From Ardenticatenia bacterium (GTDB taxonomy: Bacteria > Chloroflexota > Anaerolineae > 4572-78 > NAK82), in assembly GCA_003130875.1 (NCBI GenBank), contig QEXY01000123.1, positions 18,972 through 82,971 of the forward strand: a stretch of 64,000 nt of DNA. Reading direction: 5' to 3'. Position numbers and translations under genes: made by a program. Under the pieces are notes generated by a model. It searched no databases. It was not told where the DNA came from and was given only the letters and a program-made list of their open reading frames with translations. Shown here in pieces: positions 1 through 64,000 of the stretch (positions are counted from its first letter, which is position 1; each line of letters starts with the position of its first letter).

Positions 1-1
1 T

Positions 2-169
2 GAGCAGATGCGTATCAGACGCCGTCAGCGTGCTGAGGAAAAGGCCCACCAAGCTCCGGTCAAGATGCTGTTCCCCCTGGTCTTCTTAATCTTCCCGGCC
101 ATTTATGTCGTACTGCTGGGGCCGGCGACATTGGTTGTTAAGGAGTCCGGATTGCTGGGCGGCATGTAA
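2..169 (+). CDS. tadC: TadC-like type II/Tad secretion inner-membrane protein, C-terminal end (partial)
   Basis: Only the last 55 codons are present; the frame is open from base 2 and ends in TAA. The visible part has a basic stretch (MRIRRRQRAEEKAHQ) followed by one hydrophobic segment (KMLFPLVFLIFPAIYVVLLGP), which is how TadC/GspF-family platform proteins end. In Tad systems this protein sits in the cytoplasmic membrane and couples the TadA ATPase to assembly of Flp pili. The Flp-type pilin about 1 kb downstream supports the call. The 105..305 ORF in the track is a shadow of this gene and the sequence after it. The N-terminal part cannot be judged. Confidence 0.72.
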   Translation, partial: EQMRIRRRQRAEEKAHQAPVKMLFPLVFLIFPAIYVVLLGPATLVVKESGLLGGM

Positions 170-431
170 TCCCACAAACTGGCTCAGTGTAACAAAGAAT
201 ACTGATATGACCAGGTCGCTGTTGGAGAGGACTCAGACTACGAACTGGTACAGAGGGCAGACTGATCCCAGTCTACGGGCGTTCGCGCTACATGGCGTTA
301 CATAGCGTGGATCGCTCCAGGGGGATGTTCGATCAAAGTAGCCGATGATCTATCCTCCAACCGGAAGATTGGGGACAGCGCACTCAAGGGCCGGAATGCT
401 AAAGTTCTGCTCGCGATAAGGAGGGGAAGCT
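170..431. other. Intergenic stretch, nothing recognised
   Basis: About 260 bases between tadC and the next gene. I see no convincing ORF, terminator or tRNA here. The end carries the ribosome binding site AAGGAGG (418-424) of the following GTG-started gene. Confidence 0.5.
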
Positions 432-983
432 GTGAACCGTGAATTCCATGTACACCAGATCACACGACGACAATTTTTAATAGGACAAGCAGTGCTACTG
501 CCATGGCTTGCCATCGGGTGGAGACAAAATGTTCCATCTGCCATGGCAAGGGAGATCTATTCCGCCGATCTACGCCACATGTATCCTCCTTCTGATGCAG
601 GACACTGGTATGCGCGTAGTGCACCGGTGGTCAACCTGGAAGAAACGCTCAAAAGGTTAGCGTTGTATAGCCCCCACTTGGCAGGATGGTTAGTCGAAAC
701 GCAAACTCTCATCAAGGCAGCTATTCAGACCCCGCAGATTGTGTGCCGTCAATTGCCTTATCGCAGCTCGGTGGGGCATTATCGCCAAGTATGTGCTGTG
801 CTGCATCCCACTGAGCCGTATCGGTATGTGACCGTGACTCTGAGCCTGGCCAACCTGCCGGGCGAGAAGGGAAGTGCTTATCACAAACTACTACGCGCTT
901 TTCCGGCACGGTTCGATTACTTTTGGAGGCAAGATGCTCAAGGGAAGTGGCAGCTCAAGCAGAGATGGATGTTGGTGGCATAA
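432..983 (+). CDS. Unrecognised 183-aa protein with Tat-like N-terminus
   Basis: I do not recognise the family. The GTG start is set by AAGGAGG seven bases upstream. Residues 11-29 read TRRQFLIGQAVLLPWLAIG, a twin-arginine-like motif followed by a hydrophobic stretch, so export or membrane anchoring by the Tat route is plausible; a tatA gene lies at 29.5 kb. The remaining ~140 residues look soluble and mixed alpha/beta, with a central HYRQVCAVLHPTEPYRYVTVTL strand-rich segment. That segment faintly resembles small BECR-type nuclease domains, but this is weak and not asserted. It lies between tadC and a pilin gene, so a link to the pilus is possible by position only. Confidence 0.6.
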   Translation: MNREFHVHQITRRQFLIGQAVLLPWLAIGWRQNVPSAMAREIYSADLRHMYPPSDAGHWYARSAPVVNLEETLKRLALYSPHLAGWLVETQTLIKAAIQTPQIVCRQLPYRSSVGHYRQVCAVLHPTEPYRYVTVTLSLANLPGEKGSAYHKLLRAFPARFDYFWRQDAQGKWQLKQRWMLVA

Positions 984-988
984 AAATA

Positions 989-1008
989 GGGCCAGCTCCC
1001 GCTGGCCC
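989..1008 (+). terminator. Possible transcription stop hairpin after the Tat-like gene
   Basis: Eight-pair perfect stem GGGCCAGC/GCTGGCCC with a 4-base loop, starting six bases after the stop codon. No T-run follows, so termination is uncertain. Confidence 0.4.
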
Positions 1009-1011
1009 GTT

Positions 1012-1077
1012 GAGCCCGGCCGGCCGCTACCTCGGCATCTCCGCTACGAGCATAGGAGCATTTCCTACGACGGGCTC
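1012..1077 (+). ncRNA. Structured leader upstream of the pilin gene
   Basis: The outer arms GAGCCCG (1012-1018) and CGGGCTC (1071-1077) pair perfectly and enclose an inner hairpin TAGGA/TCCTA (1053-1067). The element ends 49 bases before the pilin start and is followed by an AT-rich linker. It does not match the conserved bases I know for c-di-GMP-I riboswitches. It could be a riboswitch-like leader, a processing site or a terminator part. Confidence 0.35.
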
Positions 1078-1126
1078 ACTTTAATTTAATCACAATTTTC
1101 CTGATATGTCAAGAGGGAAATGCACT

Positions 1127-1489
1127 ATGAGACGACACATTCGCGCTCATTCAGGGGGCCAAGGCCTCGTTGAATATGCACTTATCCTCGCGTTCGTCGG
1201 GGTTGTGGTTCTCGGTACACTGGTGATCCTGGGGCCATCCATCGGGAACATTTTCAGCAATATACTCGCCGCTCTGCAAGGTTCAGGTGGCAATGCATCT
1301 GCCGCAGTCACCCCAACCCCTCAGAACTGTGATCCATGTTATCCGACATTATGTCTGCCGCCACCACCGCCTATGCCTACCCCTGATCTGGATTGTGCTG
1401 ATATTCCCTACCGCAACTTTGTGGTGGTGTGCAATCCGGATCCCTATCGTTTTGACGGGGGACACGACGGTTGGGGTTGCGAGCAGTAG
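1127..1489 (+). CDS. Flp/TadE-type pilin with Cys/Pro-rich tail
   Basis: Predicted subunit of a Tad/Flp pilus or related pseudopilus. Residues 10-35 (GGQGLVEYALILAFVGVVVLG) form the class III prepilin signature: Gly, then four residues, then Glu-Tyr, then one hydrophobic helix. Cleavage is expected after the Gly that precedes QGLVEY. I prefer the ATG at 1127 over the track start at 1106 because AAGAGGG lies nine bases before it. After the helix comes an unusual ~70-residue tail rich in Pro and Cys (CDPCYPTLCLPPPPPMPTP...), whereas Flp pilins are usually only 50-70 residues in total. The nearby tadC end fits. Confidence 0.75.
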   Translation: MRRHIRAHSGGQGLVEYALILAFVGVVVLGTLVILGPSIGNIFSNILAALQGSGGNASAAVTPTPQNCDPCYPTLCLPPPPPMPTPDLDCADIPYRNFVVVCNPDPYRFDGGHDGWGCEQ

Positions 1490-1599
1490 CCACCTACTCT
1501 GTGTACGGATATACGCCCCCTTTAGAACTTGGGGAGAAAGATTGGTGCATAGACGCAAGTCGTCGCCTTCCTGATTAAGCTTGGTATGTACGATTGTAA

Positions 1600-2340
1600 A
1601 TGTGGAGCTGGCGCACACTTCTCCATCAAGCCGGTCACGGGCTGCTGAATTTGGTATTCCCCCCGCATTGCGTCATTTGTCGATCCGCCGGTGCATGGCT
1701 GTGCGACGCATGTCTGGAACGATTCCCCCGCCTGGACCAGAGAGTGTGCCGACGATGTGGTTCTCCCCTTGTGGTCAAGAACGCCTCCCTGTGTGATTCA
1801 TGCACCCAGGATCCACCCGAAATTGACGGGGTGCGTTCGGCCGTGCTATTCGAAGGCGGGGCACGTCAGGCAGTGCACCAGCTCAAATATGCCGGTTATA
1901 CCGTTCTGGCGACGCCATTAGCCCAGCTAATGGCACAGTGTTGGCAAGCCGCACCTTTGCCAGTAGATGTCTGGACGGCGGTGCCGTTGCATGTTGCTCG
2001 TCAGCGCGAAAGAGGGTATAATCAATCATACCTACTGGGGCGCGAATTCGCTCGCCTGGTAGGTTTACTGGAAATGAGCGGGACGCTGCGACGCGTGCGT
2101 GCGACAAAGGCACAAGTCGGACTAGGTGCCGTGGAGCGACGTGCCAATGTGGCTGGGGCTTTCGCCTATGAGCCCCCACGTGGCAAGCAAGGAGTGCAAG
2201 GGCAACGTGTGCTCCTGATTGATGATGTATGCACCACCGTAGCCACCCTCGAAGCATGTGCGATTGCCTTGAAGAGAGCCGGCGCCATCAGCGTTTGGGG
2301 ATTCACCCTGGCACGCGCGGCGCCGGCATCTGATCTTTGA
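1600..2340 (+). CDS. comF: ComF-family phosphoribosyltransferase-like protein
   Basis: 246 aa, normal length for ComF/ComFC, which takes part in DNA uptake and handling of incoming single strands in competent bacteria. The N-terminus has zinc-ribbon cysteines (CVIC near residue 24, CDAC, CRRC, CDSC). The C-terminal half is a type I phosphoribosyltransferase fold with RERGYNQS near residue 139 and the PRPP loop VLLIDDVCTTVAT near 205-217. It is followed 68 bases later by hpf, the comFC-hpf order also seen in Bacillus. No strong ribosome binding site precedes ATG 1600, so the exact start is less certain than the frame. Confidence 0.88.
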   Translation: MWSWRTLLHQAGHGLLNLVFPPHCVICRSAGAWLCDACLERFPRLDQRVCRRCGSPLVVKNASLCDSCTQDPPEIDGVRSAVLFEGGARQAVHQLKYAGYTVLATPLAQLMAQCWQAAPLPVDVWTAVPLHVARQRERGYNQSYLLGREFARLVGLLEMSGTLRRVRATKAQVGLGAVERRANVAGAFAYEPPRGKQGVQGQRVLLIDDVCTTVATLEACAIALKRAGAISVWGFTLARAAPASDL

Positions 2341-2408
2341 CTGCCCCTATGAGATACAGGTGCAGTCAGTGAAACGAGCGATGACGAAATAAAAGGAGGG
2401 TTAGGGGT

Positions 2409-2984
2409 ATGGCGGTACCAGTTGTGCTTAAGAGCAGAAATATGGAGATTCCTGATGCCCTGCGCGCTTACATCGAGAAGCGTGCCAGCAAGTTGGATCG
2501 CTATCTGCCCGACATTACCGAAGTGCGCATCGATCTGTCGGTGCAGAAGACGCGCAGCAGTCAGGACCGTCAGGTCGCGCAGATGACGGTACGCAGCAAC
2601 GGAATTATCTTGCGCGCTGAGGAACGTGCCGATGAGATGTCCGTGGCGGTTGATGCGGTTCTCGAGAAGATGTATCGTCAGATTGCGCGCTACAAGGGCA
2701 AGCGTCTGAACCGCTGGCAGGGGCAAGGTCCAGGACGCGCCGATTCTGAGATGCCTCCACTGGCTGAGGAAGTGTTGGAAGAACTGGCCGAGGAGCAGGA
2801 ACGACGCATTGTGCGTGTCAAACGTTTCTTCGTATCACCCATGACCGAAGAGGAAGCCATCGAGCAGATGGAATTGCTAGGCCACGATTTCTTCATATTT
2901 TACAATCCCAACCATGGGATGCTCAAGGTCCTCTACCGCCGACGGGATGGCAACTACGGTCTGCTGGAACCCCAGCTGGGTTAG
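2409..2984 (+). CDS. hpf: Ribosome hibernation promoting factor, long form
   Basis: 191 aa, the long HPF type that pairs ribosomes into inactive 100S dimers in stationary or stressed cells. The N-terminal ~100 residues are the RaiA/HPF RNA-binding domain (SRNMEIPDALRAYIEKRASKLDRYLPDI). The C-terminal ~55 residues (RRIVRVKRFFVSPMTEEEAIEQMELLGHDFFIFYN) are the dimerisation domain found only in long HPF. A strong AGGAGGG precedes the ATG. A perfect 28-base palindrome with a T-run ends the transcript shortly after the stop. Confidence 0.95.
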   Translation: MAVPVVLKSRNMEIPDALRAYIEKRASKLDRYLPDITEVRIDLSVQKTRSSQDRQVAQMTVRSNGIILRAEERADEMSVAVDAVLEKMYRQIARYKGKRLNRWQGQGPGRADSEMPPLAEEVLEELAEEQERRIVRVKRFFVSPMTEEEAIEQMELLGHDFFIFYNPNHGMLKVLYRRRDGNYGLLEPQLG

Positions 2985-3014
2985 ACCATAGCGCTTCATC
3001 GTTAGGGTGAGCAT

Positions 3015-3049
3015 ATAAGGGCGCGTCGCGACGCGCCCTTATGTTTTTT
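3015..3049 (+). terminator. Intrinsic terminator after hpf
   Basis: Perfect palindrome ATAAGGGCGCGTCG/CGACGCGCCCTTAT (3015-3042) followed by GTTTTTT. It also overlaps the stop codon of the convergent 3039..3641 gene and may act in both directions. Confidence 0.9.
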
Positions 3050-3641
3050 GCCTGACCTTGTCATAATCGTCTGGCGTATCAATGTCGATCAGGATACCAG
3101 CATCAGACACTGGCACCCGCTCTGCCTCGGCAGCGTGTGCCTGCAGCACAACACGGCCACCCACATCACCGTGCAAAGCCCTCAGTTCTGGGAAGAGACG
3201 ACGGTCGAAGAGCACCGGGTTGCCGCGCTGACCGTGCCATTCAGGCCACACCAATGGCGCTCGTGTGGCACGGTAGCGTGCGATCAGCTGCTCGAGCGTG
3301 TCGCTCTGCACAGCAGGTTGATCGGCCAGCAGAAACAAGGCAGCATCGACGTGGGGTGGCAACGTCACCAGTGCCGCCTGCACTGAGGTGCTCTGTCCCT
3401 CCGCCCACGCCGGGTTGATCACCACTTGGACGGGTCGCTCGCCCAGCGCGACACGACACGCTTCCGCCTGTGCTCCCAGCACCACCACGACGGGTCTGGC
3501 AGAGGAAGCCAACGCTGTGTCCACCACCCGGGTCAACAACGTGCCGCCTTCCCAGGGCAACAATTGCTTCAACTTGCCGAAGCGCGTGGCACCACCAGCA
3601 GCAAGTACCACAGCAGCCACGAGCACTGACGCGTCATTCAT
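3039..3641 (-). CDS. MobA/MocA-like nucleotidyltransferase
   Basis: 200 aa, predicted to transfer a nucleotide to a molybdenum cofactor (MocA/MobA type) or a related acceptor. The N-terminus has the NTP-transferase loop LAAGGATRFGKLKQLLPW (residues 13-30). Further motifs are GQSTSVQAAL, DQPAVQ, GQRGNPVLF and IDIDTPDDY. It is the last gene of the minus-strand ABC operon and overlaps the upstream permease gene by eight bases (ATGAATGA), so translation is probably coupled. No molybdoenzyme gene lies in the window. The substrate could also be a sugar phosphate, though motif spacing favours MocA. Confidence 0.8.
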   Translation of the reverse strand: MNDASVLVAAVVLAAGGATRFGKLKQLLPWEGGTLLTRVVDTALASSARPVVVVLGAQAEACRVALGERPVQVVINPAWAEGQSTSVQAALVTLPPHVDAALFLLADQPAVQSDTLEQLIARYRATRAPLVWPEWHGQRGNPVLFDRRLFPELRALHGDVGGRVVLQAHAAEAERVPVSDAGILIDIDTPDDYDKVRQKT

Positions 3642-6246
3642 GCTGAATTGCCTCTACAATGCGCACGTGCGCCGCCTTCTGAGCAGGATAGAGCGCCGCC
3701 AGCTGCGAGACGATCAGGGCAATGGCCCAACCGACCCCTAAAGCTTGGGGCAGCAGGTGATAGCGGACAGTGTAGCCGCCAATCTCCTGTACACCCAGTA
3801 GGAAGACACGTGCCAAAAAGAGCCCAAAAAACATGCCGAACACTCCACCGATAATGCCCATAGCACCACTCTCTGCCAAGATCATGCGCGCTACCTGACC
3901 GCGTGTCATACCCAGGCTGCGTAATCCGCCGATTTCGCGCTGACGTTCGAAGACGTTCATCAACAAGGTGTTGACCACGCCTAATGCGGCAATGACCACC
4001 CCGGTCAGGCCCAGCACGTCAAACAAAGCGAATGCTTGGGCGGCCAAGCGAGTGACTTTGGCACGGAAGTCGGCCGCTGTTTCGACGGCGATGTGTCGGC
4101 TCTTGCCATAGTGATCTTCCAGACGCTTTGCCTCCACACGTGGATCGTATCCCGGCTTAAGGCGGACGATAAACTGATCCACAGTGCGCTCTCCGAAGTA
4201 ACGTGCTAGGTCGGCACGACTGCCCGTCACTACATAACCCTGGCTGGAGAAATCGACTACCACACCCACTACTTGGAATTGTACCACTCCACGACGTGTC
4301 TCAAGAGCTAAGGTATCCCCCGTTTGAAGCGCGTATCGGTCAGCCACGGTCACCGAGATAAGCAGCCGTCCCCCTTGAGCGAGCTCCTTTAATGCCTGTG
4401 CGGTATCCTGGCTTGAATCCTCGAAGACAAAGGAAGCGATGCGGCCATATGTCTGTGGATCAATACCAACAAACAGGATGGTGTTCGAGAAACTATCGGA
4501 GTTTCCCTGACGTGCTCGTTGCACTTGCTGGTATGTGATCGGACTGACCTCCGCCACAGCCGGATCGGACAGCAGGCGCGTGCCAAACTCTTCGCGCATC
4601 GGCAACGGAGAACGCACATAGAGGTCACCGCCAATGGCGGTTTGCACCCAATGGTTGATGTCCAGCTCAAAGCTGTGGGTCATCGTTTGAATGCCGATGA
4701 TCATCGCAATACCGACCATCAGGGTGCCCACGGTGAGTGCAGTGCGCGCCCAAGCGCGTCGCATATTGGCGGCACCCAGCTGACCTGCACCGCCATAAAG
4801 GATACGCATAGCCGGACGTAATGTGCGTTCAGCAGGCCCTATGGTGATCGGCACCACCAGCGTCGCGCCCAGCAACAGAACAAATACACTGACCATGCCG
4901 ATGGGCACCTGCACCTCAGGACGGAAAGGGATACGATAAAGTGCCAGATAGGCAAGCAGAATGAGCAAGCAGCCCCATAGCCAGCCAGTGCGGCCCAACG
5001 GTGCACCGAGTGGTCGCGCATAGCTGCGCAATGCTTCCAGCGGCGATATGCTGCGTGCACGCCAGGCAGGCAACAATGCCGAAATCAACGTCACTCCCAA
5101 ACCGGTCAACAGCGACCAGACAACCCCATCTAAAGGGATACGCAATGCTCTGATTTCGGTGTTGGTGACCGTTGCCACGGAGCGGCTCAGGCCCTGTGCT
5201 AAGAGGATGCCAAATCCGGTGCCTGCGAGCGATCCCAGGATGCCTAACACCGCTGCTTCGATCAGCACCAGCATCACGATCTGCCTCTGCGTCGCACCCA
5301 CTAGACGTAGCATGCCAATGGCGCGCGTGCGCTCGACGATGGTCATCGTGAATGTGTTGTAGATGAGAAAGGCACCTACGAACAAAGCGACCGCGCTGAA
5401 GAAGCTCAGACCAGTCTGATACGAGGCTAACATACGGGCGACGATCTGCCCCCGTGCCGCTGGATATAGCACTTGATAGCCATGGCCTAGCGCACTCGCC
5501 AGATCCTCCTTTAGCGCCTCCAGCTTCCGCGGAGATGCCGCGATATCCGGATTGGCCAGCACGTCGATCTGGGTCAGTTCGCCGTGCATATCCAGCAAGG
5601 ACTGAGCCGTCTTGAGGGGCATAATCGCTACCGCGCCATTGTTCTGCAGCCCTGGACCGGACTTAGCAATCAACCCAACCACGCGCAGCTTTTCCTGACC
5701 TGTTGCCGATAGCACTGCAATGTCCTTGCCGAGTGACAATTTCTTATCTTCGGCGTACTCATCGACCAGCAAGACAGAATAAGAGTCGATCTCGGCAGGC
5801 AAGAATCTACCCGCCACCAATTCATAGTCGCGCACCTGGCGATCGTGAGCAGGATCGATGCCAAAGATGAGCAGGTCATTGGCCGTGTGTGTGCCCCCCA
5901 CGCTGACCTCCAGTCCCCATTTATCCGCTTCAGAGGCCAACAGAGTGCGACCACTCACCACAGGCAGGGCAAGCTGTACCCCAGGCAGACGCCGTATTCG
6001 TGAGAGTATCTCGTCGGTGAACGGTTCACCGATCACTCCGCTGTTGGTGATCATCAAATCGGCGCGTCCAGCAGCTTCGTCGAAGATGTGATGGATCGAA
6101 GCCAGTGTACCATCATTGATGATGGACACAGCCAGCACAACTGCGACGCCTAACATAATCCCCAGCGCAGTGAGCGAAGTGCGAACAGGACGGCTGCTCA
6201 GATTGCGCAATGCGAGGGCATGGAAGGAGGAGAGCGTACTGGCCAT
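3634..6246 (-). CDS. ABC transporter permease, FtsX/MacB family
   Basis: 870 aa with two FtsX-type halves. Each half has an N-terminal helix, an extracytoplasmic region and three C-terminal helices. The first half starts LRNLSSRPVRTSLTALGIMLGVAVV; its terminal helices begin near residue 285 (FFSAVALFVGAFLIYNTF). The second half starts near residue 500 (MRRAWARTALTVGTLMVG) and ends with ALGVVNTLLMNVFERQREIGGLRSLGMTRGQV. Such permeases use ATP binding mechanically to move lipoproteins, lipids or peptides, or to extrude substrates. The partner ATPase is encoded directly upstream, 16 bases away. Confidence 0.9.
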   Translation of the reverse strand: MASTLSSFHALALRNLSSRPVRTSLTALGIMLGVAVVLAVSIINDGTLASIHHIFDEAAGRADLMITNSGVIGEPFTDEILSRIRRLPGVQLALPVVSGRTLLASEADKWGLEVSVGGTHTANDLLIFGIDPAHDRQVRDYELVAGRFLPAEIDSYSVLLVDEYAEDKKLSLGKDIAVLSATGQEKLRVVGLIAKSGPGLQNNGAVAIMPLKTAQSLLDMHGELTQIDVLANPDIAASPRKLEALKEDLASALGHGYQVLYPAARGQIVARMLASYQTGLSFFSAVALFVGAFLIYNTFTMTIVERTRAIGMLRLVGATQRQIVMLVLIEAAVLGILGSLAGTGFGILLAQGLSRSVATVTNTEIRALRIPLDGVVWSLLTGLGVTLISALLPAWRARSISPLEALRSYARPLGAPLGRTGWLWGCLLILLAYLALYRIPFRPEVQVPIGMVSVFVLLLGATLVVPITIGPAERTLRPAMRILYGGAGQLGAANMRRAWARTALTVGTLMVGIAMIIGIQTMTHSFELDINHWVQTAIGGDLYVRSPLPMREEFGTRLLSDPAVAEVSPITYQQVQRARQGNSDSFSNTILFVGIDPQTYGRIASFVFEDSSQDTAQALKELAQGGRLLISVTVADRYALQTGDTLALETRRGVVQFQVVGVVVDFSSQGYVVTGSRADLARYFGERTVDQFIVRLKPGYDPRVEAKRLEDHYGKSRHIAVETAADFRAKVTRLAAQAFALFDVLGLTGVVIAALGVVNTLLMNVFERQREIGGLRSLGMTRGQVARMILAESGAMGIIGGVFGMFFGLFLARVFLLGVQEIGGYTVRYHLLPQALGVGWAIALIVSQLAALYPAQKAAHVRIVEAIQHE

Positions 6247-6262
6247 AGGCTATACTGGGTGC

Positions 6263-7042
6263 TCAGGGATGTTGCGGCTCAGGTGCAAGCACCGCACGTT
6301 CTTCTGACTCACGTAGATAGCGCTGGATAGCGCGAATGTCTGCACTGCGGTCACCCGTGGTGCGCAGCTGTCCCACCACTCGACCGTCCATCAGGAACAC
6401 CACCCGGTCGGCGAAGCTGGCTGCACGCGCATCGTGTGTCACCATCACAATGGTCTGGTGTAGCTCATCGCACGATCGACGTAACAAGCGCAAAATCTCC
6501 TCACCCGTTTTGCTGTCCAGGTTACCAGTTGGCTCGTCGGCCAACACGATGGCCGGATTGGTGACAAGTGCGCGCGCGATGGCAACACGCTGTTGTTCAC
6601 CTCCAGACAGCTGGTCAGGCTTATGATGACGTCTGTCCGCCAGGCCAACCAATTGTAACAAGTGGTCAATGTGTTCTCGATGCGCATTGAGATTTTGACC
6701 ATCGATCAGCAGGGGCAGGGCAACATTCTCCTCGGCGGTGAGCATCGGCAGTAGGTTGAAGAACTGAAAGATAAAACCAATGTTGCGTCGTCGTACCAAC
6801 GTCACTTGGTTGTCATTCAGTTGGGTCAGCCGATGGCCTGCTAGGGTGATTTCACCATCACTAACGCTGTCCAAGCCGCCCAGCAGGTGCAACAGTGTGC
6901 TCTTACCGCTGCCCGATGGACCCATGATGGCGACGAATTCTCCCTTGGCCACGGTGAAATCCACCCCGCTGAGGGCGTGCACCGTGACCTCGCCCATGCG
7001 GTACTGCTTGGTCACCCGACGTGCTTCCAGGATGGTCATCAT
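6263..7042 (-). CDS. ABC transporter ATP-binding protein, LolD/MacB type
   Basis: 259 aa nucleotide-binding subunit paired with the FtsX-type permease downstream. Walker A is GPSGSGKST (near residue 42), the Q-loop is FQFFNLLPMLTAEENV, the signature is LSGGEQQRVAIARAL, Walker B is IVLADEPTGNLDS and the switch His is in VTHD. The EPTGNLDSKTGEE stretch is typical of the MacB/LolD/FtsE subgroup. Its ATG overlaps the stop of the upstream exporter gene by four bases (ATGA). Confidence 0.94.
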   Translation of the reverse strand: MMTILEARRVTKQYRMGEVTVHALSGVDFTVAKGEFVAIMGPSGSGKSTLLHLLGGLDSVSDGEITLAGHRLTQLNDNQVTLVRRRNIGFIFQFFNLLPMLTAEENVALPLLIDGQNLNAHREHIDHLLQLVGLADRRHHKPDQLSGGEQQRVAIARALVTNPAIVLADEPTGNLDSKTGEEILRLLRRSCDELHQTIVMVTHDARAASFADRVVFLMDGRVVGQLRTTGDRSADIRAIQRYLRESEERAVLAPEPQHP

Positions 7043-8883
7043 ATGCTTGTTGCGCTTGCGTGCACTTTGACAGGCGCCAGGTCACGGAACTGGCGCGCAT
7101 ACAACTGGGCGTAGAGACCACCGCGCGCCAACAGTTCGTCGTGACGCCCATGTTCCACGATGCGTCCGGCATCGAGCACATAAATGCGGTCCGCGTTGCG
7201 CACTGTGCTCAGTCGATGAGCGACCACAAAGCTGGTGCGTCCGCGGAAGAGGATTTCCAGCGCTTGTTGGATGGCACGCTCGGTACGAGTGTCGATGCTG
7301 GCAGTCGCCTCATCGAGGATGAGAATGCGTGGATCAGCCAGTACAGCGCGTGTTAGTGCGATCAGCTGGCGCTGTCCCTGGCTGAGTGTCCCACCTCGCT
7401 CGCCGATCTCAGTCTGATAGCCTGCCGGCAGGCGCATGATAAACTCATGGGCACCGATCAATTGGGCTGCAGCAATCACCTCCTCGTCACTGGCATCCAG
7501 CCGGCCGTAGCGGATGTTGTCAGCTACTGTTCCAGAGAAGAGAAAGCTATCCTGCGGCACGATGCCCAGCTGGCGCCGCAAGCTGGCAACGGTCACCTTG
7601 CGAATGTCCAGTCCGTCGATCAAAATACGCCCGGCGGTGACGTCGTAGAAACGTGCCACCAGGTTGACCAGCGTGGTCTTGCCCGCACCAGTTGCTCCGA
7701 CGATGGCGACCGTCTCGCCTGGACGTGCGATCAGGTTAATGTCGCGCAAGACCGGTTCGCGCTCGCGACCATCCTGGGGTGCGGTATCGTAAGCGAAGTC
7801 CACATGCTCGAACACCACCTCACCTCGGATGGGTGGCATGGGGACGGCGTCAGGCGCGTCGACCAGCTCGGGTGGCTCGTCGAGCAGGTCAAAAACGCGT
7901 TCACTGGCGGCCAGTGCCGCCTGCAGCAATGCATACACTGTGCTAATCTGCTGTACCGGGTGGAAGAAGAGCTGCACGTAGCGCAGGAACGAGATCACAA
8001 TGCCAACGCTGGTGGCACCCGAGATGACTAACGTGCCGCCCATACCGGTGACAATGGCGACAGCGATAGAACTCAGCACATCCATCGCCGGCGCGAAAGC
8101 CGCGGTGATTCCCACAGCACTGACATTAGCATCGCGGTTGGCGGCATTGATTTCGGCGAAGCGTTGGCGATTGATCTCCTCACGGCCATAGGCTTGTGCC
8201 ACACGCACTGCGGCGATATTCTCCTCCAATTCGGCGCTCACATCGCCAATGGTGGTGCGTGCCTTACGAAAGGCGGAGCGAGCGCGTCGCGCCAACCCAT
8301 TGATGATGAGCAACATCGCTGGGATGACCGTGAAGCTCGCCAGTGCCAGTTGCCAGTTGAGCATCAGCATGGCAATCACGATGGCCAGCATCTGCAACAA
8401 CCCGCCCACCATTTGCGCCAGACCGTTGGTGAGCAGCTGGTTCAGCACATCGACGTCGTTGGTGAGGCGGCTCATCAAGTCGCCGGCGTCGTGCCGATCG
8501 AAGTAGCGCAGTCCCAACGTCTGGATCTTGGCGCAAATCTGCTCCCGCATGTGCGCTAGGACGTGTTGTCCTGTCCAGCCCATGACGTACATCTGTCCGC
8601 TCATGCTCCCCATGCCGACCAGGTAAGTGACCAGCAACAGCAACACAATGCGCACCAAGCCAGCGCGGTCACCGGCAGCGATGAACTCGTCGATGGCGCG
8701 CCCGATCAGGTAGGGCGCCAACGAAAAAGTGACCGCGTTGGTTATCACCAGCACACAGGCCAGTACCAACTGTGGCCAATAAGGCGTGAGAAAACGCATC
8801 AGGCGCAGTGCCACCGCGCGCTGGTCAGCCGCGCGTTCTTCTTCGATTTCTACTAATCGTCGAAAGCCACCTCTGGGTCCCAT
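7039..8883 (-). CDS. ABC exporter half-transporter (canonical catalytic residues, LSQGQ signature)
   Basis: 614 aa with a six-helix membrane domain (residues ~25-320) fused to an ATPase domain. It has Walker A GATGAGKTT, Walker B ILILDEATASIDTRTE with the catalytic Glu, and switch His in VVAHRLST. The signature reads LSQGQ rather than LSGGQ. It probably forms a heterodimer with the protein encoded directly upstream, which has a normal signature but degenerate Walker B and switch residues. Such heterodimers export drugs, lipids or peptides; the cargo is unknown. ATG 8883 starts 17 bases after the upstream stop. Confidence 0.92.
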   Translation of the reverse strand: MGPRGGFRRLVEIEEERAADQRAVALRLMRFLTPYWPQLVLACVLVITNAVTFSLAPYLIGRAIDEFIAAGDRAGLVRIVLLLLVTYLVGMGSMSGQMYVMGWTGQHVLAHMREQICAKIQTLGLRYFDRHDAGDLMSRLTNDVDVLNQLLTNGLAQMVGGLLQMLAIVIAMLMLNWQLALASFTVIPAMLLIINGLARRARSAFRKARTTIGDVSAELEENIAAVRVAQAYGREEINRQRFAEINAANRDANVSAVGITAAFAPAMDVLSSIAVAIVTGMGGTLVISGATSVGIVISFLRYVQLFFHPVQQISTVYALLQAALAASERVFDLLDEPPELVDAPDAVPMPPIRGEVVFEHVDFAYDTAPQDGREREPVLRDINLIARPGETVAIVGATGAGKTTLVNLVARFYDVTAGRILIDGLDIRKVTVASLRRQLGIVPQDSFLFSGTVADNIRYGRLDASDEEVIAAAQLIGAHEFIMRLPAGYQTEIGERGGTLSQGQRQLIALTRAVLADPRILILDEATASIDTRTERAIQQALEILFRGRTSFVVAHRLSTVRNADRIYVLDAGRIVEHGRHDELLARGGLYAQLYARQFRDLAPVKVHASATSI

Positions 8884-8900
8884 AGTCCTCTACCTTGACC

Positions 8901-10622
8901 TCATAGCAGCTGCGAATGCACGATGGCAGCGTAGATCTCGCTTTCCTCAAGCAGTTGCTCATGCGTGCCACGGGCAACCAGCCGCCCCGCGTCGAACACC
9001 AGGATCAGATCGACGGAGCGCACCGTGCTGACGCGCTGCGCGATGACGAAGCTGGTGCGACCACGCATCAGCTGTTCCAGAGCTTGCTGGATCTGGTATT
9101 CGGTCTCGGCATCCACGCTTGAAGTGCTGTCGTCCAGAATCAGAATGCGCGGATTGAGCAAGAGGGCGCGTGCAATGGCGATGCGCTGACGTTGTCCGCC
9201 GCTCAGCCCCATGCCGCGCTCGCCCACAACAGTTTGATAGCCATCCGGCAAAGCTGTGATAAAATCGTGCGCTTGCGCAGCGCGTGCTGCAGCAATCACC
9301 TCCTCATCACTGGAATCTGGCCGACCGTAGGCAATGTTGTCACGGATAGTGCCCGAAAAGAGTACCGTCTCCTGCAAAACGATGCCGATCTGCGAGCGCA
9401 GGCTGCTAAGTGTCACATCGCGCACATCGTAGCCGTCAATGGTCACTCGACCGGCGGTGACGTCGTAGAAACGTGGGATCAGGTTGATGACAGTGCTCTT
9501 GCCTGAGCCGGTGGCACCCAAGATGGCGACTGTCTGTCCGGGTTCAACCACAAAGCTGACATGGCTGAGCGAGTCGTGCTCACTGCCGGCGTAGCGGAAG
9601 CTGACATCTTCAAAGGCGACGCGTCCGCGGATAGGTGGCAGGACAATCGCGCCAGGCCGCTCGGTCACCTCGGGTTGAGCGTCCAGAATTTCGAACACAC
9701 GACGCGCACTGGCAGCGGCGCGTGCCGTCATAGCACCCAACATGCCGACCATCAACAGCGGGAACATCAGGTAGTTGAGATAGGTGATGAAAGCGGCCAA
9801 TTCACCCAAGCTGAGCTGTTTGCTGATCACCATCTCACCACCCATCCACACGATCCCACCAGTGCCCAGGTTGAAGATGAAGAAGAGCAGTGGGAAGCTG
9901 CTGCTGAACAAACGCAATGCACGCACGTTCAGGTTGAGGTATTCCAGATTGGCTGCCCGAAAGCGGTTCAGTTCGAACTCCTCCCGCGTAAATGCCTTGA
10001 CCACGCGGATGCCGGCTAGATTCTCCTGCAGGATGGTATTGAGGCGACCCAGCTTTGCCTGTGCCTGCTCGAACAGCGGACGGATGAAACTGATGAGTCG
10101 TAGCAGCACGGCCAATACGACAGGCACTGTGGCCAGCGTCAACAGCGCCAACTGCCAGTTCATCCACAGCAGCAGTGCAGCACTGCCGAATAGCATGAGG
10201 AGCGCATTGATGAACTGAAACAACCCCATTCCGGTGAACTGACGCACCATCTCGACGTCGCTGGTCAGACGCGTCAACAGCTGGCCAGTCTGGGCGCGAT
10301 CGTGGTAGCTGAAGCTGAGTCGCTGGATCTGGTCGTATAACATATTGCGCACATCAAAAGCGACGTTTTGCGAAGCTTTCTCTGACCAGAAGCCCTGCGC
10401 AAAGTTGAACACACCGCGCATGGCGGCCAAGCCGACCAGCACCAACGCCCCCCACAGTACAGTGGAGAGATGGCCGCCCTGGATGCCATCATCAATGATA
10501 CGGCGAATGATCTGCGGCAGTGCCAGGTTGGCTGCTGTGACCATCAGGAGACTGAACGCGGCGCCCGTTGCCGTCGTCCAATAGGGGCGTAAGAAGGAAA
10601 GTGCACGCCATAGAATGTTCAT
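8901..10622 (-). CDS. ABC exporter half-transporter (degenerate ATPase site)
   Basis: 573 aa from the ATG at 10622 (MNILWRALSFLRPYW), chosen because family members start here and GGAG precedes it; the track start at 10733 adds 37 unlikely residues. A six-helix membrane domain is followed by an ATPase domain with Walker A GATGSGKST and signature LSGGQRQR. Walker B ends ILDDSTSSVD, with Asp in place of catalytic Glu, and the switch motif is VIAQRVST, with Gln in place of His. This is the degenerate-site partner of a TM287/288-type heterodimer. It is the first gene of the minus-strand operon reaching to 3039. Confidence 0.92.
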   Translation of the reverse strand: MNILWRALSFLRPYWTTATGAAFSLLMVTAANLALPQIIRRIIDDGIQGGHLSTVLWGALVLVGLAAMRGVFNFAQGFWSEKASQNVAFDVRNMLYDQIQRLSFSYHDRAQTGQLLTRLTSDVEMVRQFTGMGLFQFINALLMLFGSAALLLWMNWQLALLTLATVPVVLAVLLRLISFIRPLFEQAQAKLGRLNTILQENLAGIRVVKAFTREEFELNRFRAANLEYLNLNVRALRLFSSSFPLLFFIFNLGTGGIVWMGGEMVISKQLSLGELAAFITYLNYLMFPLLMVGMLGAMTARAAASARRVFEILDAQPEVTERPGAIVLPPIRGRVAFEDVSFRYAGSEHDSLSHVSFVVEPGQTVAILGATGSGKSTVINLIPRFYDVTAGRVTIDGYDVRDVTLSSLRSQIGIVLQETVLFSGTIRDNIAYGRPDSSDEEVIAAARAAQAHDFITALPDGYQTVVGERGMGLSGGQRQRIAIARALLLNPRILILDDSTSSVDAETEYQIQQALEQLMRGRTSFVIAQRVSTVRSVDLILVFDAGRLVARGTHEQLLEESEIYAAIVHSQLL

Positions 10623-10855
10623 TGTGATGGTACTCCAGATGCCAGCCACGTGCTCTGAAGAGAACTGAAGTGGTGCAAGTATTGCCGGCAACTTTGTTCC
10701 TTTCCGGATATTATAGCCCCCCGCAGCAGACATCTCAACCTTGGTGCGTGTGGGACGAATTTTCCGAAGAACATCTTTCTCTCGTTACTTTCCAATGATG
10801 TATAATGAGCAACTGTTAACCTGTGGTTTATCGTTTGCTGGAAAGGTATCAGCCC

Positions 10856-13756
10856 GTGGCCCATGTTTACGTCGCTCTGGATCTGGAAACCACTGGCCTC
10901 AGTGTAGAACGCGATGCGATTATCGAGATTGGCGCGGTCAAGTTTCGCGGCAGACAAGTGCTGGGAGAATTCTCGAGCTTGATCAACCCCGGCTGTCGAA
11001 TTCCTTACCTAGTTCAAGAATTGACCGGCATTCGCGATGAGATGTTGCGTGACCAGCCCTCGATTATGGAGGTTTTGCCGCGTCTGGAACGTTTCATCGG
11101 CACTTGTCCGGTCGTTGGTCATAATATCAGCTTCGACTTGGCGTTTCTCAACCGCTATGGGGTGCTGCGCGACAATCCTTCCATTGATACTTTCGAACTG
11201 GCCAGCATCCTATTACCCCACGCCGGGCGTTACAGCCTGGAAAAACTGGCACAATCTTTGGGTATCGCACTGGAAGCACATCATCGTGCCCTAGATGATG
11301 CACGTGCAGCGCACTGCCTTTTTGTTGCATTGCTCGACCAAGCGCACCGCCTGGATCCCTCCATCATTCGCGGGGTGAGCCGTGTGGCGGAGCGCTCAAA
11401 TTGGTCACTGCGGCCTGTCTTTGTCGATCTCGAGCAGATACGACCACGCACGACTTTCAGCACCAGTCTGGGACAACAGTTGGCGGCGAAGGGGATGCTT
11501 TCGGGTGGCGGAGGAAGGAGTTTGCTGTCTTTATCACGCGGCATTGTTGAACGCGAAGAGCCTCTCCAATCGGCTGAGACAATCCGCCCTCTCGATGTAG
11601 AAGCGTTGGTGACATTGCTCGACCGGGACGGTTTGTTCGCCCGTCGGCTGTCCCATTACGAATACCGGCCGGAGCAGATCGCGATGCTGCGTCGGGTGAC
11701 GGAAGCTTTCAATCGTGGCGAGGCAGTGATGATCGAGGCAGGAACTGGTCTGGGCAAGTCGCTAGCCTATCTACTCCCAGCTGTGCACTGGGCGGCTCAA
11801 AACGGCCAGCGCGTTGTGATCGCCACTCACACGATCAATTTGCAGGATCAGCTGCTCAACAAAGACATCCCGGAGTTGCAGCGCATTCTGCCATTCGAGT
11901 TTAAGGCGGTTGCGTTGAAAGGGCGTAATAATTACGTCTGTCCACGGCGGGTGCGCCAGATGCGTGCCGAACTGGAGACACGCCAGGCCAGTTTGCCCGG
12001 CGTTTCATCTCCCGGTACCGACGAGGTAGCGCTGCGTGTGTTGGCACGTGTGCTGGTGTGGATGGAAACCACCCTCACAGGTGACAAGCAGGAGCTCTTC
12101 CTGCCCACTCCCGAAGAGAACGTGATTTGGAGCTATATCTGCAGCGACGCAGAACTCTGCACGCCAGAACAGTGTCGTCGGGAGAATTGCTTTTTCCAGC
12201 GCGCGCGTCGCGCAGCCGAGAGTGCCCACATCGTGGTGGTCAACCACGCATTGCTGTTCGCGGATGTAGCAACCGATAACCGTGTGCTACCGGAATATCA
12301 CTATCTCATCATCGATGAAGCACACCACCTTGAGGACAGTGTCACCGGTCAGATGAGCTTTCACGTCGGTCTTGCCGCGCTGAAGCGCCTGTTGGACGAG
12401 ATCAGCGAGCCGACAGGGCCACAGCGCTACAATGGCTTCCTGGCGAGGCTCATCCCACGTGTGCGTCAGGATCTGCCGGCAGGAGAAATCAATGCGCTGC
12501 AAGAGCACGTCGCACTATGTCACGATTCAGTGGCTCATGTGCGCGGCGCAGCTCATACCCTTTTCGACACCTTGAAAACCTTCTTAGAACTCCACGGGCC
12601 AGTGAACCATAACACGTCTTACGAGCGACGATTGCGGCTGACACCTGCTACGCGCCGTCAGCCAGCTTGGGACAGGGTAGAAGGGGCATGGGGAGGGCTG
12701 AACGACTGTCTGGATCGATTGATCGGGTATTTGGACAACGTGACCCAGTTGATTTCACGCTGGGATGACCAGGTAGGATTGCGCGCTGGAGAGGAACTCC
12801 AGCGGGAACTGATTAGCTATCGCACGCGCGTGGACGTTTTCCGCGCTCAATTGCGCACCATTTTGGAAGAAGAGGCAATGCGCGATAGCCATCGTGCATA
12901 TGTGACCTGGCTGGAGCTCTCCAACCAGGAACAGACACCCACGTTGCATGCAGCGCCGTTGCACGTGGGACATCTGGTGCGCCGCCATCTGTTTGAAGCA
13001 AACAAGACCGTTATCCTGACCTCGGCGACGTTGCGCACTGGCGAGAGCTTCGAGTATCTACGTGAGCGACTGGGGGCTGAAGATGTCAGCGGGATAGCAT
13101 TGGCCTCGCCGTTTGATTATCGCACTTCCACGCTGCTCTATTTACCCACCGACATACCCGAGCCGGGGCAGCCGGGATATCAGCGCAAGTTGGAGACAGC
13201 ACTGCTCAGCCTGGTACGAGCCACCCGTGGTCGCACGCTGGTGCTATTCACTTCTCACAGTCAGCTACGCCACACGGCTAATGCTTTGCGCGAAGCGCTG
13301 GGACAGGATGAGATCGTGTTGCTGGAACAAGGTGCCGGTTCACGTGTCCATTTGTTAGAGCGTTTCAAAACCACCGAACGTTGTGTTCTGTTTGGCACGC
13401 GTAGCTTTTGGGAGGGCATTGATGTGGCCGGCGAACGTTTGAGCTGTGTCGTCATTACCCGACTACCGTTTGACGTGCCCGACGATCCGATCTTCGTAGC
13501 ACGCAGTGAGGCCTACGCGGATCCTTTCTATGGGTTTTCCCTGCCGAACGCCATCTTGCGCTTTCGCCAGGGGTTCGGGCGGTTGATCCGCTCACGCCGC
13601 GATCGCGGGGTTGTCGTGTGCATGGACCGACGGCTCCTCACCAAGGCATACGGCCAGGAGTTTCTGCGCTCCCTGCCAGATTGCACCCGCCAACAAGGTC
13701 CTCTGGCGATGTTGCCCACCTTGGCGGCACGGTGGATTGATGGGGAAACGATATGA
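10856..13756 (+). CDS. dinG: DinG-family helicase with N-terminal DEDDh exonuclease domain
   Basis: 966 aa from GTG 10856, preferred over the track start at 10823 because GGAAAGG lies nine bases upstream. Residues 1-165 are a DnaQ-like 3'-5' exonuclease domain (DLETTGL, VGHNISFDLAFL, HHRALDDARA). The rest is an XPD/DinG superfamily 2 helicase: Walker A EAGTGLGKS near 293, DEAH box IIDEAHH near 485, motif SATLRTGESF and motif VI RFRQGFGRLIRSRRDRG. Cysteines near 360 and 428-446 (NYVC, CSDAELCTPEQCRRENC) fit the iron-sulphur cluster region. Role: 5'-3' unwinding of DNA or R-loops during repair. A TATAAT lies at 10801. Confidence 0.92.
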   Translation: MAHVYVALDLETTGLSVERDAIIEIGAVKFRGRQVLGEFSSLINPGCRIPYLVQELTGIRDEMLRDQPSIMEVLPRLERFIGTCPVVGHNISFDLAFLNRYGVLRDNPSIDTFELASILLPHAGRYSLEKLAQSLGIALEAHHRALDDARAAHCLFVALLDQAHRLDPSIIRGVSRVAERSNWSLRPVFVDLEQIRPRTTFSTSLGQQLAAKGMLSGGGGRSLLSLSRGIVEREEPLQSAETIRPLDVEALVTLLDRDGLFARRLSHYEYRPEQIAMLRRVTEAFNRGEAVMIEAGTGLGKSLAYLLPAVHWAAQNGQRVVIATHTINLQDQLLNKDIPELQRILPFEFKAVALKGRNNYVCPRRVRQMRAELETRQASLPGVSSPGTDEVALRVLARVLVWMETTLTGDKQELFLPTPEENVIWSYICSDAELCTPEQCRRENCFFQRARRAAESAHIVVVNHALLFADVATDNRVLPEYHYLIIDEAHHLEDSVTGQMSFHVGLAALKRLLDEISEPTGPQRYNGFLARLIPRVRQDLPAGEINALQEHVALCHDSVAHVRGAAHTLFDTLKTFLELHGPVNHNTSYERRLRLTPATRRQPAWDRVEGAWGGLNDCLDRLIGYLDNVTQLISRWDDQVGLRAGEELQRELISYRTRVDVFRAQLRTILEEEAMRDSHRAYVTWLELSNQEQTPTLHAAPLHVGHLVRRHLFEANKTVILTSATLRTGESFEYLRERLGAEDVSGIALASPFDYRTSTLLYLPTDIPEPGQPGYQRKLETALLSLVRATRGRTLVLFTSHSQLRHTANALREALGQDEIVLLEQGAGSRVHLLERFKTTERCVLFGTRSFWEGIDVAGERLSCVVITRLPFDVPDDPIFVARSEAYADPFYGFSLPNAILRFRQGFGRLIRSRRDRGVVVCMDRRLLTKAYGQEFLRSLPDCTRQQGPLAMLPTLAARWIDGETI

Positions 13757-13757
13757 A

Positions 13758-13787
13758 ACGGATTGAGGGTGAATCCCCGCAATCCGT
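13758..13787 (+). terminator. Stem-loop after the dinG-type gene
   Basis: ACGGATTG/CAATCCGT stem with inner GGG/CCC pairs right behind the stop codon. No T-run follows, so it may protect the 3' end rather than terminate on its own. Confidence 0.45.
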
Positions 13788-13839
13788 CCAAGAGGATGGG
13801 ATGCTGCACAGGGCTTATGCATCAAGGTGCTCGAAATGC

Positions 13840-13868
13840 TTGTCAGATCGCTCCCTCTGGGATATGAT
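13840..13868 (+). promoter_or_regulatory. Sigma-70 type promoter for the binding-protein gene
   Basis: TTGTCA (13840-13845), 17-base spacer, TATGAT (13863-13868). It lies 38 bases before the ATG of the following lipoprotein gene. Confidence 0.7.
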
Positions 13869-13905
13869 GATCCCCGGATCGAGCACGGGAGAGAGGTGAT
13901 TACCT

Positions 13906-15078
13906 ATGCAATCATTTTTGTCTAGGTACAGCAATCTGTATGGAATTGTGACGGTGTTGTTTTTGGCGGTTTTCCTATGGGCGGGTTGCACAGGCGAGGC
14001 GACCCAGCCGACCAGAGGGGATGTGTATGTCTATGTCGCCGTGCCCTTGAGCGGTTTCCAAGCAAATGCCGGACAAACGGTATTAGGTGGCGTGCGCTTG
14101 ATCGCAGCCGAAATCAATGCCCGCGGGGGACTGATGGGTTATCGCGTGGTAGTGGAAGGGTTGGACGATGAGAGCGATAGCGAGATGGCTACAACAGTGG
14201 CGCAACGCGTGGCAGATGACGTGGCGGCCGGCAAGCCCGTCCTCGGCGTCGTTGGTCATCTCAACAGCGGGCAGACCCTCGCGGCCATGGAAATTTATAA
14301 AGACTTGCCTTTTGTGGTGATCACACCCACTGCCAGTGAGGTGAGCTTGACGCAGAAAGGTTATCGCAACTTCTTCCGCGTCAACGCAAATGACGCCGTG
14401 CAGGCAAAAGTCGATGCCGAGTTCCTGCGTCAAACGCTGCAAGCAAAACGGGTCGCAGTGTTACACAACGATGATCCTTACGGTATTGGATTAGCCGCAG
14501 CCATCATTGATCATCTGAAAGCAAGTGGCGGCGAGGTCGTCCTCCGCGTCCAGGTACAGGTGGAGCAACGGGACTACACAGCTGAAGTGTCCCAGATTGC
14601 ACAAGCTAAGCCAGATGCAATCTTCTATGCCGGTTATGAGGTCGAATGCCCTTATCTGCGCTATGCTCTGGTGCGCGCCGGGATCGATGTACCATTTCTC
14701 GCTTCAGATGGGTGTTTTCTGGCTGCCACGATCGACGAATCCGATGGCACGGCTGAGGGCATCTACGTCAGCGCTTTCGGGCCCAGCCCGTGGACTGCTG
14801 CCAGCTCTGAGTGGATTGCTGCCTATCAAGCGATTGAGTATCGCAACCCCGATACCTATAGTTTGAATGGATACGTGGCAGGCCAGGTGCTATTGGAAGG
14901 TGCAGCCCAAGCGGGGAGCTTGAAAGGCGCCGATGTGGCGCAGGCAATCCGTCAACTGGAATTCTCCTCTTTACTTGGACCCATAAGCTATGATACCAAT
15001 GGCGACTTGCGCGCTCCTACTATTTATATCTTCCAGGTGCGTGAGGGTCGCTTTGTCCAAGTGTACCCAGAGAGTTAG
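13906..15078 (+). CDS. Periplasmic binding protein, branched-chain amino acid (LivJ) type, lipoprotein
   Basis: 390 aa. The N-terminus has a hydrophobic signal segment ending in the lipobox WAGC (Cys near residue 28), so it is probably a lipid-anchored surface receptor. The rest is a type 1 periplasmic binding fold: VYVAVPLSGFQANAGQTVLGGVRLIAAEINARGG at the N-lobe, GVVGHLNSGQTLAAMEIYKDLPFVVITPTAS in the hinge region, and KRVAVLHNDDPYGIGLA. Members bind branched-chain amino acids, amides or urea. No permease or ATPase genes are adjacent, so it may be an orphan. It has its own promoter and a GAGAGGTG ribosome binding site. Confidence 0.88.
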   Translation: MQSFLSRYSNLYGIVTVLFLAVFLWAGCTGEATQPTRGDVYVYVAVPLSGFQANAGQTVLGGVRLIAAEINARGGLMGYRVVVEGLDDESDSEMATTVAQRVADDVAAGKPVLGVVGHLNSGQTLAAMEIYKDLPFVVITPTASEVSLTQKGYRNFFRVNANDAVQAKVDAEFLRQTLQAKRVAVLHNDDPYGIGLAAAIIDHLKASGGEVVLRVQVQVEQRDYTAEVSQIAQAKPDAIFYAGYEVECPYLRYALVRAGIDVPFLASDGCFLAATIDESDGTAEGIYVSAFGPSPWTAASSEWIAAYQAIEYRNPDTYSLNGYVAGQVLLEGAAQAGSLKGADVAQAIRQLEFSSLLGPISYDTNGDLRAPTIYIFQVREGRFVQVYPES

Positions 15079-15131
15079 CCAGAGCAGCCTCGAGATACCT
15101 CGCAATAGAGCGATAACGGGGGCAAGGAAAA

Positions 15132-15944
15132 TTGGCACGCTACACTCTGATGGCAGTTTATGCGCATCCAGATGACGAAGCATTTGGCAGTGGCGGTACA
15201 CTGGCTAAATACGCCGCGCAGGGCTGCGATGTGTACGTAGTGACTGCCACGCGGGGTGAGGCAGGAAATATCGCCACGCCGGAATTGGCGACGCCAGCCA
15301 ACCTGCCGGATGTGCGCGAACAAGAACTACGCTGTGCATGCCGCATTTACGGTGCCCATCCTCCCATCTTCATGGGGTATCAGGACGGACAGCTCACCAT
15401 CGTGCATCAAGGGCAGGCCGTGGCACGCTTAGTGCGCATCATTCGCGAGTTGCGTCCGGATGTCATCATCACGTTCGGGCCGGATGGCATTTATGGACAT
15501 TATGACCATATCGCTGTCCATCGCTGGACGAGCATCGCCTTTGACTTGGCTGCCGATCCCGATTGTTTCCCTGATCTGCTGCAGGGCGCCTGTCAGCCCC
15601 ATCAAGTGCGCAAACTCTACTTTCGCGCTCTGACAGAGTCGCAACTCGCCGGGATGGTCAGCAATGGGATGTCGTCAACTGTGATGATGGATGGAGTGCC
15701 GTTTCCTTTCACTGCATATCGTGAAGATGAAATAACCACTGTGATCGATGTGAGTGAGTGGCTGCAAGTGAAGCTGGCCGGTATCCGTTGCCACGCCACC
15801 CAGTTGGGGCATGACAACCCCTTCGTCACGATGCCGGAAGAGATCATGTACCAGCGCTGGTTGTGCACGGAAAGCTATATTCTGGCGCGTTCCACTGTCG
15901 GCTGGCCTCAAGGTATCGAGACCGACCTGTTCGAACGCTTGTGA
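15132..15944 (+). CDS. PIG-L/LmbE-family N-deacetylase
   Basis: 270 aa. The zinc-site motif AHPDDE lies at residues 11-16 and the second His motif in GIYGHYDHIAVHRWT near 120-134. The family removes acetyl groups from N-acetylglucosaminyl conjugates, as in mycothiol and bacillithiol synthesis or antibiotic pathways; the substrate here is unknown. A TTG start at 15132 is supported by AAGGA four bases upstream. It follows the binding-protein gene by 53 bases and may share its transcript. Confidence 0.88.
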   Translation: MARYTLMAVYAHPDDEAFGSGGTLAKYAAQGCDVYVVTATRGEAGNIATPELATPANLPDVREQELRCACRIYGAHPPIFMGYQDGQLTIVHQGQAVARLVRIIRELRPDVIITFGPDGIYGHYDHIAVHRWTSIAFDLAADPDCFPDLLQGACQPHQVRKLYFRALTESQLAGMVSNGMSSTVMMDGVPFPFTAYREDEITTVIDVSEWLQVKLAGIRCHATQLGHDNPFVTMPEEIMYQRWLCTESYILARSTVGWPQGIETDLFERL

Positions 15945-15947
15945 CGC

Positions 15948-15975
15948 TTACGTGTATAATGTTACGTGTATAATG
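15948..15975. repeat. 14-bp tandem duplication containing TATAAT
   Basis: TTACGTGTATAATG occurs twice without a gap (15948-15961 and 15962-15975), between convergent genes. Each copy holds a perfect -10-like TATAAT, but no clear -35 partner was seen. Confidence 0.8.
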
Positions 15976-15995
15976 GATGTATCCTGGCAAGAATG

Positions 15996-16352
15996 CTATA
16001 AGGTGATCACCTTATCAGCGCGCCATTGTGCTGTGATGATATCTCCCATACCCCCCACGATACCAACGCGTACCCGTTCGGTCAATCCAAAGTAATTCAA
16101 GCACGTGCTGCACAGGATCACGTGAACCCCCTTCGCCTGCAGCGACTTGAGCTGGGCCAATACGGGTGAGCCATCTACTGCCAGTTTGACCCCATCAGCA
16201 TACAGGCAAATCGCGGCTGGCAACAAATTGCTCTCGTCCAACAATGTAAGATATTTTTCGATGAGTTGCTGCTGTAAAGCAGGTTCGGCATGTCCCATGC
16301 CGTTACGCGTGATCAGGATCACAGTAGACTGGCCAGTCTGCTTTTCCTCCAT
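15996..16352 (-). CDS. DsrE/YedF-like protein
   Basis: 118 aa. The pattern GHAEPALQQQLIEKYLTLL, then CLYADGVKLAVDGSPVLAQLKSLQAKGVHVILCSTCLNYFGLTERVRVG matches the DsrE-like C-terminal domain of YedF proteins, where GSPVLE.L..L...G..I..C.TC is conserved. These proteins are thought to work in sulphur or selenium transfer. Cys81 and Cys84 (CSTC, approximate) would be the reactive pair. The N-terminal TusA domain of full YedF is absent, so this is a stand-alone DsrE domain. Confidence 0.78.
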   Translation of the reverse strand: MEEKQTGQSTVILITRNGMGHAEPALQQQLIEKYLTLLDESNLLPAAICLYADGVKLAVDGSPVLAQLKSLQAKGVHVILCSTCLNYFGLTERVRVGIVGGMGDIITAQWRADKVITL

Positions 16353-16391
16353 AGCACATCACCGTCTCAGAAAAGTTCCGCGCAACCCGAT

Positions 16392-17765
16392 TTAACGATT
16401 GCGCGCCGCTGGGCTGTTCGGTGGATAGAGCACATAAGGATAGAACTGGTTGGCCGAGAAAACACGTTCTCCTAGCTCCGTGTTGATCACATCGTTGGTG
16501 ATCAGATAATAGTCGATAACTTGATCGCTGTGGTTGAAGACGCGCACATAGTAGGTGTCGCCGTCCACCACATCACCTGACCACAGTCGCTCGCCGGTCA
16601 GCGGATCCTTATCGCGTTCTACCCATTGACCCTGTCCCATGGGCACCATTGCATTCGGGGTGCCGCGCAGCCAGATGTGTAGCTGGCTGGCCGGGTAGAT
16701 CTGAAAATTGATGTGATGGGAGCGGTTGCCGTCTGTCGGGGTAGCAAACATCGTGAGTGCCATATGCTCAAAACGCTGCTTGTCGAAATCCTGGCGGATG
16801 AAAGCATACCAGTGTTCACCGCCAGGGGCCAGGCGTCCTACATTGGCGCCATCGTGCAAGACCAGTGGTCGGTTGGGATACACGCTGGGGTACAACTCGG
16901 CTGGGGACAGGGCACGCTCCGCAGGCGCAGCTTCGGCAGACGGTTGGTTCGTCTCAGTGGGTGCATTCACCGCAGCGGGTGCTTCTTCAGGAGATGTCTT
17001 AGGAACGGTGGCAGCCGCATTACCGGGGAGCAAACCCGCTTGTTCGGCCAGTGCCAACCAGGCTACAGCCTCTTCAGGGGACATGCTCTGTATGGCAGCA
17101 ACGATCATACGGCGACGTGCCTCATCAGGCGAAGCAGCGGGCTTGAGCACTGCATCAGAAGTTGATGGGCCCATTCCGGAAACGGCTGGGGCATTCGCCT
17201 CGATGGACGCTGCCGCCGGCTGCACATACGGTTGTTCCCCGCCTGCCACAGCAGGTTCTGCGACCACGATCTGGGCTGGCTGGCTCATAGTCATCAAATG
17301 GTATTCCACCGGCGTGGCTGAGTTGTTAAACAGACGTACGTAATAGGTCTCTTCACGCAGCAAACTCCCCGTCCAAATCCGCTCCGCCGAATCCGGGTCG
17401 AAATCCGTGGTAGTGAAGATCCCTATGCCCAGGGCCGCATCAGAGCTGCCCTGTAGCCAACGCCCCAACTGTTCCTCAGTAAAGACCTGAAAGTTGACGT
17501 AGGGGGTGACGTCATGGCTGCCAGGCCGGTAGACCATGTTGAACACGACCAAGTGATCAGTATCCCGCTTCAACGAGGCCGAATTGACCTGATACCATTC
17601 TTGACCACCTGGTTGCAGCTGGCCGACGGTCAAACCATCGCCCAGGGGCCGTACGGAGAGCAGGACAGTGCGCGGTCGCGGACCGGCGTAGCTAGGGGAA
17701 ACAGTATAGATGAGAAATGTAACCACTAGTATCACCAGAGTTAGAAGCACCGCTTTTGTTTTCAT
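16392..17765 (-). CDS. Secreted protein with two copies of a ~125-residue beta-rich module
   Basis: 457 aa from ATG 17765 (MKTKAVLLTLVILVVTFLIYTVSPSYAG), which gives a clean signal peptide and has AAAGGA upstream; the track start adds 15 residues. Two homologous modules lie near residues 35-165 and 310-440. Both contain PGG(Q/E)(E/H)WY, then (Y/H)(V/I)NFQ(V/I), W.(Q/R)G, ER(I/L)W(S/T)G and (D/E)TYYVR(L/V)FN(N/H)S. The linker between them is rich in Pro, Ala and Glu. The modules resemble pre-peptidase C-terminal (PPC)-like beta-sandwiches, but that is my inference. No enzymatic motif was seen. A good promoter lies upstream. Confidence 0.75.
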   Translation of the reverse strand: MKTKAVLLTLVILVVTFLIYTVSPSYAGPRPRTVLLSVRPLGDGLTVGQLQPGGQEWYQVNSASLKRDTDHLVVFNMVYRPGSHDVTPYVNFQVFTEEQLGRWLQGSSDAALGIGIFTTTDFDPDSAERIWTGSLLREETYYVRLFNNSATPVEYHLMTMSQPAQIVVAEPAVAGGEQPYVQPAAASIEANAPAVSGMGPSTSDAVLKPAASPDEARRRMIVAAIQSMSPEEAVAWLALAEQAGLLPGNAAATVPKTSPEEAPAAVNAPTETNQPSAEAAPAERALSPAELYPSVYPNRPLVLHDGANVGRLAPGGEHWYAFIRQDFDKQRFEHMALTMFATPTDGNRSHHINFQIYPASQLHIWLRGTPNAMVPMGQGQWVERDKDPLTGERLWSGDVVDGDTYYVRVFNHSDQVIDYYLITNDVINTELGERVFSANQFYPYVLYPPNSPAARNR

Positions 17766-17865
17766 CGTCCGGCATCCTTTCATTATTAGCTGGGATGCGG
17801 AGATGCGCACACTGTGCCTCGCTCCCCAGAGGTGTCAAGGGGTCTCGCGCATCTCCATATTTAGG

Positions 17866-17894
17866 ATTATAGCAAGTTTACTGCCTCGTCGCAA
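17866..17894 (-). promoter_or_regulatory. Sigma-70 type promoter for the two-module secreted protein
   Basis: On the minus strand: TTGCGA (17894-17889), 17-base spacer, TATAAT (17871-17866). It lies about 100 bases before the start at 17765. Confidence 0.68.
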
Positions 17895-17912
17895 TGCCAA
17901 TTTGAGCCAGAT

Positions 17913-18593
17913 CAGGGCTTTTCCCTTTTCTTACTTTTGATGTGCCACCATTGTGGCAAACGGATGAAAGAGGGAAGTGAGCCGGATGACATCGCAGCGG
18001 GGTAAGCGTTTGCTGGACTATCTGCGCACGGTGCCCGACCTGCGCCGCCTGGTGGAACGGATGGTGAAAAAGGAGGCGGTGACCTCGGCTGGGTGAAGGG
18101 CTATCACGGGGCGGTGTATGCGGCGGTGCAGGAGTGGGTGACAGCCCACGCAGCGCGTGCGCCGGATGCCTCCAGGTGGCCAAGGGCACGGCCACGCGGA
18201 GCGCCGCGCGATCTGGGTGGTGGCGAGACGAGAATTGGGGGCGTATTGGGCGCAGGAATACGGCTGCCAGGGGTATGCTGGATTGCGGGTGGGCATCTGT
18301 CTGCGTGGGATGCACCCCAGGTGCTCGCGCAGCTGCGCGGCTATTGGGAGGTGGCGGAGCGGGTCTTTGGGGTGTGCGATGGGACCTACGGCGAGGATCG
18401 CGATCCCGCGCGCTGGACCGGTTTGGCGCTGAGCGGCCTGCGTATAGTCGCCCTCCATCTCGTCCGTCGTCTGGGGTTTTGCTTCATCCCGGATGGTCGG
18501 CGTGTGCTGGCGGCGCGTCCGGATCGGGGGTTGGGTCTGCTCCTTCACACGCTCGAGAAAACACTATTCACTATTATAGGAGTGAAAGTCCTG
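17913..18593 (+). mobile_element. Decayed ISAs1-type insertion sequence (681 bp)
   Basis: The left end reads CAGGGCTTTTCCC and the right end, read inward on the opposite strand, CAGGACTTTCAC; nine of the first twelve bases agree. Between them lie out-of-frame fragments of an ISAs1-family transposase. The element is about half the usual 1.2-1.3 kb, so it carries a large internal deletion. I see no target-site duplication (flanks AGCCAGAT and GCATTGGG). It separates the 16.4-17.8 kb gene from the gene ending at 18685. Confidence 0.7.
17986..18580 (+). pseudogene. ISAs1-family transposase remnant, deleted and frameshifted
   Basis: Pieces in two or more frames align with the family in order. KRLLDYLRTVPDLRR (from ATG 17986) is the N-terminal domain start. 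GWVKGYHGAVYAAVQEW matches the VKGNQ..L region. GHGHAERRAIWVVARREL matches HGR.E.R. QLRGYWEVAERVFGVCDGTYGEDRDPARW matches R.HW.IEN.LHW..DVTF.EDR. The first reading frame stops at 18096. The DGK and DAM catalytic aspartate regions are missing because of an internal deletion between the first two pieces, so it cannot be active. The ORFs at 18093, 18134 and 18157 in the track are its fragments. Confidence 0.75.
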
Positions 18594-18684
18594 GCATTGG
18601 GGCTGACTGCGGAGAGCAGGTTTTCCGGCCTCGGACACCTTCGGTTGCACCTCTTGCGTTTCTGCTCACGTGTCCAGCGCGCCC

Positions 18685-19962
18685 TTATGCCGGACGTTCA
18701 TGCAGGTGGCGCGCCGCGACGAAAGCGAGTCCGTGCTCGGTGAGGGCACGCGCCGTGCGGTTGAGCGCATCGTGCTTATCCAGATAATTGCGCTCCAGGT
18801 GCGCCATGTCGCCGCTCGCTTCGATCTCCGCCTTGCCCCGGAAGTAGTCCAGGATATCCGAAGGATGGGCACGTGTCTGCTCCACTTCGGGATCGCCGCC
18901 TTCGTGCTTGGCGGCGATGTTCGGCACCCGCGCTGCCAGCTCCACCAGCTCGTCACGGCGCAGGTAGGGCTGACGCACGATGGATTTCCAGGTCTCGGTG
19001 ATGTGGTGCTCAAAGCGCACCAGATCTTCAAGGCCCAAGCTCTTGCGCACCTGTGCGGTGATCTCGATGGTCTGGTTGTTGACGCTGTTGCTCCAGTTGA
19101 AGCCGACCAGAGGCACGCTGCCATCCTCGCGGGCGAAAAGATGGGCGCCGATAAGCGTCCACAATGCCGCATAGGGGTTGTCGTTGCCCATAAAGACGGA
19201 GATCTTGAACTCATTGTCAACGCCCAGCTTGTGCAGCAAATATCCCAGCAACACGGTGCCTGGGTTGATGTTAAGCACCTGCTTGATGCCGTAGGTGGTG
19301 TAATAATACAGATACTCATCCAGCCACTTCAGCGCATAATCGTTGGGCTGGCCCACGCCGCCGAAATAGCCGGTGATCGTCTCAGGCCCGCCCAGGTGGA
19401 TGTTGGCGCCGTCGGTGCCGCGCGTGTCCAGCGTCTCGACATAACTGGCGCCGATGATCTGCATAGCCGCAGCGACCGCCAGAATATCGCCGTTGTCGCG
19501 TTCTTGCTCTTTCATCTTACGCACGCGGATATAGCGTCCCGGCATCAGCTCACGTCGTTCGATCGCCTGCCGTGCCTCGCGGATCAGCCAGGGGAAGTAT
19601 TGCAAAGCGCTGATCTCCAACACCACTGCCAGGCGGTCATCAAACGGCATCTGCTCTGCGCGCTCGCCCAGCACCGCGCGCCGGTATTCAGCCACGCTGA
19701 TGAAGGCGCCGCGGTCACGCTGCTCCATCAGCCAGAGGAGATCGTCCAGGTAAGGCGAACGGATCTCCTTCAAGCGCACCAGCAGATTGGGTAGCCGACG
19801 CGCCTCTTCCGCCTTGCGGTTGATCTCTTCCACTGAGCCATATTTTGCCACCACCGCAAGGAAGTCGTTGATGACCTGGCTTTGCGGGTCGAGCAGCAGG
19901 GCATTGATCGCCTCCAGCCGGTGCGCTGCGATGCGCAATCGCTCTCGAATCGCTTCGTCCAT
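18685..19962 (-). CDS. Unrecognised 425-aa soluble protein
   Basis: I do not recognise the family. The ATG at 19962 is preferred (GGGAGG eleven bases upstream); the track start is a GTG four codons earlier that abuts the same GGGAGG. The first ~170 residues are helical and charged, with no signal peptide or membrane helix. The centre has Gly-rich loops: GGPETITGYFGGVGQPND, LNINPGTVLLGYLLHKLG, FMGNDNPYAALWTLIGAH and VGFNWSNSVNNQTIEI, suggesting an alpha/beta enzyme, perhaps a TIM-barrel. The last ~90 residues are helical with scattered His/Glu. It is 64 bases downstream of dnaA on the same strand. Confidence 0.7.
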   Translation of the reverse strand: MDEAIRERLRIAAHRLEAINALLLDPQSQVINDFLAVVAKYGSVEEINRKAEEARRLPNLLVRLKEIRSPYLDDLLWLMEQRDRGAFISVAEYRRAVLGERAEQMPFDDRLAVVLEISALQYFPWLIREARQAIERRELMPGRYIRVRKMKEQERDNGDILAVAAAMQIIGASYVETLDTRGTDGANIHLGGPETITGYFGGVGQPNDYALKWLDEYLYYYTTYGIKQVLNINPGTVLLGYLLHKLGVDNEFKISVFMGNDNPYAALWTLIGAHLFAREDGSVPLVGFNWSNSVNNQTIEITAQVRKSLGLEDLVRFEHHITETWKSIVRQPYLRRDELVELAARVPNIAAKHEGGDPEVEQTRAHPSDILDYFRGKAEIEASGDMAHLERNYLDKHDALNRTARALTEHGLAFVAARHLHERPA

Positions 19963-20026
19963 TTTCTTGTGCACCTCCCAGAGGTATAGACCATCAGCGG
20001 ACGCGCGCAGCGCGGGCTAGGGGTTT

Positions 20027-21403
20027 CTAACGCTCACGATACAGGCGCTCGCGAATGCGCATGATGTCACGGCGCAGCGTATCCTTGCGCTCGATCTCGC
20101 AGGCGATCTTCTGCGCGCCGTGCAGGATAGTGGTGTGATCGCGCCCTCCCAATGCCTGACCGATTTCGGGCAGCGAGGCGCCGGCCTCCTGACGTGCCAG
20201 ATACATCACCATCTGACGTGGCACGACCACCTCTTTATGGCGGCTGGGGCCGAGCAGCTCTTCCCTTGAGATGCCATAATGGGCCGACACGACAGCGATG
20301 ATCTCATCTATGCTGACGCGTCGCCTGTGTTCTACCAGGTTGCTAAGAGCGCTTTGTGCCATCGCCAGAGTAATTTTCTCGCCGCTCAGCTGGGCGTGCG
20401 CCAAAACGCGGTTGAGAGCGCCCTCCAGCTCACGGATGTTGTTCTGCATCTGCCCGGCGATGAAATAGACCACATCATCGGGCAAGTGTGCTCCTTGTGC
20501 CTCCGCTTTGGCACGCAAGATGGCGATGCGCAGCTCCAGGTCGGGTGGCTGAATGTCGGCGATCAGCCCCCACTGGAAGCGCGAGGCCAGACGCTCTTCC
20601 AACGTGGTGATCGCCTGCGGTGGCCGATCACTCGACATAACAATCTGCCGCCCGGAGGAGTGCAATGCATTGAAGGTGTGGAAAAATTCCTCTTGGGTGC
20701 TCTCCTTGCCGGCGATGAACTGGATGTCGTCCACCAGAAGAAAATCCGCGCTGCGATAACACTCGCGAAACGCCTCGGTAGAACGCGTGCGGATGGCGTT
20801 GATCAGGTCGTTAGTGAAGGTTTCGGAAGATACATAGAGCACCCTCCGGCGGTGTTCCTGGGCGTAATTGCCGATCGCCTGGAGAAGATGGGTTTTGCCC
20901 AACCCCACACCGCCGTAGATGAACAGGGGGTTATAAGCACGCGCGGGGTTTTCCGCCACTGCCAGACAGGCGGCATAAGCCAGACGGTTCGAGCTGCCCA
21001 CGATGAAACGGTCGAACGTGTAACGCCCATTAAGGGTAAAGCGTGATGGGTTACCGAAACCCGACGATGCCTCGGGCCTTGTGTTGGCGCTTCGTTCCTC
21101 GCCGTTGGGGGAATGCAATTCCAACATGGGCGGTTGCTGTGATGGGCGGAGTGGCTGTGCCTGTACCACAAAACGCACCTCGACCGATCGATTGAGGATG
21201 CCGGTCAACGTGCGCTTGATGACCCCCATCAGGCGGTTTTCCAGCCAGTCCTTAGCATAGCCGTTCTGCACACCGATGATGAAGGTGCCATCCTCGTAGG
21301 CAATGGCATGGGTTGGTTTGACCCAGGTATCGAAGGTAGCTTTGGTCATCTGCATTTGCAACTCGCCGAGAGCTGCTTGCCATACGGTCTGTGGGTTCAC
21401 CAT
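20027..21403 (-). CDS. dnaA: Chromosomal replication initiator DnaA
   Basis: 458 aa, normal length. DnaA binds oriC boxes as an ATP complex and opens the origin. Domain I is WQAALGELQMQMTKATFDTWV. Domain III has RFTLNGRYTFDRFIVGSSNRLAYAA, Walker A GGVGLGKTH and Walker B LLVDDIQFI. Domain IV has the DNA-binding signature ARQEAGASLPEIGQALGGRDHTTILHG. The usual dnaN/recF neighbours are absent; the downstream gene is the unknown 18685 ORF and upstream, divergently, is a response regulator. Confidence 0.97.
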   Translation of the reverse strand: MVNPQTVWQAALGELQMQMTKATFDTWVKPTHAIAYEDGTFIIGVQNGYAKDWLENRLMGVIKRTLTGILNRSVEVRFVVQAQPLRPSQQPPMLELHSPNGEERSANTRPEASSGFGNPSRFTLNGRYTFDRFIVGSSNRLAYAACLAVAENPARAYNPLFIYGGVGLGKTHLLQAIGNYAQEHRRRVLYVSSETFTNDLINAIRTRSTEAFRECYRSADFLLVDDIQFIAGKESTQEEFFHTFNALHSSGRQIVMSSDRPPQAITTLEERLASRFQWGLIADIQPPDLELRIAILRAKAEAQGAHLPDDVVYFIAGQMQNNIRELEGALNRVLAHAQLSGEKITLAMAQSALSNLVEHRRRVSIDEIIAVVSAHYGISREELLGPSRHKEVVVPRQMVMYLARQEAGASLPEIGQALGGRDHTTILHGAQKIACEIERKDTLRRDIMRIRERLYRER

Positions 21404-21952
21404 ATGCCCAACCTGTCGGATGCATAAGAACCCCCTTCTGCCGCACCGGCGGATTAATGCGCCCCGCTACACCGTAGCCAACACGCCCACCGGTGGCAAA
21501 AGGGGGCAAAAGAGCTCTATGGAGTCATCACCATAGGACACTTGCCTGAACCGCTCGCTGTTTGACACTTAAAAACGGATGTCAGTTGGCCAAACACATA
21601 GGACAAGGCGCAGAAGTGACGTCACACCTTGAGGATTGACATCAGCCTTGCCCGTTTCGGAGTGCGGGTGAATGTAAGTACAACGCGATCCTCATTTTAG
21701 CACACGGGTGGGGCGGCGTCAATGCCATTTTGTACCGTTTCAGGAAGGTGCAGCTCTAAATTTAAGGTTGCGCACGCTACGATAGCTTGCAGCGCAACAA
21801 GTTGTGGATAGTCTGATCGCACAATCCCAGGGATAGAGGCGATAATACACGCCGTTGGGATTATGCAACAGGGCTTGGGGGCGGGTTTTAAGGTTATTAT
21901 GGCAAATGGAAGCCATATGGCGTATAATAGCGAAGCGCTCGTGGAGGTGCAT
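21404..21952. other. dnaA upstream region; no clear oriC
   Basis: A 549-base stretch without a gene between divergent dnaA and a response regulator gene. One DnaA-box-like site lies at 21803-21811 (TGTGGATAG, one mismatch to TGTGGATAA) and a poorer one near 21861 (TTATGCAAC). No box cluster or strongly AT-rich unwinding element is visible, so I do not call an origin. A TATAAT at 21923-21928 may be the -10 of the response regulator gene. Confidence 0.5.
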
Positions 21953-22639
21953 ATGGCTGAGAAAATCTTGCTGGTGGAGGATGAAGCGCGTGTGGCCAGT
22001 GTGATCAGCCGCACGCTGCGCATGGAAGGCTATCAGGTCGAGGTGGCGCCCGATGGCGAGACCGCGCTCAGCAAGACCCTCAGCGCCCCACCTGATCTCA
22101 TTATCCTGGATCTGATGCTGCCCGACGTGGACGGGCTGGAGGTGTGTCGCCAGCTGCGCGCCGCCGGATTCAAAGAGCCCGTGTTGATGCTCACCGCGCG
22201 CGACGCCATCCCTGACCGCGTGGCCGGTCTGGACGCCGGCGCCGACGATTACCTGGTCAAGCCGTTCGACTTTGATGAGCTCCTGGCGCGCCTGCGCGCG
22301 TTGCTGCGCCGTGCAGCGCGTTCCGAGGTCAAAGGGCCGCTGCGCTTTGCCGACCTGGAGCTCGACCCGGTCACGCGACGCTGCACACGCGCTGGGCGTC
22401 CCATCCATCTCACCACGCGGGAGTTCGACATCCTGGAGCTCTTTATGCGTCATCCCAACCAGGTGTTGACGCGCGACCTCATTTACGATCGCATCTGGTC
22501 GTATGACTTCGCCGGCGAGTCAAACATCATCGATGTATACGTGCGCTACTTGCGCGCGAAAACCGAGGAGGGAGGTGGCTCGCGCCTGATCCACACGGTG
22601 CGCGGAGTGGGCTACGTGCTGCGTGAAGAGCCCTGGTGA
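21953..22639 (+). CDS. OmpR/PhoB-family response regulator
   Basis: 228 aa. The start at 21953 ([13 protein letters not shown]) follows GGAGGTG; the track start at 21863 is 30 codons too early. The receiver domain has acidic residues in VEDE, phospho-acceptor Asp53 (ILDLMLP), Thr in LTARD and Lys in VKPFD. The C-terminal winged-helix DNA-binding domain contains [23 protein letters not shown] and ends [12 protein letters not shown]. It acts with the kinase encoded six bases downstream. The regulon is unknown; the next gene is the SpoIID fusion. Confidence 0.95.
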
Positions 22640-22645
22640 GCCATT

Positions 22646-24067
22646 ATGGCCGTTCGCACGCGGCTGACCGTTTGGTACACTATCGTGACGGCAGGCATCC
22701 TGGCGCTCTACCTGCTGCTCAGCTTGGCGTTGTTGCGCGCCCAGCTGCTCCGCCAGGTGGACCGTCAGCTGGCCGAGCATGCCAGAGAGGTACGCGATGC
22801 ATTGCTCCAACGCACTGACTTCCGGCAGGCAGTGGATGAAGGCCGCATCCAATTGCCTGCCGTGCCACCCGGTGCACCCCCGATCTATCTCCAGGTGGTG
22901 CGCGGCAACGAAAGCGTCGCGGCGCGTTCCCCCAACCTGATCGGCTGGCGCTTGCCCCTCGACATGGACCTGGTGGCGCTCAACGTACAAGGGCGCGCTG
23001 CCCACAAGACGCTCATCACGGAAGAAAGCACACCCTTACGCCTCTATAGCCTTCCCTTAATGGATTCCGGGCGGATGGTCGGTGCTGTGCAAGCAGGCTA
23101 TCCGTTGCTGGACATCGAACAGACACTCCAACGCACCTGGACGACCTTGGCGGTGGGAGGGATTCTGATGTTGCTGGTGTTGAGCTTGGCAGGCTGGTGG
23201 CTGGCGTCGCTGGCACTGCGCCCAGTGGATCATATCACGCGAGCGGCTCTGCAGATCGCCGACACGCCTGACTTGCGCCAGCGTCTGCCGCTCCCTCGAG
23301 TGCGCGATGAGACCTACCGCCTGGTGAGCACTTTCAACGCACTGTTGGACCGGCTGGCGCGCGTGATCGACGCCCAACAGCGCCTGGGGGCGGACGTCTC
23401 CCACGAGCTGCGCACGCCACTGACCACTATCCGGGGCAATGTGGCATTGCTGCGCCGCGGCGCTGCGGACGACCCGCAGGAACGGGAAATCGCCCTGGAC
23501 GCTATCGAAGCAGAGGTGAACCGGATGAGCCGCCTGGTCGCCGACCTGCTCCTCCTGGCTCAGGCGGACACCGGCATGCAGCTGGAAAAGCAGCTGGTGG
23601 AGATGGATACACTTCTGCTCGAGGTCTATCGTCAGGCACAAGCAATGGCGGCGGTGGGCTCAGGCGGTGTGGAACGCGTAGCGGTGCGCCTGGGCCACGA
23701 GGATCAAGCGCTGGTGCTGGGCGACCCCGACCGGCTGCGTCAGTTGTTGCTCAATCTGGTGGATAACGCCATCAAGTACACGCCGCGCGGCGGGACAATC
23801 ACTCTGTCGCTCTACCGCGAGGGGGGATGGGTGCGCGTCAGCGTGCAGGACACCGGCGTGGGCATTCCACCGGAGGCACTGCCGCACATCTTCGAGCGCT
23901 TCTTCCGCATGCCGCGCCAGGGACGTAAGGGCGTCGGGTTGGGGTTGGCCATTGCGCGCTGGATCGCTGAAGCGCATGGCGGCCGCCTTGAGGTGGAGAG
24001 CCAGGTGGGGCAGGGTTCCACCTTCACCCTGTGGCTGCCGGAGGCAGAAGGTTTTGCGCCTTCCTAG
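22646..24067 (+). CDS. Membrane sensor histidine kinase
   Basis: 473 aa. Two membrane helices (near 8-32 and 165-188) flank a ~130-residue extracytoplasmic sensor. A HAMP linker follows (LRPVDHITRAALQIAD), then the HisKA box DVSHELRTPLTTIRGN with His253. The HATPase domain has N-box NLVDNAIKYT, G1 VQDTGVGIP, F-box IFERFFR and G2 GVGLGLAIARW. It forms a two-component system with the upstream regulator. The topology resembles QseC/MprB-type sensors. The signal is unknown. Confidence 0.94.
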   Translation: MAVRTRLTVWYTIVTAGILALYLLLSLALLRAQLLRQVDRQLAEHAREVRDALLQRTDFRQAVDEGRIQLPAVPPGAPPIYLQVVRGNESVAARSPNLIGWRLPLDMDLVALNVQGRAAHKTLITEESTPLRLYSLPLMDSGRMVGAVQAGYPLLDIEQTLQRTWTTLAVGGILMLLVLSLAGWWLASLALRPVDHITRAALQIADTPDLRQRLPLPRVRDETYRLVSTFNALLDRLARVIDAQQRLGADVSHELRTPLTTIRGNVALLRRGAADDPQEREIALDAIEAEVNRMSRLVADLLLLAQADTGMQLEKQLVEMDTLLLEVYRQAQAMAAVGSGGVERVAVRLGHEDQALVLGDPDRLRQLLLNLVDNAIKYTPRGGTITLSLYREGGWVRVSVQDTGVGIPPEALPHIFERFFRMPRQGRKGVGLGLAIARWIAEAHGGRLEVESQVGQGSTFTLWLPEAEGFAPS

Positions 24068-24086
24068 GCACAAACCTTGGGGCGCT

Positions 24087-24115
24087 TTGATTTTCTGTCA
24101 AGTATGTGACATAAT
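24087..24115 (+). promoter_or_regulatory. Sigma-70 type promoter upstream of the SpoIID fusion gene
   Basis: TTGATT (24087-24092), 17-base spacer, CATAAT (24110-24115), 57 bases before the ATG. Confidence 0.6.
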
Positions 24116-24172
24116 AGCATATGGGAATGGAATGGTTGCAGGCCGATGGTTGTTGCCTGAGGAGGGGGACAC

Positions 24173-26896
24173 ATGCGTCGTCCAGGCATATGGGTCGCAA
24201 ATGGCAGCCCATCCGATCCGGCCAAGATGTTGAGCTGGCGCCCCGGCGCGTTGACCGCGTTCTTCGACTACCTCGGACCTAACCGCGTGCTGCCCTATAA
24301 GCAGCAGTATCCCGACGTCGTGGTCACCGTGCGCTTTCAACACCCCCATAACTGGCAGGAGGACATCGGCGCCTCGGCGCGGCGGCTGAGCGATATGGTG
24401 ATCAGCAAATGGCCCGAAATCCGCGATCTGGACGCCTATGTCTATTTCTGCAACGAGATGAACCTGCATTACGAGAACGGCGACCCCAACCCGGGCAACC
24501 AGTCGCGCTACGAAACACCCGAGTTCTATCGGCGCTATGCCGATTGGGTACGCATCGTGGCGGATCGCATCAAACAGCGCTATCCTCAGATGAAGCTGGT
24601 GACGCCGCCCTTCGCCTTCGGCCATCATGAGGACGGCGCGCCGGACGACGAGGGCAATCCCACCGAGGGTTGGGCGGGTTATGACTACCTGGCCGACCTG
24701 GTGCGCAGCCATTTCAACAATATCATCACCTTCCATGCCTATTGGGGACACGCGGGCGGCAGCGTGCGCGACTGGCTGTATGACCCGCGCCTGTCCAGCT
24801 GGTACGCCTTCCGCTGGCGGCGTGTGCTGAAGCTGTTTGAGAGGCGCTACGGCATTCAGGCCAAGGTGATCATCGACGAGGCGGGCAATTTTGGCGCATC
24901 GGATCACGACTTCACCGATCAGGTGATCTACTACGCGCGCCAAACCCTGGCCGATCCACGTGTCATCGCATTGACCTTCTTCCTGTGGCAGGATCCGACG
25001 CGCAGCCCGGGCAATCTGCCCAACTCGTGGGTGGATCGCTGCCGCAGTTTGGAAAATCACGTGACGCGGTTAGCTGCCATGCCCGACGTGGAGATCGCGC
25101 CGCTGCAGCCCTCGCCGCCCGGCAAGGCGATCCGCGTCTTGATGCCGGATCAGACGGTGCGCGTGATGGATCTGGAGGAATACTTGCGCGGCGTCGTCGC
25201 CGCCGAGATGCCCTACACCTGGCCGCTCGAAGCGCTCAAAGCGCAGGCAGTGGCGGCACGCAGCTATGCTATGGTAGCGATTGCCCGCCCACGCCATCAT
25301 CCCGAAGCGGACGTCTGCACCACGACGCATTGCCAGGCGTACAACGAGGCGCGCATTAACCCCAATTCTGACCTCGCCGTGCGCCAGACGCGCGGTCAGG
25401 TGATCCTGTACAACAATCAGTTGGCGACGGCGTATTACAGTTCCAACTGCGGTGGCCATACGCTGGGCAACGAGACAGTGTGGGGTGGCCCACCGTTGCC
25501 CTATTTGCGCCCGGTGCCGTGTATCAACCCCGGCCCCAAGAAAGGGCACGGTGTGGGTATGTGCCAGTGGGGTGCCCATGACATGGCTATGCGCGGCGAC
25601 AGCTACGAAACCATCCTCAAGCACTACTATACCGGCATCCGCCTGTCATCCGAACCTGAGACATCCCCGACACCGCAACCAGTGACTGAGGAGGGGGAGA
25701 TTTGCGGCAAAGTGACCGATGCTCAGGGCCAGCCGGCGGCCAGCGTGCACCTGCGCCTGTCCCGCGAGGGCTGGAGCGGCGAGGCGATCACCGGTGCGGA
25801 CGGCAGCTATCGCTTCACCCAGCTGCCCGCCGGCACCTATGAGCTCGTTGTGGTGGGGTACGACCTGCGCCGCAGCGGATTGCAGCTGGCCAGAGGGCAG
25901 CGCATGACGTTGGATCTGCAGCTGCCCGCGCCGGTGGCGCCGCGCTGGGACATGCACGTCGAACGTAAGTTCGGCCTGCCCATCCTGGCCGGTTCGTTGC
26001 CGCGCCCCGGCATCGAGGTGACGCTGAAGTCGCCCATCGGTCTGACGTTCAAGCGTACCAGCGGCAGCAAGCCGCAGTATGGCCCAGGCGGCTTCGAGTT
26101 CTGGGCACCCAATCGCGGACTCTATACGCTCAGCTTTCTCGACCAGACATTCGAGCTGACGCTGGAGGGCGGGTTCACCTTTGTCACCTTCATCGAGGCA
26201 GGTAGCGCGCCTGCCAACAAGGGGATCATCCGCGGCCAGCTGCGTGATCCCAAGGGGATGCCGGTGGCGGGACGCCAGGTGACCTTGCGCGATGGAGGCG
26301 TGTCGCGCACCACGACCACCAGCGCGGATGGCAGCTTCCAGTTCGACGCGCTGGCTGCCGGCAGCTACACACTGAGCGTGCCGGATGCCGGCGTGATCCA
26401 GACGGTGCAGAACGATGGGCGCAGCACGACCACCGTCGCGTTGACGCTACCAGCTGCGCCGCCGGAGCCGCCACAGCCCAGCGGCGGATGGATGATGAAG
26501 GTGACGCGTGCACCCGGCATGGCGCTCATCGCGGGCACATTGCCGGAAGCGGGTATCCCATTGACGATCATCCCGCCGGTCGGCCAACCCATCCGCGTGG
26601 TCAGCGGCAGCTGGCCCAGCCTGGGTGTGGGCGGTTTCCGCGTGCCGGCGCTCCACCGCGGCACCTACACCATTCAGTTCCTGGATCAGGCGTTCCAGCT
26701 GCCGATGGATGGCCAGTATACCTTGCTCACCTTTGTGCGCACGGCGCCGGCCAGCTCTCCGGCAGATACCCAATCAGCGGATGCCATAGTGCGCTTGGTG
26801 TCATCCCCGATGCCGCGCGCGGCAGCGGAGGAGCTCCTGAGCCATCTGGAGGCCGATCCGCAGACGCGCGGTCGCTTTGGGCTGGAGAACCCATGA
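24173..26896 (+). CDS. Glycosidase-like TIM barrel fused to SpoIID/LytB domain with carboxypeptidase-regulatory repeats
   Basis: 907 aa multidomain protein. Residues 1-300 look like a glycoside-hydrolase-type barrel (YFCNEMNLHYENG and VIIDEAGNFG could carry the acid pair). Residues ~315-495 are a SpoIID domain, related to peptidoglycan lytic transglycosylases: EYLRGVVAAEMPYTWPLEALKAQAVAARSYA, YYSSNCGGHT, GHGVGMCQWGAHDMA. Two CarboxypepD_reg repeats (~512-590, ~695-765) alternate with two copies of an ~85-residue module (LAGSLPRPGIEVTL.../IAGTLPEAGIPLTI...). ATG 24173 has GGAGGGGG upstream. An in-frame TGA 15 bases earlier excludes a longer N-terminus, and no signal peptide is visible, which is odd for a wall enzyme. 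Confidence 0.82.
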   Translation: MRRPGIWVANGSPSDPAKMLSWRPGALTAFFDYLGPNRVLPYKQQYPDVVVTVRFQHPHNWQEDIGASARRLSDMVISKWPEIRDLDAYVYFCNEMNLHYENGDPNPGNQSRYETPEFYRRYADWVRIVADRIKQRYPQMKLVTPPFAFGHHEDGAPDDEGNPTEGWAGYDYLADLVRSHFNNIITFHAYWGHAGGSVRDWLYDPRLSSWYAFRWRRVLKLFERRYGIQAKVIIDEAGNFGASDHDFTDQVIYYARQTLADPRVIALTFFLWQDPTRSPGNLPNSWVDRCRSLENHVTRLAAMPDVEIAPLQPSPPGKAIRVLMPDQTVRVMDLEEYLRGVVAAEMPYTWPLEALKAQAVAARSYAMVAIARPRHHPEADVCTTTHCQAYNEARINPNSDLAVRQTRGQVILYNNQLATAYYSSNCGGHTLGNETVWGGPPLPYLRPVPCINPGPKKGHGVGMCQWGAHDMAMRGDSYETILKHYYTGIRLSSEPETSPTPQPVTEEGEICGKVTDAQGQPAASVHLRLSREGWSGEAITGADGSYRFTQLPAGTYELVVVGYDLRRSGLQLARGQRMTLDLQLPAPVAPRWDMHVERKFGLPILAGSLPRPGIEVTLKSPIGLTFKRTSGSKPQYGPGGFEFWAPNRGLYTLSFLDQTFELTLEGGFTFVTFIEAGSAPANKGIIRGQLRDPKGMPVAGRQVTLRDGGVSRTTTTSADGSFQFDALAAGSYTLSVPDAGVIQTVQNDGRSTTTVALTLPAAPPEPPQPSGGWMMKVTRAPGMALIAGTLPEAGIPLTIIPPVGQPIRVVSGSWPSLGVGGFRVPALHRGTYTIQFLDQAFQLPMDGQYTLLTFVRTAPASSPADTQSADAIVRLVSSPMPRAAAEELLSHLEADPQTRGRFGLENP

Positions 26897-28128
26897 CCGA
26901 GCAGCTCACCCTGTTCCCTGCCCAAGACGAGGGAGGCCTGCCGCGCATCTTCACGGTGAGCGAGGTCACGCGGCGCATCCGAGCGTGGTTGGAAGCGGAT
27001 CGAGTGCTGCAAGATCTGTGGCTGGTAGGTGAGGTCTCCAACTGGAGGCAATCCCCTGCCGGCCACATCTACTTCACCCTCAAGGACGAGGAAGCGGCGC
27101 TGCGCTGTGTATTGTGGCGCTCCAATGCGCACCAGGTCAGCTATCTGCCATCCGGCGACGGCGAGACCGTGTTGGCGCACGGATACGTCTCCGTTTACGA
27201 CCCCCAGGGCGTTTATCAGCTCTATGTGGACGAACTCCAACCGCTGGGGTTGGGCAGCTGGTATGCGCGCTTTGAGGAATTGAAGCGCAAGCTGGAGGCG
27301 AAGGGTCTCTTTGCGCGCCCGCGCCGTCCTCTGCCGCGCTTTCCGCGACGCATCGGCGTGGTCACTTCACCCAGCGGCGCGGTGTTGCGTGACATCTTCA
27401 ACGTGCTGCGGCGGCGCTATCCGCTGGCCGAGGTGATCCTGGCGCCCACGCTGGTGCAGGGCGAAGACGCTCCGCCACAGATTGTGCGCGCCCTGGAGGC
27501 CATCACGCGGGTGCACGGGGTGGACGTGGTCATCCTGGCACGTGGCGGTGGCTCTATTGAGGACTTGTGGGCCTTCAACGATGAGCGGGTGGCGCGTGCC
27601 ATCGCCGCTTCGCCGGTGCCGGTGGTGTGTGGTGTGGGGCACGAGACCGACTTCACCATCGCCGACTTCGTCGCCGACGTGCGCGCCCCGACTCCCTCGG
27701 CAGCAGCTGAGCTGGTGACACCGGATCGCGCCGAATTGCAGCGGCGTGTCCAGGCACTGCGACGCGCGCTCGCGACCGCCTGTTTTGACCTGATCACCCG
27801 CCTGCGCCGTAAGCTCGAAGCGGAGGGGCGCGCGCTGCGCCAGCTGTCACCGCGCGCCACGTTGCAGCGCCAGCGCCAACACGTGGACGAGCTGGCACTG
27901 ACCATCATGCGCGCGATGCGCTATGCCATGGCATTGCGCCGCGAGCGGTTGAGCGGGCTGCGTCACCGCCTGGAAGTGCTGAATCCGGCAGCAACTCTGG
28001 CACGCGGCTATGCCATTGTGCGCCGCCAGGACGACCGCCGCGTGGTGATGCGGGTGGCGCAGGTTGCGTCGGGCGACCGCCTGAGCGTGCAGGTGTCCGA
28101 CGGCACCTTTATGAGCACGGTGGATTGA
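26893..28128 (+). CDS. xseA: Exodeoxyribonuclease VII large subunit
   Basis: 411 aa from ATG 26893, which overlaps the upstream stop by four bases (ATGA); the track start at 26488 is far too early. The N-terminal OB-fold (FTVSEVTRRIRAWLEADRVLQDLWLVGEVSNWR...GHIYFTLKD) binds DNA. The catalytic core has RIGVVTSPSGAVLRDI, ARGGGSIEDLWAFNDE and VGHETDFTIADFVADVRAPTPSAAAE. A long coiled-coil follows and the end has NPAATLARGYAIV. Exo VII degrades single-stranded DNA from both ends and works with XseB, encoded 48 bases downstream. Confidence 0.97.
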   Translation: MTEQLTLFPAQDEGGLPRIFTVSEVTRRIRAWLEADRVLQDLWLVGEVSNWRQSPAGHIYFTLKDEEAALRCVLWRSNAHQVSYLPSGDGETVLAHGYVSVYDPQGVYQLYVDELQPLGLGSWYARFEELKRKLEAKGLFARPRRPLPRFPRRIGVVTSPSGAVLRDIFNVLRRRYPLAEVILAPTLVQGEDAPPQIVRALEAITRVHGVDVVILARGGGSIEDLWAFNDERVARAIAASPVPVVCGVGHETDFTIADFVADVRAPTPSAAAELVTPDRAELQRRVQALRRALATACFDLITRLRRKLEAEGRALRQLSPRATLQRQRQHVDELALTIMRAMRYAMALRRERLSGLRHRLEVLNPAATLARGYAIVRRQDDRRVVMRVAQVASGDRLSVQVSDGTFMSTVD

Positions 28129-28176
28129 AAATGAGGACTTCGCCTCGAGCGGAGTGATGATGAAAGGCGATAACGC

Positions 28177-28437
28177 ATGAGTGAAGAGGGGCATCTCACC
28201 TTTGAGCAGGCGCTGGCCGAGCTGGAGCAGCTGGTACAGGAAATGGAAAGCGGCAATCTGGAGCTCGAGCGCGCCCTGCAACTGTTCGAGCGCGGTATGC
28301 AGCTGGTGCGCTATTGCAACGAACAGCTGGACACCGCCGAGTTGCGCGTGCGCCAGCTGACACCCGATGCCGTGTCGGGCGGGGAGCCTGGCCTGACCCC
28401 CTTTGAGCTGCCTGAGCCACCCGAGGAGCCGTGGTGA
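28177..28437 (+). CDS. xseB: Exodeoxyribonuclease VII small subunit
   Basis: 86 aa. LTFEQALAELEQLVQEMESGNLELERALQLFERGMQLVRYCNEQLDTAE is the complete XseB signature, two helices that wrap the XseA coiled coil. The ~25-residue tail is Pro/Glu rich. An AAAGG ribosome binding site lies upstream. Confidence 0.96.
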   Translation: MSEEGHLTFEQALAELEQLVQEMESGNLELERALQLFERGMQLVRYCNEQLDTAELRVRQLTPDAVSGGEPGLTPFELPEPPEEPW

Positions 28438-28463
28438 TCCGCGTGTTTTGCATCCGATAAGAT

Positions 28464-29138
28464 ATGGACGTGCCGGTTCGACAACGCTGGCGCATCACCT
28501 TCGCCAAAGAAAAGCCCTTGCGTTACATCTCCCATCTCGATCTGCATCGCACATGGGAGCGCGTCTTCCGCCGTGCCGGCATCCGTGTGGTGTACAGCCA
28601 GGGATTCAACCCGCAGCCGCGCATCCAGCTGGCTTCGGCATTGCCGGTGGGTTATGTCGGCAGCGCCGAGGTGATGGACGTCATCCTGGAGGAAGCGATC
28701 GAAGCGGAAGAGCTGGTGTCGCGCCTGCAGGCGGTAGCGCCGGTGGGCTTGCGCGTCCTCGCAGCGCGTCCCGTGCCGCTGCAGGCGCCCGCATTGCAGG
28801 CACAATTGCGCCAGGCGGAGTACTACGTGCAGATCTCCACATCGCTGCCTTGCGAGGAGATCGCGCGGCGCATCGCGGACTTCCTGAGCACCCCCCATTT
28901 GTTCCAGGAGCGCACGCGCCAGCGGCGCCGTGAGACGATCGACCTGAGGCCATTGGTGGACGACCTGCGCCTGGAACGCTGTGCCGACGGCGAGGCAGCG
29001 TTATGGATGCGCCTCAGCCAGAGTGCGCAGCGCTCGGTGCGCCCGGAGACGGTACTGGAAGCATTGGGGCTGGCAGGAACCCCGTCGCGCATTGAACGTA
29101 CCCGGCTGATCTGGCAGGCGGATCGAGAGGCTGATTGA
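28464..29138 (+). CDS. Radical-SAM-linked DUF2344 (TIGR03936) protein
   Basis: 224 aa. The N-terminus RWRITFAKEKPLRYISHLDLHRTWERVFRRAGIRVVYSQGFNPQPRIQLASALPVG is the hallmark of the TIGR03936/DUF2344 family. This family is usually encoded beside, or fused to, a B12-binding radical SAM protein. No such partner is adjacent here; it follows xseAB by 26 bases. Molecular function is not established. Confidence 0.85.
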   Translation: MDVPVRQRWRITFAKEKPLRYISHLDLHRTWERVFRRAGIRVVYSQGFNPQPRIQLASALPVGYVGSAEVMDVILEEAIEAEELVSRLQAVAPVGLRVLAARPVPLQAPALQAQLRQAEYYVQISTSLPCEEIARRIADFLSTPHLFQERTRQRRRETIDLRPLVDDLRLERCADGEAALWMRLSQSAQRSVRPETVLEALGLAGTPSRIERTRLIWQADREAD

Positions 29139-29176
29139 GCCGAGCTGCGCGCGTGGGCGAGCAGTCAGGGACAATT

Positions 29177-29292
29177 GCACCACGGAGCACGCAGAGAGCA
29201 CACAAGAAATTTTCGGAGGAGGCTGACGTGCCCCAACTGCTCCTCCAGTTTGGAAGTGGAAATTAGCACTCCCTGTGTGCTCAACAGGTGGG
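29177..29292. repeat. Imperfect inverted-repeat element of CACGGAG/CACAGAG type
   Basis: The left arm GCACCACGGAGCACGCAGAGAG and the right arm (reverse complement GCCCACCTGTTGAGCACACAGGGAG) are alike. Inside, GGAGGAG (29215-29221) pairs with CTCCTCC (29240-29246). The left arm resembles ACCACGGAGGCACGGAG-type intergenic repeats seen in many environmental bacteria. Only one copy is in the window. Confidence 0.4.
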
Positions 29293-29427
29293 CGCCGTCG
29301 CCAGCGCAATGGAATGAGCAACCGGTGTGTTGAAAAAACTGCCCAGCCGCCCACATGTTTTTTATCGAGGAAATGAGACCAATAAGGCGAGTGATCGAAC
29401 GTTTTCTCAGCACGCTCCCTTCAAGGC

Positions 29428-29456
29428 TTGCATGCCCTGAGCGGGCGTGCTATAAT
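29428..29456 (+). promoter_or_regulatory. Sigma-70 type promoter of tatA
   Basis: TTGCAT (29428-29433), 17-base spacer, TATAAT (29451-29456). The ATG is at 29510, giving a leader of about 45 bases. Confidence 0.75.
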
Positions 29457-29509
29457 CTCTCTCAGCGCCCTGCAGGGCGACTCAGCAAACAACAAAGGAG
29501 TGCCGAGAT

Positions 29510-29707
29510 ATGCCTATTCGGATGGGCCCATTTGAGCTGATCATCATCCTGGTCATCGTGATCATCATCTTCGGCGTGGGTAGGTTGCCGGAGATCGGTG
29601 GCGCAGTGGGCAAGGCAATCCGCGAGTTCCGTCAATCCACCGCCGAACCCGTCAAGAAAGAGGAGCCAAAAGAGAGCGCCAGCAAGGCCGAGAAGGCTGA
29701 AAGCTGA
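29510..29707 (+). CDS. tatA: Sec-independent translocase subunit TatA
   Basis: 65 aa. It has a short N-terminus, one membrane helix ([15 protein letters not shown]), the conserved hinge [21 protein letters not shown] and an acidic/Lys-rich tail, all typical of TatA/E. It forms the pore-like assembly that exports folded proteins with twin-arginine signals. AAAGGAG lies upstream. No tatC is adjacent. The Tat-like protein at 432 is a possible client. Confidence 0.93.
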
Positions 29708-29753
29708 CCACTCCAAAGCTTGTGACTGTGTCGGTTGGGATCTTTATGGTGCT

Positions 29754-29796
29754 GCCCCCTACACGCGGTTGGGTGTGCTGGACCGGTTCAGGGGGC
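29754..29796. terminator. Possible bidirectional hairpin between tatA and the dipeptidase gene
   Basis: GCCCCCT/AGGGGGC stem with a 29-base loop located between convergent genes. There is no T-run, so confidence is low. Confidence 0.35.
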
Positions 29797-29813
29797 GCTG
29801 ATCTCTTGACGCA

Positions 29814-30794
29814 TCAGCGAACTACCTGCCGGAAAACGCGCAGCAGGTTGCCTCCTAAGATGTTGCGGATTGCTGTGATGGTGTAGCCCCGCTGCACCAA
29901 TCCGGCGGTCAGAGCCGGCAGGTGAGTCACGTCCTCCAATCCAGCGGTCACCCCGTCATATCCGTCGAAGTCGGAGCCGATGCCGATGTGTTCGGTGCCG
30001 ATGCGCTGTGCGATATAATCCACGTGGTCAAGCAACCGTTCCAACGAAGCCTGCTCCGGTGCTGGGGTGATGAACGCGGGGACAAAGGTCACGCACACCA
30101 CACCTCCGCGGCGTGCTATCCCCTCAAGCTGAGCATCGTTGAGATTGCGCGGATGAGGACATAGCGCATAGGCGTTGGTATGCGAAGCAATCACCGGGCC
30201 TTCCGCAAGCTGGAGTACGTCGGCGACGCCGGGCGCAGCGAGATGGGACACATCCACCAGCATGCCAAGCTCAAAAGCGGTTCTCACCACCTGTCGACCG
30301 AACTCGGTCAACCCCCTGGCATCCGCTTGCGCAATGCCGTCCGCAGCTGCATTGCGCTGGTTCCACGTCAGTCCGACGCAGCGCACCCCGAGTCGATAGA
30401 ATAAGCGTAACAGGTTGATATCCCCGGCAAGCGGTTCGCATCCTTCCATACTCAGGACACCGGCGACAGCACCGCGAACTTTGGCGCGTTCGATTTCGGC
30501 AGCACACGTGGCGACCACAAAACGTCCGCCACTCTGTTGGGGCAGCTGATGAAAAGCTTCCACCTGCCGCAGTGCTTCCAGCGTGGGATGCTCCGCGGTG
30601 GGATGACGCTGCGAGAGCGTAAAGATGGCGAACATCTGGGCATTGACCCCACCCTCTAACAGGCGTGGCAAATCCAGATGACCGTAATTCAGGCGACGGT
30701 CGAAACCCCTGCCGTCCCAAACGCTCAACGAGAGAAAGTCGCAATGGGCATCAAAAACCAGGCAGTCGCGGTGAATAGGTTCGGGGGAGAACAT
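29814..30794 (-). CDS. Membrane dipeptidase-like protein (peptidase M19)
   Basis: 326 aa, family-typical length. Zinc-site motifs are DAHCDFLSL near residue 15 and SMEGCEPL near 130 (bridging Glu). Other family motifs are LTWNQRNAAADG, DVSHL, ASHTNAYALCPHPRNLNDAQL and GIGSDFDGYDG. M19 enzymes hydrolyse dipeptides, including those with D-residues. No signal peptide is seen, so it is probably cytoplasmic. It is encoded 14 bases downstream of the LysM gene. Confidence 0.92.
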   Translation of the reverse strand: MFSPEPIHRDCLVFDAHCDFLSLSVWDGRGFDRRLNYGHLDLPRLLEGGVNAQMFAIFTLSQRHPTAEHPTLEALRQVEAFHQLPQQSGGRFVVATCAAEIERAKVRGAVAGVLSMEGCEPLAGDINLLRLFYRLGVRCVGLTWNQRNAAADGIAQADARGLTEFGRQVVRTAFELGMLVDVSHLAAPGVADVLQLAEGPVIASHTNAYALCPHPRNLNDAQLEGIARRGGVVCVTFVPAFITPAPEQASLERLLDHVDYIAQRIGTEHIGIGSDFDGYDGVTAGLEDVTHLPALTAGLVQRGYTITAIRNILGGNLLRVFRQVVR

Positions 30795-30808
30795 AACGCG
30801 CAGATGTC

Positions 30809-31822
30809 TTAAGGAGTGTTTGCCGGCATATCCACCTTAGTCGAAGCGATCACCTTTCCTTCGGCGTCGCGCAAGACTACGGTGTCACCCACACTCCAGG
30901 CCGCGCTGGCACGGCCCCAATACAGATCGGTGGCTGTGTCTACGCCGACCGTGGTATGTACGTGGATCGCTGCGCCGTTTCCCCCCAATCCAAACTCAGG
31001 GAACGTGTAAGTTGCCTCACGGTCGTTGGAGAGGGTCCAGCCACGCATCCACACGTACAGCCCCTGATTGATTAGATAAACCGCCTCTTTCGTCACATCT
31101 CCAGGGTTGAGCACCGTGATGGATATACGGATCTCGTTCGCCGGGACAGGGGTCGGCGTCGGCACTGGGGTCGGAGTGGGCAAGAGGGTCGCAGCAGGGA
31201 CGACCGGCGGCGCAGTGCCAGGCGCCAGCGGCGTGGGCGGTTCAAACGGCAGCAGCGCGGTAGGAGAGGGGGGTGGCGGAGTAAACGTGGGCGTCAGAGC
31301 TGGCAGGCCACCTACTGGGATGAGCAGCTGCTGACCCAACATCAGATAGTCAGGATTATCCAGGCCATTTGCCCGCATCAGGTCTTCCAAGCTCACCTGG
31401 AAGCGCGTGGCAATTGAGCTGAGAGTATCTCCTGCCTGTACAATGTAAGTGATGGGGCCAGCCGAGGTGGGGGTTGCCTGCGTCTCGGCTGGGCTCGTCG
31501 TCGGTACGGATTCAGCAGAGGACGGCCCGGAAGGGACGAAATCGGGCGCCTCGGCTGCGGTCGTGTCACCGGATTGCAGGGCTAGCAACGTGGGAGACGG
31601 GATCGCTTGCTCAGCCGATGGGACAGCCGGAACAGCGCAGCGCACCATACTCCAGCTGATGATCAGCGAGATAATCGCATTGGCAGCCAGGATAAAGACC
31701 ACTTGCCGCGCTGGCAGACCGCTCTGCCTGCGCATACGCCGGGCACGCTGGGGCATTTCCCACGCGCTTTCGGGGAAGTCCCTCGAGACGCCGTAACGCG
31801 TGTCCAGTGATTCGTCCTCCAT
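30809..31822 (-). CDS. Membrane-anchored LysM protein with C-terminal lamin-tail domain
   Basis: 337 aa from ATG 31822, preceded by GGAGGTGACC; the track start is 12 codons earlier. A cytoplasmic basic N-terminus is followed by one membrane helix (VVFILAANAIISLIISWSMV, near 45-64). One LysM domain (YIVQAGDTLSSIATRFQVSLEDLMRANGL...LMLGQQLLIP) binds peptidoglycan. A long Pro/Thr-rich linker leads to a lamin-tail-like (LTD) beta domain (LNPGDVTKEAVYLINQGLYVWMRGWTLSNDREATYTFPEF...). The layout suggests a cell-surface protein. Confidence 0.87.
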   Translation of the reverse strand: MEDESLDTRYGVSRDFPESAWEMPQRARRMRRQSGLPARQVVFILAANAIISLIISWSMVRCAVPAVPSAEQAIPSPTLLALQSGDTTAAEAPDFVPSGPSSAESVPTTSPAETQATPTSAGPITYIVQAGDTLSSIATRFQVSLEDLMRANGLDNPDYLMLGQQLLIPVGGLPALTPTFTPPPPSPTALLPFEPPTPLAPGTAPPVVPAATLLPTPTPVPTPTPVPANEIRISITVLNPGDVTKEAVYLINQGLYVWMRGWTLSNDREATYTFPEFGLGGNGAAIHVHTTVGVDTATDLYWGRASAAWSVGDTVVLRDAEGKVIASTKVDMPANTP

Positions 31823-31914
31823 GGTCACCTCCTTTGCATAACATAAGTATACCATCAATCATTATCGTCGTCTACAATTGTCATATGTTTACACGCGCAA
31901 CGCCATCGCACTGT

Positions 31915-31956
31915 AAAAGGATGGGGGACGTCCCCACTATGGGAACGTCCCCCCAT
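31915..31956 (-). terminator. Terminator of the amidase/dockerin gene
   Basis: On the minus strand ATGGGGGGACGT pairs with ACGTCCCCCAT, followed by CCTTTT. It lies just past the stop codon at 31987. Confidence 0.75.
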
Positions 31957-31986
31957 TCTCAGCCACGTAGCACGAAGGAGAACTTG

Positions 31987-34446
31987 CTATTGCCAGTTGG
32001 TCAAGGGACCCTGTCTGCCAAAGTTGTTGGCGATGAGCACCACGTCCAGGATGTTCACCACACCGTCGCGGTTCAGGTCCGCCTGCTCATTGGTCGAGTC
32101 CATCGCGGCCGCGACGATGGCCAGGTCAAATACGTTGATCACATCATCCTGGTTGAGGTCACCGGCCAGCAGAGTGATCGTGCCGACACTGTTGGCACTG
32201 ATATCTCCTGTGGTGGCAGCACGAGCAGCGGCAGTTCCAGGTGCTGCCAGACCACTCAGGAAGCCAGGCATGCGCACCGTGATCGGCTCGGTGCCGGCGA
32301 CGGCGAACTGGCCACTGGCGTTGGTCACCGTCTGAGCCCCGCTGGCGCTGGTCACCACGACCCCACTATGATCACTGCGTCCCTGCAGGATGACCGTGCC
32401 GGAGATGCAATCGGGGGTGATCTCCGCACTGCCGTTGCGCACGCCGACCGCGACCGGTGTGCCGCCGTCTGGCGTGACCTCAGCACGCGCCAACGTCACC
32501 GCCGAAACGCCGGGCCGTTGCGGTCGCCAGTCAATGATGATCAACCCCTGGTTGCCCTCGATGAGCTGACCGCCGATCATCTCACCTTCAAAGAAGATAC
32601 GTCCACTTTCCGTGTCCACTTCGTTGCGTCGAACAGCGGCCGGATTCGCCTGGAAGACTCCATCCAAGCGCACCTGCACGCCCCATACATACGGATCCGC
32701 ATCGACCACCTGGATCACTTGCGGGTCATAGGTGATTTCAAGTGCCACGCTGCGCACGCGGGTGGCGTTGCGGATCGAAACAGCCGTCTGCGCTACGTGG
32801 GTGCACCACGAGGTGCTCAGTCGCTCCGGCTCGACCACCATGGTTGTCCCGCTAGGAGAGACGCCGCCCACGGAGACACTGGCGCTTGCGCTGCACGGCG
32901 CAAAACGTCCTCCGGTTGGATCGGTGGCCGTGATGTCAAAGCGATAGACCCCGGCCACATCGGTGTTTTGGTACACGCCTTGATAGTAGCCGGTGAGGTC
33001 GTTCATCGGGAGTGGCGCTGCGCCTGCTGCTGCCGTGGTCGGCTTGGTGACAATCGCTGCCACCGCAGCGCCTGTGACGGGATTGCCTGCCTGATCCAAC
33101 ACCCTTGCCGTCACGTAAATGGTGTCACCCAGGGCATATTGCGGCTTGTCGAACACGACGTCGGCAATACGGCACGCTGCCTGAGCGCAAGCGGCACGCT
33201 GCGCAACCTGCTCGCGCAGCCAGGGCAGCATCCCATACAGATAGTCGCCGGGTGAGAAGGTGGCTGTCACATCCCGACCGCCCGCAATGGTGGGAACAAT
33301 GCCTGCGCCATCGTATTGCGTGGCTGCGCGTGGATCAAGCCCTTTCTGTCCCACTTTCCAGGCACTCAGTTGGATGCCGGCCTCGAGCATTGCAGGGCTG
33401 GGTTGGGCATCCATGAGTCCCAGGTAACCGCAGTTGCCGTAGCAGCCGATAAAGCCGATCGCCATTGAGCCACGGTTGAAGTTGTCGTGGATGCCCACCA
33501 CATCGTCACCACCGGCACGTCCCTCGTAGATGACCCCATTGGGATCGATGAGATAGTTATAGCCGATGTCACCCCACCACAGCGTGTTCGCATGGTAGTT
33601 CCAGATCGAGCGCACCACCTGAGCCCAGTTCTGAGGATTGTTGGGGGTTGCGGTATGGTGGATAATAATGTGCGTCACCGATTGATACTCAGGTGGCCGA
33701 CGTGGGCTGAACGGACCGTCGGGGCAGCCCCACATCGTGCGCGACACCACAGGGGGCTTGGGCACCGGACAGACGCCCGCTTGAGGCGCTTCGGCAGATC
33801 CCATCTGACTGGCAATGGCGGCGTCGCTCGGACCGCTTTGGGTATCGCTGAACGTCAACGTGACGCTGCGCAACAGCGGTGACGCACCGTCGGACGCCGC
33901 CTGCATCGTCACGCGAAATTGGATGCTGACTTGACCGCCGCCCACCCAGATCAGGCTGCCGCCATACTGGTTATCGCGCACCGGGTAGTACGCCACCGGA
34001 TTCTCCACCCAGTTGCTCCAATTGCTGCCATCCTGACTGAGGCGCGTTTCCATCTTGAGCACGCTACCTGCCGGGACTTCCGCGCTCCAGATGGGCACGA
34101 TATCCGACACCGAGGCCAGCGGAGCGTTGATCACTCCCGAAGTGAAAACCCCACTCGACTGACCCGCTGCCAACGCGATGCCACCTGCCGTGAGCACCAC
34201 GCCTTCCAGATTGCCCGAAGCGGCTAGAAAATCGGCCGTCATCTGAGCTTCCTGGGACTGAATGGTGGAGCTGCCGTCCGCTGCCGCGTACACGGCCGAT
34301 TGGAAGGTGGGCTGACCTCCCTGTGCCCGTGCGATCAGAGGCAACCCGCTCAGCAATAACAGTCCGATGCTGAACAATCTGAGGAGACACCGCCAGGGAT
34401 AAATGCTGAGGAGACACCGCCAGGGATAAATGGTGTTTCGTTTCAT
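31987..34446 (-). CDS. Secreted PGRP-type N-acetylmuramoyl-L-alanine amidase with cohesin-like and dockerin modules
   Basis: 819 aa from ATG 34446 (GGAGG five bases upstream); the track start is far upstream. The signal peptide (LLRLFSIGLLLLSGLPLIARAQ) is preceded by a duplicated IYPWRCLL segment. Near residues 233-400 lies an amidase_2/PGRP domain (SRTMWGCP, HIIIHHTATPNN, GDIGYNYLIDPNGVIYEGRAGG) that would cut the stem peptide from muramic acid. Residues ~545-670 look like a cohesin fold (VRSVALEITYDPQVIQVVD). The end is a type I dockerin pair (GDLNQDDVINVFDLAIVAAAM, ADLNRDGVVNILDVVLIANNF) with calcium-loop Asp/Asn residues. Confidence 0.87.
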   Translation of the reverse strand: MKRNTIYPWRCLLSIYPWRCLLRLFSIGLLLLSGLPLIARAQGGQPTFQSAVYAAADGSSTIQSQEAQMTADFLAASGNLEGVVLTAGGIALAAGQSSGVFTSGVINAPLASVSDIVPIWSAEVPAGSVLKMETRLSQDGSNWSNWVENPVAYYPVRDNQYGGSLIWVGGGQVSIQFRVTMQAASDGASPLLRSVTLTFSDTQSGPSDAAIASQMGSAEAPQAGVCPVPKPPVVSRTMWGCPDGPFSPRRPPEYQSVTHIIIHHTATPNNPQNWAQVVRSIWNYHANTLWWGDIGYNYLIDPNGVIYEGRAGGDDVVGIHDNFNRGSMAIGFIGCYGNCGYLGLMDAQPSPAMLEAGIQLSAWKVGQKGLDPRAATQYDGAGIVPTIAGGRDVTATFSPGDYLYGMLPWLREQVAQRAACAQAACRIADVVFDKPQYALGDTIYVTARVLDQAGNPVTGAAVAAIVTKPTTAAAGAAPLPMNDLTGYYQGVYQNTDVAGVYRFDITATDPTGGRFAPCSASASVSVGGVSPSGTTMVVEPERLSTSWCTHVAQTAVSIRNATRVRSVALEITYDPQVIQVVDADPYVWGVQVRLDGVFQANPAAVRRNEVDTESGRIFFEGEMIGGQLIEGNQGLIIIDWRPQRPGVSAVTLARAEVTPDGGTPVAVGVRNGSAEITPDCISGTVILQGRSDHSGVVVTSASGAQTVTNASGQFAVAGTEPITVRMPGFLSGLAAPGTAAARAATTGDISANSVGTITLLAGDLNQDDVINVFDLAIVAAAMDSTNEQADLNRDGVVNILDVVLIANNFGRQGPLTNWQ
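34381..34434. repeat. 27-bp tandem duplication inside the amidase signal peptide
   Basis: GAGGAGACACCGCCAGGGATAAATG(CT/GT) occurs twice in a row, 25 of 27 bases identical. In the protein it gives IYPWRCLLS then IYPWRCLLR, adding nine residues before the hydrophobic core. Confidence 0.9.
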
Positions 34447-34513
34447 CATGACCTCCTTAATCCGATTTCGAACAGCAACCGGAACGCCACAGGCAGCACG
34501 CATTACTGCTTCC

Positions 34514-34542
34514 ATCTTACGATAGTGCTGGGGTGTGCTCAA
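34514..34542 (-). promoter_or_regulatory. Probable promoter of the amidase/dockerin gene
   Basis: On the minus strand: TTGAGC (34542-34537), 17-base spacer, TAAGAT (34519-34514), about 68 bases before the chosen start. Confidence 0.5.
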
Positions 34543-34603
34543 GAGAGTTACTGCGGAACTCTTTCCCGTGACAACTATGGCGCCCGGATACGTGTTAATG
34601 CGG

Positions 34604-34642
34604 AACAAAGAAGGGCCAGCTCAAGTCAGTGCTGGCCCTTCT
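34604..34642 (-). terminator. Terminator of the cohesin/dockerin gene
   Basis: On the minus strand AGAAGGGCCAGC pairs with GCTGGCCCTTCT (12 pairs), followed by TTGTT. It starts 20 bases past the stop codon. Confidence 0.85.
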
Positions 34643-34662
34643 GGATCAGCGGTGCATCAGGG

Positions 34663-35901
34663 TCACGGCACCGGGCCGAAGGGGCGTGGGCCGGTCAGGC
34701 CATAGTTCTTAGCGATGAGCGCCAGGTCAGCGATGGTCACTACACCATCGGCGTTGAAGTCCATCATCTCCAGCGCGGTGCTGGTGCCCACCGGTGCACC
34801 CAAACTGCCCGCAGCCACCGTCAGGTCGAAGATGTTGATTGCGTTGTCGCCCGTCACATCGCCGGCTAGCAAGGTCACCAGGCCCAGGTCGGTGCCAGGC
34901 AGCACGTTGGTGGCGCGTGCGCTCAGGTAGCCCGGCCGGCTGACTGTCACGGTTGGATAGGCAGCAGCAAAGGGGATGCTGACCACACCGGCCGAGTCGG
35001 CCACGTCCACGAACACGCCCGCCACCACTGACACGTCGGTGACAAAGCCGGGGGTGGGGAAGTTGTTGTTGGGATCGTCGTCACCGGGTACCTTACCACC
35101 TTCCAGAGCAACCTGGAACTGCAGGCCAGCAGTCGTGGGGCTGCCCACTATCAGGTTGGCCACCGGCGCCTGGTTGGCGACTAAAAGCGGTGTCGGCACC
35201 GGCTTGCAGTACACATTGGGCGCAGGTAAAGTATCCGGCAAGCAGGGCCAGATGGAGCTGCCGCTCTTGTTCGCCAAGCTCAGGATGGGGAAGGTGACGA
35301 TCGAGGTATCACCTGCCGCCACGGGCTGCACTTGCCAATAAATGCGGATCAGCGAACCGGTGCCACCCAGCGGCACTTTGGGGGTGGACCAGTTGTACAC
35401 CGTGATGTAAATATAGCTGCGCCAGCAGACACCGGTCGCGGTGCCACAACCGCCCGGCGCCGGAATGCCAGGTTCATTCACCGGATCGAGTGGGGCTGCA
35501 TAACCCCCGATCTTGGACTTGTCAATGGTGTAATCCACCCCTGGTGTCAACCCGTCGAACAGCGAACCGGGGCGGATATCTTTGATGCGGACCACGTCCT
35601 TATTGTAATCGATCGCAATCTGCACCGAAGCCAGATTGTCCACATCGGCCACTGTCAGCTCGGTAGCCGCGACACCACCGGAAGGTACTGTTTGGGCTAC
35701 TCCCACTGGACAGATCGGGCCGACCGCAGCGTTGCTATTGCTGTTGGGGTTAAGGCAGAAACCGGCGTGGACCGTCTGGGCGGCTTCGACCTGCCCCTCT
35801 CCTTCGGGTTGCTGGGCCGCCGCGGGCGTGATCATCATCGCGATCAGCATCAAAACGAGCCCTAGCGCTCCTATGCGTTTGCACCAAGTAGCTGCTCTCA
35901 T
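34663..35901 (-). CDS. Secreted cohesin-like protein with C-terminal dockerin
   Basis: 412 aa from ATG 35901, preceded by AAGGAGG. A signal peptide (IGALGLVLMLIAMMITPAAAQ) leads to a ~170-residue cohesin-like beta domain (ELTVADVDNLASVQIAIDYNKDVVRIKDIRPGSLF...). A second beta region follows, containing a CarboxypepD_reg-like end (PTVTVSRPGYLSARA). The last ~65 residues are a dockerin pair (GDVTGDNAINIFDLTVAAGSLG, MDFNADGVVTIADLALIAKNYG). The dockerins of this protein and of the neighbouring amidase share the lead-in LLAGD. Role in surface assembly is inferred. Confidence 0.83.
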   Translation of the reverse strand: MRAATWCKRIGALGLVLMLIAMMITPAAAQQPEGEGQVEAAQTVHAGFCLNPNSNSNAAVGPICPVGVAQTVPSGGVAATELTVADVDNLASVQIAIDYNKDVVRIKDIRPGSLFDGLTPGVDYTIDKSKIGGYAAPLDPVNEPGIPAPGGCGTATGVCWRSYIYITVYNWSTPKVPLGGTGSLIRIYWQVQPVAAGDTSIVTFPILSLANKSGSSIWPCLPDTLPAPNVYCKPVPTPLLVANQAPVANLIVGSPTTAGLQFQVALEGGKVPGDDDPNNNFPTPGFVTDVSVVAGVFVDVADSAGVVSIPFAAAYPTVTVSRPGYLSARATNVLPGTDLGLVTLLAGDVTGDNAINIFDLTVAAGSLGAPVGTSTALEMMDFNADGVVTIADLALIAKNYGLTGPRPFGPVP

Positions 35902-36004
35902 GTCCTTCCTCCTTAGATCAATCAAGAAACTTTCACTCCTCCTCAGCGAGTCGCCGGGAGTCCTGCTGTGCGTACCTGTTGGCGTCCTCATTGCCCAGTT
36001 TGTG

Positions 36005-36018
36005 CCGACCAAGGTCGG
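36005..36018. promoter_or_regulatory. Inverted repeat CCGACC-AA-GGTCGG in the cohesin-gene leader
   Basis: Six-base perfect arms with a two-base centre, just downstream of the -10 on the minus strand. It could be an operator or a 5' stabilising hairpin. Confidence 0.4.
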
Positions 36019-36035
36019 TCTCACTATCTACAGGG

Positions 36036-36064
36036 ATTGTAGCAAGATTACCCCGGCGTTACAA
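36036..36064 (-). promoter_or_regulatory. Sigma-70 type promoter of the cohesin/dockerin gene
   Basis: On the minus strand: TTGTAA (36064-36059), 17-base spacer, TACAAT (36041-36036), about 135 bases before the start. Confidence 0.65.
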
Positions 36065-36135
36065 CGGTAACAGCCCGCAAACGCGGTTAGGTGTTATCAC
36101 GGAACAGGGTGGGAGCTGTCGATCAAGGCGAACTT

Positions 36136-36163
36136 TTGTCTTCACGCCTTGGGCGGTTATAAT
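36136..36163 (+). promoter_or_regulatory. Sigma-70 type promoter of the ParB-like/UspA gene
   Basis: TTGTCT (36136-36141), 16-base spacer, TATAAT (36158-36163), 36 bases before the TTG start. Confidence 0.65.
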
Positions 36164-36198
36164 TTTAAAGCCTAAAAATCACAGGAGGTGAAAACTCT

Positions 36199-37950
36199 TT
36201 GGAGAATCCCATCACTTATCAGACATTTTCGGCGCAGGCGATGGAGGACTTTCATCGTGCCCGTCGCCGTGCTGTGCTTGAACGCATTCTGGCCACTCTG
36301 TCCGGTCGTTCGGCCGATTTACTATCCTATGAAGATGTGTTGAAGAAGCTGAAGGAGAAAGGGCGCGCTTCGCGCGGACTCAAGGACATCCCTCTGGATG
36401 CCATCGTGGGCAGCGTCGGGCGTTACCAGGATTTCACGCGTACCTTCCTGCCTCGTCGCGATGAGGATATCCATCGCTGGACACGTGTTCAGATGGCGAT
36501 GAACAGCATGACTGGCGTGCCACCCATCGAGGTTTACCAGATCGGCGATGCGTATTTCGTATTGGACGGCAACCATCGCGTCTCGGTGGCGCGCCAGATG
36601 GGTGCCACCCATATCCAGGCCTACGTAACTGAGATCAAAACCAAAGTGCCGCTCACGCCGGATGTGACACCAGATGAGCTGATCCTGAAAGCAGAATATG
36701 CCGAGTTCCTTGAAAAGACCAAACTGGACGAGCTGCGTCCGGGTTGCGACCTTACTGTAACCGTGCCGGGTCAGTATCGCGTGCTGCTAGAGCACATTGA
36801 TGTGCACCGTTACTTCATGGGGTTGGAACAACGGCGTGAAATCCCTTATCACGAGGCGGTCACGCACTGGTACGACACGGTCTACATGCCGGTGGTGGAG
36901 GAAATTCGCGAACATGGCATCCTGCGTGACTTTCCGGGCCGCACCGAAGCCGACCTCTACATATGGATTATGGAACATCGCGCCGCGTTGCAGGAGGAGA
37001 TGGGATGGAATGCCATCCCCTATGACGCTGCCGCGATGGATCTGGCGGAGCGGCGCAGTCCCACGGCGCGTCGATTAGTCAGCCGCATTGGGGGCAAATT
37101 GTTGGAAGCAGTCGTCCCAGATGAGCTGGCAGATGGGCCTGCGCCGGGACAGTGGCGCACGCAGCGTCAGGCCGATCAGTGGGAACGTCCGCTGTTCGGT
37201 CACGTGTTGGTGCCGGTCAGCGGTGAGGTAAACGGTTGGGTGGCGCTCGACCAGGCTGCCGTCGTCGCACGCCGCGAGGGATCTCGGCTGCTGGGGTTGC
37301 ATGCCGTGCCAACTACCGAGGAACGCGATGGAGAACGTGCGCGCCGGGTGCAAGAAGAGTTCAACCGTCGCTGCCATGAGGCGGGAGTCCAGGGCGAACT
37401 GGCCATAGCGGTCGGCAGCGTGTCGCAAGTGATCTGTGGACGTGCCCGTTGGTGTGACCTGGTCGTGGCCAACCTGGCGCATCCACCCACGCCCCAGCCC
37501 GTGGCACGACTGCGCTCGGGATTCCGCACGTTGATCCGTCGCTGCCCCATCCCTATCCTGGCGGTGCCCCACCATGCCACACCGCTCACGCGCGGATTGC
37601 TGGCCTATGATGGCAGTCCCAAGGGTCGTGAGGCGCTCTTCATGGCCACCTACCTGGCCAGCCGCTGGAATCTGGCGTTGACCGTGTTAACCGTGCTGGA
37701 GGATGAGCGCGCCACGCCTGAAACGCTTGAGGAGGCGCGACAATATCTGGACACCCACGGGGTTCATGCTGCCTATGAGACCCGCTCCGGCGATGTCGGT
37801 GAAGCCATCCTCGAAGTGGCTGAAGCACGCCAGAGTGAGGTGATCGTGATGGGAGGATACGGGTTCAGCCCTGTCCTGGAACTGATGTTGGGCAGCTCGG
37901 TCGACCGCGTGCTAAACGAGGCGCAGGTGCCCATCCTCCTCTGCCGTTAA
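36199..37950 (+). CDS. ParB-like domain fused to two universal stress protein domains
   Basis: 583 aa. The TTG start is supported by GGAGGTG about nine bases upstream. The N-terminus is helical; residues ~63-145 resemble the ParB/sulfiredoxin-type nuclease fold (LKDIPLDAIVGSVGRYQDFTRTF...PPIEVYQIGDAYFVLDGNHRVSVARQMGA). A ~200-residue middle region follows. Residues ~350-450 and ~465-583 are two UspA domains; the second ends with MGGYGFSPVLELMLGSSVDRVLNEAQVPILLCR, the ATP-binding G-(9)-G-S signature. The architecture suggests a nucleotide-responsive protein. Function is not known to me. Confidence 0.82.
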   Translation: MENPITYQTFSAQAMEDFHRARRRAVLERILATLSGRSADLLSYEDVLKKLKEKGRASRGLKDIPLDAIVGSVGRYQDFTRTFLPRRDEDIHRWTRVQMAMNSMTGVPPIEVYQIGDAYFVLDGNHRVSVARQMGATHIQAYVTEIKTKVPLTPDVTPDELILKAEYAEFLEKTKLDELRPGCDLTVTVPGQYRVLLEHIDVHRYFMGLEQRREIPYHEAVTHWYDTVYMPVVEEIREHGILRDFPGRTEADLYIWIMEHRAALQEEMGWNAIPYDAAAMDLAERRSPTARRLVSRIGGKLLEAVVPDELADGPAPGQWRTQRQADQWERPLFGHVLVPVSGEVNGWVALDQAAVVARREGSRLLGLHAVPTTEERDGERARRVQEEFNRRCHEAGVQGELAIAVGSVSQVICGRARWCDLVVANLAHPPTPQPVARLRSGFRTLIRRCPIPILAVPHHATPLTRGLLAYDGSPKGREALFMATYLASRWNLALTVLTVLEDERATPETLEEARQYLDTHGVHAAYETRSGDVGEAILEVAEARQSEVIVMGGYGFSPVLELMLGSSVDRVLNEAQVPILLCR

Positions 37951-38037
37951 GGTCGCGTTCTTGAGTGTGCCTGCGGCCTCCTGAGAGGGGCCGAGATGCT
38001 CCGTCGGCAAGACGCCGCTGGACGTTGTGGCATCGTG

Positions 38038-39564
38038 CTATGTCGTGCCCGCATAAGATGGGGCGCGTCCGTAAATCTCGGTCATGTCTGCCAGGCGACG
38101 GACGGGCTCTTCCCGGGTGAATGCATCAGGTGGGCAGCGCCATGCCCAGTTGCCGCTGTCGCGTCCAGGATAGTTCATGCGCGCATCCGAGTCGAGCCCC
38201 AGGATGTCCTGCATTGGGATGATGGCCATGTCGGCCACCGAGCTCAATGCCAGGCGGATAAAATCCCAGTGGAACTCCTTGCCATCGCTGCCCGTGTAGC
38301 GCAGGGCAAGTGCGCGCTCACCGGGCAGTGCGGAACGTTTGAACCATCCCAGCGTGGTGTCGTTGTCGTGGGTGCCGGTGTAGACGACACAATTGCGCGG
38401 ATAGCGGTAGGGTGGATCCATGTGCTCGAGGCGACCGCCGCCAAAGGCGAACTGTAACACTTTCATGCCGGGCAGCTCAAACTGTTCGCGTAACGCTACC
38501 ACCTCCGGGGTGATCACCCCCAGGTCCTCGGCGATGATAGGCAGGTGCGACACTTGGAGCGCTGAGCGAATGGCATAGAACAATTCGGCGCCAGGGCCTT
38601 TCACCCAACGACCTGGAATGGCCGTTTTCTCACCCGCTGGCACCTCCCAATAAGCCTCAAAGCCACGGAAGTGATCGAGGCGGACGCGGTCCACCATGGT
38701 CAGGGTGGCGCGCACTCGGGCGATCCACCAGGCGTAGCCCTGCTCCCGCAACACTTCCCAGCGATAGATGGGATTACCCCACAGCTGCCCGGTGGCGCTG
38801 AAATAGTCGGGCGGCACGCCAGCGACCACAGTGGGCATGCCCTGTTCATCCAGCTGAAAGAGCTCGGGATGCGTCCAGACATCGGCGCTGTCATGGGCGA
38901 CGAAGATGGGCAGATCGCCCACAATGAGAATGCCACGTCGGTTTGCCGCCTGCTTGAGCACCTGCCACTGACGGAAGAACATAAACTGGAGATATTTATG
39001 GAAAGCGCACTCCTCGCTGAGCTTGTACCGCCAGCTTTCCAGTGCCTCGGGGCGTCTGGTAATGAGCTCCGTTTCCCAGGCATACCAAGGGGCGCCACCA
39101 TGGGCGTCCTTTAGTGCCATAAAGAGAGCGAAATCCTCCAGCCAATCAGCATGCTCCTGACAGAAGTGCTCGAATTCGGTATGCAATGTCGCACTGCCCA
39201 TCGCGCTGAATCGGGCAAATGACTTGCGCAACACCTGCCTCTTGAAGGGTATAAGCGCCCCGTAGTCCACGCGTTCGTGTGGAAATGGGGGCATTCCTGT
39301 AAGATCAGCAGGGAAGAGCAGCCCCTCCTCCAGCAATCGATCACAACTGATGAGCAGGGGATTGCCGGCAAATGACGAAAGCACCTGGTATGGGGAGTCA
39401 CCATAGCCGGTTGGGCCCAACGGAAGCACTTGCCAGATGCTCTGCTTGCTTTGGTTTAGGAAGTCGAGGAATGTGTAAGCGCCTGGCCCCAGGTCACCGC
39501 ACCCGAAGCGGCCCGGCAGGGAAGTGGGATGGAGCAGCACACCACTGGCACGTTTGAACTCCAT
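38038..39564 (-). CDS. malQ: 4-alpha-glucanotransferase (amylomaltase, GH77)
   Basis: 508 aa, normal length. It transfers alpha-1,4-glucan segments in maltodextrin and glycogen metabolism. Motifs are the N-terminal RASGVLLHPTSLPGRFGCGDLGPGA, SFAGNPLLIS, VRLDHFRGFEAYWEVPAG (nucleophile Asp), IAEDLGVITPEV (acid/base Glu) and YTGTHDNDTTLGW. The start at 39564 (GAGGTG upstream) fits family N-termini. It overlaps the upstream membrane-protein gene by 71 bases in another frame. No other glycogen gene is adjacent. Confidence 0.96.
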   Translation of the reverse strand: MEFKRASGVLLHPTSLPGRFGCGDLGPGAYTFLDFLNQSKQSIWQVLPLGPTGYGDSPYQVLSSFAGNPLLISCDRLLEEGLLFPADLTGMPPFPHERVDYGALIPFKRQVLRKSFARFSAMGSATLHTEFEHFCQEHADWLEDFALFMALKDAHGGAPWYAWETELITRRPEALESWRYKLSEECAFHKYLQFMFFRQWQVLKQAANRRGILIVGDLPIFVAHDSADVWTHPELFQLDEQGMPTVVAGVPPDYFSATGQLWGNPIYRWEVLREQGYAWWIARVRATLTMVDRVRLDHFRGFEAYWEVPAGEKTAIPGRWVKGPGAELFYAIRSALQVSHLPIIAEDLGVITPEVVALREQFELPGMKVLQFAFGGGRLEHMDPPYRYPRNCVVYTGTHDNDTTLGWFKRSALPGERALALRYTGSDGKEFHWDFIRLALSSVADMAIIPMQDILGLDSDARMNYPGRDSGNWAWRCPPDAFTREEPVRRLADMTEIYGRAPSYAGTT

Positions 39565-41152
39565 TGTGCACCTCATAAATCTGTACTCCGTCTTGATCGT
39601 AGATCAACTGTACGTCAGGCAAATCGTCAGGCGAAGCGTTGCCCAGCGCACGCTCGGAAGGACCGTAAAAGATAAAACGCACCTGATGCTCCCTCAGCAA
39701 AGCCAGGCGTGCCTCTGCGCTCAGCGTGCCGTTGAAAAAGGCGCGCACCTGGTCGCGTCGCATATCAGAGTGCACGCTTTGCGGCCCGTGTCCGACGAAG
39801 GAGCGCACCAGAGCGCGCGTCGGTAACAAGTTGCCCGTGTCATAGGCCGCTAGCACCACGGCATCCGCTTCGGCATATGCGGCCAACCAGTCCATTGCCG
39901 TCAGCACCGCGCGCGTGTTGAAGACAAGTGGCGGTCGCTCCGTGACCAGGATGATGAAGCCGCCAAGCAGCAGCAGATTGGAAAAGGTGCTGATCGTCTT
40001 GAAACCCGACACCGCCCTTCTGCGCCACCCAGGTCGCATGCGATAGAACAGCACCACCAGCCCACAGACGGCCATCAGCGCAAGAGGCACCTGATAACCA
40101 TTCAGAAAACGACGCTGCAGGTTCGAAGGGATATAGAGGAGCACCGGGATCACCAGCACCCACAGCACTAAGAAGGGAAAATCCTGCTGACGAGACAATG
40201 GAGTACGCCGCAGCAGCCCCACCAGCGCCAGCGGACACAGCAGTCCGAACCCCAGCAGATAGAACAGCGGATGGGGCGACCGGACGAGGTTCTGCTCCTG
40301 CCAGCTGCGCAGTATGGGATCAGCATGAAAGACAAAAAGTGCGTGGACAAGAAAGGGCAATGAAGGGGAACTGGCAACGCCGAGGCGGAGCAGCGGCTTC
40401 CAAGCAAACGCGCGGGAACGCCACCCTTGCCAGGCCCAGTACAGCGTCAGCAGGCCGATCAGGATAGGGGGGCTGTAGGGGTGGATCAAGCTTAGAAGCA
40501 TTGCTGATAGCGCTACACTGAACCCGTCTCTCCCATTGGGATGGCGCAAGAACCGGAGCCCTGAGATGGCTAGCCACAAGATGGATGCCTGCGCCAACAC
40601 CAGATGGGGGAAGGTGAGCATCGTGAGGAAGGCGGATGCGTCCGGCACCCACAGGTCGGTGGGCATGGCGCCGGGCGCAAACGTTCCGCCGGCCAGTACC
40701 CACAGCCATCCCAAACCACCGCCGAACGCTACCAGAAACCAGCTGAGACGACGCACGGCATGCCATGGAGTGAAATGGGCTACGAAGCGGTAAAGGGCCA
40801 GGAGCAAGAGTGGGATCGCCGCCGCCCGTGCCAGGTGAAGCACGAGCACCATTGGTAAGTTGGACAGGTGGGCCAGCTTGCCCAACACGAGATAGATGAA
40901 GTTAGCGAAGAGGCCTGCGTGGGGTTCGGGTGTGTAAGGGTTATGGAACAGCCAACGCCCCGCTGCTCCCTGGTACATCGCCGCCAGATAATTGTTACCA
41001 TCCTCGATAGCTACGAAGAAACCGCTGAAAGCATGATCGGGCGTTTCCATCAGCCATCCGAGCCCATACGGAATGCTGGTCAGGATGATGAGCGCCGCAC
41101 TGCCAAGTGCCCACCATTTCCATTCGAGGCGACTGATGGTTTCCCTTGTCAC
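39494..41152 (-). CDS. Polytopic membrane protein, 552 aa (paralogue of 43902..45560)
   Basis: Start GTG 41152 overlaps the upstream YfhO stop by one base (TAGTG) and has GGGGAGAG upstream; the track start is 79 codons too early. About 11-12 membrane helices are visible. Conserved segments shared with the 43902 gene are YTPEPHAG (near 72), GLGWLWV, DLWVPDASAFLTMLTFPHLVLAQ and, after the last helix, a ~120-residue soluble tail with YDTGNLLPTRALVRSFVGHGPQS. The plan resembles glycosyltransferase family 39/ArnT-like membrane proteins, but no catalytic motif is certain. The 3' end runs 71 bases into malQ. Confidence 0.8.
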   Translation of the reverse strand: MTRETISRLEWKWWALGSAALIILTSIPYGLGWLMETPDHAFSGFFVAIEDGNNYLAAMYQGAAGRWLFHNPYTPEPHAGLFANFIYLVLGKLAHLSNLPMVLVLHLARAAAIPLLLLALYRFVAHFTPWHAVRRLSWFLVAFGGGLGWLWVLAGGTFAPGAMPTDLWVPDASAFLTMLTFPHLVLAQASILWLAISGLRFLRHPNGRDGFSVALSAMLLSLIHPYSPPILIGLLTLYWAWQGWRSRAFAWKPLLRLGVASSPSLPFLVHALFVFHADPILRSWQEQNLVRSPHPLFYLLGFGLLCPLALVGLLRRTPLSRQQDFPFLVLWVLVIPVLLYIPSNLQRRFLNGYQVPLALMAVCGLVVLFYRMRPGWRRRAVSGFKTISTFSNLLLLGGFIILVTERPPLVFNTRAVLTAMDWLAAYAEADAVVLAAYDTGNLLPTRALVRSFVGHGPQSVHSDMRRDQVRAFFNGTLSAEARLALLREHQVRFIFYGPSERALGNASPDDLPDVQLIYDQDGVQIYEVHNGVQTCQWCAAPSHFPAGPLRVR

Positions 41153-43443
41153 TATGGCATCTCTCCCCTCACAAGGCCCAGGTGGGAAACGAAGCGATAC
41201 GTTCCAACAAGCGCCATCAAGAGCAGCAGGCCAACAGCGGTGACGGTCGAAATCCCCACACCGATGCGAACGGTGAGCGGTTGGTATGCCAGGACGACGT
41301 GATGTTCCCCAGCCTCCAGCGACACGCCGCGCAACATGCCAGCGACAGGCAGCACCGCGGCCGGCACGTCGTCCACCCACGCCAGCCAACCAGGGTACCA
41401 GTTCTCGCTCAAGAGCAGCACGCTTGGCCCATCCACCATCACGTCCAGGGCGATTCGATCCGCTTGATACTCCCGGATGAGCACTTCATGGGGCATGGCG
41501 CGGCGTTGCTGCGAAGCCGCTGCATGGAATGTCTCCAGCTGCGACAGCCAGTCGGCGTGCACGTCAGCGGTCAAAAACGGCCTGACGACCTCTGCCGGCA
41601 ACGTCCAGGCACGTGGCAATGCACGACGGTTGCGATAGATATACGCGTTTCCTGGTTGCGCCAGCAACTCAAGATCGTTCATATGGAATGGAAAAGCAGA
41701 AACCAGGTAGGTCACGTTCAGCAGTCCCATTAGAGAGAGATTGGGATGCACATCCCGAAAAGCGCTTTCCAACGGGCGACCCGGCGGAAAGGGGGGGATG
41801 GTGACGCTGAAGCGGACGGCGGGCACGTCCGGGAAGTGGGCGTAGTTGCCGGCCAGCTCCATAAATCGGTCGTAACGCTCCAGATGTACTGGCTCGACCC
41901 CATCTGCAGTCTGGATGCCCCGCTGTGCAGCAACGTGGGGTGGGATGCTATAGCTGGGAGAGTAGCTGCGCCACAGGCCGGGTTGGTGGCTGAGATACTC
42001 CGCCGCTGCTGCACCGGGCGCAAACGCTTCCTGCGAAGGGATGAAGCGAATCAGCGTGTAGCTGAATGAGGTGAGATCGACCCATGTGAGGCACGCGAGA
42101 ATCCACCAGGCGAGCGGTGTACGGAAGCGCCCTCGGGCGCTCAGCCCGATTGTGAGCAACGTGACAAGGGGCAGGCATGTCAAGCCCAGTGTGGCGCGGT
42201 CGACGCGTCCGAGAACGGCGAGCCCGCCCCCAGAAAGGGTGGTGATCGCAGCGACCGCCGCGATAATACTACCGTGCCACGGGACACGCCCATGGACGAA
42301 GCGCTGGGCACCCAGAGCGGCCAGGATTGCCAGCGCCAGTGCGGCAACGATGAGAGCACGCGCTGGTGTGCGCACATACCCCATCCCCGGCACGAAGCGA
42401 TAGGCCAGCTCAAAGAAGGGTGTAGCACTGCCAAGGGCATAGAGCAGGGCCATCAGGAGAACCAAAGTTAAGAACCAAGTGCGCCGGTCATTGCGACGCA
42501 GACCCCAGCTGGCCAACACGAGGGGCACCAAGCCGAGATACGCCACCGCTTCATGTCCGGCATGGCCCTGAGGAAGGAAAAGGGCCACGCCCAGCTGAAG
42601 CGGTGTCAATGCATACTCGTTTGCCTCCTCCAGCGACAGAGCGCGGTTGCTGTACGTGCTGAGCTCGACCAGGGGCAGCAGCTGCGCAGCGCCCAATGCG
42701 AGCGTGCTGATTGGGATCACCGCCAGGGCGAGCAGCAGAGCCCATCGATCTCGCATCCGTAAGTGCCTGGAACCTATCACGTGCCATAATGCCCAAGCCG
42801 CGAGCAGGTAGCTTGTGTAAAGCACGATGAGCGAGTGGGTGCAGAGCTGAGCTGCCAGCGCCAGGGCAGCCCACAATGCCCAACGCAGGCGCTCCTTGAC
42901 GGATTCAGCAGCGATGAGCAAGCTGGTCGCCCCAAATGCCCATGGCATCCACGCCGTGGCGGCGATCAGGCTGGCATGCCCTCCTGCCACGTGCGCGATG
43001 AGTTTACCGCTCAACGCAAACGTCCAGCCGCCGATCAGGGCCGGCAGGGCGTCGACCTGAAAGACACGTCGCAGCAACCACCAGGTGCCCGACCCAGCCC
43101 AACACAAGTGGGTCAACAGGAAGAGATTAAATCCCACTGCAGAGGGCATCAGGAGCAGCAACCATGCGGGAGGATAGAAACGCATGGCAAGTTGATTGGC
43201 TGCCAGTGGCATGCCGCTCAAATTTGCGGGCGTCCACAAGGGCAATTCCCCTGTGGCGTGCCAGCTGGTGCTCATCAGATATACTTTTGGCCAATGGATG
43301 ACCGTGAGGTCGGAATGGGGGCTGTATGTGGGATAGAGCCACGCATCGGGTTGCGGCAACGCCGGCAGGAACAACGCGGAAATGCCGACCAGCAATGCAC
43401 TGCCGGCGGCCCATCCCTTCTCATACCGTGCCATACAGTTCAC
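41152..43443 (-). CDS. YfhO-family membrane protein
   Basis: 763 aa with about 12 membrane helices, then a large extracytoplasmic C-terminal domain and one last helix. Family features are LWTPANLSGMPLAANQLAMRFYPPAWL, FALSGKLIAHVAGGHASLIAATAWMPWAF and the C-terminal LLLSENWYPGWLAWVDDVPAAVLPVAGMLRGVSLEAGEHHVVLAYQP. YfhO proteins of Gram-positive bacteria help glycosylate lipoteichoic acid; the role here is inferred to be glycan related. The start is a GTG at 43443 or ATG at 43434; neither has a clear ribosome binding site. Confidence 0.87.
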   Translation of the reverse strand: MNCMARYEKGWAAGSALLVGISALFLPALPQPDAWLYPTYSPHSDLTVIHWPKVYLMSTSWHATGELPLWTPANLSGMPLAANQLAMRFYPPAWLLLLMPSAVGFNLFLLTHLCWAGSGTWWLLRRVFQVDALPALIGGWTFALSGKLIAHVAGGHASLIAATAWMPWAFGATSLLIAAESVKERLRWALWAALALAAQLCTHSLIVLYTSYLLAAWALWHVIGSRHLRMRDRWALLLALAVIPISTLALGAAQLLPLVELSTYSNRALSLEEANEYALTPLQLGVALFLPQGHAGHEAVAYLGLVPLVLASWGLRRNDRRTWFLTLVLLMALLYALGSATPFFELAYRFVPGMGYVRTPARALIVAALALAILAALGAQRFVHGRVPWHGSIIAAVAAITTLSGGGLAVLGRVDRATLGLTCLPLVTLLTIGLSARGRFRTPLAWWILACLTWVDLTSFSYTLIRFIPSQEAFAPGAAAAEYLSHQPGLWRSYSPSYSIPPHVAAQRGIQTADGVEPVHLERYDRFMELAGNYAHFPDVPAVRFSVTIPPFPPGRPLESAFRDVHPNLSLMGLLNVTYLVSAFPFHMNDLELLAQPGNAYIYRNRRALPRAWTLPAEVVRPFLTADVHADWLSQLETFHAAASQQRRAMPHEVLIREYQADRIALDVMVDGPSVLLLSENWYPGWLAWVDDVPAAVLPVAGMLRGVSLEAGEHHVVLAYQPLTVRIGVGISTVTAVGLLLLMALVGTYRFVSHLGLVRGEMP

Positions 43444-43461
43444 CGTTACTGGAGCAGACGG

Positions 43462-43839
43462 TTATGATCTCCCACTGCGCACCACGAAGAACAGGCCGGC
43501 GACGATCAGCAGGACGCCGGCGACGCGTTGCCAGCTGACCGCCTCATGAAACACGAAGCGCCCGATGAGCAATGAAAAGATGTAGGTCAGGCTCACCATC
43601 GGATACGCCATGCTGAAATCGAGTTTGGAGAGCACGTCCAGCCAGAGCACCGCGCTCACAGCGTAAAAGGCGAAGCCGAGGATCACCCACGGCGTGCGCA
43701 ACAAGTTGGCAAAGCTGCCGACAGGGTTGCCACCGAACAAGCTCACTCCACCGATCTCGTTCAGGCCCAGCTTGAGCAGAGTCTGCCCCCCTACCAACAG
43801 CAAGATGGCCGCCAGTGCGGTCAGAAGGACGAAAATCAT
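43462..43839 (-). CDS. Small four-helix DMT-superfamily transporter (EamA/ArnE-like)
   Basis: 125 aa from ATG 43839 (MIFVLLTALAAILLLVGGQTLLKLGL; GGAGG eleven bases upstream). An alternative ATG at 43875 adds twelve polar residues. There are four hydrophobic helices; the last two (MAYPMVSLTYIFSLLIGRFVFHEAVSWQRVAGVLLIVAGLFFVV) carry the EamA/EmrE consensus. Small DMT pairs of the ArnE/F type flip lipid-linked sugars, which would suit this membrane-glycan-like cluster. It probably works as a dimer. Confidence 0.8.
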   Translation of the reverse strand: MIFVLLTALAAILLLVGGQTLLKLGLNEIGGVSLFGGNPVGSFANLLRTPWVILGFAFYAVSAVLWLDVLSKLDFSMAYPMVSLTYIFSLLIGRFVFHEAVSWQRVAGVLLIVAGLFFVVRSGRS

Positions 43840-43901
43840 AGTTGGTTTGGCCTCCGACTTGAAGAATTTCTGCATCCCTTCATTTGCCTCTTGAACGGAT
43901 T

Positions 43902-45560
43902 TTATGGCACACGATAGACGGTCACAGCGCCCTGCTGGAAGATGGGCACCAATCCATCCGGCAGGTGCTGGGCGCCCAGCTGGCGCTCCTGAGGGCCGAC
44001 GAACACAAAACGGATGGCGTAACGCTCACGGAGCATGTGCCACGTTTCCTCGGACATCTCTCCTCTGAAGAACGCCTCGGCGTATGCCGCCTTTGTGGTG
44101 GCGTCGATCGTCTCAAAAGGGTGGCCGTAAAAACTGCGCACGCCTGCTTGGCCAGGCAGCACATTGCCAGTACGCGGAGCAGCCAGTACCACGGCATCCT
44201 CGCCGTGGGCCAACAGCCAGTGCATCGCGGCAGCTTCATCTGTTGAGATGTACAGAGCGGCAGCTTGCTCCTGGCCCTGTGCGGCACCGAGTGCTCCTGC
44301 CGTGAGCACAAATATCTGGAACGCGATTCCCAACCAGCCGAATGCTACTGCCAAGGGGGTGATGGAGCGTGGCAGATGGCTCAAACCGATGCCGGCCAGC
44401 ATAGCAAGCGCCACCCCCAACCCGGTGAGCAGACGACGCTGCAACGCGATGGGCGCATAAATCAGGGCCAGTGTGATGCCGCTCCAAACCACCAGCATCA
44501 GGCCAGGATAGTCGCGTCTGCGTAGAGCAATCCACATCCCCACCACGGCCAGCGGCACAAGAAAACCAAACCCCAGGACAAGGTCGGCAGGGGCAGGGGT
44601 GGGGGTCACGTTCTGCTGCGACCATGCCACCAGCGCCGGATTGGTGGTATAGACGAAGGCATCATATGCCAGCCAGGGAAGCGATGCAACCATTGCGCTC
44701 AGCACTGCCACCCATGCCCCGCGCAAAGGGGTGTGGGAGTTCACCCCTGTATTCGGCGGACGCCTCAACCCTATCTGCAGCAATAGATGAACGACCAGCA
44801 CAACGTAAAGGACAGGTAACGCAAAAGGGGCGAGGATTGCCAGGACCATCCCTGCCAGTCCGGGCAGCAACCAGCTGCGCATCCCACTCATCGGCCAGAG
44901 CACGCTTTGCAGCAGGAGGAGCATCAGCGCGATCGCCAGTGGAAAGTGCGGGTTAGCCAGCATGCTGAAGAAGGCAAACGCCTCCGGCACCCATAGATCG
45001 ATAGGGAAGAGACCCATCATAACACCCAGCCAGCCCAATCCGGCGCTGCTGGCCGCCATCAGAAAGAGTCGCTGCTGCTCGGCTCGTCCCGGGGTTAACC
45101 GTCCGACAAAAGCATATATCGCTCCGAGCAATGCCAGGCCAGCCACCACACGCGTTGCGTGGTACACCGCGATGAGCGACAACCCCGTCCAGCGCGCGAT
45201 GTGCCCCAGGGCAAGGTAGAATAGAAAAATCGCGGCGCCGGCATGGGGCTCCGGTGTATAGCTCAGATGAAATAACCACGCTCCCTCCCATCCCTGACGC
45301 ATCTTGGCCAAGTAGGAGTGCCCATCTAGCGGATTGACCAAGAGGCCGGTGAACTGATACCCGACCGGTGTGGCGACCCACGCGATCAGATAGGGCAGAC
45401 AGCTGAGCGCTATGATGACCAGCGAACATGCCCATACCCAATATCGCTCATGCCCTTTATATCCTATGCGTATATCCGCATGCGCTGTCACAGGTGTCTG
45501 CTCGCTGGCAACAGATCTATCAGCTCGAGAGACAACGTCCTCCCTCAGGGGGCACGACAA
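43902..45560 (-). CDS. Polytopic membrane protein, 552 aa (paralogue of 39494..41152)
   Basis: About 12 predicted helices after a ~45-residue polar N-terminus, then a ~100-residue soluble tail. It shares YTPEPHAG, GLGWLGV, DLWVPEAFAFFSMLANPHFPLA and TGNVLPGQAGVRSFYGHPFETID with the 39494 gene, so the two are paralogues flanking the YfhO and DMT genes. The TTG start at 45560 is taken from the track; a later in-frame GTG (codon 24) is possible, so the first residues are uncertain. It heads the minus-strand cluster ending with malQ. Confidence 0.78.
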   Translation of the reverse strand: MSCPLREDVVSRADRSVASEQTPVTAHADIRIGYKGHERYWVWACSLVIIALSCLPYLIAWVATPVGYQFTGLLVNPLDGHSYLAKMRQGWEGAWLFHLSYTPEPHAGAAIFLFYLALGHIARWTGLSLIAVYHATRVVAGLALLGAIYAFVGRLTPGRAEQQRLFLMAASSAGLGWLGVMMGLFPIDLWVPEAFAFFSMLANPHFPLAIALMLLLLQSVLWPMSGMRSWLLPGLAGMVLAILAPFALPVLYVVLVVHLLLQIGLRRPPNTGVNSHTPLRGAWVAVLSAMVASLPWLAYDAFVYTTNPALVAWSQQNVTPTPAPADLVLGFGFLVPLAVVGMWIALRRRDYPGLMLVVWSGITLALIYAPIALQRRLLTGLGVALAMLAGIGLSHLPRSITPLAVAFGWLGIAFQIFVLTAGALGAAQGQEQAAALYISTDEAAAMHWLLAHGEDAVVLAAPRTGNVLPGQAGVRSFYGHPFETIDATTKAAYAEAFFRGEMSEETWHMLRERYAIRFVFVGPQERQLGAQHLPDGLVPIFQQGAVTVYRVP

Positions 45561-45680
45561 TGTTGCACGATATTCTACACACGGGGTAAAGGTTGGGGAA
45601 ATTGGGCCGTTTTATCGCGATACCCGCATGTGCGGGGTGAGGGACGAGTGCAAAACCCCTGAACGCGCAAGGAGGGATGA

Positions 45681-45709
45681 TTGTGGCACTTCCTCAGGTG
45701 TGGTATGAT
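45681..45709 (+). promoter_or_regulatory. Sigma-70 type promoter of the sugar dehydrogenase gene
   Basis: TTGTGG (45681-45686), 17-base spacer, TATGAT (45704-45709), 51 bases before the chosen ATG. Confidence 0.6.
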
Positions 45710-45760
45710 GCAAGTGGAATTCGTGATGAGGTATGTATAGTGTACGAGGAGGATAGTACG

Positions 45761-46939
45761 ATGTTTACGGATAGGTTATATCGTTGTATGGTAGTGTGGG
45801 TTGTGGGTCTGGCAGGGATATTCATCTTTGCGCTTTCCATGCCGCTAGCTGTCTATGCCCAGGGCTTTGTGATCGAGACGGTGAAGGAGAAGGTCTATCT
45901 GCCGTGGAGCCTCAACTTCGCGCCGGATGGGCGCTTGTTCTTCACCAGCCGTGACACCGGTGAGATCCACGCGCTGAACGTGGGCACAGGCGAGCTGGTG
46001 ACCTTTACACCTCCGTTGCCAATACGAGTGGGTGGTGAAGGTGGCTTGCTTGGCATGGAGCTGGATCCCGACTTCGCCCAGAACGGAGTGTTGTATGTAT
46101 GCTATTCGACCACGATGACAGCTCCATTCAACACCTATCTGCCCGCCATCAGCGTCCGTGACCCTATGGCGGCCGACCACCAGATGACATCGGCGGGCGA
46201 GATCGGGGTCAACCGCCTTTCGCGCCTGGTGCTGTCGGGCACACAGTTGAAGGACGAGCAGGTTCTGCTCACGATGCCATATGCGCTGCGACATAATGGT
46301 TGTCGGATAGTTGTTTCTCCGGACGAACATGGCTACCTGTTCGTCTCGATGGGCGATGCAGCGGAAGCGAATAGCGCTCAGGATTTGAATTCGCTCAGCG
46401 GCAAGATCTTGCGCATCAACCGCGATGGCAGCATCCCCGCTGACAATCCCTTCCCTGGCAGCCCGGTGTGGACGTTGGGCCACCGCAATCCCCAGGGACT
46501 GGCTCTCCAACCGGCCACCGGCTGGTTGTGGTCCACCGAGCATGGACCGAACACGCGTGACGAGCTGAATATTATCAAGAAGGGTAAGAACTACGGCTGG
46601 CCGATCTGTTTGGGCGAGCAGACGACGTGCTCTGTAGAGAACTACGAGCCGGCGGTCAAAGAATTCTACTCCGATCAGACCATCGCCATTTCGGACCTGG
46701 TGTTTTACACCGGTTCGGCGTTTCACGATTGGCAGGGCGACATCTTCTTCGTCACCTTAAAGACGGGGCGCTTATATCGACTCAGGGTGAACGGGGAGCA
46801 AGTGTTGTCGGAGGAGATTTTAGTGGACAACACATATGACCGACTGCGAGATGTCACAGTGGGTCCGGATGGGTTCATTTACTTCTCAACTGATGCGCGG
46901 GATCAAGCCAAGATCTTGCGCCTGAGACCGAGCTCTTAA
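45761..46939 (+). CDS. PQQ-type glucose/sorbosone dehydrogenase, secreted
   Basis: 392 aa from ATG 45761 with GAGGAGGA upstream; the track start lies within the promoter region. A signal segment (VVWVVGLAGIFIFALSMPLAVYAQG) is followed by a six-bladed propeller: LPWSLNFAPDGRLFFTSRDTGEI, GGEGGLLGMELDPDF, YALRHNGCRIVVSPDEHGYLFVSMGDA, SLSGKILRINRDGSIPADNPF, WTLGHRNPQGLALQPATGWLWSTEHGPNTRDELNIIKKGKNYGWP. Family members oxidise aldose sugars with PQQ outside the cytoplasm. No PQQ synthesis genes lie in the window. Confidence 0.88.
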   Translation: MFTDRLYRCMVVWVVGLAGIFIFALSMPLAVYAQGFVIETVKEKVYLPWSLNFAPDGRLFFTSRDTGEIHALNVGTGELVTFTPPLPIRVGGEGGLLGMELDPDFAQNGVLYVCYSTTMTAPFNTYLPAISVRDPMAADHQMTSAGEIGVNRLSRLVLSGTQLKDEQVLLTMPYALRHNGCRIVVSPDEHGYLFVSMGDAAEANSAQDLNSLSGKILRINRDGSIPADNPFPGSPVWTLGHRNPQGLALQPATGWLWSTEHGPNTRDELNIIKKGKNYGWPICLGEQTTCSVENYEPAVKEFYSDQTIAISDLVFYTGSAFHDWQGDIFFVTLKTGRLYRLRVNGEQVLSEEILVDNTYDRLRDVTVGPDGFIYFSTDARDQAKILRLRPSS

Positions 46940-46999
46940 TCTAACCCGGCGCATCGCGGTGATCGGGGTGCGCCCGATGAAAGTCTAAAGGAGAACCTC

Positions 47000-48070
47000 A
47001 TGACCCAAAAGACCATCGGTTATGTTCGCCTGGAATGGACTTGTCCTGTCTGCGGCAGCCGCAACCCCGGTCCGCAGAAGACATGTTCCGGTTGTGGCGC
47101 CGCTCAACCGGCCCATGTGGAATTCCAGCAAGCGGCTCAAGAGGAGTTGCTGCAAAGCGAGGAGGAAGTTCGCCGCGCGAAAGTGGGCCCGGATGTGCAC
47201 TGCGCCTATTGCGGCGCGCGCAACCCGGCCGATGCCCAGATATGCACGCAGTGTGGCGCCGACCTGAGCGAGGCGGCAGCACGCACAAGTGGGCGTGTGA
47301 TAGGCGCCTTTCGTTCCGAGGCGCAGCCGGATATAGCGTGCCCATCCTGTGGAGCAGCCAACCCGGCCACGGCGCTCAAGTGTGCACGTTGTGGCAGCAG
47401 TTTGGCAACGCCGATGCCATCCCCGATAGCCACAGCCAGTGCGCCGGGGCGCGGTGCCGGCGCATTGTTCCTTGTAGGTGGCATCGCGGTGGTGGGCATG
47501 ATCGCCGCGATGATTTTCCTTTTGGCCAAGACCAGCGATGTGTTGGGCACAGTGCAGGGTGTCAGATGGATGCGCAGCATCGCTGTGGAAGCGTTGTTAC
47601 CCGTCACGTACCAGACATGGCGCGATGAAGTGCCACGCAACGCTGAGCTGGGTCGCTGCGTGGAGAGAGTCCATCACACCCAGGATGTGCCCGCTGCCAA
47701 CAGCCAGGAAGTGTGTGGCACACCCTACGTCCGAGATACCGGCAGCGGCTACGGAGAAGTGGTGCAGGACTGTGTCTATGAGGTATACGCCGAATGGTGT
47801 GAGTACACGGTGATGGAATGGCAGCCGGTGCGAACGGAGACGCTTCGGGGGGATGACCTGGCCCCGCGCTGGCCGGAGGCTCGGACTGGCGACAGGGAAC
47901 GGCTGGGGGAGCGTATGGAACAATACGAAATCATCTTCGCCACCGATGGCTCTACCTATACTTATCATACGCGCGACCCCGACCTGTTCAGCCGCTGCAC
48001 AATAGGCAGCCGCTGGATTCTGCAGGTGAACCAGCTGGGCAGCGTGACTGCCATCGAGCCAGCTCCGTGA
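47000..48070 (+). CDS. Membrane protein with three N-terminal zinc ribbons
   Basis: 356 aa. Three zinc ribbons of the form CxxCG-(N)-CxxCG lie near residues 15-33 (CPVCGSRNPGPQKTCSGCG), 72-90 (CAYCGARNPADAQICTQCG) and 114-132 (CPSCGAANPATALKCARCG). One membrane helix follows near 155-177 (LFLVGGIAVVGMIAAMIFLLA). The C-terminal ~180 residues have paired cysteines and aromatic residues (TYQTWRDEVPRNAELGRCVERV..., CVYEVYAEWCEYTVMEW). No enzyme motif is recognised. It precedes the Fur-family gene by about 50 bases. Confidence 0.8.
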   Translation: MTQKTIGYVRLEWTCPVCGSRNPGPQKTCSGCGAAQPAHVEFQQAAQEELLQSEEEVRRAKVGPDVHCAYCGARNPADAQICTQCGADLSEAAARTSGRVIGAFRSEAQPDIACPSCGAANPATALKCARCGSSLATPMPSPIATASAPGRGAGALFLVGGIAVVGMIAAMIFLLAKTSDVLGTVQGVRWMRSIAVEALLPVTYQTWRDEVPRNAELGRCVERVHHTQDVPAANSQEVCGTPYVRDTGSGYGEVVQDCVYEVYAEWCEYTVMEWQPVRTETLRGDDLAPRWPEARTGDRERLGERMEQYEIIFATDGSTYTYHTRDPDLFSRCTIGSRWILQVNQLGSVTAIEPAP

Positions 48071-48122
48071 AGTGCGTTGCCTTGGGCACGCCTTGAGAAT
48101 GGGTGAGGATGTCAATCACACG

Positions 48123-48584
48123 ATGAGCTGTGAGCAAGGTCTTTTTAGGTCGCTGCGCAAGAAAGGTCTGCGGTTGACTTCGCAACGCAAGCGAATCCTC
48201 TCCGCATTGCACGAGCTGGACCGGCTGGCTACAGCGGAGGAGATCTTCCAGAGTGTGCGGAGGGATTCTCCTTCCATGGATATTTCAACCGTATATCGCA
48301 CCCTGGAGCTGTTGAGAGAATTTCAGGTGGTTACCTGCGTCCAGGGGAATGATGGCCAACACCGCTACGAACTGGCACACCACAGCACCCCGCATGTGCA
48401 TATGGTGTGCCGAGCGTGTGGCAGGGTGTTCGAAGTGGCGATTGAGAGCTTGCAACCCTTCATTGCCTGTGCGCGTGAGCAGCACGGCTTTGAGGTGGAT
48501 GTGCATGCGCTTTCTATCGAGGGCATTTGCCACGCGTGTTGCGCGCAGATGCGCTCGGGTACTATAATTTCACATCGCAAATAA
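48123..48584 (+). CDS. Fur-family metal-responsive regulator
   Basis: 153 aa from ATG 48123; starts at 48099 (ATG) and 48072 (GTG) are also open and no site has a good ribosome binding site. The winged helix is GLRLTSQRKRILSALHELDRLATAEEIFQSVRRDSPSMDISTVYRTLELLREFQVV. The dimerisation half has His-rich HHSTPHVHMVCRACGRVFEV and a second CxxC in GICHACC, which would hold structural zinc. Whether it senses iron, zinc, manganese or peroxide cannot be told from sequence alone. Confidence 0.9.
   Translation: MSCEQGLFRSLRKKGLRLTSQRKRILSALHELDRLATAEEIFQSVRRDSPSMDISTVYRTLELLREFQVVTCVQGNDGQHRYELAHHSTPHVHMVCRACGRVFEVAIESLQPFIACAREQHGFEVDVHALSIEGICHACCAQMRSGTIISHRK
48539..48568 (+). promoter_or_regulatory. 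Possible promoter of the M24-like operon
   Basis: TTGCGC (48539-48544), 18-base spacer, TATAAT (48563-48568), located at the end of the Fur gene and 60 bases before ATG 48628. Confidence 0.5.
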
Positions 48585-48627
48585 AGCATGTCTCATATCG
48601 CTTCACATTGAAAGGAGGCTTTTCGGG

Positions 48628-49794
48628 ATGCGCACATCAATGATCCCCGACAGCGACTATGAACGTCGCATCGCACGGTTGCAGGAGGAGATGGCGAAGG
48701 CTGACCTGGATGTACTGGTAACCTATTCCTCCGAATCGGAGCCGGCCAGCAGCCGCTATCTGGCTGATTTCTGGCCCTTTTTTGATTTTGCTGGCGTGGT
48801 AGTGCCACGCGAGGGTCCAGCAGCGCTGATCACCGGCGGACCCGAGTCGTTTGAGTTTGCGCGCCAGTTTTCGCGCATTAAGAATATCCACATCCATCCC
48901 CTGTTTGTCGAGACCTCGGCGCCCGACTGGGTGCCACCAGTACAATATGAGGATTTCAGCAGTATTCTCAAGGCGGTGTGCCCGCGACCGCCGCGGCGCA
49001 TTGGCGTGGCGGACTGGAACATCTTCCCGCACTCCATCTTCCTCGACTTGCAGAAAGCGGCAGGCGACGCGGAAATCGTCCCCGCCGACGACGTGCTGTT
49101 GCGCGTCAAAGCGATCAAGTCCCCCTATGAGATTGCCGTGATCCGCAAAGCGTACTGGATCACCGAGCAGGCGATGATCGATGTGCTCAACGTAGTGCGT
49201 GAGGGGCAGGCGGAGTGGGAGATTGAAGCGATTGCCCACACGACGATGCGTCGCCTGGGTGCGGAGGGCACCTCGTATCCCATCTGGGTATGTTCGGGTC
49301 CTAACACGCGCCAGAGCTTGTGTCGTTCTACCAATCGGCGCATCCGGCGCAATGAGCTGGTGCAGCTCACCTTTGGTGCGCGCTATATGGGCTACTGCGG
49401 CAACATGTGTCGGCCGTTTGCCATCGGCAAGGTGCCCGAAAAGGCGCGCCAGCTGATGCGCGTGGCGTTGGAGGCGTTCGAGGGCGCCTTGCGCGACATC
49501 CGTCCCGGCGCGACGGCGCAACAGGTGTTCGAGAACTACCATAAGACCCTTTCGCGCTATGGATTTGAGGAGTTCACCCTGTATGGCCCCGCCCATGGCA
49601 CCGGGTCCTCTGAGGTGGAGGGGCTGTGGCTGGGCAAGGGGAGCGACCTGGTCATCCAGCCGGGCATGCAATTCAACATCGACATCTGGCTGAACGACGG
49701 AGAGTATGGCCTGCGCTACGAGGATGGCATCGTGGTCACCGAGACGGGCCTGGAGGAACTGACTTCCTATCGTCGTGAGATCATTGAGCTGTAA
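48628..49794 (+). CDS. M24-fold (Xaa-Pro peptidase/creatinase-like) protein lacking metal ligands
   Basis: 388 aa with the creatinase N-terminal domain (1-150) and a pita-bread M24 domain (170-388). Active M24 peptidases need Asp, Asp, His, Glu, Glu as metal ligands. The matching positions here read Thr248 (LTFGARY), Asn259 (GNMCRPF), His323 (PAHGTGSSEVE), Asp352 (NIDIWL) and Glu365 (RYEDG), so two or three ligands are lost. Creatinase has this fold and no metal, so a metal-free hydrolase is possible. AAGGAGG lies upstream. It is the first gene of an operon with an M20 peptidase and a cyclase-family gene. Confidence 0.85.
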   Translation: MRTSMIPDSDYERRIARLQEEMAKADLDVLVTYSSESEPASSRYLADFWPFFDFAGVVVPREGPAALITGGPESFEFARQFSRIKNIHIHPLFVETSAPDWVPPVQYEDFSSILKAVCPRPPRRIGVADWNIFPHSIFLDLQKAAGDAEIVPADDVLLRVKAIKSPYEIAVIRKAYWITEQAMIDVLNVVREGQAEWEIEAIAHTTMRRLGAEGTSYPIWVCSGPNTRQSLCRSTNRRIRRNELVQLTFGARYMGYCGNMCRPFAIGKVPEKARQLMRVALEAFEGALRDIRPGATAQQVFENYHKTLSRYGFEEFTLYGPAHGTGSSEVEGLWLGKGSDLVIQPGMQFNIDIWLNDGEYGLRYEDGIVVTETGLEELTSYRREIIEL

Positions 49795-49837
49795 CATCTG
49801 GGGTGGATAGCGCCACCGCTTAAGGGAGATCATGCCG

Positions 49838-51130
49838 ATGGACAAGCGTAAACTCGCACAAGAGATTGTGCACCGTTACCGCTACGAGGTCATCCAGGTT
49901 GCCACAGATGTGCTGCGCATCCCCTCACAGAATAAGCCACCGCTGGGTGAGGAGAAAGCAGTCCAGGAGTTCATGGCGACCTATCTGGCGCGTGCCGGCC
50001 TGCCCGTGGAGCTCTACCAGCCCGATCAGGTGCCCGGCATGCGCGAGCACCCGGAGTTCTGGCCAGGACGTGACTATACCAACCGTCCCAACCTGTCCTC
50101 GAAGCTGAAAGGCAAAGGAGGAGGGCGTTCGCTGCTGCTGACCGGACACTGTGACACTGTCGCGTTGGGTGAAAACGTATGGACGCATCCCCCGTTTGCC
50201 GCTGAGATTCACCAGGGCAAGATGTACGCGCTGGGCGCCTCGGATATGAAGGGGCAGCTCGCCGCCATGTTGGTGCTCTACAAGGCAATCGCCGAGGAGG
50301 GCATCCCGTTGCGCGGCGACCTGGCGTTCGAGTCGGTGGTGGATGAGGAGGAAGGGGGTGTGAATGCTACCATCGCCGGCCGCCTGCGCGATGGGGTGAT
50401 GGACGCGGCTATTCTGCCCGAAGCGACCGGGCTGGACATTTATCCGGCGGTGCGCGGGGCGCTCATCCTGAACGTTTATTTCAGCGGAGCGGGCACGTGG
50501 CTCGAGGTGGGCAAACAGGCGCAACAGGCGGACGCAGTGGCGCAGCTAGGCCTCTTCCTCTATTACCTCGACGAGTTGCGCCAGAAACGGCGCAGCCATC
50601 CGGTGCCGCCGCTCTATCAATCCTATTCTGACCCAGCGCCGTTACAGGTGACCAAAGTGTATGGAGGTGGCTGGGGCAGCGAGGTGCCTATCGCCGTGCC
50701 GAACGAGGTGCGGGTGGAGCTGATCGCGCAAACGCTGCTTGGCGAGGAGAAAGAGGCATGTCGGCAGGAATTCGACGCATGGTTGGAAAGCGTCGTCGCA
50801 CGCCATCCTGAGGCATTTCCCACGCCTCCGCGCGTCGAGCCGAAGTTGCGTTGGATGTACCCCAGCCAGACCGAGCCAACGCACCCTTTGGTGACCACAT
50901 TGGCCGCATGCGCCTCTCAGGTGTTGGGCCGTCAGCCCACCATCAAGGGAGCACCTTATTCGTGCGATCTGTGGGCACTGCATCGCTTGTTCGGCATACC
51001 TGCCGTGGTCTTCGGGCCAACAGGGGGCAATTCCCACGCCGCTGATGAATACGTCGAGGTGGAGAGCCTCTTCGCCTTCCTGGAGAGCCTGTTGCTGTTC
51101 ATTCTCGAATGGTGTGAGGTGGCAGAATGA
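49838..51130 (+). CDS. M20-family metallopeptidase (ArgE/DapE/CPG2 type)
   Basis: 430 aa from ATG 49838 (AAGGGAG nine bases upstream; the track ATG at 49832 is too close). Catalytic motifs are LLTGHCDTVALGENVW (metal His, Asp), GASDMKGQ (bridging Asp), VVDEEEGG (general base and metal Glu), LPEATGLD and, at the C-terminus, FGPTGGNSHAADEYVEV (metal His). Such enzymes deacylate or cleave N-acyl amino acids and dipeptides. All catalytic residues appear intact, unlike its two operon partners. Its stop overlaps the next ATG (ATGA). Confidence 0.92.
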   Translation: MDKRKLAQEIVHRYRYEVIQVATDVLRIPSQNKPPLGEEKAVQEFMATYLARAGLPVELYQPDQVPGMREHPEFWPGRDYTNRPNLSSKLKGKGGGRSLLLTGHCDTVALGENVWTHPPFAAEIHQGKMYALGASDMKGQLAAMLVLYKAIAEEGIPLRGDLAFESVVDEEEGGVNATIAGRLRDGVMDAAILPEATGLDIYPAVRGALILNVYFSGAGTWLEVGKQAQQADAVAQLGLFLYYLDELRQKRRSHPVPPLYQSYSDPAPLQVTKVYGGGWGSEVPIAVPNEVRVELIAQTLLGEEKEACRQEFDAWLESVVARHPEAFPTPPRVEPKLRWMYPSQTEPTHPLVTTLAACASQVLGRQPTIKGAPYSCDLWALHRLFGIPAVVFGPTGGNSHAADEYVEVESLFAFLESLLLFILEWCEVAE

Positions 51131-51816
51131 GCCGCTGGATCGATCTTTCCGGACCGTTGTTCATTGGGATGTGGAGCTATAATGTGTTAGGTGGGTTGCC
51201 GCGACCGCTCACCGAATACCATGTGGAAAAGGAGTTCCGCATCGCCGAGGTGGGTTTCGAATCGTTGCGCTATATGTTAAGCAGTCTGTCGGGCACCTAT
51301 CTGGAGACGGCGGGTCATCTCATCGAGGGAGGACCTGCCCTGTCCGACTTTCACGTGACCGACTTCATCCGTCCAGCGGTGGTGTGCCACCTGCCACGCA
51401 AGGGGCCGCGTGAGCTCATCCGGCGTGCTGAGTTAGAGGCACATTGTCCGCCAGTGCGTCCAGGTGACGCACTGCTGATCGAGTGTGGCTGGGGGGCGCA
51501 GTGGCGCTCGCCCAACTTCGTGAGCGATGGGCCTGCGTATCATCCCGATTGCGCCGAGTGGCTCTATGCGCAGCCGTTCAGCATCTTGGGCGTAGATGTG
51601 CCGTGCATCCAGGCGCCTTATCCCCTGCCGGATGGCAGCCAGTATGATGGGAACATCCTGCTGCCCATCTTTCAGAAGGGGGTGTTGCTATTGGCCCCGC
51701 TGGTCAATCTAGATCAGGTGACGACGGAGCGCGGAGAGATCATCGCATTGCCATTGTACGCCGAAGGTGTCAGCGGCGCGCCGTGTCGCGCCATCTTCTG
51801 GGAAGAGAGCCGCTAA
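51127..51816 (+). CDS. Cyclase-family (kynurenine formamidase-like) protein with altered metal motif
   Basis: 229 aa. WIDLSGPLFIGMWSY at the start and the fold-wide pattern match the PF04199 cyclase family (formamidases, isatin hydrolase). The family metal motif HxGTHxDxPxH aligns with residues 54-64, LSGTYLETAGH: the first two His are Leu and Tyr, Asp is Glu and Pro is Ala; only the last His remains. Later motifs GVDVPCIQAPYPLPDGSQYDGN and PLVNLDQV are family like. Catalysis may therefore differ. It is translationally coupled to the M20 gene. Confidence 0.8.
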   Translation: MSRWIDLSGPLFIGMWSYNVLGGLPRPLTEYHVEKEFRIAEVGFESLRYMLSSLSGTYLETAGHLIEGGPALSDFHVTDFIRPAVVCHLPRKGPRELIRRAELEAHCPPVRPGDALLIECGWGAQWRSPNFVSDGPAYHPDCAEWLYAQPFSILGVDVPCIQAPYPLPDGSQYDGNILLPIFQKGVLLLAPLVNLDQVTTERGEIIALPLYAEGVSGAPCRAIFWEESR

Positions 51817-51822
51817 CAGGAT

Positions 51823-51863
51823 GTGCGTGCCCCGGGCCGTTGTCGCAGCGCCAGGGCACGCAC
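51823..51863. terminator. Bidirectional hairpin between the convergent catabolic operons
   Basis: GTGCGTGCCC (51823-51832) pairs with GGGCACGCAC (51854-51863), ten pairs. It sits between two convergent operon ends, which supports a terminator role despite the lack of a T-run. Confidence 0.6.
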
Positions 51864-51885
51864 ACGCACCACGCTTTACTAAACT

Positions 51886-52899
51886 TCACTCAAAGTCTTG
51901 TACGGAGACCACCTTGCCGGTGGCAGCGGATGCCTCCGCTGCCAGACACGCCTGCACCGCGGCCATCGATTCCTCCGGTGTGATGATGGTGGGGGGCGTT
52001 TTCTCCAGGATGCAGGTGATAAAGTAGTTCAGCTCCTCCGCCAACGCACCACCCCGCACACCCGGACGGATCTCAGGCCAATAGGTGGGATCTGGGGTGT
52101 AGGCCCCATGCTTGTCCACCACGGACACAGGCGGGTAGGTCTCCTGTAGATAGACCCCACCCTCCGTGCCGATGATCTCCATCCGCTCGTCGGGAAAATA
52201 GCCCTTGTGGTCCGGCATACACCAGACGTTTTCCAGAACGCCGATGGCACCGCTGTCGAAGCGATACATCGTCCATCCGATGTCAGGATATTTGTGCCCA
52301 TGGACATTGAGCGTCTGAGCATAGGCGCTCACGATCTTGGCCCCGGTGTACCAGAGCATGATATCGGTGTCGTGCACGCCATCGCCGATGATCGGTCCAA
52401 TTTTGGGCAGCACCTGGGCACCGATGGAGACCGGCACATTGCGACGCGCATAGATGGACACAATCTTGCCGATCTTGCCAGCAGCGATCTCACGCTTCAC
52501 GGCGGCGTAGCGTGGATTGAAGCGCACAATGTGACCTACCATGAAGAACTTGTCGGACGCCTTGGCCGCTTGCACGATAGCGCGACAATCTGCCACTGTG
52601 GAAGCCATCGGCTTCTCTAAGAAGACATGTTTGCCCGCCTGGATCGCGGCCAGGGTGGGCGCTGTGTGCTGATCCCACATCGTGGTGATGCTCACCGCCT
52701 CCAGCTCGGGGTCGGCCAGCATCTCATTGTAATCGGTGTAGAGCTTGGTCACGCCGAACTTTTTGCCCAGTTCCTTGAGGCGTGACTCGGTGCGCGTGCA
52801 GAGCGCGTATAGCTCCACGTTGGGCAGGCCGGCGAGTGCCTCACCGTGATATTCGCCGAACCAGCCCAGCCCAATAATGCCATATTTGACCTTCGCCAT
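51886..52899 (-). CDS. Gfo/Idh/MocA-family oxidoreductase
   Basis: 337 aa. The N-terminal Rossmann fold has YGIIGLGWFGEYHGEALAGLP and the catalytic Lys lies in VFLEKPMA near residue 97. The substrate domain has GDGVHDTDIMLWYTG, with the His used in inositol dehydrogenase-type catalysis. The family oxidises or epimerises sugars and polyols with NAD(P). It is the last gene of the minus-strand operon running from the ROK gene. Confidence 0.92.
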   Translation of the reverse strand: MAKVKYGIIGLGWFGEYHGEALAGLPNVELYALCTRTESRLKELGKKFGVTKLYTDYNEMLADPELEAVSITTMWDQHTAPTLAAIQAGKHVFLEKPMASTVADCRAIVQAAKASDKFFMVGHIVRFNPRYAAVKREIAAGKIGKIVSIYARRNVPVSIGAQVLPKIGPIIGDGVHDTDIMLWYTGAKIVSAYAQTLNVHGHKYPDIGWTMYRFDSGAIGVLENVWCMPDHKGYFPDERMEIIGTEGGVYLQETYPPVSVVDKHGAYTPDPTYWPEIRPGVRGGALAEELNYFITCILEKTPPTIITPEESMAAVQACLAAEASAATGKVVSVQDFE

Positions 52900-52948
52900 G
52901 GTGACAGAACCTCCTTGTCGAGAACTTCACCTCTGCCCAGCAGAGGGC

Positions 52949-53296
52949 TTATGACGAGCCACCCTTGTGCCAGTCCTTGCCCACTTTGCTTTCCATGAAT
53001 TCCCAGACGACGCCGTCCTTGTGTACAAAGACCACGCGCAGATCCGGGGTGGGGTTGAATGGACCCAATATCACCTCGGCGCCTTCGATCTCTTTTTCAA
53101 GGTTGTCCACGCGGAACGCGATGTGTGGCAATGTGCGCAACGGACCTGTGACCGGGCTGTCGGGCTCGTAGCGCAGATACTCCACCATTTGAGGACTGTT
53201 GGCCGGATTGGTGACCCACACCCGGGTGGACTCGACGAACATCTCGTCGGGGTGTTTTTCGGTGGTGGGCAACCCGATGTGGTCAAACTCTCTCAT
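52949..53296 (-). CDS. VOC-superfamily (glyoxalase-like) protein
   Basis: 115 aa from ATG 53296, preceded by GAGGAGGG eight bases upstream; the track start is ten codons early. MREFDHIGLPTTEKHP has the first metal His (DHIG), LPHIAFRVDNLEKEIEGAEVILGPFNP the second half start and VVFVHKDGVVWEFMES the final Glu. VOC proteins use a metal to handle small metabolites (isomerases, dioxygenases, glyoxalases). It probably acts on an intermediate of the local pathway; the substrate is unknown. Confidence 0.85.
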   Translation of the reverse strand: MREFDHIGLPTTEKHPDEMFVESTRVWVTNPANSPQMVEYLRYEPDSPVTGPLRTLPHIAFRVDNLEKEIEGAEVILGPFNPTPDLRVVFVHKDGVVWEFMESKVGKDWHKGGSS

Positions 53297-53376
53297 CTTT
53301 GAAACCCTCCTCTTCATCAAGCGCACGCTGCACCGAGCCGCTCACACTGGACGGTGGAGGTGCAGTGGGGAATCGC

Positions 53377-54294
53377 TCAACTCATATGGATTTCCACGTT
53401 GTCCGCCACACCACCGAGGAGCACGTAACGGGTGGGCGCTGTTTGCAGGATCGAGCCAGGCACGAAGGTGTTGACCGGCCCATGCGCCACTAAGCGGGCG
53501 ATAAAGCGCTGCCAGCTAACTCCACCTCCCAGATAGCCGTCCAGCCAGAAGCTGCGATAGCGCGCTCCCAGGATCTGTGCCGGCCCGATCGTGTTTGCCT
53601 TGGGCGGCACCCATGACCAGTCGCCGCCGAACGAGTGCAGAGCATTCTGCATAATTGTCATCGGAGTCAGCGTCACCAGCCGGGGGCCCGCCTTTTTGTA
53701 CGCCTCCAGGTCATCGCCGAACTCATAGCCCAGCGACGATTCCCAGAACGCAATATGCCCACACCAGCCGATGCCGCCGTAACAGACATCGGCACCTCCC
53801 AGCTCCTCGATCATCTCCGCGTAGCGCGGCAGTGCCTCGGTTGTGGGGAAGTGGATTTGGCTGAGCGGTGGCCGCAGTTCGGGGTCGATCAGGTTGAAGA
53901 AACTGTCGAACATCGCTTTCTGGAAGGAACCTTCCCAGTCCGGCGGCGCGGTGCGACCGTTCTCGTCGGCATACTCGTCCATGTTGAAGGTGTGGACATG
54001 GTGCATCGGAATGCGCAGCGCGTTGATCATGCGCGCGGCAATAGGGTACTGCGGCATCGGGCCTACGGGGAAGATGCCCACGAAGCGTCGCCCTTCGTCC
54101 AACGCTTGCTTGATGCGCATTACGATATCGGTGGCGAAGGCGGCATAGAATTCGCCGGGGTCGTCGATGATCTCGATTTTGAAATCCGGGTTCGGGTGCT
54201 TCGTGATCTCCTCACGCTTGATACGTCGCACCCGCTCACAAACCGCTGCGTCCTTAAAGTCAAGAAAATCTGCCAGAGCGTATGTGAAAGCCAT
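53377..54294 (-). CDS. NagB-like (glucosamine-6-phosphate deaminase family) protein, copy 2
   Basis: 305 aa. The fold is NagB/6-phosphogluconolactonase like: FVGIFPVGPMPQY for the phosphate loop, FNMDEYAD (Asp106, matching NagB Asp72) and GGIGWCGHIAFWESSLG. In NagB the last motif is GxGxDGHIAFNEP with catalytic Asp141-His143-Glu148. Here Asp is Cys178, while His180 and Glu185 remain. A NagB-type ring-opening mechanism may be changed. It is about 85% identical by eye to the adjacent 54320 gene, a tandem duplication. Confidence 0.85.
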   Translation of the reverse strand: MAFTYALADFLDFKDAAVCERVRRIKREEITKHPNPDFKIEIIDDPGEFYAAFATDIVMRIKQALDEGRRFVGIFPVGPMPQYPIAARMINALRIPMHHVHTFNMDEYADENGRTAPPDWEGSFQKAMFDSFFNLIDPELRPPLSQIHFPTTEALPRYAEMIEELGGADVCYGGIGWCGHIAFWESSLGYEFGDDLEAYKKAGPRLVTLTPMTIMQNALHSFGGDWSWVPPKANTIGPAQILGARYRSFWLDGYLGGGVSWQRFIARLVAHGPVNTFVPGSILQTAPTRYVLLGGVADNVEIHMS

Positions 54295-54319
54295 CCGTAT
54301 TCCTCCTTCTGTTTTTGAA

Positions 54320-55234
54320 TCAGCTCATACGAATTTCAACATTGTCCGCCACACCTCCTAGCAACACGTACCGCGTGGGGACGGTCTGCAAGATGGAACC
54401 AGGCACAAAGGTATTGACGGGCCCATGGGCTACTAACCGGGCAATAAAGCGCTGCCAGCTGACGTTGCCGGTCAGATAGCTCAGCCAGAAACTGCGATCG
54501 CGCGCGTTGACCACCTGCGCTGGACCAATCGTGTTCGCCTTGGGTGGCACCCACGACCAGTCACCGCCAAATGAGCTGAGAGCGTTTTGCATAATGGTTA
54601 TGGGCGTGAGCGTCACGAGGCGGGGACCCGCTTTCATATAAGCTTCCAGGTCGTCACCGAACTCATAGCCCAGCGAGGATTCCCAGAAAGCGATATGGCC
54701 GCACCAGCCGATGCCGCCGTAACACACATCCACACCACCGACTTCCTCGATCATGTCGGCGTAACGCTCGAGCACATCCGTCGTAGGGAAGTGGATTTGG
54801 CTAAGCGGCGGGCGCAGCTCGGGATCGATCAGGTTGAAGAAGTTGTCGAACATGCACTTTTGGAAGGAGCCCTCCCAGTCGGCCGGGGCCGTGTTGCCGT
54901 TTTCATCGGCATATTCGTCCATGTTGAAGGTGTGGACATGGTGCATCGGGATGCGCAACGCGTTGATCATGCGCGCCGCGATAGGGTATTGAGCGGTGGG
55001 GCCCACCGGCAGGATCATCACGAAGCGTCGCCCTTCATCCAACGCTTGCTTGATGCGCGCCACAATATCTGTGGCAAACGCTGCGTAGAAGTCCTTCTCA
55101 TCCTCGATCACTTCGATCTTGAAGTCTGGGTTGGGATGCTGGGTGATCTCCTCGCGCTTGATGCGTCGCACTCGCTCACAAACTTCGCGGTCTTTGAAGT
55201 CCAGAAAATCGGCCATGTTGTACTGGAAGGGCAT
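54320..55234 (-). CDS. NagB-like (glucosamine-6-phosphate deaminase family) protein, copy 1
   Basis: 304 aa, the upstream member of the tandem pair. It has the same motif set (FNMDEYADENG, YGGIGWCGHIAFWESSLGYEFGDDLEAY, WSWVPPKANTIGPAQ, HGPVNTFVPGSILQ) and the same Asp-to-Cys change in the NagB catalytic motif. Differences cluster at residues 70-80 (FVMILPVGPTAQ) and 250-262. Retention of both copies with identical active-site changes suggests function, perhaps with different substrates or as a hetero-oligomer. It is spaced 25 bases from copy 2 and 12 bases from the upstream gene. Confidence 0.85.
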   Translation of the reverse strand: MPFQYNMADFLDFKDREVCERVRRIKREEITQHPNPDFKIEVIEDEKDFYAAFATDIVARIKQALDEGRRFVMILPVGPTAQYPIAARMINALRIPMHHVHTFNMDEYADENGNTAPADWEGSFQKCMFDNFFNLIDPELRPPLSQIHFPTTDVLERYADMIEEVGGVDVCYGGIGWCGHIAFWESSLGYEFGDDLEAYMKAGPRLVTLTPITIMQNALSSFGGDWSWVPPKANTIGPAQVVNARDRSFWLSYLTGNVSWQRFIARLVAHGPVNTFVPGSILQTVPTRYVLLGGVADNVEIRMS

Positions 55235-55246
55235 GGGTTTCTCCTT

Positions 55247-56248
55247 TTATAAGGTGACCACCTGGTCAGTTTCCAGCGAGCGCCGTGCGGCCAGGGCGGT
55301 TTGTACGGCCAGGCGCGCCTGTTCTGGTGTGCCGCGCTCCGGAAGTCGGTTGGCGCGCACACATTCGACGAAGTAGGCGACTTCTGCCTCGTAGGCGTCG
55401 CTACCTGGCGAGGGCAATGCGCGGGGCGGTTTGCCCGACTCGTACACCATCAAGCTGGTGCCCTCGGCGGTGCCTGTCTCCACGCCGGTGCCACCAGCGC
55501 GGAAGTTGAACTCGGCGGAGCCCTGCTCGCACAACACCGCTAAGCTCATTGTAAACGGATACCCATCTGGCATCATCACGCTGCCCTCAGCATAGGACTT
55601 GACATCGCCGTAGTCCACCAGCGTCAACACGTGATCCCAGCCGCCATAGACCCCACGTTGGCCGCGCGCGTACACCGAACGGGGCGTCCCGAAGAACCAG
55701 TTCAGCGTGTCCAGGTCGTGAATGTGCAGATCCAGCACGGCGCCACCTGTCCAGTCTGCATTGGCGAACCAATCGCCCCATCTGGGCCGGGTGGAGAGCC
55801 GTCTGGCGACCGCGGCCAGCGGTCTGCCCAGCGTGCCGCTGGCGACGAATTCATGCAAGGCGACATATTCGGGCCAGAAGCGGATCACATGCGCGATCAT
55901 GAACGGCCTGCCCGCCGCTCGCGCCGCCGTGATCATGGCATCGCATTCCTCGACGGTCAGTCCCATCGGCTTCTCGAGCAGAACCGCTTTGCCCGCCTGC
56001 AATGCCGCAATGGTATACTCTTTGTGAAAAGGTGTGGGCAACGTGTTGCTGATGACATCTACGCTGGGATCGGTCGCCACTGCCATATGATCCAGAGAAG
56101 CGCGTGCCCCCACTTCCTGGGCGAGGGCGGCTGCCTTCTCCATCGTGCGCGAGGTCACCGCGACCACCTGCACATCCGGTAGTTTGGCAAAGGCACGGGC
56201 GTGCGTGCTGCCCATAAAACCGGCACCAAGCACTCCTACGCGGATCAT
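55247..56248 (-). CDS. Gfo/Idh/MocA-family oxidoreductase
   Basis: 333 aa. The N-terminus IRVGVLGAGFMGSTHARAFAKLPDV is the NAD(P) Rossmann loop; VLLEKPMGLTVEECD carries the catalytic Lys; GGAVLDLHIHDLDTLNWFFG is the substrate-domain His motif. It is only distantly like the other oxidoreductase in this operon. It probably oxidises a sugar or inositol derivative before or after the isomerase and NagB-like steps. Confidence 0.92.
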   Translation of the reverse strand: MIRVGVLGAGFMGSTHARAFAKLPDVQVVAVTSRTMEKAAALAQEVGARASLDHMAVATDPSVDVISNTLPTPFHKEYTIAALQAGKAVLLEKPMGLTVEECDAMITAARAAGRPFMIAHVIRFWPEYVALHEFVASGTLGRPLAAVARRLSTRPRWGDWFANADWTGGAVLDLHIHDLDTLNWFFGTPRSVYARGQRGVYGGWDHVLTLVDYGDVKSYAEGSVMMPDGYPFTMSLAVLCEQGSAEFNFRAGGTGVETGTAEGTSLMVYESGKPPRALPSPGSDAYEAEVAYFVECVRANRLPERGTPEQARLAVQTALAARRSLETDQVVTL

Positions 56249-56279
56249 GAGTGTTCTCCCCCGTCTTCTCGAATGGGTC

Positions 56280-57083
56280 TCAGCTGAGACCGAGCTGTTT
56301 CAGGTGAGCATAGGAGGCTTTCATTGCGCGGTGTACCTCTTCCAGCGGCGGCCATGGCTCCCCGCTGAACTCGAGCTCGACGCTAAACGGGTTGGTGTAG
56401 CCTTCTTCTTCGAGAATCTTGAGCACGCGCGCGAAGTCGACCGTTCCCTCTCCGATGGCGGGGAAGTCCCACACCCCCTTGCCACCGCGCTTGTCCTTGA
56501 GGTGTACATGGGCGAGGTAAGGCACCACCGGTCGGATATCGTCCACCGCCTGTACACCGCCGTAGAAGACGCAATTGCCTGTGTCATAGTTGATGCGCAC
56601 ATTGGCACGGTTGATCTCTTGGATGAGTGGGATGGACAAGGCGCCGGTCGCCATGATGTCGCCATGCACCTCGAGCGCCAGGAAGACGTTGCGACGCGCT
56701 GCGTAGTCGGCCAGCTCGAAAATATGGCGCATGAAAGCGGCTTTGTCCTCTTCTTTGCCAGCATGACCGCCCACCGCTGTGTTCATGAGATGAACTCCCA
56801 GCCGGACGCACAGGTCTATGGCTTTCTTACCGTCCGCCAGACCTTGCGGCGTGGTGAGGTCGGAGTGGCCGCTGAGCGCTGAGATGCGCAATCCAGCCCT
56901 CTCGACCTGATCCTGGATGCGAGCAATTTGTTCATCCGTGGCTTCGAGCGGCACATGCTCGGTCCACCCGCGCACGGCGCTCAATTCGACATACTTGAAC
57001 CCGGCCTGTGCGATGCCTTCCAGCGCCTGTTCCAGGCTATACGTGTGGTAGCTGTTTGTGTTACCTGCCAGGATGTTATGCAT
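56280..57083 (-). CDS. Xylose-isomerase-like TIM-barrel sugar epimerase/isomerase
   Basis: 267 aa. The AP-endonuclease-2 type barrel shows a metal site: Glu in FLALEVHGD, Asp in INYDTGNC, His in LAHVHLKDKRG and Glu in FSVELEF. The family includes hydroxypyruvate isomerase, tagatose/allulose epimerases and inosose dehydratase-like enzymes. The start ATG 57083 has GGAG upstream. A long structured leader lies between this gene and the ROK gene. Confidence 0.88.
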   Translation of the reverse strand: MHNILAGNTNSYHTYSLEQALEGIAQAGFKYVELSAVRGWTEHVPLEATDEQIARIQDQVERAGLRISALSGHSDLTTPQGLADGKKAIDLCVRLGVHLMNTAVGGHAGKEEDKAAFMRHIFELADYAARRNVFLALEVHGDIMATGALSIPLIQEINRANVRINYDTGNCVFYGGVQAVDDIRPVVPYLAHVHLKDKRGGKGVWDFPAIGEGTVDFARVLKILEEEGYTNPFSVELEFSGEPWPPLEEVHRAMKASYAHLKQLGLS

Positions 57084-57120
57084 TGAGCGTACTCCTTTCT
57101 AGTCTGGACTCTTTGTTCGT

Positions 57121-57211
57121 GACCTTCTACAAGGTCATCTCATTCGAGTGCCTACGCCCTGTGGGATCGGTCCTCCCACTACTCTTCTATCTCAGCGTCT
57201 CTTGTAGAAGG
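57121..57211 (-). ncRNA. Structured leader between the ROK gene and the catabolic genes
   Basis: CCTTCTACAAG (57123-57133) and CTTGTAGAAGG (57201-57211) are perfect 11-base inverted repeats. Inside lies GTGGGA/TCCCAC (57161-57179). GACCTT/AAGGTC (57121-57136) can form a small competing hairpin over one arm. Mutually exclusive folds suggest attenuation or a processing site ahead of the isomerase gene. It matches no riboswitch class I can name. Confidence 0.4.
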
Positions 57212-57251
57212 GGAGGATCCGAACGCTATGCAGCCTGAGGTGGAGGGTGTG

Positions 57252-58454
57252 TTATGCCTGCATCTTTTGCACGAAGACCCCTTCGTCTGTTTCGAACAGC
57301 GCCATCGCGAGCGCTCCAAGCACGGCGGCGTCCGTCCCCAGCTGCGAGATCACGAGTTCCGGAATATATGGCAATGCGCCGTTGAGACGTGCCGTAATGC
57401 GTTCTATGAACATATCAGCGAACTCCACCAAGTCGCCGCTGAAGATGATGCGATGGGGATCCAACACACAGCTGAGGCTCGCCACTGCCAGCGCGAGGTG
57501 GTCTGCTATCTCGTCCACAATCTGGAGGGCGCATCCGTCTCCCCTGCGCGCGGCGAGGAGCACCATCTCGGCAGTCAGCTGCACATCCTTGTCCTCCAGC
57601 CATTCCCGCAGGATGGAGCTCTGGTCTGAGGCGAGCTTCTCTTGCGCGCGTCGCACAATGCCGACGCTGCCTGCCAGGTCTTCCAGACACCCGAAACCTT
57701 CGTAAGAGCGTCCCAGGTATTGGGTGCCGGGCAGAAGATAGCCGATCTCCCCCGCAGCGCAATGGGCACCGCGATAGAGGAAGCCGGAGAGCACAATGCC
57801 TGCTCCGATGCCGGCGCCCAATGAGATACACACCAGATTGTCGACATCGCGGCCGGCTCCGCGCCAGCTTTCGCCCAACGCGATGAGGTTCACCTCGTTT
57901 TCAACGAAGACGGGCAAGCCGAGCGCCTGTTCCAACAACGCCTTGAGGGGCACATTGCGCCAGCCGAGGCTGGGTGCCCACGCCACCACGCCCTCGCGGT
58001 AGAAAACAATTGACGGCGCCCCAATACCCACCCCACGCACAGGGAGCTCATATTCACGTGCCATGTCGTAGAGAGTGCGTACCAGAGCAATGAGCTGTTG
58101 GATGCCCGCTTCGCCGGGTTCTGCCGGTTGAGCCACCCGCCTGAGGATCTCCCCGTTCAAATCAGAGATCGCGCCGGTCATACTGCGGTGGACGTACACC
58201 CCAATGATCAGACTGGCGCGTGGATTGAACTCCAGCAGGATGGGACGTCGTCCAAAAGGTGCTAGACGTGCTCCTCTTTCTTGGATTACCTGCTTTTGCA
58301 ACAATTCTGTGACGATACGGGTGACCGTGGCGGGGCTGATGTGAAGCAGCCGAGCGATCTCAGAACGGCTGATGGGGCCCTGTTCTCGGATGAGCTCAAG
58401 GATGGCGGACTGATTGACTCTGCGCAGCAAGCTGCCATCGCCGATGTGGTTCAT
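57252..58454 (-). CDS. ROK-family transcriptional regulator
   Basis: 400 aa from ATG 58454 (MNHIGDGSLLRRVNQ); the track TTG at 58478 adds eight residues. The winged helix is NQSAILELIREQGPISRSEIARLLHISPATVTRIVTELL. The sugar-kinase-like domain has ISLGAGIGAGIVLSGFLYRGAHCAAGEIGYLLPG. The usual ROK zinc motif (CxCGxxGC) is reduced to GFGC and the preceding GEIGH is GEIGY, so zinc is probably not bound. It likely represses its own operon until a sugar ligand binds. Confidence 0.9.
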   Translation of the reverse strand: MNHIGDGSLLRRVNQSAILELIREQGPISRSEIARLLHISPATVTRIVTELLQKQVIQERGARLAPFGRRPILLEFNPRASLIIGVYVHRSMTGAISDLNGEILRRVAQPAEPGEAGIQQLIALVRTLYDMAREYELPVRGVGIGAPSIVFYREGVVAWAPSLGWRNVPLKALLEQALGLPVFVENEVNLIALGESWRGAGRDVDNLVCISLGAGIGAGIVLSGFLYRGAHCAAGEIGYLLPGTQYLGRSYEGFGCLEDLAGSVGIVRRAQEKLASDQSSILREWLEDKDVQLTAEMVLLAARRGDGCALQIVDEIADHLALAVASLSCVLDPHRIIFSGDLVEFADMFIERITARLNGALPYIPELVISQLGTDAAVLGALAMALFETDEGVFVQKMQA

Positions 58455-58532
58455 TGGACCATCCGTCTGGGCACTCAAATGAAGCTTAGGGCTACCCCAT
58501 GACGCTGCAATGTGTCGCGGTCGGTGGGATTC

Positions 58533-58577
58533 ATTTCATTACGAAATAAATATATCATGATCTCAGGAATTTGTCAA
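58533..58577 (-). promoter_or_regulatory. ROK promoter with adjoining palindromic operator
   Basis: On the minus strand: TTGACA (58577-58572), 17-base spacer, TATATT (58554-58549), an almost consensus promoter. The last bases of the -10 run into TTATTTC-GTAAT-GAAATGA, a palindrome with one mismatch (ATTTC/GAAAT arms at 58533-58547). TTATTTC-N5-GAAATAA is a typical ROK operator shape, so autorepression is likely. Confidence 0.75.
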
Positions 58578-58579
58578 CG

Positions 58580-58608
58580 TTGAAACCTGAAAGGTTCAGG
58601 ATTATAAT
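58580..58608 (+). promoter_or_regulatory. Promoter of the NarL-type two-component genes with spacer palindrome
   Basis: TTGAAA (58580-58585), 17-base spacer, TATAAT (58603-58608). The spacer contains CCTGAA-AGG-TTCAGG (58586-58600), a perfect 6-base inverted repeat suited to a dimeric regulator. Its -35 lies three bases from the -35 of the divergent ROK promoter. Confidence 0.7.
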
Positions 58609-58632
58609 GAAAATAGGAGGTATGGGATCGAG

Positions 58633-59892
58633 GTGGGAGTAACGTGGCATGCGATGTGGCATTCGATGAATGCCCAACAGGTAGGGTATCGTCTGTCTTG
58701 GGTGGCGATGTTGATCCGGGTGGTGGCGCTCGCTTACGCGTTTGGGGTGCTGTCTTTCTACCCGCATCCCATCATCGCGGCGCGCAGCGACCTGCTCATC
58801 TGGCTGTGGATCGTCGCGGCGGGTTATACGACGTTGTTGATCGTGGTGTTGGTGTTACCGATCAATTATTGGCTGCGCACCACCCCCTTTATGATACTCG
58901 ACACCGCTATAGCGCTGATGCTGGTCAACCTTGCCGGTGGCGGTTACCGCAATATCTTCTCCTTGTACTCCCTCATCCCATCGGTGACTGCCGCACTTTC
59001 GCTGCCGAGCGCAGAACATCATTTTCGCCGGGCGATGCTGTTAGGGGGCGTGGTGGTGGCTTCAACATTGGGGTTTGGCCTCTCCCTCTATCTGGATGGC
59101 TATACCCCAGCGCGGATTATTGAGCTCCGCCAGGTGGACGAAGTGGTCTTGCGCAGCGCCAGCTATTGGGTGACTGGCGGGTTGCTCGCTGCTCTCGCTG
59201 CGATGATGATCGCATGGCAACACAGCCGTGATCGCGCTAACGCCTTGCGGGAGCAATCTGCCATCGAAGAGGAGCGTCGCCGCATCGCCACCGACATCCA
59301 TGACGGGGTGCTCAGCCAGCTCTCGGCACTCAGCCGCCGTGCCGAGTATGCCAGCTTGCTCCTGGCCGAAGATCCCAAGGGCGCCCAAGAGGAACTCCAT
59401 CGCGTCATCACGATGGCGGGTGAGGTGCACGAGGGCATCCGCTGGATCGTGCGCGCATTGCGCCAAGATCCCACTCAGCTGACGTTGGGAGAGGAATTGA
59501 CGCGTATTGCGGAGCGTTTTCAGCATAACACGGAACTGCCCGTTTTGTTGAAGCTGCCGCGCGGGGAGCTGCCGGTGCCTGTCGACACGGTGCGCCATGT
59601 GGGCTATATCGTGACTGAGGCACTGACCAATATATGGAAACATGCCCATGCCAATCGGGCTGTGATCACTGTGCGCCGCGCAGACGGTCGGGTGCTCGTG
59701 AAGGTGGCCGATGATGGATGCGGCTTCGAGGTCGCCCAAGCATTGCAGGCTGCCAACGGCATGGGTTTGCGTAACATGCACGAGCGTGCTCAAGAGATCG
59801 GAGCTGAACTCACATTGCGCTCCGCTCCGGGAAAGGGGTGTCAGGTGCTGATCGATCTGTCCGTGATCCAGGAGGACGACGGGGAGGAATAG
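58633..59892 (+). CDS. NarL-type sensor histidine kinase
   Basis: 419 aa. Five or six N-terminal membrane helices (residues 20-195) without a large external domain suggest sensing inside or within the membrane. The HisKA_3 box EEERRRIATDIHDGVLSQLSAL has His223. The HATPase part has VGYIVTEALTNIWKHAHA, VADDGCGFE and GMGLRNMHERAQEIGAEL. The GTG start at 58633 has AGGAGG twelve bases upstream; ATG 58654 is an alternative. Its stop abuts the start of the response regulator gene. Confidence 0.9.
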   Translation: MGVTWHAMWHSMNAQQVGYRLSWVAMLIRVVALAYAFGVLSFYPHPIIAARSDLLIWLWIVAAGYTTLLIVVLVLPINYWLRTTPFMILDTAIALMLVNLAGGGYRNIFSLYSLIPSVTAALSLPSAEHHFRRAMLLGGVVVASTLGFGLSLYLDGYTPARIIELRQVDEVVLRSASYWVTGGLLAALAAMMIAWQHSRDRANALREQSAIEEERRRIATDIHDGVLSQLSALSRRAEYASLLLAEDPKGAQEELHRVITMAGEVHEGIRWIVRALRQDPTQLTLGEELTRIAERFQHNTELPVLLKLPRGELPVPVDTVRHVGYIVTEALTNIWKHAHANRAVITVRRADGRVLVKVADDGCGFEVAQALQAANGMGLRNMHERAQEIGAELTLRSAPGKGCQVLIDLSVIQEDDGEE

Positions 59893-60540
59893 ATGCCAGT
59901 GCGGGTGTTGATCGCGGATGACGTTGCCTTACATCGTGAATTGCTGGGCAAGCTTCTGGATCGGCAGGATGACATCACAGTGGTGGGTGAAGCAGCCTCG
60001 CCCGAGGAAGCCGTCGCAGCTACAGCCAGGTTGCAACCTGATGTGGTGTTGATGGATTTGCGCATGCCCCGCCACGATCCACAAGGTGGCATCCGGGCGA
60101 TTGAGCAGATCGTCGCCCGCTGTCCCAATGTGCGGGTGTTGGTGCTGACCGAGTCGGATGACGATGCCGACGTGCGCGCAGCCGCGATGGCCGGCGCGGT
60201 CGGTTACATCGTCAAAAGCGCTAAGGCAGCGGACATCGCCGAGGCCATCCGCGCGATTTATGCTGGCAAGAGCTGGCTCGATCCCGCCATCACTGGCTAT
60301 CTGCTGGACGAATACCGTCGCGTCGCACAAGATGTGCGCGCACGCCCCACGCTGACCCGTACTGAGACCAAAGTGCTCCAGCTCATCGCGGCGGGCAAGA
60401 CAACTGCTGAGATCGCCGAGCAACTCTTCATGGCGGAGAAGACGGTCAAGAATCACCTGGCAAACGTCTACCGCAAGCTGGGGGCTAAGAACCGCAGTCA
60501 CGCGGTCAGTGAGGGCTACCGTCAGGGTCTGCTGAAATGA
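59893..60540 (+). CDS. NarL/FixJ-family response regulator
   Basis: 215 aa. The receiver domain has acidic pair ADD, Asp55 in LMDLRMP and Lys in VKSAKA. The C-terminal LuxR helix-turn-helix is LTRTETKVLQLIAAGKTTAEIAEQLFMAEKTVKNHLANVYRKLGAKNRSHAV. It begins directly after the kinase stop and forms a two-component pair with it. A terminator follows, so the pair is its own transcription unit. Confidence 0.95.
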   Translation: MPVRVLIADDVALHRELLGKLLDRQDDITVVGEAASPEEAVAATARLQPDVVLMDLRMPRHDPQGGIRAIEQIVARCPNVRVLVLTESDDDADVRAAAMAGAVGYIVKSAKAADIAEAIRAIYAGKSWLDPAITGYLLDEYRRVAQDVRARPTLTRTETKVLQLIAAGKTTAEIAEQLFMAEKTVKNHLANVYRKLGAKNRSHAVSEGYRQGLLK

Positions 60541-60551
60541 TCCCCAGGCCC

Positions 60552-60580
60552 AAAAGGCCTATCTCCTCCCTAGGTCTTTT
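60552..60580 (+). terminator. Terminator after the NarL-type pair
   Basis: AAAAGGCCTA pairs with TAGGTCTTTT (one G-T pair) across a 9-base loop; the 3' arm supplies the T-run. It starts 11 bases past the stop codon. Confidence 0.75.
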
Positions 60581-60626
60581 GACTGTGATTCGACCCGTCT
60601 GACCTATGGACACTCTTTAGGCAGAG

Positions 60627-61628
60627 ATGTACAATAAGGTCGTGAAATTTGTAACATGGGAGCATGGACGAAGCTTGCATTTGCGTGCTCTGAGTGGGAT
60701 GTTCGCAGCCCTGATCATGTTAACAGCGTGTTTGCCGTGGGGGGGCGGTGTCCGTGAACAGCGCTTGCGGGTGGGTTTGTTGCCCATCCTCGACACATTG
60801 CCCTTCTATGTGGCAGAGCAGAGGGGTTATTTTCAAGTGGAAGGGGTCACGGTCGAGCTCGTTCCTGTGAAGGGGGCGCAGGAGCGCGATGCCCTGATGC
60901 AGGCGGGTGAGATCGATGGCATGTTGACCGATCTGGTTGCAGTTGGCCTTTTCAACCGTGAGAAGGCGCAGCTGCACGTGATCGCCACTGCGTTACGCGC
61001 GACTCCTGATGCCGCTATGTTTCGTGTGTTGGCGGCGCCCGAGAGTACGCTGCGCACAGTGCAGGATCTGGCTGGCGTGACGATCGCCATCAGCCAGAAC
61101 ACTATCATCGAGTATGTCACCGAGCGCCTTTTGACAACGGAAGGTCTGACGCGCGGACAAATCCAGACACTGGAGGTCAGTGCCATCCCAGTGCGTTATG
61201 AACAGCTGATGGCTGGCCAGGTACAAGCCGCCACGCTGCCCGACCCGTTGGCATCGGGCGCCATAGCCGGCGGTGCCCATTTGATCGTGGATGACACCCG
61301 GCACAGTCAGTATTCCCAAACCGTGCTGGCTTTCTCGCACAGCAGTGTGGAGGGCAAGCCTGAAGCGGTGCGAGGCTTCCTACGCGCATGGAATCGGGCA
61401 GTGGACGACCTGAACAGTCGCCCAGCCGATTTCGCTGACCTGCTCATTGAAAAGGGCAGGGTGCCTGACAACGTGCGCGGCACCTTCCGCATGCCCCCCT
61501 TCCCCAAAGGTGACTTGCCCTCTTCGGCGGAGTGGGAGGATGTGATGCGCTGGATGGTGGAGAAAGGGTTGCTGGATCGCGCACTGCCGTATGCTGAGAC
61601 GGTCTTGAGCACATTTCGCGCTCGCTGA
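60627..61628 (+). CDS. NMT1/SsuA-type substrate-binding lipoprotein
   Basis: 333 aa. The signal ends in the lipobox LTAC (Cys near residue 36). The type 2 binding fold shows LRVGLLPILDTLPFYVAEQRGYFQVEGVTVELVPVKGAQERDALMQAGEIDGMLTD, a common start for NMT1/THI5-like receptors of thiamine precursors, nitrate, sulphonates and similar ligands. Later it has AGVTIAISQNTIIEYVTERLL and GQVQAATLPDPLAS. No permease or ATPase gene is adjacent. It may feed a distant transporter. Confidence 0.85.
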   Translation: MYNKVVKFVTWEHGRSLHLRALSGMFAALIMLTACLPWGGGVREQRLRVGLLPILDTLPFYVAEQRGYFQVEGVTVELVPVKGAQERDALMQAGEIDGMLTDLVAVGLFNREKAQLHVIATALRATPDAAMFRVLAAPESTLRTVQDLAGVTIAISQNTIIEYVTERLLTTEGLTRGQIQTLEVSAIPVRYEQLMAGQVQAATLPDPLASGAIAGGAHLIVDDTRHSQYSQTVLAFSHSSVEGKPEAVRGFLRAWNRAVDDLNSRPADFADLLIEKGRVPDNVRGTFRMPPFPKGDLPSSAEWEDVMRWMVEKGLLDRALPYAETVLSTFRAR

Positions 61629-61646
61629 GACAGGTTTTGACACACT

Positions 61647-62690
61647 ATGTTGAGGAAAGCAGAGAGTTCGATGAGCACACCGATATGCACAATGGAGTTG
61701 GTAACCGCATATGCTGCCTTGCCTGAGATTATGGCGCGCCTGGAGTTGCAGGCGCAGCTTGCTCAGGTGGATGCCTTTATGCAGAGCCTGGTGACATCGC
61801 CGGTGCTGCTGATTTCACAGCCGGCGCGGCACGTCATCCAGGCGGGTGGGAAGCGCCTGCGTGCGGCGCTGATCCTGCTCGCCGCGCGTTTGAACCATTT
61901 TGACACGCCGCGCGTGCTGGCGGTTGCTTCGGCGGTGGAGCTGATCCATGCCGCCTCGCTGGTGCACGATGACCTGATCGATCAATCGCCGCGCCGGCGT
62001 GGGTTGGAGACAGTGCACAGCAAGTGGTTCCGCGACGCCGCGCTGGTGGGCGGTGACTATCTCTTCGCTTTGGCGGCCGAGTCCATCGCGCGCAGCGGTG
62101 ACCTGCGCGTGTTGGAATGCCTGGGACGTGCCTCGGTGCGCATCTGTGAAGGGGAGATCAGCGTGGTGGCCGATGTGTCTCCGCTGGATGAGGCGCTCCA
62201 GGCCTACTTCACCAAGATTGCCGGCAAGACCGCTGCCCTCTTCGAGGAAGGGCTGAAGGCAGCCGGGGTGGTCAGTGGAGCGGATGAGGAGCAGATCGAC
62301 GCGCTGGGGCGTTTCGGTCACCATCTGGGCATGGCCTTCCAGATTACGGACGACATCCTGGACTATGTCGGCGACCCTCAGGAGTTGGGCAAGCCGGTAG
62401 GGGGGGATCTGCGACGCCGCCAGATCACCTTGCCGTTGATCTACGCGGCGCATCAGGATATGCCGGCTGCGTTGCGCGCGACCATCGACCGCATAGACGA
62501 TGGCGCGAGCGCTGAGGAGGTGGAGAGGTTGCTACATTGGGTACAGGCTTCTCCAGCGATCGAGCGGGCGCGTTGTGATGCCTATCGCCAGTGTGAGGAG
62601 GCGTGTCGCGCGCTGGAGCGATTCCCTGCGTCGGAGGTGCGTGCCGGACTGGAAGCGCTTGCCTGGTCGGTGGTGTCACGCCGCCACTAA
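61647..62690 (+). CDS. Polyprenyl diphosphate synthase
   Basis: 347 aa (or 339 from ATG 61671). It adds isopentenyl units to allylic diphosphates for quinone, carotenoid or undecaprenyl-type lipids. The first Asp-rich motif is LVHDDLIDQSPRRRG and the second QITDDILDYVGD; GGKRLRAALILLAAR binds the IPP phosphates and KTAALFEEGLKAAG follows. The chain length cannot be fixed by eye. It starts 18 bases after the lipoprotein gene and ends before a strong terminator. Confidence 0.93.
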   Translation: MLRKAESSMSTPICTMELVTAYAALPEIMARLELQAQLAQVDAFMQSLVTSPVLLISQPARHVIQAGGKRLRAALILLAARLNHFDTPRVLAVASAVELIHAASLVHDDLIDQSPRRRGLETVHSKWFRDAALVGGDYLFALAAESIARSGDLRVLECLGRASVRICEGEISVVADVSPLDEALQAYFTKIAGKTAALFEEGLKAAGVVSGADEEQIDALGRFGHHLGMAFQITDDILDYVGDPQELGKPVGGDLRRRQITLPLIYAAHQDMPAALRATIDRIDDGASAEEVERLLHWVQASPAIERARCDAYRQCEEACRALERFPASEVRAGLEALAWSVVSRRH

Positions 62691-62736
62691 GGTGTTGTGA
62701 CCTAGTGCGCGTCAGAGGACTCTGTATGCGGGAAGA

Positions 62737-62765
62737 CGCGAAGGGGATATGCCCTTCGCGTTTTT
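62737..62765 (+). terminator. Intrinsic terminator after the prenyl synthase gene
   Basis: CGCGAAGGG pairs with CCCTTCGCG across a 6-base loop, followed by TTTTT. The rest of the ~300-base gap up to 62988 shows only a weak -10-like TAAAAT at 62828. Confidence 0.9.
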
Positions 62766-62987
62766 CTTTGCTCGACAATGCGATCTCATGGCGCAAGTGC
62801 TTCCCTGCATCTGGATAGAATTTGTGGTAAAATGTCTTGGGGCATCGACGCGCTCCGATTTTCTGTGGGTTGGAACGGCGGAGGGCACACCGGTTGCGGT
62901 ACGACCGGCGGTCTTGGTCAGAGGTGAAGCGTTCCAGTTGGAAGTGGGGCTTTCCATATGGTCATCGGGTATGGAGGTGAGGATACG

Positions 62988-63824
62988 ATGCCGGCAGCTG
63001 ATTCCCCCGAACAGAGACAATCGGCGCACGTGTTGGTGGTGGATGACGATCTATGCACCAGCTATGCACTCGCTCAGGCATTGCGTACCTCCGGTTTCGT
63101 CGCTGATATTGCAGGCGACGGTGAAGAAGCGTTGCGCCTGTTGGAAGGCGCGACTTACGATGTGATGGTGCTGGATCTCTCCATGCCAGGCATGGGTGGT
63201 GAAGAGGTTATGCGTATTGCCCACGCGCGCTGGCCGGAGTTGCTCATTATCATCCTCACCGGTCATGCCACGTTGGAGAGCGCCATCACCGCTGTCAAGT
63301 CTGAGGTGGTGGATTACCTCAGGAAACCGATCGGAGAGCGCCAGGTTATAGAGGCCGTAGAGCGTGCACTGCAAAAGCGCGCGGCGCAACGTCGCCGTGA
63401 ACAGCTAGTGCAGCTCATCTACCAAGCGCTTGAAGCGTTGCACGAAACCCCATCTGCTATGACCCCCACCTTGGTTTCATCGTCTCGGGACAGTGATGAC
63501 CACCTATACCTGCTGCCGTTGGTGTTAGACCTTCAGCGCCGCCAGCTCTTTCTCGATCCGCCTGTTGCTGATGGAAAGGTAGATTTGAGTGAGAGTGAGG
63601 CGCGCATTATGAAAGTTCTGATGAAACAACCAGGACGGGTGTTCTCGTGTCTTCAGTTGGCGCAGGAAGCGCTCGGCGAGCAGTTGGATGCCATTACAGC
63701 GGAGAACATTGTGCGTCCTCTCATCTCGCGTCTGCGTGCCAAGCTGCGCTCGTTCGCGCTGCCGGGCCTGCCTGTCATCCGCACGGTACGTGGGCGCGGC
63801 TATTTCCTGGAGGAATCCCCATAA
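62988..63824 (+). CDS. Response regulator with C-terminal winged-helix domain
   Basis: 278 aa from ATG 62988; GGAGGTGAGGAT upstream decides it over the track start at 62958. The receiver domain has LVVDDD, Asp63 in VLDLSMPGMGG, Thr in LTGHATLESA and Lys in RKPIGE. A ~70-residue linker follows. The end is an OmpR-like winged helix (DLSESEARIMKVLMKQPGRVFSCLQLAQEALGE...NIVRPLISRLRAKLRSF...IRTVRGRGYFLEE). No kinase is adjacent; a second receiver gene follows. Confidence 0.88.
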   Translation: MPAADSPEQRQSAHVLVVDDDLCTSYALAQALRTSGFVADIAGDGEEALRLLEGATYDVMVLDLSMPGMGGEEVMRIAHARWPELLIIILTGHATLESAITAVKSEVVDYLRKPIGERQVIEAVERALQKRAAQRRREQLVQLIYQALEALHETPSAMTPTLVSSSRDSDDHLYLLPLVLDLQRRQLFLDPPVADGKVDLSESEARIMKVLMKQPGRVFSCLQLAQEALGEQLDAITAENIVRPLISRLRAKLRSFALPGLPVIRTVRGRGYFLEESP

Positions 63825-63910
63825 TCTTCCTCTTCCCCTGTAACACAGTCGAATAATTTTGCAAGGCAGCTGAAAGGTATCAGTGGCACAATCTCGCATA
63901 TACTGGAAGT

Positions 63911-64000
63911 ATGCAGGAAGAGCTGCCGCCCTGCATGGAATCTTCTCATGCAACATTTCGCTTGCTGGTCGTGGATGCAGATCCGCGCACCGGTTCTGCG
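63911..64000 (+). CDS. Response regulator, N-terminal fragment (cut by window end)
   Basis: 30 codons from ATG 63911, open to the last base. FRLLVVDADPRTGSA is the first strand and acidic loop of a receiver domain. It lies 86 bases after the previous response regulator. The output domain is outside the window. The ribosome binding site is weak (GGAAG close to the ATG); a TATACT lies at 63899. Confidence 0.55.
   Translation, partial: MQEELPPCMESSHATFRLLVVDADPRTGSA

Follow-up and report, generated by a model that had tools for sequence, protein, structure and literature searches.

Much organic nitrogen is present as amino sugars, which are phosphorylated in the textbook bacterial route before NagA and NagB act. 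In NagB, the glucosamine-6-phosphate (GlcN6P) deaminase, Arg172 and Lys208 bind the 6-phosphate. A contact between His143 and Glu148 of this enzyme has been described (PMC4008608) and the Ser/Thr-rich N-terminus of one of its helices has a phosphate-binding role (PMC4281351). In the levoglucosan pathway (LgdA-B1-B2-C) an unphosphorylated sugar undergoes C3 oxidation, beta-elimination, hydration and reduction, and two Gfo/Idh-type dehydrogenases act with two TIM-type proteins that are annotated as sugar phosphate isomerases (PMC7676230).

The locus described here comes from an uncultured Anaerolineae bacterium and lies in a stretch of 64,000 nucleotides (the window). For its sugar half the levoglucosan pathway would be the nearest working analogue, with the differences that the locus has one TIM protein only and that NagB-like, M20, M24, cyclase-family and VOC proteins are encoded in addition. 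The locus is real, conserved and built from variants of known enzymes; we found no description of it in the open-access literature and it is probably a catabolic locus undescribed so far. We tentatively read it as one ROK-regulated system for an N-acylated amino-sugar compound that is processed unphosphorylated, a reading that is quite possible but short of probable; the substrate would probably be a conjugate of an amino sugar with a group resembling an amide or amino acid.

Two convergent gene groups

Ten neighbouring ORFs, all intact and open, occupy positions 48628–58478 (Table 1), and their families were assigned by Pfam and NCBIfam searches. They form two convergent groups. On the plus strand M24 is followed by M20 (37-bp gap) and the cyclase-family gene (4-bp overlap); on the minus strand the order is ROK, TIM isomerase, GfoB, NagB-like 1, NagB-like 2, VOC and GfoA, with intergenic gaps of 12–50 bp except for the 168 bp after ROK. 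No sugar kinase was found among the genes of the locus. The families named in the first-pass annotation were all recovered, the VOC protein by a weak match and the NagB fold through a structure model, as was its arrangement of head-on operons sharing a hairpin. This hairpin has an 11-bp stem without a U-run, and its fold (MFE z = −2.7) was matched by none of 200 shuffles. At the same intergenic spot G001 and G002, two genomes of the same genus, carry unrelated, different perfect 13-bp hairpins, suggesting that a convergent-terminator-like element is maintained despite the lack of a U-run.

Table 1. Features of the locus (positions in the window)
Feature	Position	Strand	Basis or remark
M24/creatinase-fold protein, altered metal site	48628..49794	+	PF00557 2.7e-39
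M20 peptidase/deacylase, canonical metal motifs intact	49832..51130	+	PF01546 3.8e-29
Cyclase-family (PF04199) protein, most metal ligands replaced	51127..51816	+	PF04199 4.7e-16
Hairpin	51822..51864 (approx.)	.	Probable convergent terminator
Gfo/Idh/MocA dehydrogenase A (GfoA), catalytic motifs intact	51886..52899	-	UDP-GlcNAc 3-dehydrogenase as nearest curated model, score under cut-off
Small VOC/glyoxalase-like protein	52949..53326	-	Weak PF00903 match, E 0.053; conserved in related loci
NagB-like protein 2 (GGIGWCGHIAFWE)	53377..54294	-	Sole copy seen in G002
NagB-like protein 1, tandem paralogue, 87% identical to NagB-like 2	54320..55234	-	
Gfo/Idh/MocA dehydrogenase B (GfoB), catalytic motifs intact	55247..56248	-	Pfam, NCBIfam
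Xylose-isomerase-like TIM-barrel isomerase/epimerase/eliminase, metal-ligand motifs intact	56280..57083	-	PF01261 6.9e-39
ROK-family repressor (NagC/Mlc-like), winged HTH	57252..58478	-	PF00480, NF047937
Palindrome ATTTCGTAATGAAAT, likely ROK operator	58533..58547	.	Just downstream of −10
Sigma-70-type promoter of ROK gene, TTGACA-17-TATATT	58549..58577	-	11/12 match

Within the genus (G001, G002) dN/dS (Nei-Gojobori) lies between 0.01 and 0.08 for every gene of both operons, the variant ones included (0.02–0.05 for M24), it being noted that several dS values exceed 1 and that dN/dS is only rough there. These values together with the invariant sites rule out relaxed selection or pseudogenes, and the concern that the substitutions might be unique to this strain does not apply, as they are fixed.

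Organization in related genomes

Orthologs were sought across the class, in a panel of 298 genomes, at identity cut-offs of at least 75% (M24), 65% (NagB-like), 68% (TIM) and 61% (cyclase), giving 12, 17, 10 and 5 carriers respectively. The 12 M24 genomes span four families, and a phylum-wide draw of 400 genomes yielded no further M24 orthologs. In G105, G292 and G300 eight of the families make up a single unidirectional operon, and the possibility that the two operons are never found together can thus be set aside. The run in the first two (loci L122 and L123) is ROK, an NMT1/THI5-type ABC importer (ATPase, permease and binding protein), TIM, GfoB, VOC, GfoA, NagB-like, M24 and M20, with a PIG-L deacetylase gene additionally between GfoB and VOC in L123; the third (L124) shares this core but lacks the importer, VOC being visible on the same contig as L038. 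Two independent units that merely lie side by side, M24-M20-cyclase for an amide- or peptide-like compound and ROK-TIM-Gfo-NagB for a sugar, would suit G004 and G182, where both halves are kept in different places (~0.9 Mb apart in G004) and M24-M20-cyclase stands beside another NagB-clan family (in G004 also a PfkB kinase), but this sits poorly with the single gene run in the three genomes above, with the presence of the NagB-like gene in all 12 M24 genomes (hypergeometric probability 8e-18, or 9e-14 when counted by genus, without correction for relatedness) and with the eight of ten TIM genomes that also have M24, and we regard it as rather unlikely. The shared operon and the co-occurrence in the panel instead support the original proposal that the two groups are one system.

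A close ortholog of the binding protein of the G105/G292 importer is missing from the own genome. An NMT1-like protein at 60627 was considered as importer and rejected, as it is an orphan beside a polyprenyl synthase with no adjoining permease or ATPase.

Outside these loci the NagB-like gene occurs without M24, often beside PIG-L. A gene for a PIG-L (GlcNAc-type) deacetylase lies within 6 kb in 34 of 80 NagB-like loci, and in 23 of the 80 it is adjacent on the same strand; from the six PIG-L genes in the 3.5 Mb of the own genome, we estimate the chance of meeting PIG-L in a span of this size at roughly 2%. For the neighbouring PIG-L proteins the nearest curated model is BshB1, below its cut-off. 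PIG-L is missing from the window locus, and its nearest relative in the own genome (~50% identity) belongs to another ROK/TIM/Gfo operon. Four Armatimonadota-type loci (L019, L020, L021 and L023) combine PfkB, MFS, NagB-like and Gfo genes, with PIG-L in three of them, and some NagB-like loci elsewhere contain kinases (PfkB, FGGY) or a DegT aminotransferase. Because of the NagB fold and these recurrent PIG-L neighbours, the link to amino sugars made on first inspection is supported.

NagB-like proteins and the sugar enzymes

The NagB-like proteins matched no Pfam family at 1e-3, and NCBIfam gave TIGR00502 (GlcN6P deaminase) only, at 62.8 and 72.7 bits, far below the equivalog cut-off of 236.9 bits. 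The AlphaFold model of NagB-like 1 (pLDDT 92.4) has the NagB fold, with GlcN6P deaminases as top PDB matches (1dea, 5hj5 and 7lqn; TM 0.66–0.71 by query length). Common to both groups are, besides the fold, the FNMDEY and GGxGxxGHIAF motifs and the equivalents of Asp72, His143 and Glu148, which are D106, H180 and E185 here and invariant in 48 sequences. The NagB-likes differ from NagB in having ~40 extra N-terminal residues, in W184 at the position of Asn147 and in C178 at that of Asp141 (among the 86 sequences with scores of 450 bits or more, 82 have Cys here and 4 have Ser). In the family alignment the Ser/Thr-rich phosphate loop TGGT is replaced by PVGPxxQ and the Arg172 and Lys208 segments are replaced as well, so that a 6-phosphate-binding site is not recognizable, the pocket geometry having been judged by sequence. 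The family recurs in many phyla at 63–92% identity.

The first-pass annotation had placed catalytic or metal-site substitutions in the M24, cyclase and NagB types. This holds for the metal positions of M24 and cyclase and for Asp141 and the phosphate site of NagB, whereas the His, Glu and Asp72 of NagB are retained. The remaining enzymes do look intact, as had been stated: M20 has its metal-binding H, D, E and H (GHCD, SDMKG, DEEEG and HAADEY), both Gfo/Idh proteins have the EKP lysine and the D-x3-H motif, and the TIM protein is likewise canonical. Both Gfo/Idh proteins give good scores for inositol 2-dehydrogenase, the TIM protein gives a weak one for IolE, and other NagB-likes are neighboured by DegT aminotransferases and Gfo proteins, all of which would fit a cyclitol or inosamine (rhizopine-like) locus with inositol-type dehydrogenases and an inosose dehydratase, the NagB-like protein acting later on a ring-opened amino-deoxy compound; however, the inositol-type scores are all far under the curated cut-offs, other iol-type genes are absent from the locus and the PIG-L neighbours point to N-acetyl amino sugars, which makes such a locus improbable.

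The M24 and cyclase-family proteins

As creatinase and ectoine hydrolase illustrate, the M24 fold is able to catalyse with altered sites. The M24 protein of the locus shares the fold and an altered metal site with these two enzymes, but is nearer to prolidases by sequence (39–49 bits to creatinase and ectoine hydrolase, creatinase 1chm giving 49 bits; 68–77 bits in the curated equivalog for ectoine hydrolase DoeA, against cut-offs of 575–613) and has a metal-site pattern of its own. The canonical ligands D, D, H, E, E of M24 metallopeptidases are T248, N259, H323, D352 and E365, so that three of the five are changed, and T-N-H-D-E is identical throughout the ortholog set (75–95% identity), in which the pocket residues are also invariant. 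Some genomes of the set also encode a paralogue family, 37% identical, in which the pattern is N-S-H-D-E. The altered motifs alone are no proof of metal-free catalysis, since altered-site M24 enzymes are known and DddP, which is a metalloenzyme (PMC4108388), indicates that unusual M24 relatives can still use metal. With its fixed T-N-H-D-E, the subfamily adds to the examples of metallopeptidase folds that seem to have been recruited for different chemistry.

In the cyclase-family protein the motif HxGTHxDxPxH of KynB and isatin hydrolase is replaced by SGTYLETAGH, in which the final His is retained; likeness to these enzymes lies in PF04199 and in a fold match of a low-confidence model (pLDDT 66). 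Y58, E60 and H64 are kept in five relatives with identity down to 44%. It is unlikely that the M24 protein and the cyclase-like one serve in binding or regulation as pseudoenzymes, for while three of the five M24 metal positions and most cyclase ligands are changed, the M24 pocket is invariant among orthologs at very low dN/dS, and enzymes with altered sites, creatinase and ectoine hydrolase, do catalyse.

Proposed pathway

If the locus does serve an unphosphorylated amino-sugar compound, GfoA, TIM and GfoB may act on the sugar as the levoglucosan enzymes do, by oxidation, by elimination or isomerization and by reduction, and the amide or amino-acid part would be hydrolysed by M20, M24 and the cyclase-like protein, M24 perhaps by a creatinase-like mechanism without the canonical two-metal site. 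The NagB-like protein would open the ring of the free 2-amino sugar and isomerize and deaminate it to a ketose and ammonia, using the conserved Asp, His and Glu; Cys178 stands where NagB has Asp141, and there would be no anchor for a phosphate. What counts for this model is the single run in relatives, the co-occurrence, the retained NagB residues, the PIG-L neighbours, the lack of a kinase in the locus, the low dN/dS and the conserved ROK site; on these we lean towards it without calling it probable. Against it are the NMT1/THI5-type importer of G105 and G292, which is not of a usual sugar type, the lack of PIG-L in the window locus, the separated halves in G004 and the lack of a palindrome before M24. 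Judging by the kinases and DegT proteins beside other NagB-likes, the enzyme may serve more than one pathway, and a phosphate could be added at a different carbon.

The most general part of the finding is the NagB-like family without a phosphate site, whose wide distribution suggests a second, unnoticed amino-sugar route; such a route would correct the misleading annotation 'glucosamine-6-phosphate deaminase'. In its broadest form the proposal is speculative and rather doubtful: a phosphorylation-free route across many phyla, in which PIG-L and a NagB-like deaminase of free amino sugars would replace NagA and NagB, and which in some Anaerolineae would be joined to an M24 hydrolase acting on amino-sugar conjugates without the canonical two-metal site.

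The ROK regulator and its promoter

The regulator combines the HTH with a ROK domain, as expected of a ROK repressor, and would repress its own promoter and the downstream genes until a sugar ligand appears. A similar promoter precedes the ROK gene in G001, G002 and L122–L124. The palindrome is also retained in G001 and G002, with a changed centre, and L122–L124 have an equivalent palindrome, CTTTCTTTCAGAAAG, at the same position. With its ROK regulator, conserved promoter and palindrome the locus looks inducible, as had been suggested. No second good palindrome site was found in the window, the region before the M24 group included. An ATTTC...GCAAAT-like stretch does lie before M24, within the 3′ end of a Fur-family gene.

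Variant families and additional loci

The canonical metal site, missing from the window M24 protein and its orthologs, is also absent from a paralogous M24 family (Table). In G006, a relative whose genome is 71% complete, the M24 ortholog (L105/L134) is broken by one in-frame TAG, representing either a mutation or an assembly error.

The tandem duplication of the NagB-like genes is common to the window and its congener G001, while a single copy was seen in the congener G002. The NagB-like family lacking the phosphate site is distributed over many phyla (loci L015-L094), where a BshB1-like PIG-L deacetylase often adjoins the gene irrespective of the M24 group. A second divergent NagB-clan family, with no Pfam match, adjoins M24-M20-cyclase in the relatives G004/G182; it has a PfkB kinase close by in the window's own genome as well as in G004.

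No permease or ATPase genes neighbour the orphan NMT1/THI5-like binding protein. A further ROK locus in the window's own genome is possibly a sister pathway.

Coordinates and characters of the additional features
Feature	Location	Character
Paralogous M24 family	L109, L110, L111, L127:7041-8555	37-38% identity; metal positions N-S-H-D-E
NagB-like tandem pair	window:53377-55234	copies 87% identical
Second NagB-clan family	L125:7440-8330; L129:8145-9083; L164:9378-10268	motifs GGWGQDGHIAYNQ, HMDECLDW
NMT1/THI5-like binding protein	window:60627-61628	polyprenyl synthase adjoining
ROK / PIG-L / TIM-like / Gfo-like / sugar ABC locus	L183:3125-13227

Follow-up and report, generated by a model that had tools for sequence, protein, structure and literature searches.

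Does a cramped divergent junction tie a sugar-catabolic operon to a two-component system, or are two independent promoters merely neighbors there? The question is raised by a short intergenic region in the 64,000-nucleotide stretch of Ardenticatenia bacterium DNA analyzed here (the window), from which a ROK-family gene reads leftward and a sensor kinase gene rightward. Two promoters, each matching the consensus at 11 of 12 positions, diverge within 58531-58608: the ROK promoter occupies 58549-58577 of the minus strand and the kinase promoter 58580-58608 of the plus strand, and their facing -35 boxes are 2 bp apart (CG, 58578-58579). By promoter match, the ROK -35 box is TTGACA (58572-58577, minus strand), set 17 bp from a TATATT -10 box (58549-58554, minus strand); the kinase boxes are TTGAAA (58580-58585, plus strand) and TATAAT (58603-58608, plus strand), also with a 17-bp spacer. 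These two are the only promoter-like matches in 57500-60000, where 1.1 would be expected, and the 76-bp region has a GC content of 29% compared to 59% for the window. The predicted transcript starts fall near 58542 for ROK and 58615 for the kinase, ~73 bp apart. An earlier note on this DNA had described two near-consensus divergent promoters with -35 boxes two bases apart, and every sequence that it named was found; both of its palindromes exist as well, the ROK one beginning 2 bp before the interval given for it. A third palindrome, TCAACGTTGA (58574-58583), is made by the two facing -35 boxes themselves, is invariant in three congeners, and had been missed.

The best explanation, taken as a whole, is quite probably that two self-contained sigma-70-type promoters meet here, at a junction specific to the genus. 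It is built on sequence, promoter match, conservation, and gene order; binding, repression, induction, start sites, and competition are deduced from these. The family sample comprises seven genomes, six of which carry a kinase orthologue. The genus is represented by three congeners, the window genome (G000), G001, and G002; the two besides the window genome are Anaerolineae bacterium SKYB15 and uncultured Ardenticatenia SRR5214706_bin.41 (Chloroflexota; the latter a metagenome bin). The HisKA_3 sensor kinase gene (58633-59892, plus strand) has orthologues in five other genomes of the family, at 69-93% identity, and in 6/6 genomes it is adjoined by a NarL/LuxR-type response regulator gene (59893-60540, plus strand), followed rightward by genes for an SsuA-like lipoprotein and a polyprenyl synthase. 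All six genomes bear a kinase promoter of the form TTGAAW-N17-TATAAT, with TTGAAA or TTGAAT at equal spacing from an identical -10 box. The kinase adjoins ROK in three of the six, that is, in this genus alone. The kinase locus of G003, G004, and G006 retains its downstream genes next to different upstream neighbors (read from open reading frames as acetolactate synthase-like in G006 and fructose-bisphosphatase-like in G003); ROK and kinase are found in these genomes either on separate contigs or at a distance of ~3.5 Mb, and each has a promoter of its own. Judged by this comparison, the kinase promoter is one that travels with its own kinase/response-regulator locus, family-wide. On the other side of the junction, TTGACA is invariant at 6/6 positions in the three congeners and is also retained at the ROK genes of G003, G004, G006, and G021; the ROK -10 box has 3/6 invariant columns among the congeners, taking the forms TATATT, TATCTT, and TAATAT.

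The leftward gene encodes a NagC-like ROK repressor (57252-58454, minus strand), which combines a ROK domain (Pfam, 4.1e-46) with a winged helix-turn-helix (MarR/HTH_24 in residues 22-66). Its listed open reading frame begins at TTG 58478; the true start is probably ATG 58454, favored because relatives keep the pattern of an ATG, any one codon, and then CAC at this place. Orthologues in G003 and G004 are 61-63% identical. Downstream lie the catabolic genes (51886-57083, minus strand), encoding a sugar isomerase-like protein, two Gfo/Idh/MocA dehydrogenases, two NagB-like deaminases, and a VOC-like protein, the last label being a reading of the sequence with no family matched; the gene order is retained in G001. 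ROK heads a sugar-catabolic operon, and simple autorepression together with control of the operon would therefore be expected. The tandem NagB-like deaminase genes (window 53377-55234) gave no Pfam match, and both copies occur in G001 and one in G002. G004 has a second ROK homologue (L073:3989-4849), matching residues 122-408 only at 61% identity and situated ~3 kb before the isomerase-like gene.

The putative ROK operator, TTATTTC-N5-GAAATGA (58531-58549, minus strand), overlaps the -10 region and start, sharing one base with the -10 box. Its arms are invariant at 14/14 positions in the three congeners, compared to 101/178 columns for the whole intergenic region and 29/71 for the ROK leader. 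Outside the genus, the site again sits directly 3′ of the -10 box in ROK promoters. The ROK genes of G003 and G004 match TTATTTC-N5-GAAATAA at 12/14 positions, a score equaled by 0/300 shuffles (P<1/300); the match at the ROK gene of G006 is weaker (10/14, P=0.08), and in G021, which belongs to a different family within the order, a related TTTTCTTACAGTAAGTAA is readable after TTGACA, though the scan ranked another match higher. Among distant ROK homologues, below ~40% identity, the motif did not rise above shuffles. Since sequence and position are conserved across genera though the kinase lies elsewhere there, the palindrome very probably serves the adjacent NagC-like regulator as its operator, in line with the earlier note: an AT-rich inverted repeat at the promoter of the regulator's own operon, kept in orthologues, as judged by sequence conservation alone. 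It would provide an operator motif for an uncharacterized ROK regulator in this Chloroflexota lineage. In a scan of the window's own genome for both palindromes, 58531-58549 was the sole match to the ROK site with 0 mismatches; CCTGAA-N3-TTCAGG, the kinase-side palindrome, returned two exact matches, the second of which sits inside a coding gene, a carboxyltransferase-like open reading frame. A wider ROK regulon was considered and set aside, at 12 genome matches with <=2 mismatches versus 7 for the reversed control. Inspection by eye of the gap between ROK and the isomerase-like gene revealed no operator.

G006 carries a second copy of the operator (C6:346-364), within a ROK-like promoter and leader that precede a DegT-like aminotransferase gene. 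The locus (C6, L095:240-700) has a ROK-type promoter, the operator, and a leader with an MKHAGGAALF-like start, and its ROK reading frame is lost apart from a remnant of the start. From its sequence it is a decayed ROK duplicate that retained its operator, as would be the case for a site that acts in trans.

In the proposed scheme, the ROK protein would bind TTATTTC-N5-GAAATGA, at about -7 to +12, and shut its own promoter; an inducing sugar or sugar phosphate would release it, whereupon ROK and the downstream catabolic genes would be induced together. The kinase/response-regulator promoter would be constitutive or separately regulated, and ROK bound at the operator, ~66-84 bp ahead of the predicted start of the kinase transcript, should not block it directly. 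The nearest parallel is XylR/xyl of Bacillus and Paenibacillus, likewise a ROK repressor with a sugar operon and an AT-rich inverted repeat at the promoter whose half-sites are 7 bp apart (PMC9104551). The Bacillus XylR operator reads TTNGTTT...AAACNAA, with GTTT-N7-AAAC at its core, and the layout here, TTNATTT-N7-AAATNAA, parallels it (PMC9104551). The half-site, however, is ATTT/AAAT here and GTTT/AAAC in XylR, and here the repressor gene lies on the same strand as the catabolic genes, and what is transcribed divergently is an unrelated kinase gene. NagC/Mlc of E. coli offers a similar likeness, being a ROK regulator with NagB-like enzymes nearby, and its AT-rich operator can overlap the -10 box, as here (PMC5401889). 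The protein is no equivalogue of either, scoring 171.6 against a cut-off of 650 bits for NCBIfam NagC and 137.5 against 530 for Mlc. A search for a second local operator found none; hence, unlike NagC/Mlc, there is no sign of looping. The junction is also distinct from the bidirectional promoters of E. coli, which share one symmetrical -10 box and typically start 18 bp apart (PMC12825309). That class, defined by a shared pseudo-symmetrical -10 box and starts ~10-23 bp apart, does not fit the two separate -10 boxes at 58549-58554 and 58603-58608; what is alike is divergent transcription from a compact region and possible polymerase competition (PMC12825309).

Could the two promoters nevertheless be coupled by their proximity? 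RNA polymerase typically covers from about -55 to +20. Because only 2 bp lie between the -35 boxes, simultaneous occupancy of both promoters is probably precluded, and some passive competition is possible; typical footprints of polymerases at the two promoters would have some 38 bp in common, and mutual exclusion, like competition across the junction generally, is therefore plausible from the sequence. Passive competition, if any, is not a family-wide feature. A stronger proposal is that polymerases compete at the back-to-back -35 boxes under selection, linking catabolism to signaling in this genus, such that the activity of the kinase/response-regulator promoter is favored by ROK occupancy in the absence of sugar and reduced by sugar induction. 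The 2-bp separation and the predicted ~73-bp distance between starts speak for it, as does a 17-bp TTTCAACGTTGACAAAT block invariant in all three congeners, which may have been selected as a coupled whole instead of as two separate -35 boxes; at E. coli bidirectional promoters, moreover, strong activation one way can repress the other via polymerase competition (PMC12825309). Each half of the TTTCAACGTTGACAAAT block is, however, explained independently as a -35 box, and competition in E. coli arises mainly when one direction is strong, with little at basal activity; separate divergent promoters, which the authors excluded, are said not to clash that way (PMC12825309). Adjacency of ROK and kinase is, furthermore, absent in G003, G004, and G006. 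Selected coupling is accordingly improbable, and its variant, in which a rearrangement joined the sugar-operon and kinase promoters and the fused TTTCAACGTTGACAAAT was afterward preserved by selection as a mutually exclusive switch, is about equally so; were the latter true, two-component expression would be reciprocal to sugar induction without a shared regulator. The link that the earlier note drew between catabolic locus and two-component system is no conserved feature of either system, with the genes apart in three genomes; as read here it is weak and confined to one genus. If true, coupling would illustrate on a small scale how gene order alone can create a regulatory link. The junction as a whole is ordinary: two ordinary bacterial promoters back to back.

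The palindromes, as such, are not striking either. Judged by dinucleotide shuffles of the region, a perfect inverted repeat with 6-bp arms arises in 30% of shuffles; near-palindromes with 7-bp arms and <=1 mismatch number eight, several of them overlapping (P=0.018), and a perfect palindrome inside a given 17-bp spacer has P ~0.004. Conservation, not symmetry, is the deciding criterion, and cross-genus comparison tells the conserved operator apart from a nonconserved palindrome. The 30% figure would suit a reading of both palindromes as chance symmetry in AT-rich promoter DNA, but the ROK site is kept in sequence and position across genera, which makes that reading very unlikely for the pair; it remains a good one for the CCTGAA palindrome alone. 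That repeat, CCTGAA-AGG-TTCAGG (58586-58600), lies within the kinase promoter spacer and is kept at 15/15 positions in G002 and at 8/15 in G001, although the -35 and -10 boxes of the G001 kinase promoter are unchanged (12/12). Lost in so close a relative, it is probably not a conserved operator, and the earlier claim of a second functional palindrome is left unsupported by the test its own author had set; its intact state in G002 counts against the best explanation. Three sister-genus kinase promoters (L070, L071, L072) bear GAATC-N7-GATTC across the -35 box and spacer, unlike the window. Given these repeats and the G002 palindrome, some regulator may act at the kinase spacer. Conceivably, the spacer is an autoregulatory operator for the cognate response regulator or another factor that has drifted between GAATC-N7-GATTC in the sister genera and CCTGAA-N3-TTCAGG in 2/3 congeners: a perfect inverted repeat with arms of at least 5 bp occurs at or in the spacer of 5/6 family kinase promoters, at a chance of ~0.11 each. 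Yet the two repeats are unlike in sequence, spacing, and center, and G001 has neither; nor are the spacers independent, as common descent links the outgroup spacers with one another and, likewise, the two congener spacers. GAATCC-N5-GGATTC with <=1 mismatch, moreover, gave scattered matches in all six genomes and no clear regulon, and a drifted operator is an unlikely reading. Beyond the kinase promoter, an ATG after AGGAGG opens a 6-codon open reading frame that overlaps the GTG start of the kinase (window 58622-58642); it is absent from G001 and recurs in G002.
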